This document shows, in pieces, positions 1-64,000 of a DNA stretch of 64,000 nucleotides (position 1 is its first letter; every line of letters starts with the position of its first letter). The position numbers and the translations under genes are program-made. The notes beneath the pieces are model-generated. The model was not told the DNA's origin, did no database searches, and was given only the letters and a program-made list of their open reading frames with translations. Source of the DNA: Neptunicoccus sediminis (GTDB lineage: Bacteria; Pseudomonadota; Alphaproteobacteria; Rhodobacterales; Rhodobacteraceae); contig NZ_MDVX01000001.1 of assembly GCF_001719615.1 (NCBI RefSeq), positions 558,001-622,000 on the forward strand. Direction: 5' to 3'.

Positions 1-1
1 G

Positions 2-343
2 GTCATCGCGGATGAGGAGCAAATCTACCGTGTGGTGAGCAATTTGGTGCGCAATGCCCGTCAGGCGATGGAAAGCGGTGCCGGTGGCCGGATCGAAATT
101 GAGGGTCGGGAGCAACCGGATGGTTGGGAAATCCATGTGCGCGATACGGGGCCGGGCCTGCCGGTGAAAGCGCTCGACAATATTTTTAAACCGTTTGAAG
201 GCAATGTGCGAAAGGGCGGTACAGGGCTTGGTCTGGCCATTTCCGAAGAATTGGTCGCAGGGCATGGCGGCAAGCTGGAACTGATTGAAAACAGTGACAA
301 AGGTGCTTCCTTTCGCATTTGGCTCCCCCGCGGGGAATCGTAA
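2..343 (+). CDS. Sensor histidine kinase, C-terminal ATPase fragment (5' end outside window)
   Basis: The open frame enters from the window edge and encodes the last 113 residues of a histidine kinase. It shows the HATPase_c landmarks in order: an N box (NLVRNARQAM), a G1 box (DTGPGLP), an F box (FKPF) and a G2 box (GGTGLGLAI). This is the ATP-binding half that phosphorylates a histidine upstream in the dimerisation domain, which is not visible here. The sensor input and any partner regulator also lie outside the window. A 215-base gap separates it from dgcN, so a functional link to D-glutamate use is possible but not shown. Confidence 0.9.
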   Translation, partial: VIADEEQIYRVVSNLVRNARQAMESGAGGRIEIEGREQPDGWEIHVRDTGPGLPVKALDNIFKPFEGNVRKGGTGLGLAISEELVAGHGGKLELIENSDKGASFRIWLPRGES

Positions 344-558
344 ACCTTTACCGCTTTGAATTGTGCTGTTTCATCCGCAAGACCACTTGGTTTGCGCGTG
401 GGTTCGTTGTGTGTGCGAATTATCTTCGCTGTTTTCCTTGATCGTTCGAATAATCTCCCGCAAGACGTCACGTCTGTGCCGGAATGGTCAAAGTAATTCC
501 TTTTGGCCCGCATTAAGGTGCCGTTAAACACTGCCTGATAGATTCGAAGGGAACCGCT
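344..558. other. 215-base intergenic region upstream of dgcN
   Basis: No gene seen. Contains the 13-bp palindrome at 463-475 and the dgcN ribosome binding site. The promoter is not clear by eye. Confidence 0.5.
463..475. promoter_or_regulatory. 13-bp palindrome upstream of the dgc operon
   Basis: AGACGT-C-ACGTCT is a perfect inverted repeat with 6-bp arms around one central base. It lies about 83 bases before the dgcN start, in the 215-base gap after the kinase gene. It could be an operator for the D-glutamate operon. I recognise no specific regulator, and the rest of the gap shows no clear promoter. Confidence 0.25.
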
Positions 559-1560
559 ATGATTGAGACACCGTATTTGCTGTTTTTGGGCGACGCGCCC
601 GATGGTCTGGCTGCGAAAGTCGCACAAGGTATTAAGGATTGGCGTCCGGACGCGTCCTTGGGCCAGTACCGCATGGAAGGCTGCAAGGCCGATATGGGCA
701 TGCCTGATATGACCATCGACGAGGCTGTTGCCGCTGGCTGCAAAACACTGGTGATCGGTGTGGCGAACCGTGGCGGGGTGATCTCTGCCGCATGGAAAGA
801 AGTGCTAGTAGAGGCGCTGAACAAAGGCATGGATATTGCCAGCGGTCTGCACAATCTGCTGCGGGACGAACCGGAACTTGTGGCGGCGGCGAAGGCTAAT
901 GGCCGGACCCTGCACGATGTGCGGATTCCTTCGGTGCAATACCCGATTGCAAACGGCAAGAAACGCAGCGGCAAGCGGATTCTGGCTGTCGGGACCGACT
1001 GTTCGGTTGGCAAAATGTACACCGGCATCGCGATGGAGCGGGAAATGCTGGAGCGGGGCATGAAGGCCACCTTCCGTGCCACCGGTCAGACTGGTATCCT
1101 GATCACTGGCGACGGCGTGCCGCTGGATGCTGTGATTGCAGATTTCATGGCCGGTTCGGTGGAATATCTGACCCCTGACAATGATGATGATCACTGGGAT
1201 CTGATCGAGGGGCAGGGTTCCTTGTTCCACGTTTCCTATTCGGGCGTGACCCTTGCACTGGTTCACGGGGGCCAGCCCGATGCGCTGATCCTGTGTCACG
1301 AACCGACCCGCACCCATATGCGCGGTCTGCCGGAATACCAGCAGCCGAGCCTGTCCGAACTGCGCGACACAGCATTACCGCTGGCACAGGTGGCCAACCC
1401 CGCCTGTAAGGTTGTCGGCATTTCCGTTAACACACAGCATATGTCCGAGGACGAAGCCAACGCCTATCTGAAACAGGTTGAGGCCGAGATGGGCTTGCCA
1501 ACGGTTGATCCTTTCCGCCATGGTGCCGGTCGTCTGGTGGATGCGCTGGACGCTGTATAA
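559..1560 (+). CDS. dgcN: D-glutamate N-acetyltransferase DgcN (DUF1611 family)
   Basis: This 333-residue protein belongs to the DUF1611 family. Family members in marine Proteobacteria have been described as DgcN, which acetylates D-glutamate to N-acetyl-D-glutamate in a D-glutamate catabolic route. A P-loop-like motif, GTDCSVGKM, starts near residue 151, and a conserved GDGVPLDAVIADF segment lies near 187. It is the first gene of an operon with the racemase DgcA 101 bases downstream and then a class IV aminotransferase, which supports the assignment. The start at 559 has a GAAGGG ribosome binding site. The family is clear; the exact reaction is inferred from published homologues and gene order. 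Confidence 0.8.
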   Translation: MIETPYLLFLGDAPDGLAAKVAQGIKDWRPDASLGQYRMEGCKADMGMPDMTIDEAVAAGCKTLVIGVANRGGVISAAWKEVLVEALNKGMDIASGLHNLLRDEPELVAAAKANGRTLHDVRIPSVQYPIANGKKRSGKRILAVGTDCSVGKMYTGIAMEREMLERGMKATFRATGQTGILITGDGVPLDAVIADFMAGSVEYLTPDNDDDHWDLIEGQGSLFHVSYSGVTLALVHGGQPDALILCHEPTRTHMRGLPEYQQPSLSELRDTALPLAQVANPACKVVGISVNTQHMSEDEANAYLKQVEAEMGLPTVDPFRHGAGRLVDALDAV

Positions 1561-1617
1561 TACCCCGACTTTGGTGGTCCGGAGTTGATCTTCTGACCAT
1601 CCCAATGACTATCCCAA

Positions 1618-1644
1618 ACAGTCCCGAATCCGGTTCGGGACTGT
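1618..1644 (+). repeat. Strong intergenic hairpin between dgcN and dgcA
   Basis: ACAGTCCCGAA and TTCGGGACTGT form a perfect 11-bp stem around a 5-base loop (TCCGG). No T-run follows, so it is not a standard intrinsic terminator. In the dgcN-dgcA transcript it would sit just before the dgcA ribosome binding site (GAAAGGA). It may set relative mRNA stability or act as a processing site. Confidence 0.6.
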
Positions 1645-1661
1645 GAAGAAAGGACGACTCC

Positions 1662-2630
1662 GTGCAAATTACCGTGACCCCCGATGTCTTCAAGCTCGCG
1701 CAGGTTTTTACCATCGCGCGGGGTTCCCGTACCGAGGCCAAAGTGCTGACAGTGCGGGTGACGCAGAACGGGGTAACGGGCTGGGGGGAGTGCGTGCCCT
1801 ATGCCCGCTACGATGAAACGCTGGAGTCTGTGACCGACCAGATCAACAGCCTCTCCGGTACGATTGACCGCGAGGGTCTGATTGACCTGCTGCCCGCAGG
1901 CGCGGCGCGAAACGCTGTGGATTGTGCGCTTTGGGATCTGGAGGCAAAAACCGCCGGTAAACGGGTCTGGGAACTGGCCGGACTGCCCGCACCGAAACCG
2001 GAAATCACCGCCTATACCCTGTCGCTGGCCACCCCGGACGAAATGGAAAAACAGGCGGCAGAGAATGCGTTTCGCCCCTTGCTGAAAACCAAATTGGGCG
2101 GCGGCGAAGAAGACGTGGCCCGAATCGAGGCAGTGCGTCGCGGTGCCAAGGATGCCCGCATTATTGTGGATGCAAACGAGGGCTGGACGCCAGAACTTTA
2201 CAAAACGCTCGCCCCTGTTCTGGTGCGCCTTGGTGTAGAAATGGTGGAACAACCGCTGCCCGCCGGTGAAGACGATGCCTTGCTGGATCTGCAACGGGTG
2301 CTGCCTGTTTGCGCTGATGAAAGCTGCCATGACAGCAGCTCTTTGCCCCATCTGGCGGGGAAATATGACATGGCGAATATCAAGCTGGACAAGACCGGTG
2401 GCCTGACCGAAGCACTGCGCCTGCGCGAGGCGTCTCTGGCTGCGGGCTACAAGGTGATGGTGGGCTGTATGGTCGGATCCTCCCTTGCGATGGCGCCGGC
2501 GACAATCGTGGCGCAGGGCGCTGCTGTAACTGATCTTGACGGTCCCTTGCTTCTGGCGCAAGACCGCGACGAACCTTTGAAATTTGACGAGGCTGGGGTC
2601 TATCCACCTTCAGCCGCACTATGGGGATAG
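1662..2630 (+). CDS. dgcA: N-acetyl-D-glutamate racemase DgcA (enolase superfamily)
   Basis: The 322-residue product is an enolase-superfamily protein of the muconate-lactonising/dipeptide epimerase type. The visible catalytic set is a KxK motif in LLKTKLGG near residue 144, metal ligands in VDANEGW, MVEQPLP and CADESCHD, and the second-face lysine in NIKLDKTGG near residue 240. DgcA homologues racemise N-acetyl-D-glutamate to the L form after DgcN acts, and adjacency to dgcN favours this over a cell-wall L-Ala-D/L-Glu epimerase. The start is GTG, preceded by GAAAGGA. The aminotransferase gene begins 8 bases after its stop. Confidence 0.8.
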   Translation: MQITVTPDVFKLAQVFTIARGSRTEAKVLTVRVTQNGVTGWGECVPYARYDETLESVTDQINSLSGTIDREGLIDLLPAGAARNAVDCALWDLEAKTAGKRVWELAGLPAPKPEITAYTLSLATPDEMEKQAAENAFRPLLKTKLGGGEEDVARIEAVRRGAKDARIIVDANEGWTPELYKTLAPVLVRLGVEMVEQPLPAGEDDALLDLQRVLPVCADESCHDSSSLPHLAGKYDMANIKLDKTGGLTEALRLREASLAAGYKVMVGCMVGSSLAMAPATIVAQGAAVTDLDGPLLLAQDRDEPLKFDEAGVYPPSAALWG

Positions 2631-2637
2631 AAAGACC

Positions 2638-3489
2638 ATGAGCCGTATTGTTTACCTGAACGGGGAATATCTGCCGGAAGAAGAGGCCAAAGTCTCGGTG
2701 TTTGATCGCGGCTTTCTGATGGCTGACGGTGTTTATGAAGTGACGTCCGTTCTGGACGGCAAACTGCTGGAATTTGAAGGCCACTTGAAGCGGCTGGAGC
2801 GGTCCTTGTCCGAGTTGGACATGGACAAGCCGGACGGGTTTGACGACCTGCTGGAGATTCACCGCGAGTTAGTCAAGCGCAACAATGTGGAGCAGGGCGG
2901 GGTCTATCTGCAAATCACCCGCGGTGCTGCGGATCGGGATTTCGTTTTCCCGAAAGATGCCAAGCCGACGCTGGTTCTGTTTACCCAATCCAGACCGCTG
3001 CTGGATACGCCTGCAGCGGAAAACGGGATTTCTGTGATCTTTGCCGATGACATCCGCTGGGGCCGTCGCGATATCAAGACCGTGCAATTGCTGTACCCGT
3101 CCATGTGTAAAATGATGGCGAAGGCGGCTGGTGCTGATGATGCGTGGCTGGTGGAAGACGGATTTGTGACCGAAGGGTCTTCGAACAACGCCTATATCGT
3201 CAAAGGCAACAAGATCATCACACGGGGGCTGTCCAATGACATCCTGCACGGGATCACCCGCGCGTCGCTGCTGAAATATGCATCCGAAGCACAGATGGAA
3301 ATCGAAGAGCGCAACTTTACACCGGATGAGGCCCGCGATGCGGATGAGGCGTTTATTTCCTCGGCCTCTACCTTTGTGATGCCGGTTGTCAAAGTGGATG
3401 GTGCCGTGATTGGCGACGGCAAGCCCGGATCCGTGTCCAAGCGGCTGCGGGAGATCTATGTGGACGAGAGCCGCAAGCGGGCGATCTGA
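2638..3489 (+). CDS. Class IV PLP aminotransferase, D-amino-acid transaminase type
   Basis: This 283-residue fold-type IV enzyme shows the D-amino-acid/branched-chain transaminase signatures. They are the N-terminal FDRGFLMADGVYEV block, the PLP lysine in RRDIKTVQLL near residue 146, and the cofactor-binding VTEGSSNNAY segment near residue 180. D-amino-acid transaminases interconvert D-alanine and D-glutamate with their keto acids, which fits the preceding dgcNA genes: together they could move amino groups between D-amino acids and central metabolism. The ATG at 2638, eight bases after dgcA, aligns with the family's usual N terminus; an in-frame ATG at 2584 lies inside dgcA and is unlikely. 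Confidence 0.85.
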   Translation: MSRIVYLNGEYLPEEEAKVSVFDRGFLMADGVYEVTSVLDGKLLEFEGHLKRLERSLSELDMDKPDGFDDLLEIHRELVKRNNVEQGGVYLQITRGAADRDFVFPKDAKPTLVLFTQSRPLLDTPAAENGISVIFADDIRWGRRDIKTVQLLYPSMCKMMAKAAGADDAWLVEDGFVTEGSSNNAYIVKGNKIITRGLSNDILHGITRASLLKYASEAQMEIEERNFTPDEARDADEAFISSASTFVMPVVKVDGAVIGDGKPGSVSKRLREIYVDESRKRAI

Positions 3490-3539
3490 TCGCCACCGCC
3501 GGATTGTGAGTATTTGGGGAACATTGAAGCCCCGATTGG

Positions 3540-3574
3540 ACGAGCGCCTGACTGTCAGGCGCTCGTTCTTTTTT
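3540..3574 (+). terminator. Intrinsic terminator of the dgc operon
   Basis: A near-perfect stem (ACGAGCGCCTGA with TCAGGCGCTCGT) is followed by TCTTTTTT. It lies 50 bases after the aminotransferase stop and ends just before the convergent DUF1244 gene. Confidence 0.9.
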
Positions 3575-3577
3575 GGT

Positions 3578-3871
3578 TCAGCCGTGGCTGTCTTTGAAGG
3601 CGGCTTTTTGTGCATCCGTGGCTTCGGTTTGGTATTTGTCTTTCCAGTCCTCGAACGGCATGCCGTAAAAGGTCTCGCGGGCCTCTGCCTTGTCCATTTC
3701 GATACCCTTTTCATTGGCGGCTTCCTGATACCAGCGGGACAGGCAGTTGCGGCAAAAACCGGTGAGGTTCATCATGTCGATGTTCTGCACATCGGTGCGG
3801 TCCTGCATCAGATGCTGTTGCAGGCGGCGGAATGCGGCGGCTTCCAGTTCGATTTTGGTTTGGTCGTCCAT
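3578..3871 (-). CDS. DUF1244 domain protein
   Basis: A 97-residue protein matching the DUF1244 family, found mostly in Proteobacteria; its function is not established. A conserved cysteine motif (GFCRNCLSRWY) sits near residues 39-49, so metal or thiol chemistry is possible. I chose the start MDDQTK because the upstream extension of this frame is unlike the family. It follows the N-formylglutamate amidohydrolase gene by 19 bases on the same strand, so they probably share a transcript. Confidence 0.8.
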   Translation of the reverse strand: MDDQTKIELEAAAFRRLQQHLMQDRTDVQNIDMMNLTGFCRNCLSRWYQEAANEKGIEMDKAEARETFYGMPFEDWKDKYQTEATDAQKAAFKDSHG

Positions 3872-3890
3872 AGCTTTCGTCCTTTGCGTG

Positions 3891-4625
3891 TTATGATCGG
3901 GATATGGCGGCTTGCAGGTGGGGAACAAGGTAGCGTGCCCATTTTTCCTGCCCATCCGGCGTGGCGATAAGATCCTGCCGCAGTTCCAGAAGCGTGTGGA
4001 GCAGGCCGTTTTGCAAAGCGTGCTGGTCCATCGTATCCCCTGTCAGATAGCCAGTATAGGGGACATTGTCACCGGTGGTGACACCGGTGTCCCGGGCGAG
4101 TTCTGCCAGCAGATGCTCGGACAGGCGGCGGTCGTCATTGGACAGGACGCCGATCTGCCACGGGCGGGGCGGGCGGCCGCGCAATTGCGGGGTAAAGCTG
4201 TGGACCGAGATAAGCACGGGGCGGTCTTTCGTTTTGATCAACCGCGCGATTTCTGCGTGATAGGGGCGGTGGCACAGGGTCATGCGCCGTTCCAGTTCGG
4301 CGGCATCCGCGTGGCGGTTGGCCGGAATCAACGTGCCATCGTAAAGCCGCATCAGCAAGGTGGGATCGTCCTCGCCCCGGTTCGGATCAATCACCAGACG
4401 TGAAAAATTGGAGCAGATTACGGGGGCGTCCAACAACAGACCCAGATGTTCGGACAGGCCGGCCGCGCCGATGTCATAGGCGATGTGGCGGTTCATATCC
4501 TCGGGGGGCAGTCCCAGATCGCCACCGTTGATGTCTGCGGGAACCGTATTGGCGGCGTGATCGCACAGGATAAGGATATTGGCGGGGCGGTTTGCACCAA
4601 TTGTTACAAAAGGGGAATATTTCAT
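3891..4625 (-). CDS. N-formylglutamate amidohydrolase family protein
   Basis: This 244-residue protein has the family landmarks CDHAANTVP near residue 26, SRLVIDPNRGEDDPT in the middle, and ISVHSFTPQLRG near residue 145, whose histidines bind metal in this hydrolase family. Characterised members release formate and glutamate in histidine degradation. No other hut genes are nearby, so the true substrate may be another N-acyl amino acid. It is upstream of DUF1244 and divergent from pyruvate kinase. Confidence 0.8.
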   Translation of the reverse strand: MKYSPFVTIGANRPANILILCDHAANTVPADINGGDLGLPPEDMNRHIAYDIGAAGLSEHLGLLLDAPVICSNFSRLVIDPNRGEDDPTLLMRLYDGTLIPANRHADAAELERRMTLCHRPYHAEIARLIKTKDRPVLISVHSFTPQLRGRPPRPWQIGVLSNDDRRLSEHLLAELARDTGVTTGDNVPYTGYLTGDTMDQHALQNGLLHTLLELRQDLIATPDGQEKWARYLVPHLQAAISRS

Positions 4626-4738
4626 CTACAGAAAGCCGGTTACAATGATGTGGTCAGAAATACGCGCAAGCCGGACAAAGGGCCAGAGCAGAGCGATGAT
4701 TTTGTCATGAGGTTTTGGGCAGACATCCCCAAACAACC

Positions 4739-4747
4739 TGCTATAGA
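4739..4747 (+). promoter_or_regulatory. Possible extended -10 promoter of pyk
   Basis: TGCTATAGA fits an extended -10 element (TGn followed by TATAGA) and would start transcription about 20 bases before the pyk ATG. I see no good -35 at the usual spacing, which extended -10 promoters tolerate. Confidence 0.3.
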
Positions 4748-4774
4748 AGATGCGCAAAGAAAAAGGATAAAACA

Positions 4775-6223
4775 ATGCGACGGATGAGAAGCGTAAAAAT
4801 CGTGGCCACTCTGGGCCCTGCGTCTGAAACCTATGACATGATCCGGGCTTTGTTCGAAGCGGGGGCCGATGTGTTCCGCCTGAACATGAGCCACGGCTCC
4901 CATGAGGAAATCCGCGAGAAACACCAGACCATCCGCGATATTGAGCGGGATCTGGGCCGCCCCATCGGCATTCTTGCCGATTTGCAGGGCCCCAAGCTGC
5001 GCTGTGGTGTCTTTGCCAATGATGATGGCGAGATGCTGGAAGAGGGCGCTTCCTTCCGGTTTGATCTGGATGAAACACCCGGCGATGCCAACCGTGTCTG
5101 TCTGCCCCATAAAGAGATTTTCGAGGCGCTTGAGGTGGGGTCCACCCTGTTGGTCAATGATGGCAAGATCCGTCTGGAAGTCAGCGAATGCGGCGCGGAT
5201 TATGCTACCTGCACCGTTATTGTGGGCGGGCAGATTTCCAACCGCAAGGGCGTGAACGTGCCGGATGTGGTGTTGCCGCTGGCGGCTTTGTCCGAAAAAG
5301 ACCGGGCCGATCTGGATTTTGTGTGCGAGCTGGGCGTTGACTGGCTGGCGCTGTCCTTTGTGCAGCGGCCCGAGGATGTGCTGGAAGCACGGGAACTGGC
5401 AGCGGGGCGGGCCTCGTTGATTTCCAAGATTGAGAAACCGGCGGCGGTGAAGTCGTTTGAAGCCATTCTGGAAGTGAGCGACGGGATCATGGTCGCACGG
5501 GGGGATCTGGGTGTGGAACTGCCCGTCAGTCAGGTGCCACCGATCCAGAAACGACTTGTGCGGCGCTGTCGCTCTGCCGGCAAGCCGGTGATTGTAGCGA
5601 CCCAGATGATGGAGAGCATGATCGAAGCGCCTCTGCCGACCCGTGCCGAAGTCTCGGATGTGGCAGCGGCGATTTATGAAGGGGCCGATGCGGTTATGTT
5701 ATCGGCTGAATCTGCGGCCGGTGCCTATCCGGTGGAAGCCGTGCGCACCATGAGCAATGTGGCCGAGGAGGTGGAGGTCGATCCGACGTTCCGTCAGATA
5801 CTGGAAGCCTCTCGCACGGCGTCGCGTACTTCTGTGGCCGAAGCGATCACCGTGGCGGCCCGCGAGGTGGCGGAAACCACGGACATTAAGGCGATTTGCT
5901 GTTTTACCCATTCCGGCACCACAGCTATTCTGGCCGCGCGGGAACGTCCGCAGGTGCCAATTCTCGCGCTGACCCCACTGGTGAATACTGCACGCAAACT
6001 GACCCTTGTCTGGGGGTTGCATTGCGTCCAGACCAGCGAAGTCGGCCGTTTTAAGATGGCGGTGGTCAGCGCGGCGCGGGCGGCGCGGAACTATAATTTT
6101 GCCAAGGATACAGACAAGATCGTGGTGACTGCGGGTGTGCCGTTCAACCAGCCCGGCTCTACCAATATTTTGCGGGTTGCGCCGGTGCAGGAGAAGCTTA
6201 TCTTCGGCAGTGAAGACGACTAG
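4775..6223 (+). CDS. pyk: Pyruvate kinase
   Basis: The 482-residue enzyme converts phosphoenolpyruvate and ADP to pyruvate and ATP, the last step of glycolysis. Family signatures are present: KIVATLGPAS at the N terminus with the substrate arginine in FRLNMSHG, the catalytic lysine in SKIEKPAAV near residue 222, VARGDLGVE, and TQMMESM. The length is normal and includes the C-terminal allosteric domain. The ATG at 4775 is preceded by AAAGGATAA; earlier in-frame starts lack family similarity. A small membrane protein gene follows after 12 bases. Confidence 0.97.
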   Translation: MRRMRSVKIVATLGPASETYDMIRALFEAGADVFRLNMSHGSHEEIREKHQTIRDIERDLGRPIGILADLQGPKLRCGVFANDDGEMLEEGASFRFDLDETPGDANRVCLPHKEIFEALEVGSTLLVNDGKIRLEVSECGADYATCTVIVGGQISNRKGVNVPDVVLPLAALSEKDRADLDFVCELGVDWLALSFVQRPEDVLEARELAAGRASLISKIEKPAAVKSFEAILEVSDGIMVARGDLGVELPVSQVPPIQKRLVRRCRSAGKPVIVATQMMESMIEAPLPTRAEVSDVAAAIYEGADAVMLSAESAAGAYPVEAVRTMSNVAEEVEVDPTFRQILEASRTASRTSVAEAITVAAREVAETTDIKAICCFTHSGTTAILAARERPQVPILALTPLVNTARKLTLVWGLHCVQTSEVGRFKMAVVSAARAARNYNFAKDTDKIVVTAGVPFNQPGSTNILRVAPVQEKLIFGSEDD

Positions 6224-6235
6224 GAGCGACCCTCT

Positions 6236-6457
6236 ATGCCTTATGATTACCAGCTTGTTGGTGGCACAGTTCTGGTTCTTTTAAGTTTGGTCGGCATAAC
6301 CAATGCAATGGTAGAGCGGCGGTCGCCCCTGTTTGGCATTATTGCCTTTTTGATGGGGGTGGGGCTGCTGGTCTGGGGCTGGCTGCTGTCGGGGTGGCAG
6401 ATGAACCCTTCGGACCTGCCTGCGGCGGTGTACCGGCTGATTGCAGAGTGGAAATAG
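6236..6457 (+). CDS. Small two-helix membrane protein
   Basis: A 73-residue hydrophobic protein with two predicted membrane segments, roughly residues 7-25 and 31-50, joined by a short basic loop (VERRSP). It starts 12 bases after pyk with a GGAGCGA ribosome binding site, so it is probably co-transcribed with it. I do not recognise a named family. The tail after residue 50 is short and amphipathic. Operon position suggests constitutive expression but says little about function. Confidence 0.7.
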   Translation: MPYDYQLVGGTVLVLLSLVGITNAMVERRSPLFGIIAFLMGVGLLVWGWLLSGWQMNPSDLPAAVYRLIAEWK

Positions 6458-6592
6458 GCAAAACCTGCGTATTCAGACGATCTTTGCCCTTGCAATGGGG
6501 CGAAGCCGCGCCTAAAAGCCAGCTTCTACTGCGCGTCCGGCCGGAGGGCTGCCGAGTCGCGTGTCCGACCAACTTCTAGACTGGAGACGGAA

Positions 6593-6793
6593 ATGCCCAA
6601 GATGAAGACCAAATCAAGCGCCAAGAAGCGCTTTAAAGTGACGGCCACAGGTCGCGTTCTGGCTGCACAGGCTGGCAAACGCCATGGTATGATCAAGCGT
6701 TCAAATAAATTCATCCGCAACGCACGTGGGACAACCACATTGTGCAAGGCGGACGAGAATATCGTGAAATCATACATGCCATACGCGCGCTAA
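6593..6793 (+). CDS. rpmI: 50S ribosomal protein L35
   Basis: This 66-residue basic protein begins [17 protein letters not shown], the standard L35 signature, and continues with the conserved KRHGMIKRS core. It has a full-length match and a GGAGACGG ribosome binding site. rplT follows after 13 bases. The usual upstream partner infC is absent, since a small membrane protein and pyk precede it. The 135-base leader contains a perfect TCCGGCCGGA palindrome but no structure I can assign to a known ribosomal-protein regulator. Confidence 0.97.
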
Positions 6794-6806
6794 GGAGATC
6801 TGAACC

Positions 6807-7169
6807 ATGTCACGTGTAAAAGGGGGCGCAGCGTCCCACGCCCGTCATCGTAAAGTTATCAAAGCGGCAAAAGGCTATTACGGCCGTCGTTCCACAGCGT
6901 TCCGCACAGCAACACAGGCTGTTGATAAGGCGAACCAATACGCGACCCGCGACCGGAAAAACCGGAAACGGAACTTCCGCGCATTGTGGATCCAGCGCAT
7001 CAACGCAGCTGTTCGTGCCCATGACGAAGCTTTGACATACTCCAAATTTATCAACGGTCTGTCCCTGGCAGGCATCGAGGTTGACCGTAAGGTTCTGGCT
7101 GATCTGGCCGTTCACGAACCCGAAGCGTTCAACGCGATTGTTGATCAAGCCAAAGGTGCAATGGCCTAA
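6807..7169 (+). CDS. rplT: 50S ribosomal protein L20
   Basis: A 120-residue protein with the L20 hallmarks: an N-terminal basic tail ([24 protein letters not shown]), the central [19 protein letters not shown] block, and a C-terminal globular part ending in the FNAIVDQAK region. L20 is needed early in 50S assembly and in E. coli represses its own operon. It is in an rpmI-rplT pair and is followed by a strong terminator. Confidence 0.97.
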
Positions 7170-7193
7170 GCTGCCATTCGGTTTTGAGAGTTC

Positions 7194-7225
7194 AAAAGCC
7201 CTGCACCGTTGGTGTGGGGCTTTTT
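7194..7225 (+). terminator. Intrinsic terminator after rplT
   Basis: AAAAGCCC pairs with GGGCTTTT, and the inner CTGCACC/GGTGTGG pair extends the stem with G-U pairs. A T-run follows, 25 bases after the rplT stop. Confidence 0.9.
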
Positions 7226-7358
7226 CTTTTGGGGCAGGTTTTGCCGGACGGTTCGGGGCCTCCGGCGGGGATATTTGAAGAAAATGGATGGTGCCTGTCG
7301 GGTTGCAAAAAACCGGCGATATGGTAGCCATGCGGCGAATGTTTGAAGGATACGGTCG

Positions 7359-8441
7359 ATGGACGGTTTGGACGCTGTTAAGGCGAAATATCTTGGCGGG
7401 ATAGCAGAGGCGGCGGATGATTCCGCGCTGGAAGAGCTGCGACTGGCTGCAGTGGGCAAGAAGGGTGAAGTCTCCCTTAAGATGCGCGAACTGGGCAAGA
7501 TGACTCCGGAAGAGCGGCAGGTGGCGGGACCGGCGCTAAATGCGCTGAAGAACGAGATCAACTCTGCGCTGGCGGCCAAGAAAGAGGCGTTGGAGGATGC
7601 GGCCCTGAACGAGCGGCTGCAGGCGGAGTGGATTGATGTGTCCCTTTCAGGGCGTCCGCGCCGCGAAGGTACGATCCATCCGGTGTCCCAAGTGACCGAA
7701 GAAATCACCGCGATTTTTGCCGATCTTGGGTTCTCCGTGGCCGAGGGGCCGCAGATCGAAAGCGACTGGTATAACTTTGATGCGCTGAACATCGCGCCGG
7801 AGCATCCTGCCCGTCAGGAGCATGATACATTCTATATGCACCGCGATGAAAGCGACGGGCGTCCGCCTCATGTGTTGCGCACCCACACCAGCCCCGTGCA
7901 GATCCGCCACATGGAAAAGCACGGCGTGCCCTGTCGCATTATCGCGCCCGGCCGTGTGTACCGTGCGGATTACGACCAGACCCATACGCCGATGTTCCAC
8001 CAGATCGAAGGTCTGGCGATCGACAAGGACATTTCCATGGCGAACCTCAAATGGGTGCTGGAAGAATTCTTCGCGGCTTTCTTTGATCTCGACGGGATCA
8101 AGACCCGCTTTCGGGCCTCTCATTTCCCGTTCACAGAGCCTTCTGCCGAGGTGGACATCCAGTGTTCATGGGTGGACGGTCAGCTGCGCATTGGCGAAGG
8201 GGACGGCTGGATGGAAGTGCTTGGTTCCGGCATGGTGCACCCTCATGTGCTGCGCTCTGCGGGGGTGGACCCCGACCAGTGGCAGGGCTTTGCCTTTGGG
8301 ATGGGGATCGACCGTCTGGCGATGCTGAAATACGGCATTCCCGATCTGCGTGCCTTCTTTGACAGCGATCTGCGCTGGCTGCGCCACTACGGGTTTTCCT
8401 GCCTTGACCAGCCGAGCATTCATGCTGGCGTGAACCGCTAA
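7359..8441 (+). CDS. pheS: Phenylalanyl-tRNA synthetase alpha subunit
   Basis: The 360-residue class II synthetase subunit has an N-terminal coiled arm (about residues 1-85) and a catalytic core. Visible motifs are [25 protein letters not shown], the motif-2 region [19 protein letters not shown], and motif 3 [18 protein letters not shown] near the C terminus. It forms an alpha2-beta2 enzyme with PheT, encoded 74 bases downstream, and charges tRNA-Phe. Confidence 0.97.
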
Positions 8442-8515
8442 GCCCGGTTGGTAAAATATATTTCGAACCGCATCGGGCAATTCGGGCGGGGCGCTGAAAA
8501 ACGGACAATAGAGCT

Positions 8516-10924
8516 ATGAAATTCACACTGTCTTGGCTAAAGCATCACTTGGACACAGATGCATCCTTGGATGACATCCTTTACGCGCTGACCGATCTGG
8601 GGTTGGAAGTTGAAGATGTCGTAAACCCGCTGGACAAGCTGAAGGATTTTACCGTCGCTTATGTAAAAGAGGCGGAAAAGCATCCGGATGCGGACAAACT
8701 GCGGGTGTGTCAGGTGGAAACCGACGACGGGATACAGCAGATCATCTGTGGTGCGCCGAATGCGCGGGCGGGTATCCGTGTGGTTCTGTGTAAACCGGGC
8801 ATGTATGTGCCGGGGATTGATACCACCATCGGTGTTGGCAAGATTCGCGGCGTGGAAAGTTTCGGCATGATGGCCTCCGAGCGGGAGCTGGAGCTGTCCG
8901 AGGAACATGACGGGATTATCGAACTGTCGGGTGAACCGGCGGTTGGATCGAAGTTTGTGGACTGGCTGGCGGCGAACCAGCCTGAAAAGATTGATCCGGT
9001 GATCGAAATTGCAATTACCCCGAACCGCCCCGATGCACTGGGCGTGCGGGGCATTGCGCGGGATCTCGCGGCGCGGGGTCTTGGAACGCTCAAACCGGTT
9101 CCGACACCGCAGATTGAGGGCAGTTTTGCCAGCCCAATGACCGTATCCATTGACGAGGACACACTGTCGGGCTGTCCGGTGTTTTATGGCCGTCTGATCA
9201 AAGGCGTCAAGAACGGCCCGTCTCCGGCTTGGCTGCAATCCCTGCTGAAAGCAGTGGGACTGCGTCCGATTTCCATGCTGGTGGATGTGACCAATTTCTT
9301 CACGATGGACCAGAACCGTCCGCTGCATGTGTTTGATGCAGATAAGGTTGCGGGGAACCTTCGGGTGCACCGTGCCAAGGGCGGCGAAACGATCATGGCG
9401 CTCGACGATAAGGAATATACCTTTGACGCTGGCATGATGGTGATCTCTGACGATAACGGGCCTGAAAGCATTGCCGGTATCATGGGCGGGGCGGAAACCG
9501 GCTGCACCGAGGATACGGTCAATGTGTTCATTGAAAGCGCCTATTGGACGCCGAAAGAAATCGCCGTTTCCGGTCGGAAACTGCGGATCAATTCCGATGC
9601 CCGCTACAGGTTTGAGCGGGGGGTCGATCCTGCCTTCACACCGGACGGGCTGGATCATGCGGTTAAAATGATCCTTGATCACTGCGGCGGGGACGCCTCT
9701 GAAGTGGTTGTGGCTGGCGCTGTGCCGGATGTGTCCCGTCAGTACAAGCTCGACACGGATCGGGTGCAGTCCTTGGTCGGGATGGAAATTCCGGCAGAAA
9801 CCCAAGTTGCCACGCTCAAAGCGCTCGGCTTTAAGGTGGAGGGCGATCAGGTGACACCACCGACATGGCGTCCCGATGTGCTTGGCCCTGCCGATCTGGT
9901 GGAAGAAGTGGCGCGGATTGCCTCGCTGACCAAGCTGGAGCCGAAACCTCTGTCGCGACCAAGCGGTGTGCAAAAGCCGATCCTGACACCGATGCAGAAG
10001 CGCGAAACGCTTGCGCGGCGCACGGTGGCGGCGCTTGGCTATAATGAATGCGTGACCTATTCCTTCATCGACAGGAAGAGCGCTGAACTCTTTGGTGGCG
10101 GGTCGGATGCGGTGATGCTGAGCAACCCGATCAGCGCGGATCTCAGCCATATGCGGCCCTCACTGTTGCCCGGCCTGCTGGCGGCGGCGGCCCGTAATCA
10201 GGCCCGCGGCATCGCGGATATGGCTTTGTTCGAGGTGGGTCCGGTGTTTCACGGCGGTGAGCCGGAAGAACAGGAAGTGCTGGCAACAGGGCTGTTGGTC
10301 GGTCACACCGGGCCGCGTGATCCTTTCGGGGCCCGCCGCCCCGTAGACACCTATGATGCGAAGGCCGATGCCGAAGCGGTGCTGTCTGCTATCGGTGCGC
10401 CCGACAAGCTGATGGTGCTGCGCGGCGCGAACAACTGGTGGCATCCGGGACGTTCGGGAAAACTGTCCCTTGGACCGAAAAACGTGCTGGCAGGGTTCGG
10501 GGAAATCCACCCCAAAGTGCTAAGCGCGATGGGCGTAAAAGGGCCGGCGGTGGCCTTTGCGGTGCATATCGCCAAGCCACCGTTCCCCAAGAAGAAATCC
10601 ACCACCCGCACGGCGTTGAACTTTTCGGATCTGCAAGCGGTTGATCGGGATTTCGCCTTTGTGGTGGACGATAAGGTTGAGGTTCTGACCCTGCTCAATG
10701 CGGCGAAAGGGGCGGATAAGACGCTGATTTCCGACGCTTCCGTGTTCGATCTGTTCAGTGGGGCCAAAGCCGAGGCGCAGATGGGCGAGGGCAAGAAATC
10801 CGTCGCGATCACCGTGCGCCTGCAACCCAAGGACGCGACCCTGACCGACAAGGATATTGAGGCGGTTTCCGCCAAGATTATCGAGAAAGTCGGCAAGGCC
10901 ACAGGCGGCGTGCTGCGCGGTTAA
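8516..10924 (+). CDS. pheT: Phenylalanyl-tRNA synthetase beta subunit
   Basis: This 802-residue subunit shows the full bacterial layout: an N-terminal tRNA-binding EMAP-like domain (about residues 40-150), B3/B4 editing domain (about 215-385, with the MVDVTNFF motif), B5 domain (about 400-470), a catalytic-like core, and a C-terminal ferredoxin-fold anticodon domain (from about 705). The start KFTLSWLK is typical. It follows pheS and ends in a strong terminator. Confidence 0.97.
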   Translation: MKFTLSWLKHHLDTDASLDDILYALTDLGLEVEDVVNPLDKLKDFTVAYVKEAEKHPDADKLRVCQVETDDGIQQIICGAPNARAGIRVVLCKPGMYVPGIDTTIGVGKIRGVESFGMMASERELELSEEHDGIIELSGEPAVGSKFVDWLAANQPEKIDPVIEIAITPNRPDALGVRGIARDLAARGLGTLKPVPTPQIEGSFASPMTVSIDEDTLSGCPVFYGRLIKGVKNGPSPAWLQSLLKAVGLRPISMLVDVTNFFTMDQNRPLHVFDADKVAGNLRVHRAKGGETIMALDDKEYTFDAGMMVISDDNGPESIAGIMGGAETGCTEDTVNVFIESAYWTPKEIAVSGRKLRINSDARYRFERGVDPAFTPDGLDHAVKMILDHCGGDASEVVVAGAVPDVSRQYKLDTDRVQSLVGMEIPAETQVATLKALGFKVEGDQVTPPTWRPDVLGPADLVEEVARIASLTKLEPKPLSRPSGVQKPILTPMQKRETLARRTVAALGYNECVTYSFIDRKSAELFGGGSDAVMLSNPISADLSHMRPSLLPGLLAAAARNQARGIADMALFEVGPVFHGGEPEEQEVLATGLLVGHTGPRDPFGARRPVDTYDAKADAEAVLSAIGAPDKLMVLRGANNWWHPGRSGKLSLGPKNVLAGFGEIHPKVLSAMGVKGPAVAFAVHIAKPPFPKKKSTTRTALNFSDLQAVDRDFAFVVDDKVEVLTLLNAAKGADKTLISDASVFDLFSGAKAEAQMGEGKKSVAITVRLQPKDATLTDKDIEAVSAKIIEKVGKATGGVLRG

Positions 10925-10948
10925 CCTGCCTTCACCTGCAACAGCTCC

Positions 10949-10980
10949 AAAAGGCCCGACCCTGTGTTCGGGCCTTTTCT
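10949..10980 (+). terminator. Intrinsic terminator of pheST
   Basis: An 11-bp stem, AAAAGGCCCGA with TCGGGCCTTTT, encloses an 8-base loop. It lies 25 bases after the pheT stop. Confidence 0.9.
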
Positions 10981-11069
10981 TGTAGAAAACCTTGTTTTTC
11001 GTCGTAAATCTGGCGGATAGTGGGCTGACTTTGAAGTATCAGCTTAGAAAAAAGCAAATCGGGGACAGT

Positions 11070-11504
11070 ATGTTAAAAGAATTCAGGAATTTTATTGCCC
11101 GCGGCAATGTCATGGATATGGCTGTCGGGATCATTATCGGGGCGGCGTTTACTGCCATCGTCAAGTCGATGGTCGATGACCTGATCAATCCCTTTGTCGG
11201 GCTGTTTACCGGCGGTGTGGATTTTACGAACCAGTTCATCATCCTGAGCGGCGACGGCACCTATGAGAGCCTTGCCGAAGCACGGGAGGCCGGAGCAGCC
11301 GTTTTTGCCTACGGGTCATTCATGATGGCGGTGATCAACTTTCTGATTATTGCATTTGTGGTCTTCCAGCTTGTCCGCACCGTGAACAAGGTTAAGGAAG
11401 CAGCCATGAAAAAAGATGAAATGCCTGCGGAAGAGGCGGCCCCTGCGGGACCATCGGAACTGGAAGTACTGCTGCAAATCCGAGATTCGCTGGAACGCAG
11501 GTAG
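11070..11504 (+). CDS. mscL: Large-conductance mechanosensitive channel MscL
   Basis: The 144-residue channel has the conserved N-terminal [20 protein letters not shown] segment (amphipathic helix and start of TM1), TM1 ending near LINPF, a periplasmic loop, TM2 (about residues 90-110, [16 protein letters not shown]) and a charged C-terminal helix. It acts as an emergency valve on hypo-osmotic shock. I chose the ATG at 11070, with a GGGGAC site, over an upstream frame extension because MscL proteins begin MLKEF. Confidence 0.95.
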
Positions 11505-11526
11505 GCCGGATCAGGCCGTGACGACG

Positions 11527-11555
11527 AAAAAACCCGCCGGAATGGCGGGTTTTTT
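11527..11555. terminator. Bidirectional terminator between mscL and ald
   Basis: AAAAAACCCGCC and GGCGGGTTTTTT form a 12-bp stem with a 5-base loop. T-runs on both strands serve mscL (plus) and ald (minus), which converge here. Confidence 0.92.
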
Positions 11556-11566
11556 ATGGAGCAATA

Positions 11567-12685
11567 TTACGATTTCATTGCCACCTTCGGGGAAATCACA
11601 TCAATCCCCAGCGCCTTGCCCACTGCGTAATAGGTCAGCTTGCCCGCATGGGTGTTAAGCCCGTTCATCAGGTTCTCGTCGTCCTCGCACGCTTGACGCC
11701 AGCCCTTATCTGCCAGTGCAAGCATATGGGGAACCGTTGCATTCCCAAGGGCAATGGTTGAGGTTCGCGCCACAGCACCGGGCATATTGGCCACGCAATA
11801 ATGTACGATCCCGTCCACTTCATAAATCGGGTCGTCATGGGTGGTGGCTTTGGAGGTTTCAAAACAGCCCCCCTGATCAATGGCGACATCCACCAGCACC
11901 GAACCGGGCTGCATCAGGCCAAGCTGCTCGCGGCTGATTAGTTTGGGGGCCGCAGCGCCGGGGATCAGAACCGCGCCGATAACCATATCCATACGCGGCA
12001 GCAGTTCTGCCATAGCGCCCTTATCGGAATATTGCGTGGTCAGGCGGCCCATGAACACATCGTCCAGATAGGACAGGCGCGGAACCGAACGATCAAGCAC
12101 AGTCACATTCGCGCCCATGCCCACCGCCACACGTGCCGCAGCAGTGCCAACAACGCCGCCGCCGATGATCGCCACATTCGCAGGACGTACACCGGGCACG
12201 CCGCCCAACAGAACGCCACTGCCGCCATTGGCTTTTTGCAAGGCCCATGACCCTGTTTGGGGGGCCAGACGGCCAGCCACTTCGGACATCGGCGCCAGCA
12301 GGGGCAGGCCGCCGCGATTGTCGGTCACGGTTTCATAGGCAATCGCTGTTACACCGCTGTCCAGAAGGTCTTTGGTCTGTTCGGGGTCGGGCGCAAGGTG
12401 CAGGTAGGTATAGAGGATCTGCCCTTCGCGCAGTTGCTTGCGCTCTGCGGGTTGGGGTTCTTTGACTTTCACGACCATCTCGGCGCGGGCGAAGATTTCT
12501 TCGGCGGTGCTGACGATCTCTGCGCCGACGTCCCTGTAGGCCTCATCGGGAAAACCGGCGCCGGACCCTGCATTGGTTTCAATGATAACCGAATGACCGT
12601 GGGAAATGGCCTCCAGCGCGGCGGAGGGTGTGACCCCGACGCGGTATTCCTGATTTTTGATCTCTTTGGGGCAGCCGATTAGCAT
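11567..12685 (-). CDS. ald: Alanine dehydrogenase
   Basis: A 372-residue NAD-dependent enzyme that reversibly deaminates L-alanine to pyruvate and ammonium. It starts MLIGCPKEIKNQEYRVG with the substrate-binding arginine and lysine of the family, continues with SGAGFPDEAY, and has a Rossmann motif IIGGGVVGTAAA near residue 174. The start is at 12685, where an AGGAGGAT site precedes it; the longer upstream frame runs into the regulator's promoter. A divergent Lrp-family gene 145 bases away is the likely alanine-responsive activator. Confidence 0.96.
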   Translation of the reverse strand: MLIGCPKEIKNQEYRVGVTPSAALEAISHGHSVIIETNAGSGAGFPDEAYRDVGAEIVSTAEEIFARAEMVVKVKEPQPAERKQLREGQILYTYLHLAPDPEQTKDLLDSGVTAIAYETVTDNRGGLPLLAPMSEVAGRLAPQTGSWALQKANGGSGVLLGGVPGVRPANVAIIGGGVVGTAAARVAVGMGANVTVLDRSVPRLSYLDDVFMGRLTTQYSDKGAMAELLPRMDMVIGAVLIPGAAAPKLISREQLGLMQPGSVLVDVAIDQGGCFETSKATTHDDPIYEVDGIVHYCVANMPGAVARTSTIALGNATVPHMLALADKGWRQACEDDENLMNGLNTHAGKLTYYAVGKALGIDVISPKVAMKS

Positions 12686-12784
12686 TGTGATCCTCCTCTG
12701 TGCGGTGCTGTTTTGCCCAATTGTTAAGCATTTATTGCAACGCATGCGATTCAATCTGTTGTGTTCAAATGGCAATTTTTCGAA

Positions 12785-12802
12785 TAATCTGTCGCGAGAT
12801 TA
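12785..12802. promoter_or_regulatory. Candidate Lrp operator between ald and its regulator
   Basis: TAATCT-GTCGCG-AGATTA is an inverted repeat with 6-bp arms and a 6-base spacer, about 15 bp overall, similar in size to Lrp/AsnC-type sites. It lies in the 145-base divergent region, 100 bases from ald and 29 from the regulator start, placed to control both. Confidence 0.35.
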
Positions 12803-12830
12803 CTGCTACGCACAGAAAGTTTCGAAACCC

Positions 12831-13289
12831 GTGAAATTAGACGATATAGACCGTCGAATCCTGACTGCCCTGCAAAAAAGCGGGCGGATGTCCAATTCCG
12901 AACTGGCCGAGAAGATCAATCTCTCCGCCTCTGCCTGTCACAGACGGGTGCAGCGGCTGGAAACCGAAGGGGTCATAAAGAACTATGTGGCGATGCTCGA
13001 TCCCCGTGCGGTGGGGCGGCGGACCACGGTATTTGTCGAGATTTCACTACAAGGGCAAGCGGATGAGACGCTCGCCGCGTTTGAGCGGGAGGTCGCGCGG
13101 GTGCCGGATGTGCTGGAATGTCATCTTATGGCGGGCACGGCGGATTACCTGCTGAAAGTGGTTGCGGCGGATACGGATGATTACGCCCGTATTCATCGTC
13201 AGCATCTGGCCCGCCTGCCCGGTGTGGCGCAGTTGCAGTCCAGCTTTGCCCTGCGCACAGTTTTCAAAACCACGGCCCTGCCGCTTTAA
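12831..13289 (+). CDS. Lrp/AsnC family transcriptional regulator (AldR-like)
   Basis: The 152-residue regulator has an N-terminal helix-turn-helix (KLDDIDRRILTALQKSGRMSNSELA, with NLSASACHRRVQRLE as recognition helix) and a C-terminal RAM/ligand-binding domain from about residue 65. Being divergent from ald, it probably senses alanine and controls ald. I place the start at the GTG at 12831 because family proteins begin at this point; the frame is open further upstream but crosses the promoter region. The last 4 bases overlap the end of the convergent azlD gene. Confidence 0.9.
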   Translation: MKLDDIDRRILTALQKSGRMSNSELAEKINLSASACHRRVQRLETEGVIKNYVAMLDPRAVGRRTTVFVEISLQGQADETLAAFEREVARVPDVLECHLMAGTADYLLKVVAADTDDYARIHRQHLARLPGVAQLQSSFALRTVFKTTALPL

Positions 13290-13615
13290 CCCAGCAGATA
13301 TTGAACGGCGTAAAGGGTGGTCAGTCCGCTGAAAATTGCCCAAAGCGCGGATTTGCGCCACATGCCCATGCCAAAGGCCACAAGAGCTGCCAGCAACCGT
13401 GCAGGATCAGGTTCCCCCCCCGTCGCAGACGGCCACAGGATCAGCGGTGCAATCAGGCCGGGCAAGATGGCAACGGCGGTATAGCGCAGGTGACGCAGCG
13501 CCCATTGCGGCAGTTCGCGATCCCCAAGCAAGCCGAGAAACGACCAGCGGATGAAGAACGTGCCAAAGGCCATGCCCGCGATCACGATCCAGATTTGTGT
13601 TTGATCAAGGGTCAT
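13286..13615 (-). CDS. azlD: AzlD family branched-chain amino acid exporter subunit
   Basis: A 109-residue membrane protein with about four hydrophobic segments, including the family motif GTFFIRWSFLGLLG. AzlD works with AzlC to export branched-chain amino acids. Its ATG overlaps the azlC stop codon by 4 bases (ATGA), so the two are translationally coupled. The longer upstream frame is a shadow inside azlC. Confidence 0.88.
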   Translation of the reverse strand: MTLDQTQIWIVIAGMAFGTFFIRWSFLGLLGDRELPQWALRHLRYTAVAILPGLIAPLILWPSATGGEPDPARLLAALVAFGMGMWRKSALWAIFSGLTTLYAVQYLLG

Positions 13616-14328
13616 CTCTTGCGCCGCTCCAGCCAGAGTTCCGCCTGTGCACCCACCAACATGGCAATAGCCGCTGCAATTAGCAGTCCAAGGGAAAAGG
13701 GTATCCAGCTTAGCGTCAGTGCCGCGACCACCGACGTCACGGCCGCCAGCACATGGGGCAGGGTGCGCAAGGCAGGGGCGATAATCGCGATGAAACAGAT
13801 CGGCATGGCAAAATCGAGCGAGAATTCCGGCGGAATTGCCGCGCCAAAGGCCGCGCCCAGATAGGTGAATAAAATCCAGAAGGGGGTGATCGCCAGACCG
13901 CCGCCGATGAAATAAGCCGAGCGTTGTGCCACAGTCCACTGCATCTCAAGGGGCAGGCGGACGCTGGCCACCCCGAAGGTCTGATCCACGTTGAAATAGG
14001 CCAGCAACAGCTTTGTGCGCCCCCGCGCCTTGCCCAGATAGGGCACAAGGGCTGCGGAATACATTGCCATACGCAGGTTCACCGCCAGTGCGGTGGCCAG
14101 AATGATCAGGGTGGGTGCATGTTCTTCCAGCAGGATCAGCGCGGTGAACTGCGCAGCCCCGGCAATTACCAGAACGGTCATCGTCATGGTCTGGATCAGC
14201 GACAGGCCGAGTTCGGTTGCAGCCACGCCGAACATAAGCCCGAAGGGTGCGGCCACCAAAATAAACGGGGCGCAGTCGCGATAGCCTTCCCAGAAGGCGG
14301 TTTTGGTTGTGGTCTGTTCTGAAGTCAT
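13612..14328 (-). CDS. azlC: AzlC family branched-chain amino acid exporter
   Basis: This 238-residue protein has about six membrane segments and the AzlC signature region (FWEGYRDCAPFILVAAPFGLMFGV near the start, then GAAQFTALILLEEHAP). Together with AzlD it is predicted to pump branched-chain amino acids out. I chose the ATG at 14328; an ATG five codons upstream is also possible. It is divergent from fdhD with only about 50 bases between them. Confidence 0.9.
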   Translation of the reverse strand: MTSEQTTTKTAFWEGYRDCAPFILVAAPFGLMFGVAATELGLSLIQTMTMTVLVIAGAAQFTALILLEEHAPTLIILATALAVNLRMAMYSAALVPYLGKARGRTKLLLAYFNVDQTFGVASVRLPLEMQWTVAQRSAYFIGGGLAITPFWILFTYLGAAFGAAIPPEFSLDFAMPICFIAIIAPALRTLPHVLAAVTSVVAALTLSWIPFSLGLLIAAAIAMLVGAQAELWLERRKR

Positions 14329-14379
14329 GATGTTACTGTGCAACGAGTATGTGAGTTTTTTCCAAGTGGCAAATGCTAG

Positions 14380-15252
14380 ATGATTGAAAACAGTTCAAAT
14401 TATGTGATCCCGCCCAACAGCACGGGTGATGGATTGACCCGTGTGGTCTCTGGCCGCGACCATAGGGGCGCGGTGCAGGAGATACCAGTGGTAGAAGAGC
14501 GCCCGTTGACGATTTTCCTGAATGGTCAGGAAATCGTAACGGCGATGACCATCGGGGACTATCCGGCCTATCTCGCGCTCGGGTTTCTGCGCAATCAGGG
14601 GATGCTTGCGGCCGGAGAGTCTGTGCTTGGCGTGGATTACGACGAAGAGCTGGAAACCGTGGTTGTGCGCACCGATGGCAGTACCATCTATGAGGAAAAG
14701 CTGAAGAAAAAGACTCGCACCAGCGGTTGCGCGGTGGGAACCGTCTTTGGCGATATGATGGAAGGGCTTGATCAGGTGGAACTGCCAAAGGCGGAGCTGC
14801 GGACAAGCTGGCTCTATACACTGGCGCGGCAGATCAACCAGACGCCGAGCCTCTACCTCGCGGCGGGGGCGATCCACGGGTCGGTGCTGTGTCAGGAAGA
14901 CCGCCCGCTGGTCTATATGGAGGACGTGGGGCGGCACAATGCGGTGGATAAAATCGCCGGATGGATGTTGTCCGAACAGGTCGAAGGCGGCGACAAGATC
15001 ATGTACACTACAGGGCGGTTGACCTCGGAAATGGTGATCAAATGTGCTTTGATGGGCATACCTGTTCTGGTGTCCCGCTCGGGTTTTACCGCTTGGGGTG
15101 TGGAAATTGCGCAGCAGGTTGGCTTGACGTTGATCGGACGGATGCGCGGCAAACGTTTCATGTGCCTGAGCGGGGCAGACCGGATGATCTGGGATGCCGA
15201 TCCCGACCATGTGGCAGAAGACAAAGGCAAGCGGAGGTCTGGCCATGAATGA
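14380..15252 (+). CDS. fdhD: Formate dehydrogenase accessory sulfurtransferase FdhD
   Basis: The 290-residue protein matches FdhD, which passes sulfur from a cysteine desulfurase to the molybdenum cofactor of formate dehydrogenase. Conserved parts include EEPLTIFLNG-like RPLTIFLNGQEI, the cysteine loop, VYMEDVGRHNAVDKI and STGRLTSEMV-like TTGRLTSEMV. The cysteine loop reads SGCAVG (Cys117, Gly120) in place of the E. coli CxxC, so the second cysteine is missing. It begins a four-gene cofactor operon and overlaps mobA by 8 bases. Confidence 0.92.
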   Translation: MIENSSNYVIPPNSTGDGLTRVVSGRDHRGAVQEIPVVEERPLTIFLNGQEIVTAMTIGDYPAYLALGFLRNQGMLAAGESVLGVDYDEELETVVVRTDGSTIYEEKLKKKTRTSGCAVGTVFGDMMEGLDQVELPKAELRTSWLYTLARQINQTPSLYLAAGAIHGSVLCQEDRPLVYMEDVGRHNAVDKIAGWMLSEQVEGGDKIMYTTGRLTSEMVIKCALMGIPVLVSRSGFTAWGVEIAQQVGLTLIGRMRGKRFMCLSGADRMIWDADPDHVAEDKGKRRSGHE

Positions 15253-15856
15253 TCCGGTCGGGGTGATATTGGCAGGTGGTCTGGCGACCCGTATGGGCGG
15301 CGGTGACAAGGGGCTGATTGCGCTGGATGGCGTGTCCCTGTTGGGCCGCGTGCGGGTGCGGCTGCAACGCCAGCTTGATACGGTGATTTTGAATGCGAAC
15401 GGTGATCCCGAGCGTTTTGAAGGTTTGGGGCTTCCGGTGCAGCCGGACACGGTGGCAGGTTATGCCGGACCGTTGGCCGGTGTGCTGGCGGGGATGGATT
15501 GGGCGGCTGGACAGGGCGCCAGCCATATTGTGACTGTCGCGGCAGACACGCCGTTTTTCCCGCGCGATCTGGTTGTGCGTCTGCAAGGGGCGGGCAATGA
15601 TCTGGCAATGGCGGTGACACCGGATCCCGAAAGGGGCTTGGCGCGGCATCCAACGTTCGGGCTTTGGCCTGTGGCGGCGCGGGAAGACCTGCGGGCTGCA
15701 TTGAACGACGGGTTGCGCAAGGTGGTGCAATGGACCGCACCGCGCGGCTGTGCGCAGGTAGAGTTCGCCGCGACACCTTATGATCCGTTCTTCAACGTCA
15801 ACACGCCCGAGGACCTGAAACGGGCCGAAGCCATGATCGCGGAGTTTGATCTGTGA
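15245..15856 (+). CDS. mobA: Molybdenum cofactor guanylyltransferase MobA
   Basis: A 203-residue nucleotidyltransferase that attaches GMP to molybdopterin to make the bis-MGD cofactor used by formate dehydrogenase and related enzymes. It has the family's nucleotide loop LAGGLATRMGGGDKGL near residue 10 and an aspartate-containing VAADTPFFP motif near residue 98. The ATG lies inside the end of fdhD, and its stop overlaps the mobB start (GTGA). Confidence 0.95.
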   Translation: MNDPVGVILAGGLATRMGGGDKGLIALDGVSLLGRVRVRLQRQLDTVILNANGDPERFEGLGLPVQPDTVAGYAGPLAGVLAGMDWAAGQGASHIVTVAADTPFFPRDLVVRLQGAGNDLAMAVTPDPERGLARHPTFGLWPVAAREDLRAALNDGLRKVVQWTAPRGCAQVEFAATPYDPFFNVNTPEDLKRAEAMIAEFDL

Positions 15857-16344
15857 AAGTCTTTGGAATTACCGGCTGGAAAAATACCGGCAAGACCAGC
15901 CTTGTGGAGCGGCTCGTCGCCAATTTCACCGCACGGGGGCTGGTGGTGTCCACGGTGAAGCATGCGCATCACAATTTTGACGTGGATCAGGAAGGGCGGG
16001 ACAGTTACCGGCACCGCGAATCCGGGGCGCGGGAGGTTCTGTTGTGTTCGGGCACCCGCTGGGCCTTGATGCACGAATTGCGCGATACGCCAGAACCGCC
16101 GCTGCGTGAACTGCTGACCAAACTGTCGCCGGTGGATCTGGTGCTTGTGGAGGGGTTCAAGACCGAAGATCACGCCAAGCTGGAATGCCACCGGCAGGAG
16201 ACCGGAAAGACGCTGCTGGCGCCGAATGATCCGACAATCGTGGCGGTGGCAAGTGATGCGGCACCGGATGTTTCCTGTCCGCTGCTTGATCTGGATGACA
16301 CCGACAAAATTGCAGATTTCATACTTGGAAAGGTGGGTTTGTGA
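15853..16344 (+). CDS. mobB: Molybdopterin-guanine dinucleotide biosynthesis adapter MobB
   Basis: A 163-residue P-loop GTPase-like protein with Walker A GWKNTGKTSLVERL at residues 6-19, a conserved KHAHH segment, and LVLVEGFK near residue 97. MobB assists MobA in loading MGD. GTG start, overlapping the mobA stop by 4 bases; the moeA start overlaps its own stop. Confidence 0.94.
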   Translation: MKVFGITGWKNTGKTSLVERLVANFTARGLVVSTVKHAHHNFDVDQEGRDSYRHRESGAREVLLCSGTRWALMHELRDTPEPPLRELLTKLSPVDLVLVEGFKTEDHAKLECHRQETGKTLLAPNDPTIVAVASDAAPDVSCPLLDLDDTDKIADFILGKVGL

Positions 16345-17603
16345 TGCAGCCTCCGCCGCTGAAAGACGATTGTTTTGCCATGCCACCCGGTGTGGACTGG
16401 ACGCCGGTGGACAGGGCGCTGGCGCAGTTGCGCGAGCGGCTTCACGCGGTAACGCCTGTGGAAACAGTGGCGCTGGCTGCGGCGGGCGGGCGTATTCTGG
16501 CAGAGGATGTCAACGCGCGTCGATCCAGCCCGCCCTATGCCAATTCAGCCGTGGATGGTTACGGGCTGGCCCATGCCGGTTTGCCCGAAGGCGAGATTTG
16601 CACACTGCCGCTGGTGCAGGGACGCGCTGCGGCGGGGGGGCCTTTTGACGGGGTTCTGCCTGCGGGACAGGCGCTGCGCATCCTGACGGGGGCGCGGTTG
16701 CCGGATGGTGTGGACACGGTGGTGCTGGAAGAGGATTGCAGCGTTGAATCCGATCGCATCGCCTTTCGCAGCGGTCTGCGCCGCGGCGCGAACACCCGCA
16801 AGGCCGGAGAGGACGTGACAGCCGGTGCGGATGTTCTGGCTGCCGGACGCCGTCTTTTGCCGCAGGAGCTTGCCCTGCTGGCATCGGTGGGCGTGGCAGA
16901 GGTGCCGGTGCGCCGCCGCCTTCGGGTTGCAGTTCTTTCAACGGGGGATGAGGTTCTGGACATTGCCGCCGGCCCTGCGCGGGACGCGCAGATTTATGAC
17001 GCAAACCGTCCGATGCTGCTGCATCTGCTACAGTGTTGGGGCTGTGATCCGGTAGACCTTGGCCATGTGCGGGATGATCCTGAAACGGTCTGCGCGGCCT
17101 TTGATAAAGGCGCTGCACGTGCGGATGCGATCATTACCAGCGGCGGTGCATCGGCAGGGGATGAAGACCATGTCTCGGCGGTGTTAAAGGCAAAAGGCGG
17201 GTTGCAGAGCTGGCGTATCGCGATGAAGCCGGGCCGTCCGCTGGCACTGGCGCTTTGGGACGGGGTGCCTGTTTTTGGCCTGCCCGGAAATCCTGTGGCG
17301 GCACTGGTCTGCACTCTGATCTTTGCCCGTCCCGCGCTTGGGGTGCTGGCGGGGGCTGGATGGCTTGCGCCGCAGGGGTTTTTGGTTCCGGCTGCGTTTG
17401 CAAAATCCAAGAAGGCAGGGCGGCGCGAATATTTGCGGGCGCGAATGCGCGAGGGTCGCGCCGAGGTTTATCACTCCGAAGGGTCGGGGCGGATTTCAGG
17501 GCTAAGCTGGGCCGAGGGGCTGGTGGAACTGGGCGACGAGGCCCGCGACATTGTGCAGGGAGATCTCGTCACATTTTACCCGTTCGGGGCATTCGGTCTG
17601 TAA
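16341..17603 (+). CDS. moeA: Molybdopterin molybdenumtransferase MoeA
   Basis: This roughly 420-residue enzyme inserts molybdenum into adenylylated molybdopterin. Typical features are RSSPPYANSAVDGYG near residue 57, the STGDE motif (AVLSTGDEV near 200), TSGGASAGDEDHV near 258, and GLPGNPVAALV near 312. The start is either the GTG at 16341, overlapping mobB, or the next codon, an ATG. It completes the fdhD-mobA-mobB-moeA unit, which indicates a bis-MGD enzyme such as formate dehydrogenase elsewhere. Confidence 0.95.
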   Translation: MMQPPPLKDDCFAMPPGVDWTPVDRALAQLRERLHAVTPVETVALAAAGGRILAEDVNARRSSPPYANSAVDGYGLAHAGLPEGEICTLPLVQGRAAAGGPFDGVLPAGQALRILTGARLPDGVDTVVLEEDCSVESDRIAFRSGLRRGANTRKAGEDVTAGADVLAAGRRLLPQELALLASVGVAEVPVRRRLRVAVLSTGDEVLDIAAGPARDAQIYDANRPMLLHLLQCWGCDPVDLGHVRDDPETVCAAFDKGAARADAIITSGGASAGDEDHVSAVLKAKGGLQSWRIAMKPGRPLALALWDGVPVFGLPGNPVAALVCTLIFARPALGVLAGAGWLAPQGFLVPAAFAKSKKAGRREYLRARMREGRAEVYHSEGSGRISGLSWAEGLVELGDEARDIVQGDLVTFYPFGAFGL

Positions 17604-17619
17604 AGGACCGCCATGAAGT

Positions 17620-18636
17620 CTAGTCGAATGACCCTGCCACACGACCCAACAGCATGAACGCGCGGGCAGTGCGGGTCTGGGACATTTCCAGCAGTTCGTG
17701 ATCTTCAGCGGTTTGTTCAAATTCGATCAGGATCTGGTCGAACTTGCGCAAAAAGTGATGGGCCGCATCCCGAAACACCGGATCGTTTTTCAACCGCGTT
17801 TTTGCAAGGGTCAGGGCGGAGCGATCCCGAATGCCGCCAAGGGCCGAAACGGTCAGACCACGCTGGCCGCTGGCAAACCGACGCCAGACAGCGGGCAGCG
17901 GTTTGTCGGGGATCAGGTCGTCCATATAAATGCCGTCTTGGGACAGCAGGGTCAGCACATCCTGCGAGGCTTGCAGCAGTTTGCCCAGTTCCCGTTCTTC
18001 AAAGGCACGGCGCAATACGCGAAAGCCTTCCTTGTCCTCGGCATTGTCCGGAAAGTTCAGCGCCTTGATGAATTCCGACACGGTGATCGGCATCCGCTCG
18101 GGGCCGGAGGGTGTTTGCAGCGGCAGGGAGGTCTGGCTGAAATCGTTATCCTCTTGCTGCTTTTCCGCCAGTGCCGCCGCATCGGTGCGCGGACCCGCCG
18201 GTTCTGGCGGATTGATCAGGGCGGTTGTCGTCAGATCGTTCAGCCGCTTGTCAGTCTGCTGTGTCAGGGCCGCAATTTCGTTCAACTGCTCCTGCATCTT
18301 GATGCTGCGGGTGTCGTCCTCGGCGGGGCGGTCTGCCAGCACGGTTCTGATCTGGTCCATCGAAGACCGCAGCACGTTGGTTTCCGCCCGCATGCCGCGC
18401 AAGGCGTTGGACACATAGGCCACGGTCCAGATCACGATCACCGGAAAAAACATCGCGATGAAAGCAATCATCAGCGTCAGGATATTGGTGGTGATTTGCG
18501 TCAGCGCACCGGGCACGCCGAATACGTACAGCGCACAGGCCAGCAGCCAGAACATGGTCAGGGCAAGCGCGATCCGTGTTTCCGCGCCGCTGTTTTCAGG
18601 CGAAGCAGGGGCGGTCTGGGTATTGGTGTTGGACAT
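17620..18636 (-). CDS. Conserved hypothetical membrane protein with coiled region
   Basis: I do not recognise a named family for this 338-residue protein. It has two membrane helices at about residues 22-40 and 50-75, then a stretch rich in charged residues and glutamine (about 85-135) likely to form a coiled coil. A soluble C-terminal domain follows from about 175 with a SEFIKALNFP region and a C-terminal helix. It starts 18 bases after greA stops, so the two probably form an operon. Its topology (short N terminus inside, large cytoplasmic C domain) suggests a membrane-tethered scaffold. Confidence 0.75.
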   Translation of the reverse strand: MSNTNTQTAPASPENSGAETRIALALTMFWLLACALYVFGVPGALTQITTNILTLMIAFIAMFFPVIVIWTVAYVSNALRGMRAETNVLRSSMDQIRTVLADRPAEDDTRSIKMQEQLNEIAALTQQTDKRLNDLTTTALINPPEPAGPRTDAAALAEKQQEDNDFSQTSLPLQTPSGPERMPITVSEFIKALNFPDNAEDKEGFRVLRRAFEERELGKLLQASQDVLTLLSQDGIYMDDLIPDKPLPAVWRRFASGQRGLTVSALGGIRDRSALTLAKTRLKNDPVFRDAAHHFLRKFDQILIEFEQTAEDHELLEMSQTRTARAFMLLGRVAGSFD

Positions 18637-18654
18637 GGCGCTGGCCTTCGTGAC

Positions 18655-19125
18655 CTAAATGAACTTCACGCTCACCACTTCGTAGTTTTTGGTACCACCC
18701 GGGGTGCGCACCTCAACACTGTCACCTTCCTCTTTACCGATCAAGGCCCGCGCAATCGGGGACTTTATGTTGAGCAGGTTATTGTCGATGTCGGCTTCGC
18801 TCTCGCCCACGATCTGGTAGGTTTTCTCCTGTTCGGTGTCTTCGTCGAACAGTTCAACCGTCGCGCCGAATTTAATAGTACCCGAGAGTTTGGACACGTC
18901 GATCACATCCGCAAGTCCGATCAGGCCTTCAAGTTCCTTGATCCGGCCCTCAATGTGGCTCTGCTGTTCACGGGCCGCGTGGTATTCCGCGTTCTCTGAC
19001 AGATCGCCATGCTCGCGCGCCTCGGCAATAGCCTTGATGACGGCGGGGCGTTCCACAGACTTCAGCTGTTTCAGTTCCACTTGGGCGGCATTGTAACCGC
19101 GGGGTGTCATCGGGATTTTTTCCAT
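18655..19125 (-). CDS. greA: Transcription elongation factor GreA
   Basis: The 156-residue factor rescues backtracked RNA polymerase by stimulating transcript cleavage. It shows the N-terminal coiled coil with the acidic tip ([19 protein letters not shown], where the catalytic acidic pair sits) and the C-terminal FKBP-like domain ([23 protein letters not shown]). The start [10 protein letters not shown] at 19125 is the standard one. The hypothetical membrane protein follows in the same direction. Confidence 0.96.
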
Positions 19126-19264
19126 TTGGCCTGTCCACTCAACTTTTCCGAAAACAGACCTTAGAATTGGAAGCCTTGCACTGCAAGGGGCCATTCGCGC
19201 GATAAGGCGGCTGTTTTTGGGGCAAAAGCAGGTGTTCGCCGGTCCGCTGCGACGTTTTATTGCT

Positions 19265-19294
19265 TTGAACGTGTAGTAAAGCTTTCAATATTGC
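19265..19294 (+). promoter_or_regulatory. Possible promoter of the ETF-QO gene
   Basis: TTGAAC, an 18-base spacer, then TATTGC would start transcription about 65 bases before the ATG at 19367. The match to the sigma-70 consensus is moderate. Confidence 0.3.
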
Positions 19295-19366
19295 TCATGC
19301 GCTGCAATGTCTTTAGAAGGGCGCAGATATTTTTTGCCCAAGGGCGCGAAAACGGGAGACCTAAAT

Positions 19367-21022
19367 ATGTCCGAGATTGAACGCGAGTCGATGCCATATG
19401 ATGTCGTGATCGTCGGGGCGGGGCCGGCTGGCCTGTCCGCTGCGATCCGCATCAAACAACTGGATCCTGATCTGGACGTGGTTGTGCTGGAAAAGGGCTC
19501 TGAGGTAGGCGCACATATCCTGTCGGGCGCGGTTCTGGACCCTTGCGGGCTGGATGCGCTGATCCCTGACTGGAAGGAAAAGGGCGCACCGTTGAATGTG
19601 CCGGTCAAGAAAGACAACTTCCTTGTGCTGGGTGAGGCTGGAAGCATGCGGATTCCGAACTTCCCGATGCCGCCGCTGCTGAACAACCACGGCAACTATA
19701 TTGTTTCTATGGGCAATGTTTGTCGCTGGATGGCAGAACAGGCCGAAGAACTGGGCGTCGAGGTGTTTCCCGGCATGGCCTGTTCGCAGGTGGTTTACGG
19801 CGATAACGGCGAGGTCAAAGGTGTGGTCGCCGGTGAATTCGGTCTGAACCCGGATGGCACCCAAGGCCCGAGCTACGAACCCGGCATGGAACTGCACGGC
19901 AAGTACGTGCTGTTCTCTGAAGGGGTGCGTGGTTCCCTGTCCAAAGAGCTGATCGCGAAATACGATCTGGCCAAAGATTCAGAGCCGCAGAAATACGGTC
20001 TCGGCATGAAGGAAATCTGGGAGATTGATCCTGCGAAACACTCTGAAGGCACTGTAACCCATACAATGGGCTGGCCGCTCGGTGGTAATGCAGGTGGCGG
20101 GTCTTTCCTGTATCATGCAGAGAACAACCAGATATTTATCGGTTTCGTGGTTCACCTGAACTACAAGAACCCGCATCTGTTCCCCTACATGGAGTTCCAG
20201 CGCTTTAAACAGCACCCTGAAATCAAGGCGTTGCTGGAAGGTGGCAAACGTGTGGCCTATGGCGCGCGGGCGATCACCGAAGGCGGTTGGCAATCCCTGC
20301 CCAAGCTGGTCTTCCCGGGCGGCGCGCTGCTCGGCTGTTCTGCAGGTATGGTGAACGTGCCGCGCATCAAAGGCAACCACAACGCGATGCTGTCGGGTAA
20401 AGCCGCCGCCGAAGCTGCGGTTGCTGCGATCAAAGCAGGCCGCGCGAGTGATGAACTGAGCGAATATGAAAACGATGTGCGCACAGGTCCGATTGCGACA
20501 GACCTTAAGAAAGTGCGCAACGTCAAGCCGATGTGGTCCAAATACGGTCTGGTCGCTTCACTGGCGCTGGGCGGGATTGACATGTGGGCCGCAAGCCTGA
20601 TGAACATCAACCCGTTTGGCACATGGAAGCACGGTAAATCTGATGCCGAAGCGACCGAGAAAGCCGACAAGCACAAGCCGATCGACTATCCCAAACCGGA
20701 CGGCAAGATCAGTTTTGACCGGCTGACCAACCTCAGCTTCTCGGCCACCAACCACGCCGAAGAGCAGCCCTGTCATCTAAAGCTGCTGGACCCGAGCATT
20801 CCGATCGACGTGAACCTGCCGCTTTATGCGGAACCGGCGCAGCGCTACTGCCCTGCCGGTGTGTATGAGGTCCTGCGCGATGATGACGGCTCTAATCCGC
20901 GCTTTCAAATCAATGCGCAGAACTGCGTGCATTGTAAGACATGCGATATCAAGGACCCGAGCCAGAATATCAAATGGGTCACACCCCAAGGGGGCGAAGG
21001 GCCGAATTACCCGAATATGTAA
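19367..21022 (+). CDS. Electron transfer flavoprotein-ubiquinone oxidoreductase
   Basis: This 551-residue inner-membrane flavoprotein passes electrons from ETF (fed by acyl-CoA and choline-derived amine dehydrogenases) to ubiquinone. Visible are the FAD motif VIVGAGPAGLSAAIR near residue 13, GCSAGMVNVPRIKG in the middle, and the C-terminal ferredoxin-like cluster ligands (YCPAGVYEV, then CVHCKTCDIKDP) near residues 497-530. ATG at 19367 is chosen because homologues begin just before YDVVIVG. It stands alone, with a hairpin after its stop. Confidence 0.96.
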   Translation: MSEIERESMPYDVVIVGAGPAGLSAAIRIKQLDPDLDVVVLEKGSEVGAHILSGAVLDPCGLDALIPDWKEKGAPLNVPVKKDNFLVLGEAGSMRIPNFPMPPLLNNHGNYIVSMGNVCRWMAEQAEELGVEVFPGMACSQVVYGDNGEVKGVVAGEFGLNPDGTQGPSYEPGMELHGKYVLFSEGVRGSLSKELIAKYDLAKDSEPQKYGLGMKEIWEIDPAKHSEGTVTHTMGWPLGGNAGGGSFLYHAENNQIFIGFVVHLNYKNPHLFPYMEFQRFKQHPEIKALLEGGKRVAYGARAITEGGWQSLPKLVFPGGALLGCSAGMVNVPRIKGNHNAMLSGKAAAEAAVAAIKAGRASDELSEYENDVRTGPIATDLKKVRNVKPMWSKYGLVASLALGGIDMWAASLMNINPFGTWKHGKSDAEATEKADKHKPIDYPKPDGKISFDRLTNLSFSATNHAEEQPCHLKLLDPSIPIDVNLPLYAEPAQRYCPAGVYEVLRDDDGSNPRFQINAQNCVHCKTCDIKDPSQNIKWVTPQGGEGPNYPNM

Positions 21023-21028
21023 CACTGA

Positions 21029-21054
21029 AAACCCCGGCCAATGCGCCGGGGTTT
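21029..21054 (+). terminator. Likely terminator after the ETF-QO gene
   Basis: AAACCCCGGC and GCCGGGGTTT form a 10-bp stem with a 6-base loop, 6 bases after the stop. Only three T residues follow, so termination may be partial. Confidence 0.6.
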
Positions 21055-21197
21055 ATGGTTTCAGGCTTCGGGATGTGCATTTTCGCGGGGAAACCGGCTG
21101 AAATCCGCGAAGAAGTGATGACAATCCACCGGAGTTTCATTGTCAAGCCGCGGCTCTGGGGCTAGGTTTTGGGAAACAGGCAGAGGTTGGATCAGAC

Positions 21198-22919
21198 GTG
21201 GCAGGGAAAAGCAGAAGTATCGCGATGGCAATCGGCTTTGTGGTGGCGCTCGGGGCGTCAGCGTTAACGCCGGATAAACCGCAGGCCCAAGGGCTGGCAG
21301 GGGCCTATCTCGCTGGCAATCAGGCGAATCGGGATAACAACTACGAACAGGCCGCGCGATTTTATTCCAAGGCTCTGGCCCGTGATCCCAGCAACCCTTA
21401 CCTGCTGCAAAACGCGCTTTTGTCCTATGTGGCAAAGGGCGACGTAGACCGTTCCGTCGCAATCGCACGCAAGATCCAGTCCGGCCAATTCGCCAGCCAG
21501 CTTGCCGATCTGGTGGTTCTGGCACAGTCGGTCCGCGAAGGGGATTTTTCCGAAGCCGAAGCAATTCTGGATGACAGTGCCGAGATTTTCAGCCCGTTGC
21601 TGACAGGGTTGCTTTCGGGTTGGGTCGCGCTTGGCGATGGACAGATGAAGGTCGCGGTAAAGCGGTTTGACGCTATGCGAAACCCGCCCGCGATGCGGTT
21701 GTTCGGCCAGTACCACAAGGCGCTGGCGCTGGCAGCAGTGGGGGATTTCGCGACAGCGGATAAAATCCTGACGGGCGACAAGGACGGCAACCTGCGTTTG
21801 AACCGCGGCAGTCTGATCGCCCATGCGCAGATCATGACTCAACTTGACCGCAAGGACGAAGCGCTGGCCCTGCTGGACGGGGCGCTGCGCGGCACGTCGG
21901 ATCAGGGGGTTTCGGACCTGCGGGACCGGATCGCAGAAAAGGGCATTGTCGATTACACCTTCATTACCGAAGCGTCCCAAGGGGCGGCAGAGGTGTTTCT
22001 GACACTGGCCAGTGTGCTGGAACGGGAACAGGACGAACGCTATGCGCTGGTCTATGCCCGTTTGGCGGAATATCTGCGGCCGGGCTACACCGAGGCGATC
22101 CTGCTGACGGCGGAAATCCTGCAGGATCAGGACCAGTTCGATCTGGCGTCCAAGACCTATGCCCGCGTGTCGCAGGACGATCCCATGTTCCTCAACGCAG
22201 AGCTGGGCCGTGCAGATGCGCTGGTGGATGCCGGTAAAGCAGACGCCGCGATTGAAGTGTTGCGGAACATGACGCGGAGCTTTGGTGATGTGCCGCGGGT
22301 GCATATTTCGCTGGGGGATGTGCTGCGCGGTCAGGAAGACTATGCTGCGGCGGCCAAAGCCTATGATACCGCCGTCGACATGATTCCCGATCCGGCACCA
22401 AACCACTGGTTCCTGTTCTACGCCCGTGGCATTTCCTATGAGCGGGAAGGCCAATGGGAGCAAGCCGAGGCCGATTTCCGCCGCGCATTGGAGCTCAGCC
22501 CCGATCAGCCGCTGGTGCTGAACTATCTGGGTTATTCGCTGGTGGAGGCGAACCTGAAGCTGGACGAAGCGCAGGATATGATTGAACGTGCGGTCAAGGC
22601 GCGCCCGGATGACGGTTACATAACGGACAGTCTGGGCTGGGTGTTGTATCGCATCGGCAAATACGAAGAAGCCGTTGGCCCGATGGAACGGGCGGTGGAG
22701 CTGGTATCCAACGATCCGATCATTAACGACCATCTCGGGGACGTGTACTGGAAGGTGAACCGCAAGCGCGAAGCGGAATTCCAGTGGCGCCGTGCGCTTT
22801 CTCTCAAGCCGGAAGAAAAAGACGCGCCGCGCATTCGCCGCAAGCTGGAAATCGGGCTTGATGCGGTTTTGGAAGAAGAAAACACCGTGGCAAAGACAGC
22901 TTCCGGCGATGGAAATTAG
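21198..22919 (+). CDS. Tetratricopeptide repeat protein, exported or membrane anchored
   Basis: A 573-residue protein with an N-terminal hydrophobic segment and AQG-type cleavage region (about residues 8-31), followed by many TPR helices. The clearest repeats are near residues 37-60 (NRDNNYEQAARFYSKAL) and 390-520 (WEQAEADFRRALELSP, then GKYEEAVGPMERAVEL). TPRs mediate protein contacts, and such proteins in this group are likely envelope scaffolds. GTG start. Its last 11 bases overlap ispE, so the genes are coupled. Confidence 0.85.
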   Translation: MAGKSRSIAMAIGFVVALGASALTPDKPQAQGLAGAYLAGNQANRDNNYEQAARFYSKALARDPSNPYLLQNALLSYVAKGDVDRSVAIARKIQSGQFASQLADLVVLAQSVREGDFSEAEAILDDSAEIFSPLLTGLLSGWVALGDGQMKVAVKRFDAMRNPPAMRLFGQYHKALALAAVGDFATADKILTGDKDGNLRLNRGSLIAHAQIMTQLDRKDEALALLDGALRGTSDQGVSDLRDRIAEKGIVDYTFITEASQGAAEVFLTLASVLEREQDERYALVYARLAEYLRPGYTEAILLTAEILQDQDQFDLASKTYARVSQDDPMFLNAELGRADALVDAGKADAAIEVLRNMTRSFGDVPRVHISLGDVLRGQEDYAAAAKAYDTAVDMIPDPAPNHWFLFYARGISYEREGQWEQAEADFRRALELSPDQPLVLNYLGYSLVEANLKLDEAQDMIERAVKARPDDGYITDSLGWVLYRIGKYEEAVGPMERAVELVSNDPIINDHLGDVYWKVNRKREAEFQWRRALSLKPEEKDAPRIRRKLEIGLDAVLEEENTVAKTASGDGN

Positions 22920-23736
22920 GCGGGTTGCGCGGGCAAAGATCAATCTCTGCCTGCATGTGACCGGACAGCGGCAAGACGGGTATCATCTGCTCGACAGTGT
23001 GGTTGCGTTCGCGGATTACGGCGATGTGTTGACGTTTGCGCCGGCGGACCATGTTTCGCTCAGCATCAGCGGTCCCTTTGCAGACGGGTTGCGCGGTGCC
23101 GATGACAATCTGATCCTGAAGGCAGCACGCTGTTTTGACCGCAGATCAGGGCAGGGGGCGTCCATCCACCTTGAGAAGAACCTGCCTGTAGCCTCTGGTA
23201 TCGGCGGCGGCTCTGCGGATGCGGCTGCGGCGCTTTCGGGGCTGGCAGAGCTGTGGAACCTGCCGCTGCCCGCCCTTGACAAGCAACTGTCTCTTGGCGC
23301 GGATGTGCCCATCTGTGTCACTGGCCAGCCGTTGCATATGCGTGGCATCGGGGACCAGATAGAACCACTGGAACTGGATCAGGAACATGCGATGGTGCTG
23401 GTGAACCCGAATGTGTCAGTGTCAACGCCCGTCGTGTTCAAGGGGCTGGCAGGCAAGAACAATTCTGCCATTTCCGGCAGGCCGGATACGGGTTGGATCA
23501 ACTGGTTGAGAAAGCAGCGCAATGATCTGGAAGCCCCAGCCATCGCCCACACGCCTTTGATTGCGGACGTGTTGGACGCGCTGACGCGCAGCAAACCTGA
23601 ACTAAGCCGGATGTCCGGTTCGGGGGCCACCTGCTTTGGTCTTTATCAAAATCCGGAGGCCGCGCAGGACGCAGCAGCAAAGCTAACGTCGCAGCACCCG
23701 GACTGGTGGGTTCAAACCACGCGGCTGACCACGTAA
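22909..23736 (+). CDS. ispE: 4-diphosphocytidyl-2-C-methyl-D-erythritol kinase
   Basis: The 275-residue GHMP kinase phosphorylates CDP-methylerythritol in the non-mevalonate isoprenoid pathway. It opens with ARAKINLCLHVTGQRQDGYH, and has the ATP loop LPVASGIGGGSADAAAAL near residue 90 and the C-terminal MSGSGATCFGL motif near residue 235. The start at 22909 lies inside the TPR gene. Its last 25 bases overlap, tail to tail, the polyprenyl diphosphate synthase gene, another isoprenoid enzyme. Confidence 0.95.
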   Translation: MEIRRVARAKINLCLHVTGQRQDGYHLLDSVVAFADYGDVLTFAPADHVSLSISGPFADGLRGADDNLILKAARCFDRRSGQGASIHLEKNLPVASGIGGGSADAAAALSGLAELWNLPLPALDKQLSLGADVPICVTGQPLHMRGIGDQIEPLELDQEHAMVLVNPNVSVSTPVVFKGLAGKNNSAISGRPDTGWINWLRKQRNDLEAPAIAHTPLIADVLDALTRSKPELSRMSGSGATCFGLYQNPEAAQDAAAKLTSQHPDWWVQTTRLTT

Positions 23737-24710
23737 TCTGACAGGTCCATCAACAGGTTCCGCAGGTCACTCTCGGGCAAAGCCTCCAGCGCGGTGCGGG
23801 CCTGTTTTGCCCAATACAGCGCATCCTGACGGGTCTCTTCCATCGTGTTGTGCTTTTCCAGAAGCGCCATCGCCTGTTCCAGATCACCGTCCCGCTGGTC
23901 GCCCTTTTCGATGGTCCGTTTCCAGAAATCCCGCTCTTGCGCATCGGCCTTGGCGACCGCTTTGATCACCGGAAGGGTCAGTTTCCGCTCTCGGAAATCA
24001 TCGCCGGTGTTCTTGCCCAGACTGGCCGCCGCCCCGCCGTAATCCAGCAGGTCATCCACAATCTGAAAGCTGATCCCAAGCGCATCGCCATAATCATATA
24101 GCGCCTGCGTCACGGTTTCATCCGCCTGTGCAATCACGCCGCCCACCTGTGTTGCAGCAGAAAACAGCGCGGCGGTTTTACCACGAACCACCTGTAGATA
24201 GACGGATTCATCTGTCGCCAGATTGCTTGCCGCGGTCAGTTGCAGAACCTCGCCCTCGGCAATGGTGGCAGAAGCGTTGGCCAGAATGTCCAGAACCCGC
24301 AGGTTGCCGGTTTCAACCATCAACTGGAACGAACGGGAAAACAGGTAATCCCCCACAAGAACCGAAGATTTATTGTCCCATAACAGGTTTGCGGTCGGAC
24401 GCCCGCGCCGTTTGGCGCTTTCGTCTACGACATCGTCATGCAGCAGGGTCGCCGTGTGAATGAACTCCACCGTTGCGGCCAGATGCACGTGATAGGGGCC
24501 GTCATAACCGCACAGCAGCGCCGCCGCGAGTGTGAGCATCGGGCGCAAACGCTTGCCGCCGGCCTCGACCAGATGGGCGGTCACTTCGGGGATGCGCGGC
24601 GCATGCTTGGAGGCCATGCGGGTGCGGATCTGGTCATTCACCAGCGCCATATCGTCGGCCAGCACAGCCGCAAGTTGCTCATGTGGTTTAAGGGGGCTTA
24701 CGTTGTTCAC
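23712..24710 (-). CDS. ispB: Polyprenyl diphosphate synthase (octaprenyl/decaprenyl type)
   Basis: This 332-residue trans-prenyltransferase builds the long isoprenoid tail of ubiquinone from isopentenyl diphosphate. It has the first aspartate-rich motif LLHDDVVDESAKRRG near residue 92 and the second FQIVDDLLDYGG near residue 218, plus GGKRLRPML near residue 51. Length and motif spacing fit a solanesyl/decaprenyl synthase; in this bacterial group Q-10 is usual, so decaprenyl is the likely product. It is convergent with ispE and divergent from the DUF2007 gene. Confidence 0.9.
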   Translation of the reverse strand: MNNVSPLKPHEQLAAVLADDMALVNDQIRTRMASKHAPRIPEVTAHLVEAGGKRLRPMLTLAAALLCGYDGPYHVHLAATVEFIHTATLLHDDVVDESAKRRGRPTANLLWDNKSSVLVGDYLFSRSFQLMVETGNLRVLDILANASATIAEGEVLQLTAASNLATDESVYLQVVRGKTAALFSAATQVGGVIAQADETVTQALYDYGDALGISFQIVDDLLDYGGAAASLGKNTGDDFRERKLTLPVIKAVAKADAQERDFWKRTIEKGDQRDGDLEQAMALLEKHNTMEETRQDALYWAKQARTALEALPESDLRNLLMDLSDYVVSRVV

Positions 24711-24767
24711 CGTTTATTCATTCCCTTTGGCTCGACATCCCATAGCGAAAGGCCGTATGCCATTGCC

Positions 24768-24989
24768 ATGAAAGAATTGTTGCGCACGAACGACCCGACC
24801 ATTGTGGCCTTTACCCACGCATTGTTGCGTGCCGAGGATATAGAGTGCTTTGATCTCGACGTCCATATGAGCATATTAGAAGGCTCCATCGGCGTGATGC
24901 CAAGGCGTGTTATGGTCGCGGATGAAGACTATTTCCGGGCGCGTGCCATCCTGACGGATAATGAAATCGAACTGCCGGACCGGATATGA
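24768..24989 (+). CDS. DUF2007 domain protein
   Basis: A 73-residue protein of the DUF2007 type, a small ferredoxin-like fold seen in putative signal-transduction proteins. It begins MKELLRTNDPTIVAFTHALL and contains the conserved ECFDLDVHMSILEGSIG region and RVMVADEDY. The stop overlaps the next gene's ATG by 4 bases, so it is made together with the methyltransferase. Function is unknown. Confidence 0.85.
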   Translation: MKELLRTNDPTIVAFTHALLRAEDIECFDLDVHMSILEGSIGVMPRRVMVADEDYFRARAILTDNEIELPDRI

Positions 24990-25747
24990 CCGATGCCGCG
25001 CCTGATGTGACTGTTGACGGCTTTCTGGGCGGGAGGTTGCAGATCCGCCAGCCGCGAAACGGATACCGCGCAGCGACCGATCCGGTGTTTCTGGCAGCCT
25101 GGGTTCCTGCCAAAAGCGGGGAAAGTGTGTTGGAGCTTGGCTGTGGTGTTGGCGTGGCGAGCCTGTGTCTCGGGGCGCGGGTTGCGGGGCTGACGCAAAC
25201 CGGATTGGAGCTGCAAGCGGCCTATGCCGCACTGGCCCGCCAAAACGCCGAAAGCAACGGGATTCCACTAGAGGTTGTGCAGGGGGATCTGACGAATATG
25301 CCTGCTGATCTGAAAGGCAAGAGCTTTGATCATGTGCTGGCCAATCCGCCGTTTTTTCCCGAAGGCCGTGTCAGTAAACCCCAAAATGATGGTAAATCGC
25401 TGGCCTTTGTGACCGGAGACAGCACAGGTGTCTGGATTGATGCAGGGTTGCGGCGGCTGCGTGCGGGGGGCGTATTTACCATGATCCACCTGAGCGAACA
25501 TCTCGGAGAAATCCTGGCCGGTTTTACTGGACGGGCCGGAAATATAGAGATTCTGCCCATTTCCGCCCGGCAGGATAAACCGGCAAAACGGGTACTTGTG
25601 CGCGCAACCAAGTCCGCACGCGGACCGTTGCGGCTGTTGTCACCCTTTGTGGTGCATTCCGGTGCCGCCCACGTACAGGGCCAACCGGATTATAGCGCCG
25701 AAGCGGAGGGGCTCCTGCGTCACGGTCAAGGGCTCGACAGGGCGTGA
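24986..25747 (+). CDS. tRNA1(Val) (adenine-N6)-methyltransferase-like protein
   Basis: The 253-residue SAM-dependent methyltransferase has motif I VLELGCGVGVASLCLG near residue 46 and the catalytic NPPFF motif of N6-adenine methylases in VLANPPFFPEG near residue 118. The family (TrmN6/YfiC-like) modifies A37 of tRNA1(Val) in E. coli. The substrate here is inferred from family resemblance. It is coupled to DUF2007 upstream. Confidence 0.82.
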   Translation: MTDAAPDVTVDGFLGGRLQIRQPRNGYRAATDPVFLAAWVPAKSGESVLELGCGVGVASLCLGARVAGLTQTGLELQAAYAALARQNAESNGIPLEVVQGDLTNMPADLKGKSFDHVLANPPFFPEGRVSKPQNDGKSLAFVTGDSTGVWIDAGLRRLRAGGVFTMIHLSEHLGEILAGFTGRAGNIEILPISARQDKPAKRVLVRATKSARGPLRLLSPFVVHSGAAHVQGQPDYSAEAEGLLRHGQGLDRA

Positions 25748-26006
25748 TTCGCGGGGGAAGGGACGGGTTTGCATCGAATGGCTGAAACCCGCCGACTTGG
25801 ATCACAGCGAGGACTCCGGGCCTGCTAAGGGGGATTTCAGAGGCTATCTCAGCCGAAACATTGATCTTTTCGCCTCAACTATAGGTGGTTGCATCAGCGG
25901 TTCCGATAGCGGGGATTTGCTATATTCAAATCCTACGAAACAATTTGATGACAGACGGCAGAACTTGTGCTGCTATGGGGGTGCTAAACCAAAACGGAGG
26001 TGTACC
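25748..26006. other. 259-base intergenic region
   Basis: The region between the methyltransferase and the DUF465 gene holds a 7-bp hairpin with a 14-base loop at 25764-25791 (CGGGTTT with AAACCCG). No tRNA-like or clear promoter pattern is seen. It ends in the AACGGAGG ribosome binding site of the DUF465 gene. Confidence 0.5.
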
Positions 26007-26171
26007 ATGAGCATGAGTTCCCATATTTCCGAACTCAAACGAAAGCACGAAGAACTCTCCCAAAGAGTCGAAACGTTTCAACGGCGACCCGGAATGGATG
26101 ATCTGGAGATCGCGAGCCTCAAAAAAGAAAAGCTCCGTCTAAAAGAAGAAATTAACCGCCTGTCAAACTAG
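26007..26171 (+). CDS. DUF465/YdcH-type small helical protein
   Basis: A 54-residue, highly charged protein (SHISELKRKHEELSQRVE, then LEIASLKKEKLRLKEEINRL) that matches the DUF465 family. The sequence is almost all heptad-like helix, so a small coiled-coil hairpin is expected. It has a strong ribosome binding site, and its own terminator 9 bases after the stop. Function in this family is unknown. Confidence 0.85.
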   Translation: MSMSSHISELKRKHEELSQRVETFQRRPGMDDLEIASLKKEKLRLKEEINRLSN

Positions 26172-26179
26172 GCGAAAGA

Positions 26180-26210
26180 AAGGGCCGCTTGATCAAGCGG
26201 CCCTTTTTTT
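26180..26210. terminator. Bidirectional terminator between DUF465 gene and phaB
   Basis: AAGGGCCGCTTGATCAAGCGGCCCTT is a perfect palindrome. It is followed by TTTTT on the plus strand and TCTTTC on the minus strand, and serves both convergent genes. Confidence 0.9.
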
Positions 26211-26231
26211 GTGCGTCCATTAAAACGGGCG

Positions 26232-26954
26232 TCAGGTCATATACTGGCCGCCATTGGCGGTAAGTGTGGAACCAGTCACAAAACCCGCATCGTCAGAGGC
26301 AAGGAAGGCTACGCAACGGGCGATGTCCTCAGGCTCTCCAAGGCGCCCTACGGGGATAGTGGCAATGATACTGTCACGTACTTTTTCCGGCACAGCCATC
26401 ACCATATCTGTGGCCACATAGCCCGGACAGATCACGTTAACCGTAATCCCCGCCCGTGCACCTTCCTGTGCCAGTGCCTTGGTAAAACCGATGTCTCCGG
26501 CCTTGGCAGCGGAATAGTTGGCTTGGGCAAACTGGCCTTTTTGCCCGTTGATGGAAGAAATATTAATGATGCGGCCGAATTTGCGTTCACGCATGCCGTT
26601 CCACAGCGGATGGGTCATATTAAAGACGCCGGACAGGTTGGTGTCCATCACCTCGGACCACTGTTCGCGGGTCATTTTATGGAAAGGCGCATCCCGCGTG
26701 ATGCCGGCGTTGTTCACCAGAACCTCGATTGGTCCCAGATCGGCCTCCACTTTGGCAATGCCTTCGACGCATTCGTCATAATCCGCGACAGACCATTTAT
26801 AGGCCGGAATGCCGGTTTCCTCAGTGAAAGCGGCCGCAGCCTCTTCATTTCCTGCAAAACTCGCCGCGACGGAATAACCTTCCGCTTTGAGATGTTTCGC
26901 AATCGCCGCGCCAATCCCGCGCGACCCCCCAGTGACCAGTGCAACTCTTGCCAT
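26232..26954 (-). CDS. phaB: Acetoacetyl-CoA reductase
   Basis: The 240-residue short-chain dehydrogenase reduces acetoacetyl-CoA to (R)-3-hydroxybutyryl-CoA, the precursor of polyhydroxybutyrate. It has the cofactor motif GGSRGIGAAIA near residue 9 and the catalytic Ser (NISSINGQKGQF) and Tyr-x3-Lys (YSAAKAG) near residues 138-155. NADPH preference is the family norm. It lies 53 bases downstream of phaA in the same direction, with a hairpin between. Confidence 0.95.
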   Translation of the reverse strand: MARVALVTGGSRGIGAAIAKHLKAEGYSVAASFAGNEEAAAAFTEETGIPAYKWSVADYDECVEGIAKVEADLGPIEVLVNNAGITRDAPFHKMTREQWSEVMDTNLSGVFNMTHPLWNGMRERKFGRIINISSINGQKGQFAQANYSAAKAGDIGFTKALAQEGARAGITVNVICPGYVATDMVMAVPEKVRDSIIATIPVGRLGEPEDIARCVAFLASDDAGFVTGSTLTANGGQYMT

Positions 26955-26979
26955 TAATTCATTCTCCCTGAATGTATTA

Positions 26980-27001
26980 GGCCCCGCAACAGTGCGGGGC
27001 C
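26980..27001 (-). repeat. Hairpin between phaA and phaB
   Basis: GGCCCCGCA and TGCGGGGCC make a perfect 9-bp GC-rich stem with a 4-base loop. No T-run follows on the minus strand, so it may slow but not end transcription, or protect the phaA end of the message. Confidence 0.6.
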
Positions 27002-27007
27002 GTTAAA

Positions 27008-28183
27008 TTATGAACGTTCCACACACATGGCGACGCCCATACCACCACCGATGCAAAGGGTCGCCAGTCCCCGCTTCGCATCGCGTCGTTTCATTTCAAA
27101 CAGCAGCGTGTTCAACACACGGCATCCCGATGCGCCAATCGGGTGGCCGATCGCGATTGCGCCGCCGTTCACATTAACGATTGCCGGATCCCAGCCCATG
27201 TCCTTGTTCACGGCACAAGCCTGCGCGGCAAAGGCTTCGTTGGCTTCCACCAGATCCAGATCGGAAACGCTCCAACCGGCCTTGTCCAACGCCTTGCGAG
27301 AGGCATAGACCGGACCCACACCCATGATCGCCGGATCAAGACCGGCGGTTGCATAAGAGACGATTCGCGCCAGGGGCTCGATCCCGCGCCGTTCAGCCTC
27401 ATCCGCGGACATCAGCAGCGTGGCCGCTGCGCCGTCATTCAAACCGGAGGCATTGGCAGCCGTGACTGTGCCGTCGCGGTCAAATGCGGGGCGCAGTTTT
27501 TGCATTGCGTCCATTGTCGCGCCGTGACGAATGTATTCATCGGAATCGACAGTGGTTTCCCCCTTGCGGGTTTTCACCACGAAAGGGGTGATTTCGTCTT
27601 CGAATTTGCCCGCTTTCTGGGCGGCCTCGGCCTTGTTCTGAGAGGCGACTGCAAATTCATCCTGCATATCGCGGCTGATTTGCCATTGGTTTGCAACGTT
27701 TTCAGCCGTGTTTCCCATATGATAGCCGTTAAAGGCATCCCAAAGACCGTCTTTGATCATGGAGTCGATAAATTTCATATCGCCCATTTTTTGACCGGCC
27801 CGCAGGTTCGCAACATGGGGTGACAGAGACATGCTTTCCTGTCCGCCGGCAACCACGATGCCCGCATCGCCAAGTTGGATATGTTGCGCGGCGAGGGCGA
27901 CAGCGCGCAGGCCGGAACCGCAGACCTGATTAATGCCCCAAGCTGCAGATTCCTGTGGCAGACCGGCATTGATATGGGCCTGACGTGCCGGATTTTGGCC
28001 CTGACCCGCTGTCAGAACCTGCCCGAGAATGGTTTCGGATACATCAGCCGCATCAACGCCGGCGCGATCGAGCACGGCTTTGATAACCGTCGCGCCAAGA
28101 TCATGGGCAGGGGTATTGGCAAAACTTCCCAGAAAGGAGCCGACTGCTGTGCGGGCGGCGGATGCAATTACAACATTGGTCAT
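27008..28183 (-). CDS. phaA: Acetyl-CoA acetyltransferase (beta-ketothiolase)
   Basis: The 391-residue thiolase condenses two acetyl-CoA to acetoacetyl-CoA. All three catalytic regions are visible: the nucleophilic cysteine in [11 protein letters not shown] near residue 89, the histidine in [15 protein letters not shown] near residue 347, and the second cysteine in [11 protein letters not shown] near 377. It starts at [11 protein letters not shown]; the upstream extension is not conserved. With phaB downstream it forms the supply arm of PHB synthesis; the synthase phaC is not in the window. Confidence 0.96.
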
Positions 28184-28425
28184 TGGTTTTCCTCTTATAA
28201 AACGCTCGGCCACAGGTCGCGCAGCCGGTTTCATCGGTGGTGATACAGGCTTTTGCCCCTGATGTGTTAATCAATTGGTAGGAACCGCTGATCGTTCACG
28301 CAAGAGGAAACATGTCGCATCACGACTGCGGGGCTGCGGCATGGTTTTCTGGGAATCGCAAAACGCAACGGGGGTTTCACCACGCGTTACGTTTCAGTGT
28401 CGAAATCTTAGGCAGGGTAGTCCGC
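28184..28425. other. 242-base intergenic region upstream of phaA
   Basis: The region between phaA (start side) and the end of the EAL gene should hold the phaAB promoter. I find no convincing promoter boxes or a clear PhaR-type repeat, and no small gene. Confidence 0.5.
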
Positions 28426-29262
28426 TTAGATATAGCCCTCAAGCGGGGTTTCGTCCTCTTTCCAGACAGGCACGGTTTCGGGGCGACCCAGAAGATAGCC
28501 CTGCAAACAATCAATCCCGGCTTCTTGCAGATACGCGAGTTCTTCTTTTTTCTCTACGCATTCAGCGACTGTAAACATGTCAAACTGATGAGCGATTGCA
28601 ATTAGAGCCGCCGTCAGCACCTGATTGTCGACATCCTTGTGAATGTCGCGAATGAACTGCCCGTCGATTTTCACAATATCAAACTGGAAATCGCGGAAGA
28701 AACGAAAGGCGGTGTATCCGGCGCCGAAATCATCAAGCGCGAAGGAAATACCCCGCCGGTGCAGATCCCCCATGAATACATTCACAATGTCAGGCATTAA
28801 CATTGCAGAGCTTTCCGTTACTTCCAAAATCAGACGTTCTGCAATGGTCTTATCCATGGCGAGCCCCCGATTCAGGGTTTCCATCCAGTGGGGATAACCG
28901 ATGGACCGGGCCGACATGTTTATCGCCAGTCGCAGGGTCGGTTCCTCTGCAAGGGCGACGAGTCCAAGTTCGAGAGACAGACAGTCAAGAATGCGTCCGA
29001 TTTCCATGGTTTCCACGGCACCGATAAAATTTTGCGCAGGAATGATCCGCCGTTTTGCATCCAGAACACGGATCAAACCTTCGTAATATGCAGGGCGTGT
29101 GGGATTTTTACTGTGCACAATCGGCTGGTAGGCCAGCATAACGTTCCTGCTTTTTATAGCTTCCCGCACCATTTCGATCATGGCACCGAGTTCGGTCCGG
29201 GCGTCACCTGCCCCGCCATGGCAGTGGGGTTCGTTCAAATCCGGCCCGTATATATGTGTCAC
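28426..29262 (-). CDS. EAL domain cyclic-di-GMP phosphodiesterase
   Basis: The 278-residue protein is a single EAL domain with a short N-terminal extension and no GGDEF or sensory domain. The metal and catalytic residues are all in place: Glu61 (motif EGL in place of EAL), Asn115 (INMS), Glu147 (LEVTES), Asp177-Asp178 (DDFGAGYT), Lys198 (VKIDG), Glu234 and Gln254 (LQGYLLG). It is therefore predicted to hydrolyse c-di-GMP, regulating motility or attachment. It is divergent from tag, with no obvious partner gene next to it. Confidence 0.9.
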   Translation of the reverse strand: MTHIYGPDLNEPHCHGGAGDARTELGAMIEMVREAIKSRNVMLAYQPIVHSKNPTRPAYYEGLIRVLDAKRRIIPAQNFIGAVETMEIGRILDCLSLELGLVALAEEPTLRLAINMSARSIGYPHWMETLNRGLAMDKTIAERLILEVTESSAMLMPDIVNVFMGDLHRRGISFALDDFGAGYTAFRFFRDFQFDIVKIDGQFIRDIHKDVDNQVLTAALIAIAHQFDMFTVAECVEKKEELAYLQEAGIDCLQGYLLGRPETVPVWKEDETPLEGYI

Positions 29263-29401
29263 GCGGCAATCCTCCGATTTCAGTAAATCTTGAACCCAGT
29301 ATTGACGGTAAAATTCTAAGATGAAGTTAAGGTTCCCATTTTGTTCTAAATTGTGTTAACTTTTCGCTAAATGCGCAAGCGTTTGGGAGGTAAGGGAAAA
29401 T

Positions 29402-29977
29402 ATGACTGAAACCCGATGTGACTGGTGTGGATCTTTACCAATTTACATAAATTATCACGATGAAGAATGGGGCGTTCCTGAATATGACAGCCGTGCGCTT
29501 TGGGAAAAACTGGTGCTCGACGGGTTTCAGGCAGGGCTAAGTTGGTTAACGATTCTCAAAAAGCGGGATGCGTTCCGCGCAGCCTTTGCCAATTTTGATC
29601 CCGAAAAGGTCGCCCGTTTCGATGAAGCCGATATACAGCGTCTTCTCGGGGATGCGGGGATTGTCCGGCATCGGGGTAAGATCGAGGCTGCAATAACCGG
29701 TGCGCAGGCCTGGCTGAAACTGCAAGATGGGCCGGGTTTTGCCCCAATGATGTGGGGCTATGTGGACGGTCAACCGTTGGTGAACAGGTTCCAAACGATG
29801 GCGGAGGTTCCAGCGTCCTCGGACCTTTCCCTAAAAATTTCAAAAGATTTGAAGAAACTTGGTTTCAAATTCTGCGGCCCCACAATTGTTTATGCCTGGA
29901 TGGAGGCAACGGGCCTGATCAACGACCATCTTGTAACCTGCCACCGTCATGAGGCAGTTAAAACGCTGGCGCGTTAA
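29402..29977 (+). CDS. tag: DNA-3-methyladenine glycosylase I
   Basis: A 191-residue base-excision enzyme that removes 3-methyladenine from alkylated DNA. It has the family's N terminus (RCDWCG..PIYINYHDEEWG, with zinc ligands Cys and His) and a C-terminal zinc pair in NDHLVTCHRH, and the GLSWLTILKKRDAFR substrate-pocket segment. A strong site, GGGAGGTAAGGG, precedes the ATG. It appears to be a single gene. Confidence 0.95.
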   Translation: MTETRCDWCGSLPIYINYHDEEWGVPEYDSRALWEKLVLDGFQAGLSWLTILKKRDAFRAAFANFDPEKVARFDEADIQRLLGDAGIVRHRGKIEAAITGAQAWLKLQDGPGFAPMMWGYVDGQPLVNRFQTMAEVPASSDLSLKISKDLKKLGFKFCGPTIVYAWMEATGLINDHLVTCHRHEAVKTLAR

Positions 29978-30113
29978 GCAAAGAGAGAAATTCGTCAAAT
30001 TTTAACCAACAGCTATTTTCCGGCATTTTGGAAACCTTTTTTTAAGGGGTGATCTGACATTCTTTAGGCAAGCGGCCCGATCCTTGGCAGGGCCAGACAA
30101 ATTGCAGGTAAGA

Positions 30114-31244
30114 ATGGCGGAACACTACTTAAAAACCGAACTTGACCACCAGATGAGCACGAATCCCGAAATGTGGAGCTTTGTGCAGCAGGCGTCACTG
30201 GATGGGGTGTGGTATTGGGATCTGGAACGGCCGGATCAGGAATGGATGAGTCCCGAATTCTGGCGTCTTTTCGGGATCGATCCCGAAACCAAGACCCATG
30301 ATCCGGCGGAGTGGCAGGATATTATCAATCCCGACGACCTGAAGATCGCTTTGGTTAATTTCGAACTCCATTGCGCAGATCCGGCCCATCCCTACGATCA
30401 ATTGGTGCGCTACAAACATACGGACGGCTCAACCATCTGGGTGCGATGTCGGGGGCGGGCAATTCGCGACGATGCAGGCAAGGCCATTCGCATGTTTGGC
30501 GTTCATAATGAAATCACGGCGGTGCGGCGCCGTCACGAAACCGGACGGGAATTGGACGCGGCGAACAGCGAATTGCGGGATTTCGCCTATGCGGTCAGTC
30601 ATGATCTGAAATCACCGGTGAATACTGTTGGAATGCTGCTTGACGAATTGCAGGAGAGCGAGAGTGAACGCCTGTCCCAAGACGGGCTGCACCTGTTGTC
30701 TTTGGCTGGCGAATCAATCGGGCGGATGCAAATCCTGATTGACGAGCTGCTCCGGTATACCAGCATTATCGGTGAAGTTGTTGAGTTTGTGCCGGTCTCC
30801 CTTACCGAACTTGCCAAGGGGATTTTACGCGAACTGGAGGCAGAGCTTGGTGTAGCCAACGTCGTCGTCGATCTGCAACCGCTGCCGCAGGTTATTGCCC
30901 ATAAGGAACAGATGCGGTTGCTGCTTTCCAACTTACTGACAAATGCGATCAAATTTTCGCGCCCGGATTGTGAAAACCGGATCAGTATCACTGGCGAGAT
31001 TGCGGGTGATAATCGGGTCGTAATCAGCATTGCGGATCAAGGAGTCGGCATCGGTCCGGAAGATTTTGAGAAGATATTTACTATTTTTACCCGCTTGCAC
31101 CGCCCGGAACAAATTGCTGGCACCGGCTTGGGTCTCGCTCTGTGCCGGCGCATCGTGATGAACCACGGTGGAAGCATCACGCTTACATCGGATCCCGGGG
31201 TTGGCTCCTGCTTTACGGTTGGGCTGCCGCAATCCCAGACATGA
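30114..31244 (+). CDS. PAS domain sensor histidine kinase
   Basis: This 376-residue kinase has one PAS/PAC domain (about residues 25-145, DGVWYWDLERPDQEWMS to EITAVRRR), a HisKA domain with the phosphoacceptor in AYAVSHDLKSPVNTV near residue 165, and an HATPase_c domain with LLTNAIKFSRP, ADQGVGIGP and GTGLGLALCRR. There is no membrane segment, so it is cytoplasmic. Start at ATG 30114, though a TTG 30 bases upstream is possible. The receiver gene downstream by 74 bases is its probable partner. Confidence 0.85.
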   Translation: MAEHYLKTELDHQMSTNPEMWSFVQQASLDGVWYWDLERPDQEWMSPEFWRLFGIDPETKTHDPAEWQDIINPDDLKIALVNFELHCADPAHPYDQLVRYKHTDGSTIWVRCRGRAIRDDAGKAIRMFGVHNEITAVRRRHETGRELDAANSELRDFAYAVSHDLKSPVNTVGMLLDELQESESERLSQDGLHLLSLAGESIGRMQILIDELLRYTSIIGEVVEFVPVSLTELAKGILRELEAELGVANVVVDLQPLPQVIAHKEQMRLLLSNLLTNAIKFSRPDCENRISITGEIAGDNRVVISIADQGVGIGPEDFEKIFTIFTRLHRPEQIAGTGLGLALCRRIVMNHGGSITLTSDPGVGSCFTVGLPQSQT

Positions 31245-31318
31245 CGTTAAAGCCGAAGGGTATTGCCAAAGGCGGCTGCGCTTGTCGGATGCGGGAATGC
31301 AGATTTGAGGAGAGAATA

Positions 31319-31792
31319 ATGACTTATGAGATGCACAGGTTCATACCGGATGACGACAAGCCGGCGATCAGGAACCTTTTGGTGGTCGATGATAACAAGG
31401 TGGATCAGTTGATCTATCGCAGGATCATCAAAAGATCAGGACTGGTGGGGCAGGTGCTGCAGTTCCTGTCCGCCGAGGAAGCACTGGTGTATCTGCGGCG
31501 CAGCGACCGGACTTTGGTTGATGCCATTTTGCTCGATATTAATATGCCACGCATGGATGGGTTTGAATTTCTTGCCGCAGCAACGGAAGAGTTGGGCGAC
31601 AGCTTTACGCGCATGTTGATTGTCATGCTCACAACGTCACTGGACCCCAGCGATGAGGAGCGGGCCTCGCAATTTTCTGTGGTGAAGGAATACCTTAACA
31701 AACCGCTGTTGCAGAAACATCTTCTTTTGATTGCAGAATACCTGGCCCGAAACTCCCCCATTGCCGCACCCGTGGCGTCCCCGCAATGCTGA
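31319..31792 (+). CDS. Single-domain response regulator (Rcp1-like receiver)
   Basis: A 157-residue protein with just a receiver domain. Acidic pocket in VVDDNKVDQ near residue 23, phosphoacceptor aspartate in ILLDINMPRMDGFEF near residue 78, conserved Thr and Lys in MLTTSLDP and YLNKPL. It resembles receivers that pair with PAS or phytochrome-type kinases, and lies just after such a kinase with an AGGAGAG site. With no output domain it must act through protein contacts. Confidence 0.9.
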   Translation: MTYEMHRFIPDDDKPAIRNLLVVDDNKVDQLIYRRIIKRSGLVGQVLQFLSAEEALVYLRRSDRTLVDAILLDINMPRMDGFEFLAAATEELGDSFTRMLIVMLTTSLDPSDEERASQFSVVKEYLNKPLLQKHLLLIAEYLARNSPIAAPVASPQC

Positions 31793-31898
31793 AGACCATT
31801 ATGCTTGCCACGGGCCGCACACGCTTGCCGGTTGGGGCGGCGGCATGGCTACCGGTTCCGCCACGGCCGCGCCCTACTTTGGTTAAAGCGGTTTCTGA

Positions 31899-32480
31899 TT
31901 ATGCCCCGTTTGCTGCGATCAGAGCTTTGATAATTTCCTGCGCTTCTGTGCTGAACCAGTCCGCATCCCCGCGCAGGCGGGCGATTTCCTCCCCTGCGGG
32001 GTTAAGGATCATCGTCATTGGTAGCCCGAATACTGTCATCTCACGGGCCAGCCTTTGTTTGGGGTCGCGGTAGATGGCGATGTTGGTCACGCCTGCCTCT
32101 TCAAAGAAGCTGTGGATGGCGGGCAGGGGATTATGGCCGGTGGCAATGGTGACAACTTCGAAATCATCCCCGCCAAAAGCTTCCTGCAAGGCGTCAAGGG
32201 TTGGCATTTCATGCCGGCAGGGGGCACACCATGTGGCCCAGAAATTCACCAGAAGGTATTTGCCTTCAAAATCCTTGAAGGTGACAGCTTCGCCTTCCTC
32301 ATTTTGAAAAGGAGTATCAACACGTTTCACCGGAGCCTCCGAGAAGGCAAGTTTCTTCATGTCACCGCCGCGCATTTCGCTCAGGGCTGCGATATCAGGG
32401 CGGTCGGCCAAGACAGGATTTGCGATTGTCGCCCCGGCGGCGTATAGCACTGCGGCAGCGAGAGCTTTTTTCAGGGTCAT
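31899..32480 (-). CDS. TlpA family thiol-disulfide oxidoreductase
   Basis: The 193-residue thioredoxin-fold protein has an N-terminal hydrophobic signal (about residues 5-25, ending near NPVLA) and the active site [14 protein letters not shown] near residue 87. Such periplasmic TlpA proteins reduce disulfides, for example in cytochrome c or CuA maturation. It is divergent from argH across 42 bases, the order common in this bacterial group. Confidence 0.92.
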
Positions 32481-32522
32481 GTCAGGCCTCTTCCTATCGT
32501 GTTAACTTCGGGCGCATTCATC

Positions 32523-33932
32523 ATGTCAGACAAAAAATCATCCTCCACGAAAACTTCCAATGCCATGTGGGGCGGGCGTTTTGCCAGTGGTCCCGATGCC
32601 ATCATGGAAGCGATAAACGCTTCCATCGGTTTTGACAAACGGATGGCGCGGCAGGACATTGAAGGATCCCGCGCCCATGCGGCAATGCTCGCCCGACAGG
32701 GCATCATCACTGATAGTGATGCGAGTGCGATCAGGGAAGGCCTGCTCACGGTCTTGTCAGAAATTGAAGGCGGAACCTTTGAGTATTCCGCAGCCCTTGA
32801 GGATATTCACATGAACGTGGAATCCCGCCTGAAGGAGATCATCGGTGAACCGGCCGGACGCCTGCACACGGGGCGCAGCCGGAACGATCAGGTGGCGACG
32901 GATTTTAAACTCTGGGTGCGGGACCAGTTTGATGCGGCGATCTCGGGACTGGATGCGCTGATCGCGGCGCTTCTGGATCAGGCAGAGGCCGGCGCGGACA
33001 TGGTGATGCCCGGCTTTACCCATTTGCAGGTGGCCCAGCCCGTCACTTGGGGGCATCACATGATGGCCTATGTGGAAATGTTTGCGCGGGACAAAAGCCG
33101 CATGATCGACGCGCGGGCGCGGATGAATGAATCGCCGCTGGGCGCGGCGGCGCTGGCGGGCACGTCCTTTCCGATTGACCGCCATGCCACGGCGCAGGCG
33201 CTTGGCTTTGACCGTCCCAGCGCGAACAGTCTGGATGCGGTCAGCGATCGGGATTTCGCGCTGGAGTTTCTGTCTTCCGCGTCGATCTGTGCCACGCATC
33301 TTAGTCGCTTTGCCGAAGAACTGGTGATCTGGTCCTCTGCACAATTCCGTTTTGTCGTACTGTCGGACCGGTTTTCGACAGGTTCCAGCATTATGCCACA
33401 GAAGAAAAACCCAGACGCGGCGGAACTGATCCGCGCCAAGGTCGGGCGGATCAATGGCAGCCTGATCGGTCTGCTGACCGTGATGAAGGGGCTGCCGCTG
33501 GCCTATTCCAAGGACATGCAGGAAGATAAGGAACAGGTGTTTGATGCGGCAGACAGCCTGATGCTGGCGCTGGCGGCGATGTCGGGGATGGTGGCGGATA
33601 TGCGTCCCAATGCAGACAGTCTTGAGGTTGCCGCGGCCAGCGGGTTTTCCACCGCGACCGATCTGGCGGACTGGCTGGTGCGTGCGCTTGGCATGCCGTT
33701 CCGTGATGCCCATCATGTTACGGGCGCCTTGGTTAAAATGGCCGAAGATCGCGGTTGCGACCTGCCGGACCTGTCGCTGGAAGACATGCAATCGGTGCAC
33801 GACAAGATTACACAGGATGTGTTCGGCGTGCTCGGCGTGCAGAATTCTGTGGCAAGTCGTGTCAGTTTCGGCGGCACAGCACCGGAGCAGGTGCGAAAGC
33901 AGATCGCAGCCTGGCGCGAAAGGATCAAATGA
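32523..33932 (+). CDS. argH: Argininosuccinate lyase
   Basis: This 469-residue enzyme splits argininosuccinate into arginine and fumarate, the last step of arginine synthesis. Family signatures: [10 protein letters not shown] at the start, [14 protein letters not shown] near residue 112, and the mobile loop [12 protein letters not shown] near residue 290. Start at MSDKK; the frame runs further upstream. Its stop codon overlaps the following small lipoprotein gene. Confidence 0.96.
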
Positions 33933-34027
33933 TGCGGGTTTTAATCCTCTGCCTGATCGCTGGACTTGGCCTGACGGCCTGCGGAATTAAGGATGATCCG
34001 GTGCCCATCAGCGCAACGGAATCTTAG
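33929..34027 (+). CDS. Very short lipoprotein, LptM-like
   Basis: A 32-residue open frame that overlaps the argH stop (ATGA). It has a signal peptide and a lipobox LTAC with Cys18, then only about 14 residues ([11 protein letters not shown]...). This matches the pattern of LptM/YifL-type lipoproteins (Cys-Gly-hydrophobic-Lys then proline-rich), whose E. coli member helps the LPS export protein LptD mature. Placement between argH and lysA supports this. The tail is so short that homology is hard to judge. Confidence 0.75.
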
Positions 34028-34043
34028 CCTGAAGGGGTTATAC

Positions 34044-34364
34044 ATGTCGGGCTTGCGAATGGTCTATCTGGCTCTGGCTGTGGCGGGCACCATCCTGCCA
34101 ATGCGGTATTTCCTGCAGTGGTTCGGGGAAAACGGGTTTGACATCATGGGAATGGTGGACGCCTGGCATGTGAACGCTGCGGCCTCCGGGCTGGTTTGGG
34201 ATTTGACGGTATCGGCGGCGGCACTGGTGGTCTGGATGTGTGCCGAGGTCTACCAGCGCAAGGATTACTGGGTGCTCGCGGTTTGTTTGCCCGCTACCTT
34301 TGGCATTGGTGTCAGCTGCGGCCTGCCGCTCTACCTGTTTTTGCGGGCGCGTTCTGTGACCTGA
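34044..34364 (+). CDS. DUF2834 domain membrane protein
   Basis: A 106-residue protein with three membrane segments (about residues 5-25, 45-65 and 75-97) that matches DUF2834. The region GFDIMGMVDAWHVNAAASGLVWD and WVLAVCLPATFGIGVSCGLPLYLFLR are typical. It has a GAAGGGG site 17 bases after the lipoprotein. Role unknown; DUF2834 members often sit next to transporters or desaturases. Confidence 0.85.
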   Translation: MSGLRMVYLALAVAGTILPMRYFLQWFGENGFDIMGMVDAWHVNAAASGLVWDLTVSAAALVVWMCAEVYQRKDYWVLAVCLPATFGIGVSCGLPLYLFLRARSVT

Positions 34365-34447
34365 CCTTTCAGGCCGCGCTTAAAACAAGGGTGGTTTGAC
34401 CTGCCGTTTCGGTTTAAGCGGGGCGGGCTTGAAGTAAGGACTGCACC

Positions 34448-35719
34448 ATGGACCATTTTTTGTATCGCAACGGGGTTTTGCACGCGGAAGACGTGCCGCT
34501 GACAGAAATCGCGGCTTCTGTCGGGACGCCGTTTTATGTCTATTCCAGCGCGACGCTGGCACGGCATTACACGGTGTTTGACGAAGCGCTCGCCGGGATG
34601 CCACATCTGGTGTGTTACGCGATGAAGGCGAATTCCAATCTGGCGGTTCTCAAGCTGCTGGGCGATATGGGCGCTGGTATGGATGTGGTGTCGGTGGGGG
34701 AATACCTGCGGGCCAAAGCTGTTGGCATCCCGGGAGAGCGGATTGTCTTTTCCGGTGTTGGCAAGACACGGTTTGAGATGGAAACCGTGCTGGCTGGCGG
34801 CATTCGCCAGTTCAATGTGGAAAGCGAACCGGAACTGCATCTATTGTCCAAAGTGGCCACTGAAATGGGCGTTGAGGTTCCAATCACCGTACGGGTGAAC
34901 CCGGATGTGGATGCGAAAACCCACCCGAAAATTGCAACAGGCATGTCCGACAATAAATTCGGCATTCCAATCGCCCGCGCCCGCGACGTTTATAAACTGG
35001 CTGCTAGTTTGCCCGGTGTAAAAGTTGTCGGGATTGACGTGCACATCGGCAGCCAGCTTGTGGATCTTGCGCCTTATCGCGATGCGTTCCAGAAGGTTGC
35101 GCAGCTGACAGAGGTGCTGCGCGCCGACGGGCACGAAATATCCCGTCTCGATCTGGGCGGCGGTCTGGGGATACCTTATGAGCGTTCCAATGCCGCGCCG
35201 CCTTTGCCGATGGAATACGGCGATGTTGTGCGTGAAACGGTCGGACATCTGGGCTGTGAGATTGAGATCGAACCGGGCCGTCTGATCGCCGGAAACGCGG
35301 GCCTGATGGTGTCCTCTGTGATCTTCCGCAAAAACGGCGAAGGTCGTGATTTTCTGATCGTCGATGCAGCCATGAACGATCTGATCCGCCCGGCTATGTA
35401 TGACGCCTATCACGATATTGTTCCGGTGCTGGAGCCGGCCGCGGGTGTTGCGCAAGCGCCGGTGGATATTGTCGGGCCGATTTGCGAATCGGGGGATACA
35501 TTTACCAAACAGCGCATGATGCCCCATCTGGATGACGGCGATATGATCGCTTTCCGGTCTGCCGGTGCCTATGGTGCGGTAATGTCGTCAGAATATAATT
35601 CCCGCCCCATGATCCCCGAAGTTCTGGTGAATGGCGATCAATATGCTGTCATCCGCCCCCGTCCAACGTTTGACGAAATGTTAAATCGGGATAAGCTACC
35701 GGAGTGGATGCAGGACTGA
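34448..35719 (+). CDS. lysA: Diaminopimelate decarboxylase
   Basis: The 423-residue fold-type III PLP enzyme makes L-lysine from meso-diaminopimelate. PLP lysine in CYAMKANSNLAVL near residue 59, glycine-rich LDLGGGLGIPY near 236, EPGRLIAGNAG near 277, and the second-subunit residues CESGDTF near 345 are all present. It is in the argH-lysA run and 41 bases upstream of the TIGR02302 gene. Confidence 0.96.
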   Translation: MDHFLYRNGVLHAEDVPLTEIAASVGTPFYVYSSATLARHYTVFDEALAGMPHLVCYAMKANSNLAVLKLLGDMGAGMDVVSVGEYLRAKAVGIPGERIVFSGVGKTRFEMETVLAGGIRQFNVESEPELHLLSKVATEMGVEVPITVRVNPDVDAKTHPKIATGMSDNKFGIPIARARDVYKLAASLPGVKVVGIDVHIGSQLVDLAPYRDAFQKVAQLTEVLRADGHEISRLDLGGGLGIPYERSNAAPPLPMEYGDVVRETVGHLGCEIEIEPGRLIAGNAGLMVSSVIFRKNGEGRDFLIVDAAMNDLIRPAMYDAYHDIVPVLEPAAGVAQAPVDIVGPICESGDTFTKQRMMPHLDDGDMIAFRSAGAYGAVMSSEYNSRPMIPEVLVNGDQYAVIRPRPTFDEMLNRDKLPEWMQD

Positions 35720-35760
35720 TCCTGCACACCTCTACCGCGAAAGGCGGGTGAAGGGTCCGG

Positions 35761-38367
35761 ATGGCTGATTACGAGATCAACGTTGACAAGCTGGCACGCA
35801 GGGCGATGCGCACCCTGACGTGGCGGTTGCGCCTGACCCGTGCCGCGATTCTGCTCGAGCGTGGCATGGCCAGCTTTTGGCCTCTGATAACGCTCACTCT
35901 TTTTGTGGTCGCGCTGGGTCGTCTGGGATTGCTGTTGCCCTTTGGCAAAGCTGCGCTGACAGGTGGGCTGGCGGTGGCGGCTGTGCTCTGGCTGTGGTTT
36001 CTATGGCGCGGGGTCCGTTCGTTTCACTGGCCGACAGTGGCGGATGCCAAGGCGCGGATCGACGCGAAAATGCCGGGCCGCCCCTTGCAATCTCTGGATG
36101 ATTCCATGGCGGTGGGGGCAGATGACCCTGCAGCGCGATACCTTTGGGCCAGACATTTGCAGCGCATGGCGGATCAGGCCCGCGGCGCACAGGCCGCGCA
36201 GCCCCACATTCGGCTGGCCCGCCGCGATCCTTGGGCCTTGCGCCTGATCGCGGTGTTTGTCTTTGCGGCGGCGGCCCTGTTCGGCCGGACAGATCCGGTG
36301 CAGTCGCTGGTACAAAGTCTGACGGACGAAACAGCGCTTGTGGCCACCGGTCCCAGTTGGGAAGGCTGGGCAGAGCCGCCCGCCTATACCGGAAAACCGG
36401 CGGTCTATCTGAACGATATTGCCAGTGGCGAGACCTTGGACCTGCCAGAAGGCACCCGCATAACCTTGCGGATTTATGGTGAAACCGAAGGCGCGACATT
36501 GGAGGAATCCTTCAGTGCGACGGGCGATGCTGCCTTGAGCACGGGCGAGGCCGGATTTGCCGAGAGCACAATTGACGTGACGCAGTCGGGGCGGCTTAGG
36601 CTGGTGCCACCGCAGGGACCGGATGCGGAATTCAACATTGCGATGATCGCGGACGAAGATCCGCAGGTTGTGCTGACAGACGAGATCAGCCGCACCGTAC
36701 AGGGGGCGCTGAAACTGCCGTTCGAGGCGCGGGATGACTACGGTATTGAAGGTGGCACTGTCACCATCGAACTGGCACTTGAAGCGGTGGACCGGCGTCA
36801 CGGTCTGGTGTCTGACCCCGAGCCGCGCGAGATGCTGACGTTGCAACTGCCGCTGCCTTTCACCCGAAAAACCGCAGCCTTTGAAGAAACGCTGGTCGAG
36901 GATCTGGCGGAACACCCTTGGGCTGGTTTGCCGGTTCGTATTGTGCTGACAGTGGAGGATGCGCTGGGTCAGACGGGCAGCGTCACCCCCGAAATCGGCC
37001 CCATGCCGGGCAAGCGGTTCTTTGACACGATGGCCGCTGCCGTGGCCGAACAACGGCGTGATTTACTGTGGAACAGGGATAACAAACAGCGGATTGTGCA
37101 GGTATTGAAGGCGATCACCTACCGCCCCGAAGTCGCGTTTGAGCGGCGCGGCGAGAAAGCCTATCTGATGATCCGCACCGCCATGCGCCGGATGGAATAT
37201 GCCGGCGACGACCGGCTGAGCGATACGGTGCGGGACGAGGTTGCCGCCATGCTTTGGAAGGCGGCTCTCTTGATCGAGGACGGTGATCTCGCCGATGCTC
37301 GGGAGCGGTTGAAGCGGGCGCAGGAGCGTCTGTCCGAAGCGATGAAAAACGGGGCAACGCAGGATGAAATCCAGCAATTGATGGATGAATTGCGTCAGGC
37401 CACCAATGACTACATGCGGCAGTTGGCCGAAGAACAGCGCAAGGACGGCCAGCAGAACCAGCAGGCTGAGAACGGACAGACCCGTGAAATGTCGCAGGAT
37501 CAATTGCAACAATTGCTGGACCGTATTCAGGATCTGATGGAACAGGGCCGCATGGCCGAGGCGCAGGAGCTGATGGAACAGCTTCAGCAGATGATGGAAA
37601 ACATGCGCGTGACCGAGGGCCAGAACGGCGGGCAGGGTGGACAGAACCAGCAGGCGATGGAAGGGCTTGGCGATACGCTGCGCGAACAGCAGGATCTGGC
37701 CGATGACACCTACCGCGAGTTGCAGGAAGAATACGACCGCAACCGGCGTGAATTGCAAGAATCTCAGGACCCTTCGCTGTCGGACGGAAACCAGCAAGGC
37801 CAGCAGCAGGGGCAGCAGGACGGTCAGGAAAACGGCCAGCAGCGTGGGCAAGAACAGGGTCAGGGTACCGGACCGGGGCGGCTTGCAGAACGTCAGCAGG
37901 CGCTTCGGGATATGCTGGAGCAGCAACGCCGCGAGATGAACCGGAACGGGGTCAATGGTGGCGAAGAGTTTGAGCGGAGCCTTGAAGAAGCGGAGCGCCA
38001 GATGGGGGAGGCCGAGAGCAATCTCGAAGACGGCAATTCCGCCGGTGCGCTCGGCAATCAGGCCAACGCGCTGGAAGCTCTGCGCGAAGGGATGCGCCAG
38101 CTCGGAGAGGCGGAGCGGCAGGCGCAATCCGGTCAGGCCGGTCAGCAGGGCAGCCAGCCCGGACAGGGTGATCAGGACGCGCGCGATCCCTTGGGGCGTC
38201 CGTTGTCGGAAACCGGACGGGTCGGCAGCAACGAAAAGCTGGTGCCAAGCGAAGAACAGTACCGCAGATCGCGGGAGGTTATGGATGAAATCCGCAAACG
38301 GTCCGGTGAACGCAACCGCCCCGCATTGGAACTGGATTATCTGAAGCGGCTGTTAGACCGCTTCTAG
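35761..38367 (+). CDS. TIGR02302 family (DUF4175) membrane protein, glutamine-rich tail
   Basis: This 868-residue protein fits the TIGR02302/DUF4175 family of alphaproteobacteria, function unproven. Three N-terminal membrane segments lie at about residues 38-58, 65-83 and 160-177. A beta-rich region spans roughly 190-420, followed by a long helical, glutamine- and glutamate-rich part from about 480 to 840 with repeats such as QQLLDRIQDLMEQG and a low-complexity Gln/Gly stretch near 680-705. The tail may bind the cell-envelope or act as a spacer. It is downstream of lysA and convergent with the acidic zinc-ribbon gene. Confidence 0.85.
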   Translation: MADYEINVDKLARRAMRTLTWRLRLTRAAILLERGMASFWPLITLTLFVVALGRLGLLLPFGKAALTGGLAVAAVLWLWFLWRGVRSFHWPTVADAKARIDAKMPGRPLQSLDDSMAVGADDPAARYLWARHLQRMADQARGAQAAQPHIRLARRDPWALRLIAVFVFAAAALFGRTDPVQSLVQSLTDETALVATGPSWEGWAEPPAYTGKPAVYLNDIASGETLDLPEGTRITLRIYGETEGATLEESFSATGDAALSTGEAGFAESTIDVTQSGRLRLVPPQGPDAEFNIAMIADEDPQVVLTDEISRTVQGALKLPFEARDDYGIEGGTVTIELALEAVDRRHGLVSDPEPREMLTLQLPLPFTRKTAAFEETLVEDLAEHPWAGLPVRIVLTVEDALGQTGSVTPEIGPMPGKRFFDTMAAAVAEQRRDLLWNRDNKQRIVQVLKAITYRPEVAFERRGEKAYLMIRTAMRRMEYAGDDRLSDTVRDEVAAMLWKAALLIEDGDLADARERLKRAQERLSEAMKNGATQDEIQQLMDELRQATNDYMRQLAEEQRKDGQQNQQAENGQTREMSQDQLQQLLDRIQDLMEQGRMAEAQELMEQLQQMMENMRVTEGQNGGQGGQNQQAMEGLGDTLREQQDLADDTYRELQEEYDRNRRELQESQDPSLSDGNQQGQQQGQQDGQENGQQRGQEQGQGTGPGRLAERQQALRDMLEQQRREMNRNGVNGGEEFERSLEEAERQMGEAESNLEDGNSAGALGNQANALEALREGMRQLGEAERQAQSGQAGQQGSQPGQGDQDARDPLGRPLSETGRVGSNEKLVPSEEQYRRSREVMDEIRKRSGERNRPALELDYLKRLLDRF

Positions 38368-38427
38368 AACCGCGTTCCGTTAACCCGATATTCAGATACG
38401 GGATGTATTATAGGGGCGACCGGCGCT

Positions 38428-40254
38428 TTAACCGCCGATCTTCCGTTCAATCAACAGACGCAGGCTGTCGATGGCCGATGCGTATGGATCAAGCACCACA
38501 GCCGCTGACGGCATGCCAGCGACGATCAGCGGGTGGAGCAGATACAGTGCAATAAGGATCGCAAAGACAAAGACCGTCCAGACAAAAGCGCGCCTGAAAC
38601 CGCCGGATTTCCGCGCAAGCTCTTCCTCATGGGCGTCGCGTATTTCTCGGTCGCGGCGGCGGGGTTCCCCGCCATCACTGCGCAATGACGCGTCGAGTTC
38701 GTCTACATCGGGCAGAAGGGACTTGCGGCCCGACTGACCACCCGCCAGTTCGTCTGCCGGTGCCGCTTCGCCCTCTTCCAGAGGGGACAGGGACGACGGA
38801 TCAGACCCTTCGTCCAGCCCGAAACCCTGTTTTACCCGTGCACGGCCTCGGCCGTTTCTGGCTTTGGGGCGGGACAGCCCCATAATGGCAGCGGCGGCAA
38901 CGGCCCCTTTCGGGCTGTCCTCATCCTCGGGGCTGTCGATGCCGTCATCGTCGTCCCGTGATGGTGCAACAACAGCTTTATCGGCGCGATAGGCGTGTCG
39001 GGCGCGGTCCTCTTTTATCTCTTTGAAATCCTCGTCTTCGATGTCGGCAAGAGAGAGGTCTTCGGTGACGGCATCTTCTGTATCCAGAGAATCGTCATCG
39101 GCGTAAGGATTTCGTAACTCTTCGTCGGTATCTTCGGGCAGAGGGTCGTCGGATGGCAGGATCGGGGTGTACTGTTCCTCGTCTCCTTCCGCTTCTGCTT
39201 CCGGTTCCTGATCCGTCTCGGCTGCGCGGCTTGCGCCGATGGTTTCAAGCTGGCTGCGAATGGCCTCCAGATCAGCGAGCGGATCAAATTCCGGATCGGC
39301 GCCCTCATCCTCCGGTTTGGCATCCGCGCGCTCTTCTGGTTCCGGTGCAGAAGGATCGGGCTGCAATGTATCCTTATTGGTGTCGTCGGTGTCATTGCCG
39401 TCGTCATCCGCATGGGCATCAAGGAATTCGGTCAGTCCGGCAAAGCCGAGTTCATCATCGTCACCGGATTCCTCTCCGGCTGGTGCGTCTTCAGGTTCTT
39501 TCTTGGGGTCGTCCTGTATTTCGTAATCTGTGGATTGCTGTTCTTGCGAACTGTCTTTTGACGCGCTTTGCGGGTCGACAACATCTCCCTCGCCCCGTGG
39601 TGCTTCCTCTGTGAAATCGGCTGCGTCCTGATCGCCGGAGCCAGAGCCGCCTGCAAGGGAATTGTCCTGTTGCTGCTCCTCTTGGGCCAGTGCGCGGTCT
39701 ACGGCGATTTTGCGGTCTTCGCCGTCACCGTCAATTGCATCCGCAGCGGCTGCGTCCAGTTTGTCCCGTGCTGCCGAAGCGGAAGAAAACGCTGCCTCAG
39801 ACCTTAGAACGTTAAGAACATCCTCTGCGACTGGGGCTGTTCGCAGATGGGGTGAGGGCGCATCGTCATCATCGTAATCGTCGTCGCTATAATCATCGTC
39901 GCTGGCGGAGAAATGCGGCGCGGCAGGTTGATTTTCCCTTTCGACGGGGGCTTCTGCCGTGTTGTCATCCGCGTCAACGTTGCCCGAAACGGCCTGATCA
40001 TGGGAGTCTGTCGGGGCAGCGGTCTGCGCCCGTTTCGATCTGAAATTCAGCTCGGGAAGGTCATCCAGATTGTCGAAGACCCCTTTGTCTTCAAGCTCGT
40101 CGTCGCTGTGTGATGCGCGATCCGGCAACATTTCGATATAGTCTTGAAACCAGATATTGTCACAATTGGCGCATTGCACCTCGCGCCCGGACTCCGGGAT
40201 CGCTGCTTCATCTACCTCGTACTGCGCGACGCATCTTGGGCATACTATACGCAT
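38428..40254 (-). CDS. Acidic zinc-ribbon membrane protein
   Basis: A 608-residue protein with an N-terminal MJ0042-type zinc ribbon (CPRC at residues 5-8, CANC near 28-31), then about 480 residues of strongly acidic, Asp/Glu/Ser/Ala-rich sequence with little predicted structure. A single membrane helix (about residues 540-560, FVWTVFVFAILIALYLL) and a short C-terminal domain follow. So the zinc ribbon and acidic stretch are cytoplasmic, if the topology is N-in. The start is at MRIVCPRC. It is divergent from ftsE. No specific function is known to me. Confidence 0.85.
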   Translation of the reverse strand: MRIVCPRCVAQYEVDEAAIPESGREVQCANCDNIWFQDYIEMLPDRASHSDDELEDKGVFDNLDDLPELNFRSKRAQTAAPTDSHDQAVSGNVDADDNTAEAPVERENQPAAPHFSASDDDYSDDDYDDDDAPSPHLRTAPVAEDVLNVLRSEAAFSSASAARDKLDAAAADAIDGDGEDRKIAVDRALAQEEQQQDNSLAGGSGSGDQDAADFTEEAPRGEGDVVDPQSASKDSSQEQQSTDYEIQDDPKKEPEDAPAGEESGDDDELGFAGLTEFLDAHADDDGNDTDDTNKDTLQPDPSAPEPEERADAKPEDEGADPEFDPLADLEAIRSQLETIGASRAAETDQEPEAEAEGDEEQYTPILPSDDPLPEDTDEELRNPYADDDSLDTEDAVTEDLSLADIEDEDFKEIKEDRARHAYRADKAVVAPSRDDDDGIDSPEDEDSPKGAVAAAAIMGLSRPKARNGRGRARVKQGFGLDEGSDPSSLSPLEEGEAAPADELAGGQSGRKSLLPDVDELDASLRSDGGEPRRRDREIRDAHEEELARKSGGFRRAFVWTVFVFAILIALYLLHPLIVAGMPSAAVVLDPYASAIDSLRLLIERKIGG

Positions 40255-40430
40255 GGCACCCTCGCTTATTTTTTCTGCCAACCGCCAGCCCGCGAATCAG
40301 CTTTTTTACTAGTTTTAGCGGTGGAACCCTTTCATTCCAAGTATCTGTTCAAATTTGTAAACATTGCATGTATGGGCGGTATGAGCGAAAACCGACAAAA
40401 CGGACTGTCGAACAGTATACGAGGCACAGA

Positions 40431-41108
40431 GTGATAGAGCTGAAAAACGCGGGTTTTAACTATGGTGGGCGTGATATTCTCAGCGATATGACCCTGCGGT
40501 TGTCCCCCGGATCGTTCCATTTCCTGACCGGGCCGTCGGGTTCGGGCAAAACGACCTTGCTGAATTTGTGCTATCAGGCGCTGATGCCGACCACCGGAAT
40601 GGTGCGCATTTTTGAACAGGATGTGCGGGCCATGACGCGGGATGATGTGGCCCGCGTGCGGCGGCGGATCGGTGTCGTGCACCAGAACTGCCAGTTTCTG
40701 GATCATATCAGTGTGCGCGATAATCTGACATTGCCGCTGTCGGTTTCGGGCCGCGAATCCGAAGTGGATCAAGGCAATGTGGACGACCTGTTGGGCTGGG
40801 TCGGGCTAAGCGAGCGGGGCGATGCGCTGCCGCCAGAACTGTCCGGTGGAGAGCGTCAGAGGGCGGCGCTGGCCCGCGCGATTATCATGTCGCCGGACCT
40901 GATCCTTGCGGATGAGCCGACGGGAAATGTGGATTGGGAAATGGCGCAACGATTGATTGCGCTGCTGGTAGAATTGAACCGGATGGGTAAAACGATCCTG
41001 ATCGCGACCCATGATCTCAACCTGATCCGCAACACGAAATCCGAAGTTTCGGCGCGGGTTTTGCGGATCAGTAACACCAAGTTGCAACTGGCCGGAGCGG
41101 ATTTGTGA
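40431..41108 (+). CDS. ftsE: Cell division ATP-binding protein FtsE
   Basis: The 225-residue ABC ATPase couples to FtsX and governs septal peptidoglycan hydrolases. Walker A GPSGSGKTTLLNL near residue 34, signature LSGGERQRAALARAI near residue 137, and Walker B LILADEPTGNVD near 160. I take the GTG at 40431, with a GAGGCAC site, since homologues begin VIELKNAG. The ftsX start overlaps its stop codon. Confidence 0.93.
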   Translation: MIELKNAGFNYGGRDILSDMTLRLSPGSFHFLTGPSGSGKTTLLNLCYQALMPTTGMVRIFEQDVRAMTRDDVARVRRRIGVVHQNCQFLDHISVRDNLTLPLSVSGRESEVDQGNVDDLLGWVGLSERGDALPPELSGGERQRAALARAIIMSPDLILADEPTGNVDWEMAQRLIALLVELNRMGKTILIATHDLNLIRNTKSEVSARVLRISNTKLQLAGADL

Positions 41109-42010
41109 TGGAGCGTTTGCGCAGTATTTTTGAGGTTTTCAGCGGTGATACCAATGCGGACCGCGTTGTGCCGCCCAGTGGTTTCACCTCGCGGCTGACA
41201 TCTTTTACCGCCGGAGCTATGGCCTTTCTGACGGTGTTTGCACTAGCGCTGTCGCTGGCGACGGGTCGGCTGGCGGATCGTTGGGATGCAGAACTGGCGC
41301 GGACCTCGACCATCCGCATTGCCGCCCCCGAAGGGCAACTGGCCGCACAATCCGAAGCAGTGCTGGAGGTTCTGCGCACCACGCCGGGAATTGCCAGCGC
41401 GCGGGTGATGTCGGATGCGGAACAACGTAAATTGCTGGAGCCCTGGTTCGGTCCGGACCTGCCGCTCGATACATTGCCGGTGCCCCGACTGATCGAGGTT
41501 CTGGAAGAGGGCAAAGGGCCGGATATGGTCGGACTGAAACTGCGGCTGAGCGCGGAAGCCCCCGGCGCGGTTCTGGATGACCACACCCGCTGGCGCAAGC
41601 CGCTGGTGAATGCGGCGACGCGGTTGCGTCTGCTCGGGCTGGTGTCGATCCTGCTGATTGCAGGCTCTATGGGGGCGATGATTACGCTGGCGGCCCAATC
41701 CGCGCTGGCTGCGAACGGACAGGTAATCGGCGTGCTGCGGCTGATCGGTGCGCGGGATGTCTACATCGCCCGCGCCTTTGTGCGCCGCTTCACACTGCGG
41801 GCGCTGATCGGGGCTGCGATTGGCACCGGACTGGCGATGATAGGTGTTGCATTTATGCCCGCTCCGGCAGAGGAAGGCGCCTTCCTGACGGGGCTTGGCT
41901 TTGTCGGTTGGCATTGGGTCCTGCCGGTTTTCGTGCCGGTGATCGCCGCAATCGTTGCATTCTGGGCGACCCGTCTGGCGGCGTTCCGTGCCCTATCGAG
42001 GTTAAGCTGA
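41105..42010 (+). CDS. ftsX: Cell division protein FtsX
   Basis: The roughly 301-residue membrane subunit has four membrane segments: one near residues 30-50, and three after residue 180 (LLGLVSILLIAGSMGAMITLAA, then two more). The long region between TM1 and TM2 is the extracytoplasmic loop that contacts peptidoglycan-hydrolase activators. The start is GTG at 41105 or ATG at 41108, overlapping ftsE. The plsC ATG overlaps its stop by one base. Confidence 0.92.
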   Translation: MMERLRSIFEVFSGDTNADRVVPPSGFTSRLTSFTAGAMAFLTVFALALSLATGRLADRWDAELARTSTIRIAAPEGQLAAQSEAVLEVLRTTPGIASARVMSDAEQRKLLEPWFGPDLPLDTLPVPRLIEVLEEGKGPDMVGLKLRLSAEAPGAVLDDHTRWRKPLVNAATRLRLLGLVSILLIAGSMGAMITLAAQSALAANGQVIGVLRLIGARDVYIARAFVRRFTLRALIGAAIGTGLAMIGVAFMPAPAEEGAFLTGLGFVGWHWVLPVFVPVIAAIVAFWATRLAAFRALSRLS

Positions 42011-42780
42011 TGTATGCAATCCAATGGCTCCGCTCCCTGTTGTTTATCGGGCAAATGTATCTGGCCATGTTCGTCATGGCGCTGTTTTTCATTCCAATGA
42101 CGATGATCAAACGGGAAAATTCCTACTGGGCGGTGCGCAGCTATTGTCGCTGGGTGCGCTGGACGGCAAGCTGGATGGTCGGGCTGAAATCCGAAGTGCG
42201 CGGTGAGGTGCCGACGGACGAGGTGCTGATCGCCTCCAAACACCAAAGCTTTTTTGACATTATCCTGATCGTTTCGGCGGTTCCGCGGCCCAAGTTCATC
42301 ATGAAGGCGGTGCTGAAATGGGCGCCGATTCTGGGCTGGTTCGCGCTAAAGATCGGCTGCGTTCCGGTGGAGCGGGGCAAGCGCGGCGCGGCGATCAAGC
42401 AGATGGTGGCAGATGTGAAATCCGGTGCGCAATTGCCCGGCCAGTTGATTATTTTCCCCCAAGGCACCCGCGTGGCGGCCGGGGCGCATCTGCCTTACAA
42501 AGTGGGCGCGGCGGTGTTGCACCAGCAGACAGGACAACCTGTGGTGCCGGCGGCGACAAATGTGGGCGTGTTCTGGCCGCGTCACGGCATCTATCGCAAG
42601 CCGGGATTGGCGGTGGTGGAGTTTCTGCCGCGCCTTGACGCGGAAGATTTGGACGGCATGGAGACAGGCACGATCACCAAGGTTCTGGAGGAAGCGATCG
42701 AGCCTGCGTCAAACCGTTTGATGGCAGAGGCCGGTTTTGTGGTGGATGCGACAAAGCATCAGTCCGTGCCCAAAGCTTAA
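42010..42780 (+). CDS. plsC: 1-acyl-sn-glycerol-3-phosphate acyltransferase
   Basis: A 256-residue membrane enzyme that makes phosphatidic acid. It has an N-terminal membrane helix (about residues 10-30) and the acyltransferase motifs KHQSFFDII (His-x4-Asp) near residue 76 and FPQGTRVAAG near residue 150. The ATG at 42010 overlaps the ftsX stop, so it is in the ftsEX transcript, coupling envelope lipid supply to division genes. Confidence 0.92.
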   Translation: MYAIQWLRSLLFIGQMYLAMFVMALFFIPMTMIKRENSYWAVRSYCRWVRWTASWMVGLKSEVRGEVPTDEVLIASKHQSFFDIILIVSAVPRPKFIMKAVLKWAPILGWFALKIGCVPVERGKRGAAIKQMVADVKSGAQLPGQLIIFPQGTRVAAGAHLPYKVGAAVLHQQTGQPVVPAATNVGVFWPRHGIYRKPGLAVVEFLPRLDAEDLDGMETGTITKVLEEAIEPASNRLMAEAGFVVDATKHQSVPKA

Positions 42781-42807
42781 CAGAACCTTTCCGATCACCC
42801 TGCAAAT

Positions 42808-42847
42808 ATGAAGCGTCATATAAGACGCTTCATAAATGAAGCTTCAT
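42808..42847. repeat. Cluster of ATGAAGC inverted repeats between plsC and gap
   Basis: ATGAAGCGTC and GACGCTTCAT form a perfect 10-bp inverted repeat with a 6-base spacer (42808-42833). Two bases later comes the perfect 12-bp palindrome ATGAAGCTTCAT (42836-42847). All four arms contain ATGAAGC. The two flanking genes converge here. There is no T-run, so it does not look like a standard terminator. Confidence 0.7.
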
Positions 42848-42903
42848 GGCAGCAGTGTCTTAATGACTCGGCGCTGAAAGTCACAAGATGCCAAGGCTTT
42901 AAC

Positions 42904-43902
42904 TTACAGGAATTTTCCCATCGCGACGGCTGTATCGGCCATGCGGTTTGAAAAGCCCCATTCGTTGTCATACCAGCTCAGCACGCGACCCATGCGGCCC
43001 TGAACCTGTGTTTCGCTGGTCGCCACCACAGAAGAGCGCGGGTCGTGATTGAAATCTATCGACACCAGCGGCAGGGTCTCCATGCCGAGCACGCCCTTCA
43101 TCGAACCCTCCGCAGCCTCTTGGAGCGCCGCGTTAATGGACTCCACCGTGATAGCCTTGGTGGTGTTGAACTTGAAATCAACGCAGGACACATTCGGTGT
43201 CGGCACGCGGATCGCAACACCGTCGAGTTTACCTTCGAGTTCGGGCAATACCAGACCCAGCGCTTTGGCCGCACCTGTTGATGTCGGCACCATAGACAGG
43301 GCAGCCGCACGGCCCCGTTCCCAATTGCCAGCACCACGATCCAGCGTTGGCTGGCTGCCGGTATAGGCGTGAACGGTTGTGACCAGCCCGTCTTCGATCC
43401 CGAATGTATCGTGCAGGACCTTCGCCAGCGGCGCGAGGCAGTTGGTGGTGCAAGACCCGTTGGACACAATCACATCATCGGCGGTCAATGTGTCGTGGTT
43501 AACGCCGTAAACGATTGTTTTATCGGCGTTCTTGCCCGGCGCAGAGACCAGGACGCGTTTAGCACCGGCTTGCAGATATTTCGCGGCCTTATCCTTGTCT
43601 TTGAACAGGCCGGTACATTCCAGCGCAATATCCACATGCCCCCAGTCCAGTTCCGCCGGATCACGCTCGGCGCTGACAGGGATCGGACCATAGCCTACAT
43701 CAATGCTGTTTTCAGTGTGGCTGACCTCGCCCGGAAAGACTTTGTGCACGCTGTCGTATTTGAACAGATAGGCCGAATTATCCACCGGCGTCAGGTCATT
43801 TATCGCGACCACTTCAATGTCTGTGCGCCCGCTTTCAACGATGGCCCGCAGGATGTTGCGCCCGATCCGACCAAAGCCGTTAATCCCCACTTTTACAGTC
43901 AT
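42904..43902 (-). CDS. gap: Glyceraldehyde-3-phosphate dehydrogenase
   Basis: This 332-residue enzyme makes 1,3-bisphosphoglycerate in glycolysis or runs the reverse way in gluconeogenesis. Cofactor motif INGFGRIGRNILRA at the start, catalytic cysteine in SNGSCTTNCLAPLAKV near residue 150, and SWYDNEWGFSNRM near the C terminus. Single gene, with a promoter and overlapping LacI-type palindrome about 50 bases upstream. Confidence 0.97.
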   Translation of the reverse strand: MTVKVGINGFGRIGRNILRAIVESGRTDIEVVAINDLTPVDNSAYLFKYDSVHKVFPGEVSHTENSIDVGYGPIPVSAERDPAELDWGHVDIALECTGLFKDKDKAAKYLQAGAKRVLVSAPGKNADKTIVYGVNHDTLTADDVIVSNGSCTTNCLAPLAKVLHDTFGIEDGLVTTVHAYTGSQPTLDRGAGNWERGRAAALSMVPTSTGAAKALGLVLPELEGKLDGVAIRVPTPNVSCVDFKFNTTKAITVESINAALQEAAEGSMKGVLGMETLPLVSIDFNHDPRSSVVATSETQVQGRMGRVLSWYDNEWGFSNRMADTAVAMGKFL

Positions 43903-43954
43903 AGTGCTTCTCCGATCCCAAAAGTTGCGCCCGTCGCGGACGATTTCGCAGTTT

Positions 43955-43968
43955 CGTTAGCGATAACG
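43955..43968. promoter_or_regulatory. LacI-type operator over the gap promoter
   Basis: CGTTAGCGATAACG is a 14-bp imperfect palindrome with a central CG, the hallmark of LacI-family sites. It contains the gap -10 box. It resembles the TGTTAnCGnTAACA-like sites described for the central-carbon regulator CceR in Rhodobacter, which is an inference from memory of that motif. Confidence 0.45.
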
Positions 43969-43988
43969 TAAGCAGACGGAAGGTTCAA
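43960..43988 (-). promoter_or_regulatory. Candidate promoter of gap
   Basis: On the minus strand, TTGAAC (43988-43983), a 17-base spacer, then TATCGC (43965-43960) give a reasonable sigma-70 promoter. Transcription would start about 50 bases before the gap ATG. The -10 lies inside the palindrome at 43955-43968. Confidence 0.45.
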
Positions 43989-44010
43989 CCTCATTTGGGG
44001 CGGCAGGCGT

Positions 44011-44958
44011 TTACATCAACCAGAAAATCAGGGCGAGCAGGGCGAAAAAGCCTGTCATGGCGTACCAGCTGCGGTTCAGGGCGCGCACTGAATCCAGAAT
44101 ATCGGTGCTGCTGAGATCCCGTTTACCCTGTTCGTTCACAAACAGGTCATTGGTCATTTCCCCGCCATAGCTGCGCGGTCCGGCCAGCGACACATCCAGC
44201 ACGCCGGCCATAGCTGCTTCGGGCCAACCCGCATTCGGAGAGCGGTGCATGTCGGCATCTTCAAACACCACATCAAGGGCGGTGCGGTCGAAATGGGCGA
44301 AACAGATCAGCACGGCAGTGATCCGTGCGGGCAGCCAGTTCAGGATGTCATCCAGTTTGGCGGCAGCATATCCGAACTCGGCATATTCCTCATTTTTGTA
44401 GCCGATCATACTGTCGGCGGTGTTCACGATTTTGTAGATCAGAATACCGGGCAGTCCGAGGATCAGGAACCAGAACACCGGCGCGACCACACCGTCCGAA
44501 AAGTTTTCGGCAGCGCTTTCGATGGCGGCGCGGGACACTTCGGTCTCCTTCATCGCGCCAGTATCCCGCCCGACGATCATCGACACCGCGTTGCGCCCCT
44601 GCGGCAGACCGTTTTGCAGGGCGGTCGCCACGTCGCGCACATGGTCGATCAGGCTTCTGTGGGCGATCAGAACTGCGGCGATGATGACCTCGATCACGTT
44701 TATTGCGATGCCAAGGTATTCGACATTGTTCAGCAGCTCGAATACCAACCCGATCAGTCCGGCCACCAGCACAAGGACAGCCACGGCGAAGAACCCCTTC
44801 ACCCGCCGTGCAGAGCCACGGTTCAAAAGCTCGTCCAGACTGTTGACCAGCCGCCCCATCAGTGTGGCGGGGTGGGGGTAACGGTCCCAGATCTTCTCCG
44901 GCTCGCCAAGGGCAAAATCCAGCAGCAGCGCCAGCAGAACCATCAGAAAGATACTCAT
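44011..44958 (-). CDS. cbiB: Adenosylcobinamide-phosphate synthase CbiB (CobD)
   Basis: A 315-residue membrane enzyme that joins the aminopropanol arm to cobyric acid. It starts MSIFLMVLLALLLDFALGEPEKIWDRYPHP, with the conserved DFALGEP and YPHPATLMG segments, then multiple membrane helices and the family core NFSDGVVAPVFWF near residue 155. It lies 4 bases after cobC in the same direction. Named CobD in the aerobic-pathway scheme. Confidence 0.93.
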   Translation of the reverse strand: MSIFLMVLLALLLDFALGEPEKIWDRYPHPATLMGRLVNSLDELLNRGSARRVKGFFAVAVLVLVAGLIGLVFELLNNVEYLGIAINVIEVIIAAVLIAHRSLIDHVRDVATALQNGLPQGRNAVSMIVGRDTGAMKETEVSRAAIESAAENFSDGVVAPVFWFLILGLPGILIYKIVNTADSMIGYKNEEYAEFGYAAAKLDDILNWLPARITAVLICFAHFDRTALDVVFEDADMHRSPNAGWPEAAMAGVLDVSLAGPRSYGGEMTNDLFVNEQGKRDLSSTDILDSVRALNRSWYAMTGFFALLALIFWLM

Positions 44959-44962
44959 TCGT

Positions 44963-45925
44963 TTACTCCAGAACCTTTTCAAGGTGTTCCCAGTCACGGT
45001 CCGGACCGGGCAGGCCCAACCGGATCAGTGTCTTTGAATAGGGAAAAATACGCGACAGGATGCGACCCTCTGCCAGTTTCTCAAACATCGTCTTGGCATC
45101 TGAAACATCGTACAGCCGGAACAGGCTGGTGCCGCGCGGATTGTCAAATCCGGCACGTGTGGCGATGTTGTCGAGCCGCGCGGCGTCCTGTTCCAGACGG
45201 CCGCGGGTGGTTGTGGCCCATGCGGAATCGGACAGGGCGGTCAGGCCGATATGCTGTGCGGGACCGGAAATCGCCCAAGGCCCCAGCATTTGTTCCAGAG
45301 TGGCAATGGTCTCGGGCCGCGCCATCGCAAAGCCAAGCCGCACACCTGCCAGCCCCCAGAATTTGCCCAGCCCTTTCAGCACCACAAACCCCGGACGGGC
45401 TGCCAGTTCCATATGGCTGCTGTCGGGGCTGACATCGCAAAAACTCTCGTCGATGACGGACAGGGTATTATGGTGTTTTAACAGTGTGTCGCGGTCCCAG
45501 TGCCGCCCGTCGGGGTTGTTGGGATGCACATAGACGTTGGCCCCTGCGGGATCGTCGGAAACCTCCCAGCCAAAGGCGGTAAAGCTGGCGGCGTGTTCGT
45601 TATAGGTGGGGCGGGCGATGCCCACACGGCCCGCCGGTGCCAGCCGGGGCAGGGCGGCGATCAGCGCTGACACGCCCGAGGCCGCCGCAATGCCCGCACC
45701 CTCTGGCACGGACCAGAATTGCCGCGCCGCGTCAAGCAGGTCGGATTGGTCCTGACTGTCGGGCAGGGCCTGCCAGAAACGGGCCGGAATTTCCGGCAGC
45801 GGATAGGGCAGCGGGTTGATGCCGGTGGACAGGTCAACCCAGTCGCTGCGCACACCGCCAAAGCGGGCGATGGCGGCGTCCAGCCCGCCGCCGTGGTCCC
45901 GTGTCTGCGCCGCCAAGGTGGTCAT
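44963..45925 (-). CDS. cobC: L-threonine-phosphate decarboxylase-type aminotransferase CobC
   Basis: The 320-residue fold-type I PLP protein resembles CobC/CobD enzymes that make the aminopropanol phosphate moiety of cobalamin. DHGGGLDAAIARFG and DLSTGINPLPYPLP at the N terminus are characteristic, and the PLP lysine falls in LKGLGKFWGLAGVRLG near residue 200. The ATG overlaps the DUF1636 stop by 4 bases; cbiB follows. This is a three-gene block. Confidence 0.92.
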   Translation of the reverse strand: MTTLAAQTRDHGGGLDAAIARFGGVRSDWVDLSTGINPLPYPLPEIPARFWQALPDSQDQSDLLDAARQFWSVPEGAGIAAASGVSALIAALPRLAPAGRVGIARPTYNEHAASFTAFGWEVSDDPAGANVYVHPNNPDGRHWDRDTLLKHHNTLSVIDESFCDVSPDSSHMELAARPGFVVLKGLGKFWGLAGVRLGFAMARPETIATLEQMLGPWAISGPAQHIGLTALSDSAWATTTRGRLEQDAARLDNIATRAGFDNPRGTSLFRLYDVSDAKTMFEKLAEGRILSRIFPYSKTLIRLGLPGPDRDWEHLEKVLE

Positions 45926-46296
45926 TCGCTCTCGGGCAGGGTCGGAATACGCGACACAAAATGGCCTTTGACGGCTTTGGGCCATTCGCGGAAGGGCACC
46001 TGACCCTTTTCGCTGGCGGCATGTTTTTGGGCATACTCTACGATGCCCTCGGCCGCTGCTGCGCCCGGTTCAAAGCGCCCCAGAACATAGGTCAGCTTGC
46101 CCTCGGCCTGAATCGCGATGTTGCAACCGTGGTTGCAGCCCATCAAACAGGCGTGGCGGCGGATTTTCACATCACTTGCCCCTTGTGCGGCGGCTTCCAC
46201 TGCTTCGGCCAGCAGTTCCCCGTCGGTTTGGGATTGGGTTTCAGCGCTCCAACCTTCTCTTTTACAGGTTTCGCATACAGTAATTGTCGTAGTCAT
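45922..46296 (-). CDS. DUF1636 cysteine-rich protein
   Basis: A 124-residue protein of the DUF1636 family, often found with cobalamin genes. Cys8 and Cys11 (CETC) and a later CLMGCNHGC (near residues 49-57) give five cysteines in a pattern like thioredoxin-like [2Fe-2S] ferredoxins, so a metal or Fe-S site is likely. It leads the cobC-cbiB block and overlaps cobC. Its role may be electron or metal delivery in corrin synthesis. Confidence 0.85.
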   Translation of the reverse strand: MTTTITVCETCKREGWSAETQSQTDGELLAEAVEAAAQGASDVKIRRHACLMGCNHGCNIAIQAEGKLTYVLGRFEPGAAAAEGIVEYAQKHAASEKGQVPFREWPKAVKGHFVSRIPTLPESE

Positions 46297-46434
46297 GGCA
46301 GTCTTTCAGCAGGTTTCCGCTCGTTTCATCATCAAATCTGCGAAAACACAATTCCTATTGGCTGGAACCAAAAAAATTAAAACTTTATTAATAAATTGGG
46401 CAGACCCTAAAGATTATGTCAATTTGGGTGGATT
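46297..46434. other. AT-rich divergent promoter region
   Basis: This 138-base gap between the DUF1636-cobC-cbiB block and the receiver-like gene contains a very AT-rich stretch (about 46370-46395). A perfect minus-strand TTGACA lies at 46422-46417, but the matching -10 is unclear. I see no cobalamin riboswitch signature. Confidence 0.4.
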
Positions 46435-46809
46435 ATGAAGATTCTTGTTGTGGAAGCCGTGGCGGAACTTGGCCGTCTTTGGTGCCGCCATTTGGAGCGG
46501 CAAGGCGGACACACGCGCCTTTGTCTGGACGAGCAGAGCGCGATTGACGCCCTGCGGTTTGCAACATTTGACGTGTTGGTGCTGGATGTGGGTATGGAAG
46601 ACACCAGTGTTCTGGCCATCAGCGATCTGGCCACCTATCGTAATCCCAATGTTGCGATCATTGTTGTCACCGCCAAAAGTTTCTTTTCCGATGGCATGAT
46701 TTTTGATCTGATTCCCAATGCACGCGGGTATCTGCATACGCCTGTTCTGCCCGATGATCTGGCAGCGTTGGTGGATCATTACGGACGGGCCGCCGGGGGG
46801 TCGGCGTAG
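46435..46809 (+). CDS. Receiver-like protein lacking key residues
   Basis: A 124-residue receiver fold with the hydrophobic LVLDV strand and phosphoacceptor-like Asp51 and Thr79 (VVTAK). The acidic pair is Glu7-Ala8 in place of Asp/Glu-Asp, and the conserved Lys before the proline (usually KP) is Thr102 (LHTP). Phosphorylation-driven switching is therefore doubtful; it may act as a constitutive or ligand-modified partner. No kinase is adjacent. Confidence 0.8.
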   Translation: MKILVVEAVAELGRLWCRHLERQGGHTRLCLDEQSAIDALRFATFDVLVLDVGMEDTSVLAISDLATYRNPNVAIIVVTAKSFFSDGMIFDLIPNARGYLHTPVLPDDLAALVDHYGRAAGGSA

Positions 46810-46831
46810 TCCGAAGCTTTGGTTTCTGGCG

Positions 46832-47680
46832 TCAGTTACCGCTTTTGACAAATTTTGCACTTGTGCTTTTGCGATCAAAACCAACGGAAATACGGGTGAT
46901 CCCTGTGGGCGCATTCGCGCGTGTCGTGGTAGAAGTGGCCGTGTTTGAATAGCGGGGCAGCACGCGCAAGGTGCGTTTCAGATGGGCGATATTTGCGGGC
47001 AGGTCCATGCCGAAGGCCACAACATCCCCGTCTGCATTGCGTCCCGACGAAACCAGCGAGACGATCCGCGCGCGGTTGCCTTCCTTCACAAAGACCGGCG
47101 CACCGGAAGAACCGAAGGTCACATCGCAGTTAAAGGCAATCAGCCCTGCACCACGGCCCAGAACATCGCATTGTTTCTGCCAAGACATCACGTCATCCCG
47201 TCCTTTGCCATAGGACACAACGCTGACGGAATTGCCCGGCGCGATTCCCGAATGGATGGCGAAAGGTGCGGCTGTGAAGGTGGAAATCGGCTCGGCCAGT
47301 TTCAGCAGGGCCACGTCATGGCGGATGTTGGATGTAATCGGGCCGAGCGCGGCTTTGTAATTGGCATGGGCGACCACCTGTTGCACAGCGCGGGTTTCTA
47401 TCGCCTGTCCGTCCTGATAACCCGCCGCAAAAGAAAAGCTGCCCGCATCCCGCAACAAGCTGGTTTCGCTGTCAAAAACGCAATGGGCCGCGGTAAGCAC
47501 CAGATCGCTGGCGATCAGGACGCCGGTGCAATAGCCCTTGCCGCCGATGTCGATACGCCCCACCGCCTCCCAGCCGAGGATGTCAGTGCGATCGGTCAGG
47601 GGGGTTAGCCCGCTCGCCCCGAGGCTGGCTGGGGCGAGAAAGAAAATGCAGCTTAGCGCGAGTCTTCTGAGGAATGTCAT
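46832..47680 (-). CDS. Secreted trypsin-like serine protease
   Basis: The 282-residue protein has a signal peptide (about residues 1-23) and an S1-type fold with a complete triad: His66 in LTAAHCVF, Asp122 in HDVALLKL, and Ser192 in FGSSGAPVF. The serine motif is GSSGAP, close to the usual GDSGGP. It is a single-domain enzyme with no PDZ, likely periplasmic or secreted. Start at MTFLRRL. Confidence 0.9.
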   Translation of the reverse strand: MTFLRRLALSCIFFLAPASLGASGLTPLTDRTDILGWEAVGRIDIGGKGYCTGVLIASDLVLTAAHCVFDSETSLLRDAGSFSFAAGYQDGQAIETRAVQQVVAHANYKAALGPITSNIRHDVALLKLAEPISTFTAAPFAIHSGIAPGNSVSVVSYGKGRDDVMSWQKQCDVLGRGAGLIAFNCDVTFGSSGAPVFVKEGNRARIVSLVSSGRNADGDVVAFGMDLPANIAHLKRTLRVLPRYSNTATSTTTRANAPTGITRISVGFDRKSTSAKFVKSGN

Positions 47681-47731
47681 GGCCGGTCTCCGGTTGTACA
47701 AGAGACAGGGTGGCATCCATTCGGGGCGAAA

Positions 47732-48709
47732 TTATGTTCCCCGTTTGTGCGCTTTGTGCCAGTCCGGGGCGGGGTTGATCGGGATGATCCGATAGGGATT
47801 CACATTGTCATGACTGTAGTGGTAATGCCGCACGATGTGTCCAAAATGCACCGTCTGTGCAACGTCCGGCCATTGGTACAGCTCTCGTGCATAGGCCCAG
47901 AGGTTCGGGAAGTCGATGATCCGGTTCCGGTTGCATTTGAAATGGGTGTGATAGACCGCATCAAACCGCACCAGCGTGGTAAACAGGCGCCAATCGGCCT
48001 CTGTCACGCGATCCCCCGTCAGGTAGCGATGGGTCGAAAGATGATCTTCCAGCCAATCTAGCGTTTCAAACAGCGGGTAAACCGCCCCGTCATAGGCGCT
48101 CTGGCTGGTGGCGAAACCGGCTTTGTAGACACCGTTGTTCACAGTCGTGTAAATCCGCGCGTTGATCTCGTCGATGGTGTCTTGCAGTTCGGAGGGGCAA
48201 AAGTCCTGAGTGTTGCCGGTGATCCCGTCAAAGGCCGTGTTGAACATGCGAATGATCTCGGCGCTTTCGTTGGACACGATACGATCCTGCTGCTTGTCCC
48301 ACAACACCGGAACGGTCACGCGGGTGGTCGCATCCGGATCGGCCTTCTGGTAAATCTGATACAGATACGCGCTGTCAAACAGGCTGTCGCCCTGTGCCGG
48401 ACCGTCATCGGTTTGAAAGGTCCAACCTTTGTCGAGCATTTCGGGATGAACCACATCCACCGAAATATGGTCTTCCAATCCTTTGAGCGTGCGAAAAATC
48501 AAGGTGCGATGGGCCCAGGGACAGGCGAGCGACACGTAAAGGTGATACCGGCCGCTTTGCGCAGGAAACCCCCCTTCGCCGCTGGGTCCGGCACTGCCAT
48601 CAGCGGTTATCCAGTTGCGGAATCCGGAATCCTTGCGGACAAATTTGCCATCCTTGTCGCCACTTACCAGCTTTTCCGTCTTCCACGTTCCGTTAACCAG
48701 TTGTCCCAT
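47732..48709 (-). CDS. Glutathionyl-hydroquinone reductase (Xi-class GST)
   Basis: A 325-residue GST-like enzyme reducing glutathionyl-hydroquinones and thus protecting against quinones. The catalytic CPWAHR motif (LACPWAHRTLIF) is near residue 63, and the C-terminal YNPYRIIPINPAPDW-like segment (NVNPYRIIPINP) is typical. It is divergent from the Tat-exported hydrolase across a 167-base region holding a 7-bp inverted repeat. Confidence 0.93.
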   Translation of the reverse strand: MGQLVNGTWKTEKLVSGDKDGKFVRKDSGFRNWITADGSAGPSGEGGFPAQSGRYHLYVSLACPWAHRTLIFRTLKGLEDHISVDVVHPEMLDKGWTFQTDDGPAQGDSLFDSAYLYQIYQKADPDATTRVTVPVLWDKQQDRIVSNESAEIIRMFNTAFDGITGNTQDFCPSELQDTIDEINARIYTTVNNGVYKAGFATSQSAYDGAVYPLFETLDWLEDHLSTHRYLTGDRVTEADWRLFTTLVRFDAVYHTHFKCNRNRIIDFPNLWAYARELYQWPDVAQTVHFGHIVRHYHYSHDNVNPYRIIPINPAPDWHKAHKRGT

Positions 48710-48785
48710 TAACCTGCGCTCCTGTGTTCTGATGCCTCAACATAGGGCATGCGTGGGGAAAGTCTTTGATAGACAGCCGATTTCA

Positions 48786-48806
48786 CTGTTGCGTTACGTG
48801 CAACAG
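48786..48806. promoter_or_regulatory. Inverted repeat between the GSH reductase and hydrolase genes
   Basis: CTGTTGC and GCAACAG are perfect 7-bp arms with a 7-base spacer, in the 167-base divergent region. This size would suit a dimeric regulator. No specific regulator is suggested by neighbours. Confidence 0.35.
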
Positions 48807-48876
48807 AAAGAATTTGAGAGCTTTGCCAACCAAGCTACCATTGCGGGTATTACAAACAGGGAGCCAGAGTGAAAAA

Positions 48877-49647
48877 ATGACCCATTCCAGAAGAAGTTTT
48901 CTTAAGACCGGCGTCGCGGCAACGGGTGTTGTCTTTCTACCCTACGTGGTCGGGGCCGCAGCCCATGCCGGTAACGAATTTGCCACACAGTCCGGCACGC
49001 TGTCGGTGAACGCAGTGGCCCATGCCTCTATGGTGCTGTTGACGCCAGTGGGTACGATCCACGTCGATCCCGTGGGCGAAGTGGCGCAATACGCCGATTT
49101 CCCCGCGCCGGACCTGATCCTGATCACCCACCACCACGGCGACCATTTTAACGTGGATACGCTGAACGGGTTGGTGGCGGATGGCACGAAGCTGGTCACA
49201 AACCCTGAGGTTTACAACCAGTTGCCCGAAGCCTTGAAAGCCAAGGCCAGCCAGATCGCAAACGGTGAATCGGCCGAGTTTAACGGCATGTCGATTGATG
49301 CAATTCCGGCCCATAATCTGACCGAGGAGCGGATGAACTTTCACCCCAAAGGGCGCGACAACGGCTATGTGCTCGGGATTGACGGGCTGCGGGTTTATAT
49401 CTCTGGTGATACCGAAGACATCCCCGAGATGCGCGCGCTTGAGAATATTGACGTGGCCTTTGTCTGTATGAACCTGCCCTTCACAATGGACGTAGAGGCC
49501 GCGGCCTCGGCGGTGGCAGAGTTCAAGCCGAAATACGTCTATCCCTATCATTACCGTGGACGGGACGGGGGCACACAAGACCCCGAAGCCTTTGCCAAGC
49601 TGCTGAACGATGCAATCACGGTGAAGATGGGCGGCTGGTACGGCTAA
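48877..49647 (+). CDS. Tat-exported MBL-fold metallo-hydrolase
   Basis: The 256-residue protein begins with a twin-arginine signal (SRRSFLK, hydrophobic stretch to about residue 31) and has the metallo-beta-lactamase metal motif ITHHHGDHF near residue 87. A second metal-site segment DAIPAHNLT follows, and YPYHYRGRDGG near the C terminus. It resembles the UlaG-like lactonase branch, but the substrate is unknown. Start at MTHSRRS with GGGAGCCAGA upstream. A terminator follows. Confidence 0.9.
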   Translation: MTHSRRSFLKTGVAATGVVFLPYVVGAAAHAGNEFATQSGTLSVNAVAHASMVLLTPVGTIHVDPVGEVAQYADFPAPDLILITHHHGDHFNVDTLNGLVADGTKLVTNPEVYNQLPEALKAKASQIANGESAEFNGMSIDAIPAHNLTEERMNFHPKGRDNGYVLGIDGLRVYISGDTEDIPEMRALENIDVAFVCMNLPFTMDVEAAASAVAEFKPKYVYPYHYRGRDGGTQDPEAFAKLLNDAITVKMGGWYG

Positions 49648-49665
49648 GTCGAATGAACAGTTCTG

Positions 49666-49703
49666 AAAACCCCGTTGTGCCTTGGTGCAGAACGGGGTTT
49701 TTT
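49666..49703 (+). terminator. Intrinsic terminator after the metallo-hydrolase gene
   Basis: AAAACCCCGTT and AACGGGGTTTT form an 11-bp stem with a 14-base loop, followed by further Ts. Confidence 0.88.
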
Positions 49704-49770
49704 GCAGGTGGATCGGTGAGGCACGACCCGCATGGTGGCGTTTCCGGTCCCTGTTCTGCCGCGAATCCCG

Positions 49771-49799
49771 TTGCACGGAGGGGGCGGGCTGCTTATACC
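49771..49799 (+). promoter_or_regulatory. Promoter of the main cobalamin operon
   Basis: TTGCAC, exactly 17 bases, then TATACC: a good sigma-70 match. Transcription would start near 49806, giving a leader of about 130 bases before the first ATG at 49934. Confidence 0.55.
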
Positions 49800-49803
49800 T
49801 TGG

Positions 49804-49927
49804 CTAACGATGCCCCACAGGGGCCGGAAAGGTGTTTCGTCGGGGGCTGACCCAAATAGGGGGCCAAAGACGAGATCGTTAGAACGCTACATCCTGTGGC
49901 GGCCTTTCCGTTGCATAAAAGGAAGGG
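49804..49927 (+). promoter_or_regulatory. Structured leader RNA of the cobalamin operon
   Basis: Several exact pairings can be read: CTAACGAT (49804-49811) with ATCGTTAG (49875-49882); TCGTC (49837-49841) with GACGA (49869-49873); CCACAGG (49815-49821) with CCTGTGG (49893-49899); CGGAAAGG (49825-49832) with CCTTTCCG (49903-49910). The third and fourth pairs cross each other and the first, so they imply a pseudoknot or alternative folds. CCTTTCC (49903-49909) can also pair with the Shine-Dalgarno GGAAGGG (49921-49927). This suggests a switch that exposes or hides the ribosome binding site. It lacks the usual cobalamin-riboswitch core sequences that I know. Confidence 0.4.
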
Positions 49928-49933
49928 ACCGCA

Positions 49934-50155
49934 ATGCGATTTTCGGTATTTTTGACAGCAATTCTGGCCGCAACAGGGGCGAATGCCCATGTAGGGCATG
50001 TGGGCGAAGTGGCTTCCCATGATCATTGGGTTGCAGCCGGTGCGATCGGGGCGGCTGTTGCCATTGCGGGCTGGAACATCCTGAAAGGTCGCAAAAAGAA
50101 CAAAGCTGCCGAAGCGGAAAAAGCGGAGTCCGACGAAGCTCCGCAAGAAGCCTGA
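49934..50155 (+). CDS. Small exported membrane protein leading the cobalamin operon
   Basis: A 73-residue protein with a signal peptide ending near ANAHVGH, a His-containing stretch (HVGHVGEVASHDHW), one membrane helix (about residues 33-50) and a charged Lys/Glu tail. It ends 4 bases before cbiX. The histidines suggest metal contact, perhaps cobalt, but this is only inferred from context. I do not know a functional name. Confidence 0.75.
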   Translation: MRFSVFLTAILAATGANAHVGHVGEVASHDHWVAAGAIGAAVAIAGWNILKGRKKNKAAEAEKAESDEAPQEA

Positions 50156-50159
50156 TCTT

Positions 50160-51437
50160 ATGACGCAAAAAATCGGTGTAATGATTTGCGGTCATGGCTC
50201 TCGCAGCCAGTCCGCAGTGGATGAGTTTTCGGTGCTGGCAGAAAAACTGCCCGCGCTTCTGCCTGACTGGCAGGTGGAATACGGCTATCTGGAGTTTGCA
50301 AATCCGGTGATCCGCGTCGGGCTGGACAAGCTGCGGGATGCGGGGTGTGATCGTATTCTGGCGGTGCCCGGCATGTTGTTTGCGGCCATGCATTCTAAGA
50401 ACGATATTCCCACGGTGCTGAACACCTATGCTGTCAAAAACGGGATAGACGTGTCTTACGGGCGCGAGCTTGGGGTTGATCCCAAGATGATCGCCGCCGC
50501 GGGTGCGCGGATACAGGAAGCTGTGGATGCCGCCAATGCGGAACACGGCGAACTGCCGCTGGAAGATACGGCGCTGGTGGTGATCGGGCGCGGCGCCTCT
50601 GATCCTGATGCCAATTCCAACGTGTCCAAAATCGCGCGGATGCTTTGGGAGGGCATGGGCTTTGGCTGGTGCGAAGTGGGCTATTCCGGCGTGACCTTCC
50701 CGCTGGTGGAACCCTGTCTCGATCATGTCAGCCGTCTTGGTTACAAACGGGTTATCGTCTTTCCCTACTTCCTGTTCACCGGCATCCTGATTGACCGGAT
50801 TTACGGGTTCACGGACAAATGTGCTGCGAAATATCCCGATATTCAGTTCGTCAAAGCGGGGTATCTGAACGATCACCCGCTGGTTCTGGAGACCTTTGCG
50901 GACCGTGTGAAAGAACAGCTTGGCAGCACACCGGTGCCGAATTGTGGCATATGCCAGTACCGCACGCAGGTTCTGGCAATGGATGGCGGCGATACACGGG
51001 TTATCCCCGTCGAAGCCCGCCGCGCCGCCATGGGCGAGGATCATCCCGCCCTGTCAGAAGTGCCGCCGCCCACCTGTGTTCTGTGTAAATACCGCGCCCA
51101 GATCATCGGGTTTGAGGCTGAAGTCGGTGCAATTCAGGAAAGCCATCACCATCACGTCGAAGGGCAGGGTGCGCAGGCGCCGGGGTCCAATGTGTCGGAT
51201 TGCGGATTGTGTGGCGACTGGTGCACGGGGGAGTGTCGTCTCGATCTGGACCACCACCACCACCATCACGACCACAGTCATTCTCATGATCACGACCATG
51301 ACCATCATCACGATCACGGGCATCACCACCACGGTCATGATCACGGACATAGCCACGACCATCATCACGATCACGTCCATCCGGTCTACCCTCATGCCAA
51401 ACACCCGCTTGGCCCCGAAAGCGCACGCCGGAAATGA
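50160..51437 (+). CDS. cbiX: Sirohydrochlorin cobaltochelatase CbiX with Cys- and His-rich C terminus
   Basis: A 425-residue chelatase that inserts cobalt into sirohydrochlorin or a related early corrin precursor. The N-terminal 240 residues show two CbiX halves, starting with MICGHGSRSQSAVDEF and VIFPYFLFTGILIDR. After these come cysteine clusters NCGICQYR (about 261), TCVLCKYR (about 305) and CGLCGDWCTGEC (about 347), which could hold an Fe-S cluster. A histidine/aspartate-only stretch follows at about residues 364-405. The His-rich tail may store or deliver metal. Its stop overlaps cobH. Confidence 0.92.
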   Translation: MTQKIGVMICGHGSRSQSAVDEFSVLAEKLPALLPDWQVEYGYLEFANPVIRVGLDKLRDAGCDRILAVPGMLFAAMHSKNDIPTVLNTYAVKNGIDVSYGRELGVDPKMIAAAGARIQEAVDAANAEHGELPLEDTALVVIGRGASDPDANSNVSKIARMLWEGMGFGWCEVGYSGVTFPLVEPCLDHVSRLGYKRVIVFPYFLFTGILIDRIYGFTDKCAAKYPDIQFVKAGYLNDHPLVLETFADRVKEQLGSTPVPNCGICQYRTQVLAMDGGDTRVIPVEARRAAMGEDHPALSEVPPPTCVLCKYRAQIIGFEAEVGAIQESHHHHVEGQGAQAPGSNVSDCGLCGDWCTGECRLDLDHHHHHHDHSHSHDHDHDHHHDHGHHHHGHDHGHSHDHHHDHVHPVYPHAKHPLGPESARRK

Positions 51438-52099
51438 GAAACGGAGCCAAGCCACCGCGCCCTCTCCCGTATGAGAGGGAGCCGGCCGAGATTTACGCCC
51501 AGTCCTTTGCCACCGTGCGGGCCGAGGCCAGTCTGGACCGCTTTCCCGAAGAGATGCGCCCGATGGTGATCCGCTTGATCCACTCTTGCGGGATGGTGGA
51601 AATTGCGGATCGTCTGGCCTATTCCCCGAAGGCGTTTGCGGCAGCGCGCGATGCGCTGCGTGCCGGTGCGCCGGTGCTGTGCGATTGTGAAATGGTCGGC
51701 GCGGGGATTATCCGGCGCTATCTGCCGGCGGATAATGACGTGATTGTCACACTTAACGATCCGACTGTGCCTGATTTGGCACAGCGCATCGGCAACACGC
51801 GGTCCGCGGCTGCGGTGGAGCTGTGGAGCGACCATATCGAAGGCGCTGTCGTGGCAATTGGCAATGCGCCGACGGCGCTGTTTCATCTGCTGGAACTGCT
51901 GGATCAGGGCTGGCCGAAACCGGCCTGTATCCTTGGCTTCCCGGTGGGATTTGTCGGCGCCGCCGAGAGCAAGGCCGAACTGGCCGCCCGACCGCGGAAT
52001 TGCGATTTTGTGGCGCTGCGTGGACGCAAAGGTGGCTCTGCAATGGCGTCTTCTGCGGTGAATGCGCTGGCCGCCGGATTGGTAGAGGAAAAACAATGA
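51434..52099 (+). CDS. cobH: Precorrin-8X methylmutase
   Basis: The 221-residue enzyme moves a methyl group from C11 to C12 to give hydrogenobyrinate. It has the conserved RLIHSCGMVEIADRLAYS segment near residue 52, with the catalytic histidine, and DCEMVGAGI and GFPVGFVGAAESK near residue 175. ATGA overlap with cbiX, and its own stop overlaps cobL. Confidence 0.94.
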   Translation: MRNGAKPPRPLPYEREPAEIYAQSFATVRAEASLDRFPEEMRPMVIRLIHSCGMVEIADRLAYSPKAFAAARDALRAGAPVLCDCEMVGAGIIRRYLPADNDVIVTLNDPTVPDLAQRIGNTRSAAAVELWSDHIEGAVVAIGNAPTALFHLLELLDQGWPKPACILGFPVGFVGAAESKAELAARPRNCDFVALRGRKGGSAMASSAVNALAAGLVEEKQ

Positions 52100-53307
52100 C
52101 CCCTTGGTTGCATATTGTCGGCATTGGTGAGGACGGGCTGGACGGGCTGGTGCCCACCGCCCGCGCTGTGGTGGAAGCGGCTGAAGTCATTATTGGCGGC
52201 GACCGACACCATTCCCTGTCGGACAACATCCGTGCGGAACGGGTGGCTTGGCCTTCGCCCTTTGACGCGCTGATCGACACGCTGCAGGGCTATAAGGGTA
52301 AACGGGTTGTGGTTCTCGCCACGGGCGACCCGCTTTGGTATTCGGTTGGTGCCCGGATCGGACGGTCCATTCCGCCGGCCGAGATCACCTATCACCCGCA
52401 GCTTAGTGCCTTTCAACTGGCCGCCGCGCGCATGGGGTGGTCCATGCCGGATGTGGAAACCCTGACAGTTCACGGGCGCCCTGTAGAGCAGATGATCGCC
52501 TTCATCCAGCCGGACCAGCGGTTGCTGATCCTCACCACGGGTGCGGAAACTCCGGCACAGATCGCGAAATTCCTGAGTGAGCGGGGCTATGGCAAATCGC
52601 AGATGACCGTTCTGGCGGCGATGGGTGGCAAGGAGGAACAGCGTTTTGAGGGGCTGGCCGAAAGCTGGGACCATATTGTACCTGCCTTCAACACGCTGGC
52701 GGTAGACTGTGTGGCTGCGGAAGACGCGGCGCTGATCCCCCGCGTGCCCGGACTGGCAGATGAGCTGTTCCAGCATGACGGCACCATGACCAAACAGGAA
52801 GTCCGCGCCGTGACGCTGGCCAAGCTGATGCCAATGCGCGGGGCGCTGTTGTGGGATGTAGGCTGTGGTTGCGGGTCTGTTGCAGTGGAATGGATGCGGG
52901 CGGCACGGTTCAGCCATGCCATCGGTATCGAGCCCCGTGCGGACCGCCGCCTGTTTGCGGCGCAAAACGCCGCCGCGCTGGGCGCGCCCCGTCTGGAACT
53001 GGTTGACGGCACGGTTCCCGCAGCGCTGGACGGTTTGAAAGCCCCTGATGCAATCTTTATCGGCGGTGGCCTGTCCCGTGAAACATTCGAGACCTGCTGG
53101 CAAGCCCTGCGTCCGCTTGGGCGGCTGGTTTGCAATGCAGTCACGCTGGAGAGCGAGGCGCTGTTGCTGTCTTTGCACAAGGAATACGGCGGGCAGCTTG
53201 TCAAACTGAACGTGAACCGCGCCGAACCCATCGGCGGGCCGGACACCGGCCTGACCGGATGGCGCCCGCTGATGCCGGTGACACAGTGGAGCCTGATCAA
53301 GCGATGA
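52096..53307 (+). CDS. cobL: Precorrin-6Y C5,15-methyltransferase (decarboxylating)
   Basis: A 403-residue bifunctional protein: an N-terminal CbiE-like SAM methyltransferase (about residues 1-200, GIGEDGLDGL near residue 9) and a C-terminal CbiT-like domain (about 215-400, LWDVGCGCGSVAVEWMR near residue 255). It methylates C5 and C15 and decarboxylates the acetate at C12. ATG overlaps the cobH stop; cobI starts within its stop. Confidence 0.94.
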   Translation: MTPWLHIVGIGEDGLDGLVPTARAVVEAAEVIIGGDRHHSLSDNIRAERVAWPSPFDALIDTLQGYKGKRVVVLATGDPLWYSVGARIGRSIPPAEITYHPQLSAFQLAAARMGWSMPDVETLTVHGRPVEQMIAFIQPDQRLLILTTGAETPAQIAKFLSERGYGKSQMTVLAAMGGKEEQRFEGLAESWDHIVPAFNTLAVDCVAAEDAALIPRVPGLADELFQHDGTMTKQEVRAVTLAKLMPMRGALLWDVGCGCGSVAVEWMRAARFSHAIGIEPRADRRLFAAQNAAALGAPRLELVDGTVPAALDGLKAPDAIFIGGGLSRETFETCWQALRPLGRLVCNAVTLESEALLLSLHKEYGGQLVKLNVNRAEPIGGPDTGLTGWRPLMPVTQWSLIKR

Positions 53308-54005
53308 ACGGCAAACTCTACGGTGTGGGGCTTGGTCCGGGCGATCCCGAACTGATGACCCTGAAGGCTGCGCGGCTGATCGGCGCGGCGGATGTTGTGG
53401 CCTACCCGAGCCTTGAAGGCGGGGCGAGCTTTGCCCGTGCCATTGCCGCCGGTGTGATCCGCGACGGGGTAGAGGAAATCGCCATCTCCATCCCCATGTC
53501 GGTGAAGCGGGAACCGGCGCAAGCGGCCTATGATGCCGGTGCAGCGGATCTGGCGGCCTGTCTGCGGGCGGGGAAAACTGTTGTGGTTCTGTGCGAAGGG
53601 GACCCGTTCTTTTACGGGTCTTTCATGTATCTGTTTTCCCGCCTTTCGGATGAATTCGAGGTCGAAGTCGTGCCCGGTGTCACCAGCGTGACGGCCTGCG
53701 CCGCTGCCCTGCGTTCGCCCCTGTCGGCGCGAAACGAGGTGCTGACGATTATTCCCGGCCCGATGGAAGAAACCGCGATGGAGCAGCGGATTGCGGCGGC
53801 CCAAGCGGTTGCGGTGATGAAGGTGGGGCGGCATCTGCCGAAGATCCGCCGCGTGTTGGACCGGCTCGGGCTGATGGAACATGCGGGCTATGTGGAACGG
53901 GCGACCCTGCCGGAACAAAAGGCGATGCCTTTGGCAAAGGCTCCGGAAACGGCGCCTTACTTCTCGATGATATTGGTGACCAAGGGCGAGGATCCTTGGT
54001 TGTGA
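53304..54005 (+). CDS. cobI: Precorrin-2 C20-methyltransferase
   Basis: The 233-residue methyltransferase adds a methyl group at C20 of precorrin-2. It has the family's GVGLGPGDPELMTLKA start and the SAM-binding LCEGDPFFYGSFMYL segment near residue 93, followed by EVVPGVTSVTACAAAL. ATGA overlap with cobL. A 44-base gap separates it from the cbiG-cobJ fusion. Confidence 0.94.
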   Translation: MNGKLYGVGLGPGDPELMTLKAARLIGAADVVAYPSLEGGASFARAIAAGVIRDGVEEIAISIPMSVKREPAQAAYDAGAADLAACLRAGKTVVVLCEGDPFFYGSFMYLFSRLSDEFEVEVVPGVTSVTACAAALRSPLSARNEVLTIIPGPMEETAMEQRIAAAQAVAVMKVGRHLPKIRRVLDRLGLMEHAGYVERATLPEQKAMPLAKAPETAPYFSMILVTKGEDPWL

Positions 54006-54049
54006 CGATGATGGCGGGCCGCGGTCTGCCCAGTGATAAGGTTTGATGG

Positions 54050-55852
54050 ATGGTTAATCCGGTAGTTGTTTGTTTGTCCCGCTCGGGCGAGTCCACGGCC
54101 CGACGTGTGGCGGAAATTCTGGGTGCTGCGGTACACGGGCGCGAAGGGCGCGTGGATCAGGCGGATGCCTATTTCGCCAATGCGCTGGAACATGTGCGCG
54201 TGCTGTTTGCCAGTGGAACGCCGGTTGTGGGGGTCTGCGCCGCCGGTATTCTGGTGCGTGCCGTCGCGCCGCTGGTCAGTGACAAGAAAACCGAACCGCC
54301 TTTGCTGGCTGTGCCGGATGACGGATCGACCGTGATCCCGCTGCTGGGCGGGCATCGCGGCGCGAACCGGCTGGCCCGTCAGATTGCCGAAGGTCTGTCC
54401 GCCCATGCCGCTGTGACAACGGCTGGCGATGTAGCGATGGGGGTGGCGCTGGACGAGCCGCCGCTGGGCTGGCGTCTGGCCAACCCGCAGGATGCCAAGG
54501 GCGCGATGGCGCTGATGTTGTCAGGCGGTGGTGTGCGTGTTGAGGGCGAGAATATCTGGGATGTCGACACGGTTGAAACCGGCGCTGTCACGCTGACCAC
54601 CACAGAGGCGCCGATGGCAGGGGACGGCACGCGGCTGGTCTATCATCCGCAGCGGTTTGCGCTGGGGCTTGGCTGTGCGCGGGGCTGTGACGTAGAGGAA
54701 ATGTGGGATCTGGTGCAAAAAACGCTGGCGGAGAATAACATCGCGGCGGGGGCCATCGCCTGTGTCGGCTCGCTTGATCTGAAGGGGGATGAACCTGCGA
54801 TGATCGAAACAGCCGCCCGTCTGGGTGTGCCCTTCCGCGTATTTACGGCCGCCGAACTGGAGACACAGACGCCCCGTCTGGCCAATCCGTCTGCGGTGGT
54901 GTTTGACGAGGTCGGCTGTCACGGTGTGTCCGAGGGTGCCGCGCTGGCGCTTGGCGGGGACGCGGCTGTACTGGCGGTTGAGAAACAAAAGACCGCAAAT
55001 GCCACCTGTGCGCTGGTACGCTCCGAAGCGCCGATTACAGAATTTGCAGGCCGTTCCCGCGGCAAGCTGTCGATTATCGGTATCGGTCCGGGGCAACATA
55101 GCTGGCGCACGCCGGAGGCCAGTGCGTTGGTTGCAGAGGCCGAGGAACTGGTGGGCTATGGGCTTTACATCGACCTGCTCGGCGCTTTGGCCCATGGCAA
55201 GGAGCGGTCCGATTTTCCGCTTGGGGGCGAAGAAGACCGCTGCCGCTATGCGCTGGAACAGGCCGGTAAGGGTAAGAACGTTGCGCTGATCTGTTCCGGT
55301 GATGCGGGAATTTATGCGATGGGTGCGCTGGTGTTTGAACTGCTGGACCGCGGACCAGACGAAATGGGCGTTTCCGATGCGGCCCATCGGGTCGAGGTCG
55401 TCTCCACCCCCGGTGTCAGCGCTTTGCAAGGGGCTGCAGCCCGCGCCGGTGCGCCTTTGGGCCATGACTTCTGCGCGATTTCCCTGTCTGATCTGCTGAC
55501 CCCGCGCGAGGATATCGTGAAGCGGTTGAAGGCGGCGGCGGAAGGGGACTTCGTGATCGCCTTTTACAACCCCGTTTCGATGCGTCGCCGCACCCTGCTG
55601 GCCGAGGCGCGGGATATTCTGTTGCAACACCGCCCAGCGGATACGCCTGTGATGCTGGCTTCCAGCCTTGGCCGTCCCGAAGAACACGTCCGCTATCGCA
55701 AGCTGTCCGAATTGGAAGTGGACGAGGTGGATATGCTGACGGTGGTTCTGGTCGGGTCGAGCCATTCCAGACTGGCGCAACTGGGCGAGGGACCGCGCAT
55801 GTATACACCGCGCGGTTACGCCCGCAAGATTGACGGAGATCTGGCGTCCTGA
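54050..55852 (+). CDS. cobJ: CbiG-CobJ fusion: cobalt-precorrin-5A hydrolase-like plus C17-methyltransferase
   Basis: A 600-residue fusion. Residues 1-335 resemble CbiG: an N-terminal part (LFASGTPVVGVCAAGILVRAV) and a CobE/CbiG C-terminal part (GLGCARGCDVEEM, ANPSAVVFDEVGCHGVSEGAA). Residues 340-600 are a precorrin-3B C17-methyltransferase (IIGIGPGQHSWRTPEA, then SGDAGIYAMGALVFE, and AFYNPVSMRRR). So ring contraction/C17 methylation and the CbiG-related function are tied together. Fusion of these domains is seen in Rhodobacterales. Confidence 0.92.
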   Translation: MVNPVVVCLSRSGESTARRVAEILGAAVHGREGRVDQADAYFANALEHVRVLFASGTPVVGVCAAGILVRAVAPLVSDKKTEPPLLAVPDDGSTVIPLLGGHRGANRLARQIAEGLSAHAAVTTAGDVAMGVALDEPPLGWRLANPQDAKGAMALMLSGGGVRVEGENIWDVDTVETGAVTLTTTEAPMAGDGTRLVYHPQRFALGLGCARGCDVEEMWDLVQKTLAENNIAAGAIACVGSLDLKGDEPAMIETAARLGVPFRVFTAAELETQTPRLANPSAVVFDEVGCHGVSEGAALALGGDAAVLAVEKQKTANATCALVRSEAPITEFAGRSRGKLSIIGIGPGQHSWRTPEASALVAEAEELVGYGLYIDLLGALAHGKERSDFPLGGEEDRCRYALEQAGKGKNVALICSGDAGIYAMGALVFELLDRGPDEMGVSDAAHRVEVVSTPGVSALQGAAARAGAPLGHDFCAISLSDLLTPREDIVKRLKAAAEGDFVIAFYNPVSMRRRTLLAEARDILLQHRPADTPVMLASSLGRPEEHVRYRKLSELEVDEVDMLTVVLVGSSHSRLAQLGEGPRMYTPRGYARKIDGDLAS

Positions 55853-55874
55853 ACGGCGCAGAGAGGATAACACG

Positions 55875-56666
55875 ATGACAGTTTATTTTATTGGGGCCGG
55901 ACCGGGTGATCCCGATCTGATCACGGTCAAAGCCAAGGCACGGATCGAGTCCTGTCCCGTTTGCCTTTATGCCGGTTCGCTGGTGCCAGAGGCCGTGGTG
56001 GCCTGTGCGCCCGATGGGGCAAAGGTAATGGATACAGCCGTGATGACGCTGGACGATACCCACGCCGAGATAAAAGCCGCCCATGAGCGGGGCGAGGATG
56101 TGGCGCGGGTCCATTCCGGTGATCCCTCCCTGTACGGCGCCATTGCCGAACAGATCCGCCGGTTGCGGGCGGATAACATTCCCTTTGAAATCATTCCCGG
56201 TGTGCCAGCATACGCGGCGATGGCAGCGACTATCGGGCAGGAACTGACCATTCCGGAAATTGCGCAATCCATCGTGCTGACCCGCATGTCCATGCAATCC
56301 ACATCCATGCCAGCGGGCGAGACGCTGGAGAACTTCGGGCGCACAGGGGCAACGCTGGCGATCCATTTGGCGGTGCGCAACATGCGCGAGATCGAACGGC
56401 AGCTGGTGCCCCATTACGGCGCGGATTGTCCCGTGGTGGTCGGCTATCGTGTGGGCTGGCCCGATCAGGAAATCATTCGCGGCACCTTGTCAGACATCCG
56501 CATGAAAGTGCGTAAAGCCAAGATTACCCGCACTGCACTGATCATGGTGGGCCCCGCACTGGCAGAGAGCCACGATTTTGTTGATTCCGCGCTGTATGAT
56601 CCATCAAAACCCCATGTTTTGCGTCCGGTTACAGGCGTTGATCTGGTGGAGCCGAACAACACCTGA
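55875..56666 (+). CDS. cobM: Precorrin-4 C11-methyltransferase
   Basis: The 263-residue enzyme methylates C11. It has the GAGPGDPDLITVKA start, YAGSLVPEAVV, and RVHSGDPSLYGAIAEQIRRL near residue 78, and the VPAYAAMAATIGQELTIPE segment. It starts 22 bases after the fusion gene and is the last gene of the operon, with a terminator 25 bases later. cobK, usually next in the pathway, is not in the window. Confidence 0.95.
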   Translation: MTVYFIGAGPGDPDLITVKAKARIESCPVCLYAGSLVPEAVVACAPDGAKVMDTAVMTLDDTHAEIKAAHERGEDVARVHSGDPSLYGAIAEQIRRLRADNIPFEIIPGVPAYAAMAATIGQELTIPEIAQSIVLTRMSMQSTSMPAGETLENFGRTGATLAIHLAVRNMREIERQLVPHYGADCPVVVGYRVGWPDQEIIRGTLSDIRMKVRKAKITRTALIMVGPALAESHDFVDSALYDPSKPHVLRPVTGVDLVEPNNT

Positions 56667-56690
56667 CCGCAGTATTCGCGCGAAAACGTT

Positions 56691-56727
56691 AACAGCCGGT
56701 GTCTTTGGGGACACCGGCTGTTTTTTT
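56691..56727 (+). terminator. Intrinsic terminator of the cobalamin operon
   Basis: AACAGCCGGTGTC and GACACCGGCTGTT form a 13-bp stem with a 6-base loop, then six further Ts. Confidence 0.93.
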
Positions 56728-56750
56728 ATCTGGCAGATTTTAATAAATCG

Positions 56751-58610
56751 TCAGTTCGACGGGTACTTCGAGGCCGCGCGCCGCGCCTTGTTCTTCTTGC
56801 TGTTGGCCTTTCCGACTGCGGGCGCAAGGTTCTTGCCGCCCTTCTTTTTCAGCGGCGTCACCACGCCTTCGGGACGGCTGTCCTCGGGGCGGGCGCGTTT
56901 TTTGAACTTCGGCTTGCCCTTGTCTTTGGTACTCGGCGCTTTGGGCTTTTTGCGGCGCGGAGCGGGATCGTCGTTCCAGTCAACTGGGGTTGTGGACGCC
57001 TTGGGTTTGAATTTCGGCTTTGGTCCACGCTGGGCCGCACTCGGGGCGTCGATCCGGGTGATCGGAGAGTTCCGGTCGTATTCCATTTTCGGACCGACCG
57101 ATTTCAAGAAACCTTCAACGCTGCCTTTACGGATTTCCACCAGCGTTTCACTGTGCTGGACGCGGATCGCACCGATGTCGTCCTTGGTAATTCCGCCAAC
57201 CTTGCACAATTTCGGCAGGAAGCGGCGCACTTCCACGCCGGCATTCTGGCCTCCGGCGACGGAGAACCAGACAGACGGACCGAAGGCGGCTTTGGCATCG
57301 CGGGGATCAAACGGCTGGGGTTCGCCCAGTTCCTCCGGCGCGGTCTGGCGCGAGCGGTAGAGCCGCAGATAGGCCGCAGCAACCTGTTCGGCGCTGTGCA
57401 GTTCCAGCAGGTTCGCGACCGCATCGGCCTCGTTTTCAGCGACGGGTGTGTGCCATGCTTCATGGGCCAGCATACGGGCTTCATCCTGCGCCATCACCGC
57501 TTCGGCAGAGGGGGCGGGGCCTTGCTCCGCAGTCAGTTTTGCCGTGCTCAGCAGGCGGGAAGCCTTGCGCAGCGCTTTGGGGTTGGCGATCAGGATCGAA
57601 ACACCCTTACGCCCCGCACGCCCCGTCCGACCGGAGCGGTGCAGCAGGGTTTCGCTGTTGGATGGCAGGTCCGCATGGATCACCAGATCAAGGTTTGGCA
57701 GGTCGATGCCGCGCGCAGCCACATCGGTCGCAACACAAACGCGGGCACGTCCGTCGCGCATGGCTTGCAGGGCATGGGTACGTTCGTTCTGGGACAGCTC
57801 GCCCGACAGGGAGACCACGGAAAAGCCGCGGTTCGACAGGCGGGTGGTCAGACGGTTTACGGTGGCGCGGGTGTTGCAGAACACCAGCGCTCCGGGCGAT
57901 TCATAATAGCGCAGCACGTTGATGATGGCTTTTTCATCGTCGCGGTTTGCCACGCTCATCAAATGGTATTCGATGTCAGAGTGTTGCTGGCGTTCACCGA
58001 TGGTGGACACGCGCACCGCATCGTTCTGATAGGTTTTCGCCAGTTTCGCGATGCTGCCGGACACAGTGGCAGAGAACAAAAGCGTGCGGCGGGATTTGGG
58101 GGAGGCTTCGAGAATGAATTCCAGATCCTCGCGGAAGCCCAGATCAAGCATTTCGTCGGCTTCGTCCAGCACAACGGCCCGCAGGCCGGACAGGTCGATA
58201 GAGCCGCGCATGATGTGATCGCGCAGACGTCCGGGAGTGGCTACAACAACATGGGCGCCACGACCAAGCGCACGGCGTTCGTCGCGCATGTCCATGCCCC
58301 CCACACAAGAGGTCACGATTGCATTGGCCTTACCATACAGCCACGTCAGCTCGCGCATCACCTGCATGGCGAGTTCGCGTGTCGGGGCAATCACCAGCGC
58401 CAGCGGTTTGCCTGCAGGACCGAAGCTTTCGTCGTCTTCCAGCAGGGTCGGGCCAAGCGCGAGGCCAAAGCCGACCGTCTTGCCAGAGCCTGTCTGGGCC
58501 GAGACCAGAAGGTCGGAATTACCCAGTTCGGGATCGGTCACAGCGGTCTGGACGGGGGTGAGTGTTTCATAACCGCGCTCGGATAGCGCGTCGGAGAGAG
58601 CTTGTTTCAT
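56751..58610 (-). CDS. DEAD-box RNA helicase with DbpA-type RNA-binding domain
   Basis: A 619-residue helicase. Motifs: Q motif near the start, Walker A SAQTGSGKTVGF, DEAD in VLDEADEMLDLGF, SAT, and HRSGRTGRAGRKG. A C-terminal DbpA-like RNA-binding fold runs from about residue 425 to 500, and a Lys-rich tail to the end (KPKFKPKAS, GKPKFKKRARPED). This resembles CsdA/DeaD cold-shock helicases used in ribosome assembly and mRNA decay. Length is typical. Its gene end is convergent with cobM. Confidence 0.93.
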   Translation of the reverse strand: MKQALSDALSERGYETLTPVQTAVTDPELGNSDLLVSAQTGSGKTVGFGLALGPTLLEDDESFGPAGKPLALVIAPTRELAMQVMRELTWLYGKANAIVTSCVGGMDMRDERRALGRGAHVVVATPGRLRDHIMRGSIDLSGLRAVVLDEADEMLDLGFREDLEFILEASPKSRRTLLFSATVSGSIAKLAKTYQNDAVRVSTIGERQQHSDIEYHLMSVANRDDEKAIINVLRYYESPGALVFCNTRATVNRLTTRLSNRGFSVVSLSGELSQNERTHALQAMRDGRARVCVATDVAARGIDLPNLDLVIHADLPSNSETLLHRSGRTGRAGRKGVSILIANPKALRKASRLLSTAKLTAEQGPAPSAEAVMAQDEARMLAHEAWHTPVAENEADAVANLLELHSAEQVAAAYLRLYRSRQTAPEELGEPQPFDPRDAKAAFGPSVWFSVAGGQNAGVEVRRFLPKLCKVGGITKDDIGAIRVQHSETLVEIRKGSVEGFLKSVGPKMEYDRNSPITRIDAPSAAQRGPKPKFKPKASTTPVDWNDDPAPRRKKPKAPSTKDKGKPKFKKRARPEDSRPEGVVTPLKKKGGKNLAPAVGKANSKKNKARRAASKYPSN

Positions 58611-58820
58611 AGGTCAGTTCTTTTCGGGATAGGCCCCGAAGAGCGGTCACGCGCGGCAGGGAGGTTCGTGCCGCAGCTACGCGGTCAGGGCTTGTGTGTA
58701 AAGGTCGATTTCCGCAAGGCTGCGTTGCAAATTAGGACAGTTTCGCGTTATCGTTCCAATAAATTCATTGAAAATACATATTTATAGGCCAAACTGGATA
58801 GATAAAAGAGGGGATTCTTC

Positions 58821-59174
58821 ATGGACGTTCATATGTCACCCGAGGTTCTGGAAGGGCTGCGCCGCGCCCGTACACAAGAGCTTAAGCGCAGTTCCCGCCT
58901 GCGTGTCGTTGTCGGAGACGAGATTTACCCCGTATTGCGCAGTTGGGAGGGTGGATTTTCCCTGTCAGCGGATGCGCCCCATCTGCGTGGCACGGTGGAA
59001 TTTTGCAACGGCTCCCGCCTGTTACATGAATGCCTGATCGTGTGTTCGGCTCAGGAAGGGTCGGAAATGGTCTATGAATACAAGCGGCTGTCCCGCGTGA
59101 CAGAGGGACGTGTTCTGGATTTTGAACAAGCGGACAACACGCCTGTTGCGTATCTCGGTGCGCCGGAAACCTGA
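58821..59174 (+). CDS. Small conserved protein, possibly PilZ-like
   Basis: A 117-residue protein I cannot assign with confidence. Its middle (RSSRLRVVVG, then LRSWEGGFSLSADAP and LRGTVEFCNGSRLLHECLI) has a basic start, a WEGGFSL turn, and a beta-strand pattern similar to PilZ c-di-GMP-binding domains, but the usual RxxxR and D/NxSxxG motifs are not exact. GAGGGGATT site. It stands alone, divergent from the helicase, with a 210-base upstream gap. Confidence 0.65.
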   Translation: MDVHMSPEVLEGLRRARTQELKRSSRLRVVVGDEIYPVLRSWEGGFSLSADAPHLRGTVEFCNGSRLLHECLIVCSAQEGSEMVYEYKRLSRVTEGRVLDFEQADNTPVAYLGAPET

Positions 59175-59197
59175 GGGTTCAAACCCTTGATAAAGTT

Positions 59198-59752
59198 TTA
59201 GTAGAGCGGCGCGTCGTAGATTTTCTGCCCCTCGATGGTCAGCCCTTTGATCAAGGCGCTGCCGTCGTCTGCTACGGACAGTATAACCCCCAACTTTTGC
59301 TCGCGGCGTAAGGATTCGAGCTCCAACGCGCGGTCCTTGGGCGCGAAAAACCGATCAAAAGGAAATGCGATTCGCAGGGTGTTGTCGCTGGCCGATGACT
59401 GGAATTGCGCCCGCCCTGCCAGAACCGGACCGTTGAAATCCTCTGGATAGGTGTCATGCAGGCTTTGCACCTGCGCAAAAGGCCCTGTGGTATCAAGGGC
59501 GGCATAAACCGGATCGTTCCACGTGAAACGTCCGTGCAGGGTCACGCTGTCCCGCGGAATCTGGCTGATGTTAAGGTTCAGGGCGGTGTAATGGCCGCGG
59601 AACAGGTCTCGCGGGTCGATAAATCCGGTTTCAAGCAGAACCTCCCGACCTGACTGCAGGGCGGTCGCCCGGTCGGTAATGATTTTCGCCAGAACGCCGG
59701 TTTGCAACAGCGCGGCCAGAATGGTGCCGATGATCAAGAAACGGCGGCTCAT
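59198..59752 (-). CDS. GDYXXLXY domain membrane-anchored protein
   Basis: A 184-residue protein with one N-terminal membrane helix (about residues 4-24) and an extracytoplasmic domain of the GDYXXLXY family. Here the name motif reads GHYTALNL near residue 55, a variant of GDYxxLxY. It overlaps the DUF2157 gene by 4 bases and, as in many bacteria, the two are a pair; function is unknown. Confidence 0.82.
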   Translation of the reverse strand: MSRRFLIIGTILAALLQTGVLAKIITDRATALQSGREVLLETGFIDPRDLFRGHYTALNLNISQIPRDSVTLHGRFTWNDPVYAALDTTGPFAQVQSLHDTYPEDFNGPVLAGRAQFQSSASDNTLRIAFPFDRFFAPKDRALELESLRREQKLGVILSVADDGSALIKGLTIEGQKIYDAPLY

Positions 59753-61032
59753 GGCTGGCCGCCCTTGTTGCGGGTCAGGCGCGGGATGATGAACACGCCC
59801 GCCAGCAGGATCACCCCGACACCCAGATAGAATACGCTGGTGCCAAGCAATGTGCCGACGGTTTCGAAATAGGTGTACAACAGCGCCACTGCGAACAGCA
59901 GAAATCCAAGTGTCGTCAGCGGCCGCTCCCCGATCCGCCAACCCATGCGGATCACCCAGATCGCTCCGCCGACCATGAGGATTTGGACAGCTATGGCAAT
60001 GTCAGGTGCGAACAGCAATATAGCAAAGGTCACGACGCCGAACAGGACGGTTACGACCAGATCGTAGGTGTTGGGATGGCGCGAACGCACGGCGGTTCTC
60101 GCGAAAGCCGCGCCCAGCATAAGGCTGGCAAGGGCGGGCAGCAGAGTGGCAGCGTTCAGCGGCCCATAGGCTATATGAATCCGGTCAACGCGAGCAATGA
60201 CATGCCATGAGAAGATCATTACCGCCATAAAGAGGATGATATAGACCATCAAAGGCCGCTCAAACCCGAGCAGCAGGCGGCGGGTCCGGTCCAGCCAAAG
60301 CGCCCCAGACAAGCAGGCCAAAGACAGCCCCAGCCCAATGGCCAGCATCCCGAGCCGGCCTTCTTCGGCCAGTGTCAGCGCCGTCATTGCGAACCAGATG
60401 CACGCGGACAGAACGATCAGATGGGCCGCAAACCGGCTGCGCGCGGCATAGGCTATGGCGGCGGCGGCCAGCAGATAAAACGGATAGTCGGGATGCAGCG
60501 GTTGCGCTCCAGCAAAGGCATTGGGGTATAGCAGCATCCAGACCATCAGCAGGGCAAGGGACAGCACCAACGCGGGCACGGATAAGGTCAGTGCCGCGGC
60601 CAGAAGGGTGCCCATCGCCCAGAGCCACGTTGCATCCTTCGGACTGCCCTGAATGTGGTAAATCTGGCTGATCAACATGATGCCGGCGCCAAACATGGCG
60701 CAGGCGCCAAGGGTGCAGGTCTGGGCGGTCTTGTGATAACCCCGCACGGACAGAAACAGCGATCCGCCCCAGAACCCCCACATGGCCGCAAGGATCAGGC
60801 CGACCCGTGTCAGCCGTGACATGCCCTCCCAGTTGGCCGCGACAAAAGTCATCGCTGCAAAGCCGAGACAGACCACCGCCAGCAGCACCAGAACCTGCCG
60901 GAAGCTGGCCCCGCCCGCGCGGTTCTGCACATCCGCATCAAGCAGCGCCGCCGTTGTGCCGTCCAGCAATCCGCGACTTTGCCAATCGTCGATCGCCTCT
61001 GACAGCACGGATTTGCGGTTCCACATGGCCAT
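59749..61032 (-). CDS. DUF2157 multi-pass membrane protein
   Basis: A 427-residue protein with an N-terminal cytoplasmic DUF2157 segment (residues 1-40, WQSRGLLDGTTAALL) and about ten to twelve membrane helices. Partner of the GDYXXLXY gene that overlaps its stop. Starts at 61032, right after the U-tract of the trpS terminator; its Shine-Dalgarno AAGGGG (61048-61043) lies in the hairpin's 3' arm. A second ATG is two codons in. Confidence 0.85.
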   Translation of the reverse strand: MAMWNRKSVLSEAIDDWQSRGLLDGTTAALLDADVQNRAGGASFRQVLVLLAVVCLGFAAMTFVAANWEGMSRLTRVGLILAAMWGFWGGSLFLSVRGYHKTAQTCTLGACAMFGAGIMLISQIYHIQGSPKDATWLWAMGTLLAAALTLSVPALVLSLALLMVWMLLYPNAFAGAQPLHPDYPFYLLAAAAIAYAARSRFAAHLIVLSACIWFAMTALTLAEEGRLGMLAIGLGLSLACLSGALWLDRTRRLLLGFERPLMVYIILFMAVMIFSWHVIARVDRIHIAYGPLNAATLLPALASLMLGAAFARTAVRSRHPNTYDLVVTVLFGVVTFAILLFAPDIAIAVQILMVGGAIWVIRMGWRIGERPLTTLGFLLFAVALLYTYFETVGTLLGTSVFYLGVGVILLAGVFIIPRLTRNKGGQP

Positions 61033-61064
61033 AAAAAAGATGCCCCTTCATTCAGGGGCATCTT
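61031..61064 (-). terminator. Terminator of trpS, overlapping the next start region
   Basis: AAGATGCCCCT and AGGGGCATCTT form an 11-bp stem with a 6-base loop, followed on the minus strand by a T-run reaching to the DUF2157 start codon. Confidence 0.85.
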
Positions 61065-61103
61065 ATGACGCAGGCTCTGCGCGTCAACCGAAAGCGGGGT
61101 GGG

Positions 61104-62126
61104 CTAGCGGGAGCGGACCATGCCCACGATGTCATAGGTTTTGTCGAGGATCGGTTCGGCAATCGCAGAGGCGCGGTCGGCACCGTTGCCAAGAATCCGG
61201 TCGATTTCGGCAGGATCGGCCATTAGCCGGTTCATCTCCTGCGTGATCGGTGCCAGATGGTCCACGGCAAGATCGGCAAGTGCGGGTTTGAACTGGCCAA
61301 ACTGCTGTCCGGCAAACTCGGTAATGACGCTCTCGGCGGTCCGGCCGGACAGGGCGGCGTAGATATTCACCAAATTGCGCGCCTCTGGGCGGCCTTCCAG
61401 TTCTTTCAGGGTCTCGGGCAGCGGTTCAGGATCGGTTTTGGCCTTGCGAATTTTCTTGGCGATTGTGTCGGCATCATCGCGCAGGGTGATACGGCTTTGA
61501 TCCGACGGGTCGGATTTCGACATCTTCTTGGTGCCATCGCGCAAGGACATCACGCGGGTGGCTTCGCCGTCGATCAGGGGATCGGGAGAGGGAAAGAAAT
61601 CCGTGTCAAAGTCGTGGTTGAACTTGGCCGCAATATCGCGGGCCAGTTCCAGATGCTGTTTCTGGTCTTCGCCCACAGGCACATGAGTGGCCTGATAGAT
61701 CAGAATATCCGCAGCCATCAGCGCAGGATAGGCCAGCAACCCGAGCGAGGATTTCTCGGCGTTTTTGCCCGCCTTGTCCTTGAACTGGGTCATGCGGTTC
61801 ATCCAGCCGATGCGCGCCACACAGTTGAAAATCCACGCCAGCTGGGCATGGGCGGGCACTTGGGACTGGTTGAACAGGATGGATTTTGCCGGATCAAGCC
61901 CGCAAGCGATATAGGCCGCTGTTACCTCGCGGGTGTTGTGACGCAGGTCAGCCGGATTTTGCCAGACGGTGATCGCGTGCAGATCGACCACGCAATAAAG
62001 GGTTTCAATGTCGGAACCTTGCATTTCGACAAACCGCTTGAGTGCGCCGAGATAGTTGCCAAGCGTCAGATTTCCCGATGGCTGGATGCCGGAAAAGACG
62101 CGCGGTGTGTGTATTGTCTCGCCCAT
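61104..62126 (-). CDS. trpS: Tryptophanyl-tRNA synthetase
   Basis: The 340-residue class I synthetase charges tRNA-Trp. HIGH-type motif in [18 protein letters not shown] near residue 10 and KMSKS in [13 protein letters not shown] near residue 200; tryptophan-pocket segment [19 protein letters not shown] in the middle. Start at [13 protein letters not shown]. It lies between the rhomboid-like gene (divergent) and its own terminator. Confidence 0.96.
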
Positions 62127-62202
62127 TGCGAAAACTCCGTCTGGTGTTGATGGAGGGGTTATCGCTATATGGGCGGGTATCGTCAAGCGATGGAGCCTTT
62201 AG

Positions 62203-62913
62203 ATGTATGACGCCGAGGGGCACAGCGCCCCGATCAATCCCCTGCCGCCCGTTGTGACCCTGCTGGTTATTGTGATCGCTGCGGTCGAAGCGATTTTCCA
62301 ACTGGGCGAGGCGGGCATCATTGGCGGTGCCACCGGACCAGCCTGGCGGATCATGATCGCGGACCAGTTCGGGTTTTCCAATGCGGCGGTCTATCTGATG
62401 TGGGATACAGGACAGTATCCGCCCGAACTGCTGTTGCGGTTTGTCAGCTATATGTTTGTGCATGCGAATTTTGTCGCCGCTTTGTTCAGCGTGGTGTTCA
62501 TCCTTGCACTTGGGAAGTTCGTTGCAGAGCGCGTGCACTGGCTGGCGTTTCTGGCGATTTTTTTCGGCAGCGGCGTGCTTGCAGCACTGGCGCAGGCGAT
62601 AGTGATGGGGCCGACTATGGCGATGCTCGGGGCGGGGGCGGCGTCTTACGGGTTGATCGGCGCGCTGAGCTGGATTTTGTTCACCGAACAGCGGGCAGCG
62701 GGGCAGAACGGGTTGCGGGCGTTCCGCCTGATCGCCGCGCTTGGCGTGTTACTGGCGGTGTTTTCGATCCTGTTTGGCGGGCACGACTGGTTCGAACGGG
62801 TCGCAGGCTTTTTCGTCGGCTTTGCCCTCTGCGCTGCACTGCGTCCGGTTGCCGGTGCAGGGCTGACCTATTGGCGGGACCGGATGCGGCGCGGTCGGGA
62901 TTTGGATATTTGA
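62203..62913 (+). CDS. Rhomboid-family membrane protein, catalytic residues lost
   Basis: A 236-residue protein with six or so membrane helices and rhomboid features: FVSYMFVHANF in TM2, GAGAASYGLIGAL in TM4, FERVAGFFVGF in TM6. Aligned to active rhomboids (GASGxxYGLIGA and HxxGxxxG), the nucleophilic serine is Gly145 and the catalytic histidine is Arg199; the oxyanion His and Asn of TM2 are also replaced. It is probably a pseudoprotease that binds membrane proteins. Convergent with murJ. Confidence 0.82.
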   Translation: MYDAEGHSAPINPLPPVVTLLVIVIAAVEAIFQLGEAGIIGGATGPAWRIMIADQFGFSNAAVYLMWDTGQYPPELLLRFVSYMFVHANFVAALFSVVFILALGKFVAERVHWLAFLAIFFGSGVLAALAQAIVMGPTMAMLGAGAASYGLIGALSWILFTEQRAAGQNGLRAFRLIAALGVLLAVFSILFGGHDWFERVAGFFVGFALCAALRPVAGAGLTYWRDRMRRGRDLDI

Positions 62914-62941
62914 CCCAAAAAGAGCCGGTGCCGGTTCCGGT

Positions 62942-64000
62942 TTACCGCCGCACCACGTTGCGCAGCCCTTGTTTGGTAAAGGCACCGAGCATCAGGCAGG
63001 CGGCGAAATAGACACTGGTGCCACCGACAACCAGCAGGGCAAGCGCGAGGTAGCGCAGCCCTTCTGTGACCAGCCAGTCCGACAGCAGCCATTCCAGCCC
63101 GTAGGTGAACAGCCCCATAATCACACAAGCCACCAGCATACGGGGCAGGGCCCGCAGCAGACGGTCGTCAAAGGCTGCGGCCAGTCCCATGCGGCGGGTG
63201 CCGAAGTAGAGCATCACCGCCAGCGCTACAGAGGACAGCGTGGTGCCGATGGCAGCGGCCAGATAGCCGAACTGGACCGAGAGCCCGATCGCCAGCGCTG
63301 CGTTCAGTACCATAGAGACCAGCGCGAAATAGAACGGGGTTTTGGTGTTTTCACGGGCGAAATAGAGCGGCTGGAAGACTTTTTGCAGCACAAAGGCGGG
63401 CAGGCCAATGGCATAGATCGACAGGGCTGCCGCGGTGTTTCTGGCATCTTCTGCGGTGAAGGCGCCCCGCTCAAACAGCACCGAGACCACGGCTTGAGGC
63501 ACTACCAGCAGGCCTACGGCGGCGGGCAGGGTCAGGGCCAGCGCAAATTCGGTTGCGCGGTTGAAGGCGTGGCGGCCGCCGGCTTCGTCTGCGGATTGTA
63601 ACTTGCGTGACAGATCGGGCAGCAGTACCACGCCGATAGCAATGCCAACCACGCCGAGCGGAAGCTGATAGAGACGGTCGGCCACAGCCAGCCATTGGAT
63701 CGCGCCGTCAAAATAGCTGGCGACCTGACGGCCCACCAGCAGGTTGACCTGCACAACCCCACCGGCAAGTGCTGCGGGCGCTGCGATCATGGCGAGCCGG
63801 CGAATTTCAGGGGTAAATCGGGGCAATTGCGGCAACAAGCGAATGCCCGCACGGGAGGCGGCAATCCACACCAGAGCCAGTTGGCCCACGCCAGCCACAG
63901 GCACACCCCAAGCAAGCGCAAGGGCAACATTTCCGCCAAGCGCCCAAGTCGCGACCATTGCACTGATCAGGATGATGTTCAGCACCACAGGCGCGGCAGC
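62942..64000 (-). CDS. murJ: Lipid II flippase MurJ, C-terminal part (5' end outside window)
   Basis: The frame runs off the window edge; 352 residues of the C-terminal part of a MurJ/MviN flippase are visible. It moves lipid II across the inner membrane for peptidoglycan synthesis. Conserved parts include GVVLLPDLSRKLQ, LLVVPQAVVSVLFERGAFTAEDA, and LQKVFQPLYFARENTKTPF, with about ten membrane helices. About 160 N-terminal residues are missing. Convergent with the rhomboid-like gene, with about 28 bases between. Confidence 0.93.
   Translation of the reverse strand, partial: AAAPVVLNIILISAMVATWALGGNVALALAWGVPVAGVGQLALVWIAASRAGIRLLPQLPRFTPEIRRLAMIAAPAALAGGVVQVNLLVGRQVASYFDGAIQWLAVADRLYQLPLGVVGIAIGVVLLPDLSRKLQSADEAGGRHAFNRATEFALALTLPAAVGLLVVPQAVVSVLFERGAFTAEDARNTAAALSIYAIGLPAFVLQKVFQPLYFARENTKTPFYFALVSMVLNAALAIGLSVQFGYLAAAIGTTLSSVALAVMLYFGTRRMGLAAAFDDRLLRALPRMLVACVIMGLFTYGLEWLLSDWLVTEGLRYLALALLVVGGTSVYFAACLMLGAFTKQGLRNVVRR

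Follow-up and report, generated by a model that had tools for sequence, protein, structure and literature searches.

A conserved structured RNA in the leader of the cbiX/cob operon of Neptunicoccus sediminis and its apparent relatedness to the cobalamin riboswitch

The leader and its folded domain

The window, a stretch of 64,000 nt from the genome of Neptunicoccus sediminis, carries a B12 synthesis operon that opens with a gene for DUF6732 and continues with CbiX, CbiC/CobH and more corrin-ring genes (TP_methylase, CbiG) to about position 56666. The leader of 136 nt in front of this operon folds with a minimum free energy (MFE) of -55.2 kcal/mol, which corresponds to a z of -2.86 against dinucleotide shuffles, 1 of 200 shuffles being equally good. 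An earlier note on this DNA had proposed a new RNA switch here, and every stretch that it named was found in its place. The features are listed below in window coordinates; R1 denotes an 87-nt covariance model of the Rhodobacteraceae-type leader RNA and R2 a model built from the wider alignment A8, whose training rows include L261 and L237.

49771-49799, + strand: sigma-70-type promoter TTGCAC-17-TATACC (TTGCAC 49771-49776, TATACC 49794-49799), start predicted at about 49805-49807
49800-49886, + strand: conserved structured RNA domain, matched by R1 (80.7 bits) and R2 (56.2 bits)
49804-49811, + strand: 5' strand of P1, CTAACGAT, partner ATCGTTAG at 49875-49882; the conserved 5 bp are 49806-49810/49876-49880
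49812-49824, + strand: P2 hairpin, GCCCC-ACA-GGGGC
49825-49835, + strand: purine core CGGAAAGGUGU between P2 and P3, highly conserved by alignment column counts
49836-49841, + strand: 5' strand of P3, UUCGUC, partner 49869-49874; corresponds to P4 of the cobalamin riboswitch
49845-49865, + strand: P4 arm GGCU-GA-CCC-AAAUA-GGG-GGCC with a GA bulge
49869-49874, + strand: 3' strand of P3, partner 49836-49841
49875-49882, + strand: 3' strand of P1, ATCGTTAG, partner 49804-49811
49885-49901, + strand: candidate linker hairpin CGCUAC-AUCCU-GUGGCG, with weak comparative support
49899-49932, + strand: sequestor hairpin GCGGCCUUUCC / GGAAGGG-A-CCGC enclosing the Shine-Dalgarno (SD), from the MFE fold
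49903-49910, + strand: anti-SD CCUUUCCG (DNA CCTTTCCG), which may pair with the purine core (pseudoknot) or, instead, with the SD
49921-49927, + strand: SD GGAAGGG, from the sequence
49934-50155, + strand: first gene, DUF6732 (PF20506), a small His-containing protein, ATG at 49934
50160-51437, + strand: CbiX cobaltochelatase with a His-rich tail
51434-52099, + strand: CbiC/CobH precorrin-8X methylmutase

The promoter claimed in the earlier note is present in the sequence, and its position is shared by relatives. Among 97 non-redundant homologues, a TATA-like box begins 6-8 nt upstream of the motif start in 71 (raw count, at most two mismatches), and TTG precedes the TATA-like box at a spacing of 16-19 nt in 67 (raw count). 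A simple consensus promoter scanner reported no promoter in the leader, TTGCAC-17-TATACC falling below its threshold. Transcription is predicted to begin at the base of P1, and since the promoter keeps its position among relatives, the 5' strand with its pairing segments would stay in the transcript. Further upstream, at 49663-49704, a strong intrinsic-terminator-like hairpin (AACCCCGUU...AACGGGGUUUUUU) stands 3' of a gene of the metallo-beta-lactamase fold.

In the consensus structure, P1 closes a three-way junction with the hairpin P2 and the arm P3-P4. The 8-bp helix of CTAACGAT (49804-49811) with ATCGTTAG (49875-49882), which had been read from the letters alone, is this P1 and is backed by comparative data, as is the P2 hairpin. 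The leaders of DUF6732 homologues have in common the pattern GACGA-GCCC...GGGC-C(A/G)GANAGG...(U/C)GACCC...GGG...UCGUC. A long-range pair suggested together with P1, CCACAGG (49815-49821) with CCTGTGG (49893-49899), is present in the window, but the pairing is lost in close relatives (CCAAAGG in L035, CCATTGG in L036), and the complementarity is probably due to chance, since its first strand is the P2 hairpin itself. The linker hairpin seemed universal by eye and was rejected as a strong element; it is graded weak because stems of at least 4 are equally common in shuffles (91 of 97 leaders, with 91 expected), the mean MFE being -10.1 vs -8.8 in shuffles.

Covariation and distribution of the RNA

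The pairs of this structure covary in several alignments. A1, made with MAFFT only and not fitted to a model, holds 60 sequences; of 64 candidate sequences, L021 and L058 were left out as misplaced and L045 as a duplicate, together with L033 and L035, of which one is the sequence of the window and the other nearly identical to it. It has 19 consensus pairs, 13 of them with changes on both sides, and a covariation of 0.327 vs 0.158 in shuffled alignments, a value reached by none of 500 shuffles. Likewise, in the 100 rows of A4, which are fitted to R1, 94.9% of cells are paired, covariation is 0.364 vs 0.149 shuffled (0 of 500), and the GA bulge of the P4 arm is identical in 100 of 100 sequences. 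The wider alignment A8, with 27 rows including L261 and L237 (titled Rhodobacteraceae/Paracoccaceae), was chosen over a first version, A7, which was discarded with its Rhodobacteraceae rows out of register in P3. Covariation in A8 is 0.428 vs 0.236 shuffled (0 of 500); without L261 and L237 (A11) it is 0.429 vs 0.237 (0 of 500), and 18 of 23 pairs are changed on both sides. The shuffles for A1, A4, A8 and A11 leave the kinship among rows in place, and slid structures, used as a control, score at most 0.18. R2 matches the window RNA with an E of 1.2e-11. Where the earlier note had looked to homologous leaders for compensatory changes, these are present, and the leader is conserved. The leader contains a conserved, covarying, aptamer-like domain, as a riboswitch should, and conservation and covariation confirm it as a real, conserved, structured regulatory RNA.

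The RNA accompanies CbiX. Of 390 Rhodobacterales genomes, 119 have an R1 match, and the genome of the window has a single copy (80.7 bits). A strong CbiX (E<1e-20; next best near 1e-10) is found in 116 genomes of an equal order sample of 380, and 113 of these 116 have an R1 match; the remaining three (G435, G520, G635) have weak matches of 21.9-36 bits at the same place upstream of cbiX. The loci L181 and L182 of G435 and G520 are divergent CbiX loci in genomes with four CbiX matches each, and their RNA is very divergent (23.3 and 21.9 bits); six matches at E 0.27-0.93 from the same search were left unused. Six R1 genomes lie outside the 116, namely G510, with a rejected match, and five that are absent from the 380-genome sample. 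The matches G596:C1:902301 (32.9 bits) and G510 (27.9 bits) were rejected for their low score and position inside ORFs on the other strand. At the second CbiX locus of one genome (G396:C14, L184) the RNA was not found in about 1.4 kb upstream. A search with the leader DNA gave matches in just 13 of 101 relatives.

In an even sample of the class, R1 matched 4 of 289 genomes: that of the window, one of the family, G690 and one rejected. G690, whose order contains G690 alone, has the sole true R1 match outside the family in this sample, and the match precedes CbiX; a match of 29 bits outside the family, in G340 (L187), was rejected as lying inside an ORF. From 370 alphaproteobacterial CbiX loci the best 80 were taken, among them those of Roseibium, Stappia, Breoghania, Cohaesibacter, Afifella, SAR116 and others; the RNA is found in 73 of the 80, five of these being weak (L223 and L229, both rows of A8, R1 E 0.023; L259, E 0.011; L260, E 0.007-0.018; L266, E 0.085-0.095). 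Several of the best 80 loci are titled Rhodobacteraceae, and L248 and L265 at least resemble genomes already in the family set. The seven of the best 80 that had no match are L189, L190, L191, L193, L232, L239 and L249, L232 having only about 260 nt upstream. The CbiX of L190 (titled Anaerolineae) and L239 (Thiotrichales) is 76% and 65% identical to the alphaproteobacterial query, and both are perhaps mis-binned metagenome assemblies. In the wider loci the 3' end of the RNA lies 78-819 nt upstream of the CbiX match (median 342).

The gene that follows the RNA varies. A short protein pattern assigned the start codon at 155 motif instances, 135 to DUF6732 and 20 to CbiX, and five further DUF6732 starts placed by hand bring the set to 160 distinct motif instances; three duplicate motifs were dropped, and L079, L107 and L128 were omitted as copies of genomes already in. 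The first homologue loci had been picked via DUF6732, while those of the R1 scan of 390 genomes were not so picked. In L188 (Fodinicurvata) and L217 (Amorphus) the intervening gene is a full-length HupE instead of DUF6732 (HupE/UreJ permease at 1838-2452 and 1818-2405, respectively). DUF6732, for which openly licensed PMC papers contain no mention, resembles the start of HupE (HPGH...DH) and may be a shrunken HupE-like cobalt-handling protein.

Relation to the cobalamin riboswitch

In the Rfam search that the earlier note had suggested, no family came up to its gathering score over the whole window, nor did permissive settings for 49640-50160 yield anything credible. The sub-threshold matches near the leader (F6, Zeta-pan, sR47) are due to chance or to the upstream terminator hairpin, which is the source of the F6 match. 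Similarly, no Rfam family matched in 18 homologous loci, where the cobalamin riboswitch model RF00174 (gathering 31.5 bits) had no match at the motif at E<=10. Among 40 wider loci scanned, of which 34 carry the RNA, RF00174 reached gathering in one, Fodinicurvata L188, where the same stretch matches RF00174 (46.8 bits) and R1 (39.0 bits). In this RNA, the counterparts in the cobalamin riboswitch are P2 for P2, AAAAGGGAA for the purine junction, P4 with its L4 for P3, and the CUGCC that follows P4 for the 3' strand of P1.

The likeness is reciprocal in the wider set. Of 22 canonical cobalamin riboswitch loci, R2 matches 14 at E<=10, the best with 29 bits (E 5e-6) and 8 with at least 18 bits, and misses the other 8; a search of 354 kb gave no R2 match at E<=0.1 outside the expected places. 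Conversely, R3, a model from 22 canonical cobalamin-riboswitch 5' halves, was run on 57 sources (370 kb), and each of its 7 matches with E<0.01 falls on the cbiX-leader RNA. The half in question comprises P2, the purine junction and P4-L4. R3 had no match on the window RNA or on seven other Rhodobacteraceae leaders given to it, so the link of the Rhodobacteraceae to the cobalamin riboswitch runs via R2, which does match the window, and the intermediates; the Rhodobacteraceae leaders tested with R3 are the most derived. Visual comparison shows an L4 arm resembling the P4 arm in part of the order's canonical riboswitches. Going by these model comparisons, the leader RNA appears to be a relative of the cobalamin riboswitch's 5' half. 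Canonical cobalamin riboswitches occur in 377 of 380 order genomes; in the genome of the window they precede CbtA and an ABC transporter whose periplasmic-binding protein is a weak match, and both (L001 1501-1720, L002 1501-1720) have a long insert in L4.

The other half is not recognisable. The B12 box was sought as the best ungapped match out of 14 positions, a measure that misses boxes with an indel, against its consensus. The 68 wider CbiX-RNAs gave 7-11 of 14 and the 160 Rhodobacteraceae RNAs 7-12 of 14, which is chance level (7-10 in 68 shuffles); all 21 canonical controls, taken from high-scoring RF00174 matches, gave 13-14. L188, which passes RF00174, reaches just 10 of 14, its box having an indel. 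With the box at chance level, the known cobalamin pocket cannot be complete. Moreover, the distance from P1 to the start codon is tens of nt in most Rhodobacteraceae, too little room for P5, P6 and the B12 box; this short distance and the three-way junction consensus also leave little room for the four-way junction P3-P6 and the L5-L13 kissing loop. As to the suggestion of a divergent cobalamin class, relatedness to the 5' half appears to stand and membership does not: with no recognisable B12 box, the RNA is a derivative of the cobalamin riboswitch and not a member. The B12 box is named as a conserved feature in PMC11260477.

A probable switch at the Shine-Dalgarno and its possible readings

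The MFE fold of the window places the SD inside a long hairpin. Two competing pairings had been pointed out, CGGAAAGG (49825-49832) with CCTTTCCG (49903-49910) and CCTTTCC with the SD GGAAGGG, and comparative data back both, the latter through the linker-SD permutation test. For these tests, cores were taken from alignment columns and partners permuted 5000 times, 2 of 100 rows being dropped as too short. In 97 non-redundant Rhodobacteraceae leaders, core-linker pairing has a z of -6.2 (0 of 5000 permutations; 68 of 97 leaders beat their own median), with a modest effect per sequence (means of -14.6 vs -13.2 kcal/mol), and linker-SD pairing a z of -4.5 (0 of 5000; 64 of 97). Core-downstream pairing in 53 wider leaders gives -3.1 (7 of 5000; 34 of 53), and without the titled rows -2.8 (18 of 5000; 32 of 50). 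Single core/downstream pairs include GAAAGCG/CGCUUUC and GAAAACG/CGUUUUC. These values supersede those from text-pattern cores (z -5.0 and -4.0 with 97 rows, z -3.4 with 48 rows; 17 of 160 motifs dropped, and 3 of 68 in the wider set), the pattern having misplaced some cores. Mutually exclusive pairings at the SD, a further property of riboswitches, are thus present as a predicted layout, with complementarity above the permutation controls and a modest effect.

On balance, the RNA is probably a switch descended from the cobalamin riboswitch, a translational OFF switch that probably responds to a corrinoid. Its direction is deduced from the biosynthesis operon and the SD/anti-SD/purine anti-anti-SD logic, and its most likely ligand is a corrinoid, followed by cobalt or a precursor. 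From the ancestor it would have kept P2, the purine junction and P4 as a hairpin bearing an L4 arm, while the B12 box would have been lost, and presumably the P5/P6 part too, given the short space before the gene. P1 would have been rewired into a compact three-way junction closed directly after P4. The purine core may then serve as anti-anti-SD, and the downstream pyrimidine strand as anti-SD, the alternative partner of the SD. With no ligand, the core would hold the anti-SD and the cbiX/cob operon would be translated; the corrinoid end product would stabilise the junction and occupy the core, and the freed anti-SD would cover the SD and turn translation off. More tentatively, the RNA may form a compact (about 75-90 nt) riboswitch class of its own that arose when a cobalamin riboswitch was truncated and rewired. 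The purine junction and the invariant GA bulge would then house a separate pocket, possibly for another ligand (cobalt, a corrin precursor, an incomplete corrinoid), and the class would control early-cobalt corrin synthesis across Alphaproteobacteria.

The earlier note had left three options side by side, namely a switch for a different ligand, a divergent class of cobalamin riboswitch and a protein-binding leader; this broad reading is supported, and the divergent cobalamin option fits best. A sensor of cobalt, another metal or an early intermediate (e.g., sirohydrochlorin), in which the lost B12-binding half has given way to a pocket newly formed at the three-way junction and the GA bulge and tuned to the CbiX substrate, would account for the way the RNA tracks both CbiX, which is a cobalt chelatase, and a first gene that is HupE-like or DUF6732, and for the unrecognisable B12 box. 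Canonical riboswitches before transport genes of the same genome would also make a second corrinoid sensor redundant. However, such a sensor is unlikely in view of the relatedness to the cobalamin riboswitch, and the genome of the window has no second copy before other metal genes. Rather improbable is a leader to whose folded RNA a protein binds, perhaps one encoded in the operon, so as to block translation: the RNA persists where cbiX comes first and DUF6732 is absent, and it is apparently related to a ligand-binding riboswitch, even if the one gene context fits autoregulation and 135 of 155 pattern-assigned instances, with 5 more placed by hand, have DUF6732 in first position.

Two readings stay closer to the parent family. 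An ordinary cobalamin riboswitch that Rfam missed because of its divergence would share the 5' half, as the leader seems to, and the Fodinicurvata RNA is above gathering score; yet the ungapped test finds no B12 box, the tens of nt from P1 to the start codon are too few for P5, P6 and the box, and P1 pairs with a different 3' strand, which makes this reading very improbable. A decaying, non-functional relic of such a riboswitch, as the loss of the hallmark box might suggest, is hardly credible, being contradicted by the strong covariation, by the GA bulge, which all 100 sequences compared have in identical form, and by the retention of the RNA in 113-116 of 116 strong-CbiX genomes.

Should a switch descended from the cobalamin riboswitch be the right reading, the B12 synthesis operon of many alphaproteobacteria would be controlled by an RNA that standard annotation misses. 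A riboswitch deprived of its signature half would still be under selection, with Fodinicurvata as an apparent intermediate, and the way in which an aptamer shrinks or switches ligand would become testable. Among these bacteria are marine groups that provide other plankton with B12. In the titles and abstract starts of openly licensed PMC papers, nothing was found on an alphaproteobacterial RNA ahead of cbiX or DUF6732, and the switch is probably undescribed so far.

Several known systems invite comparison. The AdoCbl-variant RNA (RF01689), a marine RNA that expands the collection of AdoCbl riboswitches (PMC2864571), differs in that its Rfam model has no match in the window or in 18 homologues. 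The SAM/SAH riboswitch (RF01727) of Rhodobacterales is likewise small, order-restricted and tied to one gene context (PMC2864571), but this context is metK, and its Rfam model has no match in the window. Two other Rhodobacterales motifs are associated with ccoNOQP and cysS (PMC8632094). The ppe2 RNA of M. tuberculosis is a compact B12 riboswitch, a proposed member of Class IIb, and an OFF switch built of a TIR, an anti-TIR and a purine anti-anti-TIR (PMC11260477). The leader RNA resembles it as a small translational switch with an SD, anti-SD and purine anti-anti-SD layout, whereas ppe2 retains the B12 box and a possible kissing loop (PMC11260477). The cobalamin riboswitch itself (RF00174, clan CL00101) is set apart by the leader RNA having no recognisable B12 box, being much shorter and pairing its post-P4 sequence back to the 5' strand as P1. 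The two serve the same pathway and seem to share the P2 hairpin, the purine junction, P4 (which in the wider set has GGUGC...AA(U)CCGG) and the L4 arm (by eye, in some canonical ones of the order), and L188 fits both models.
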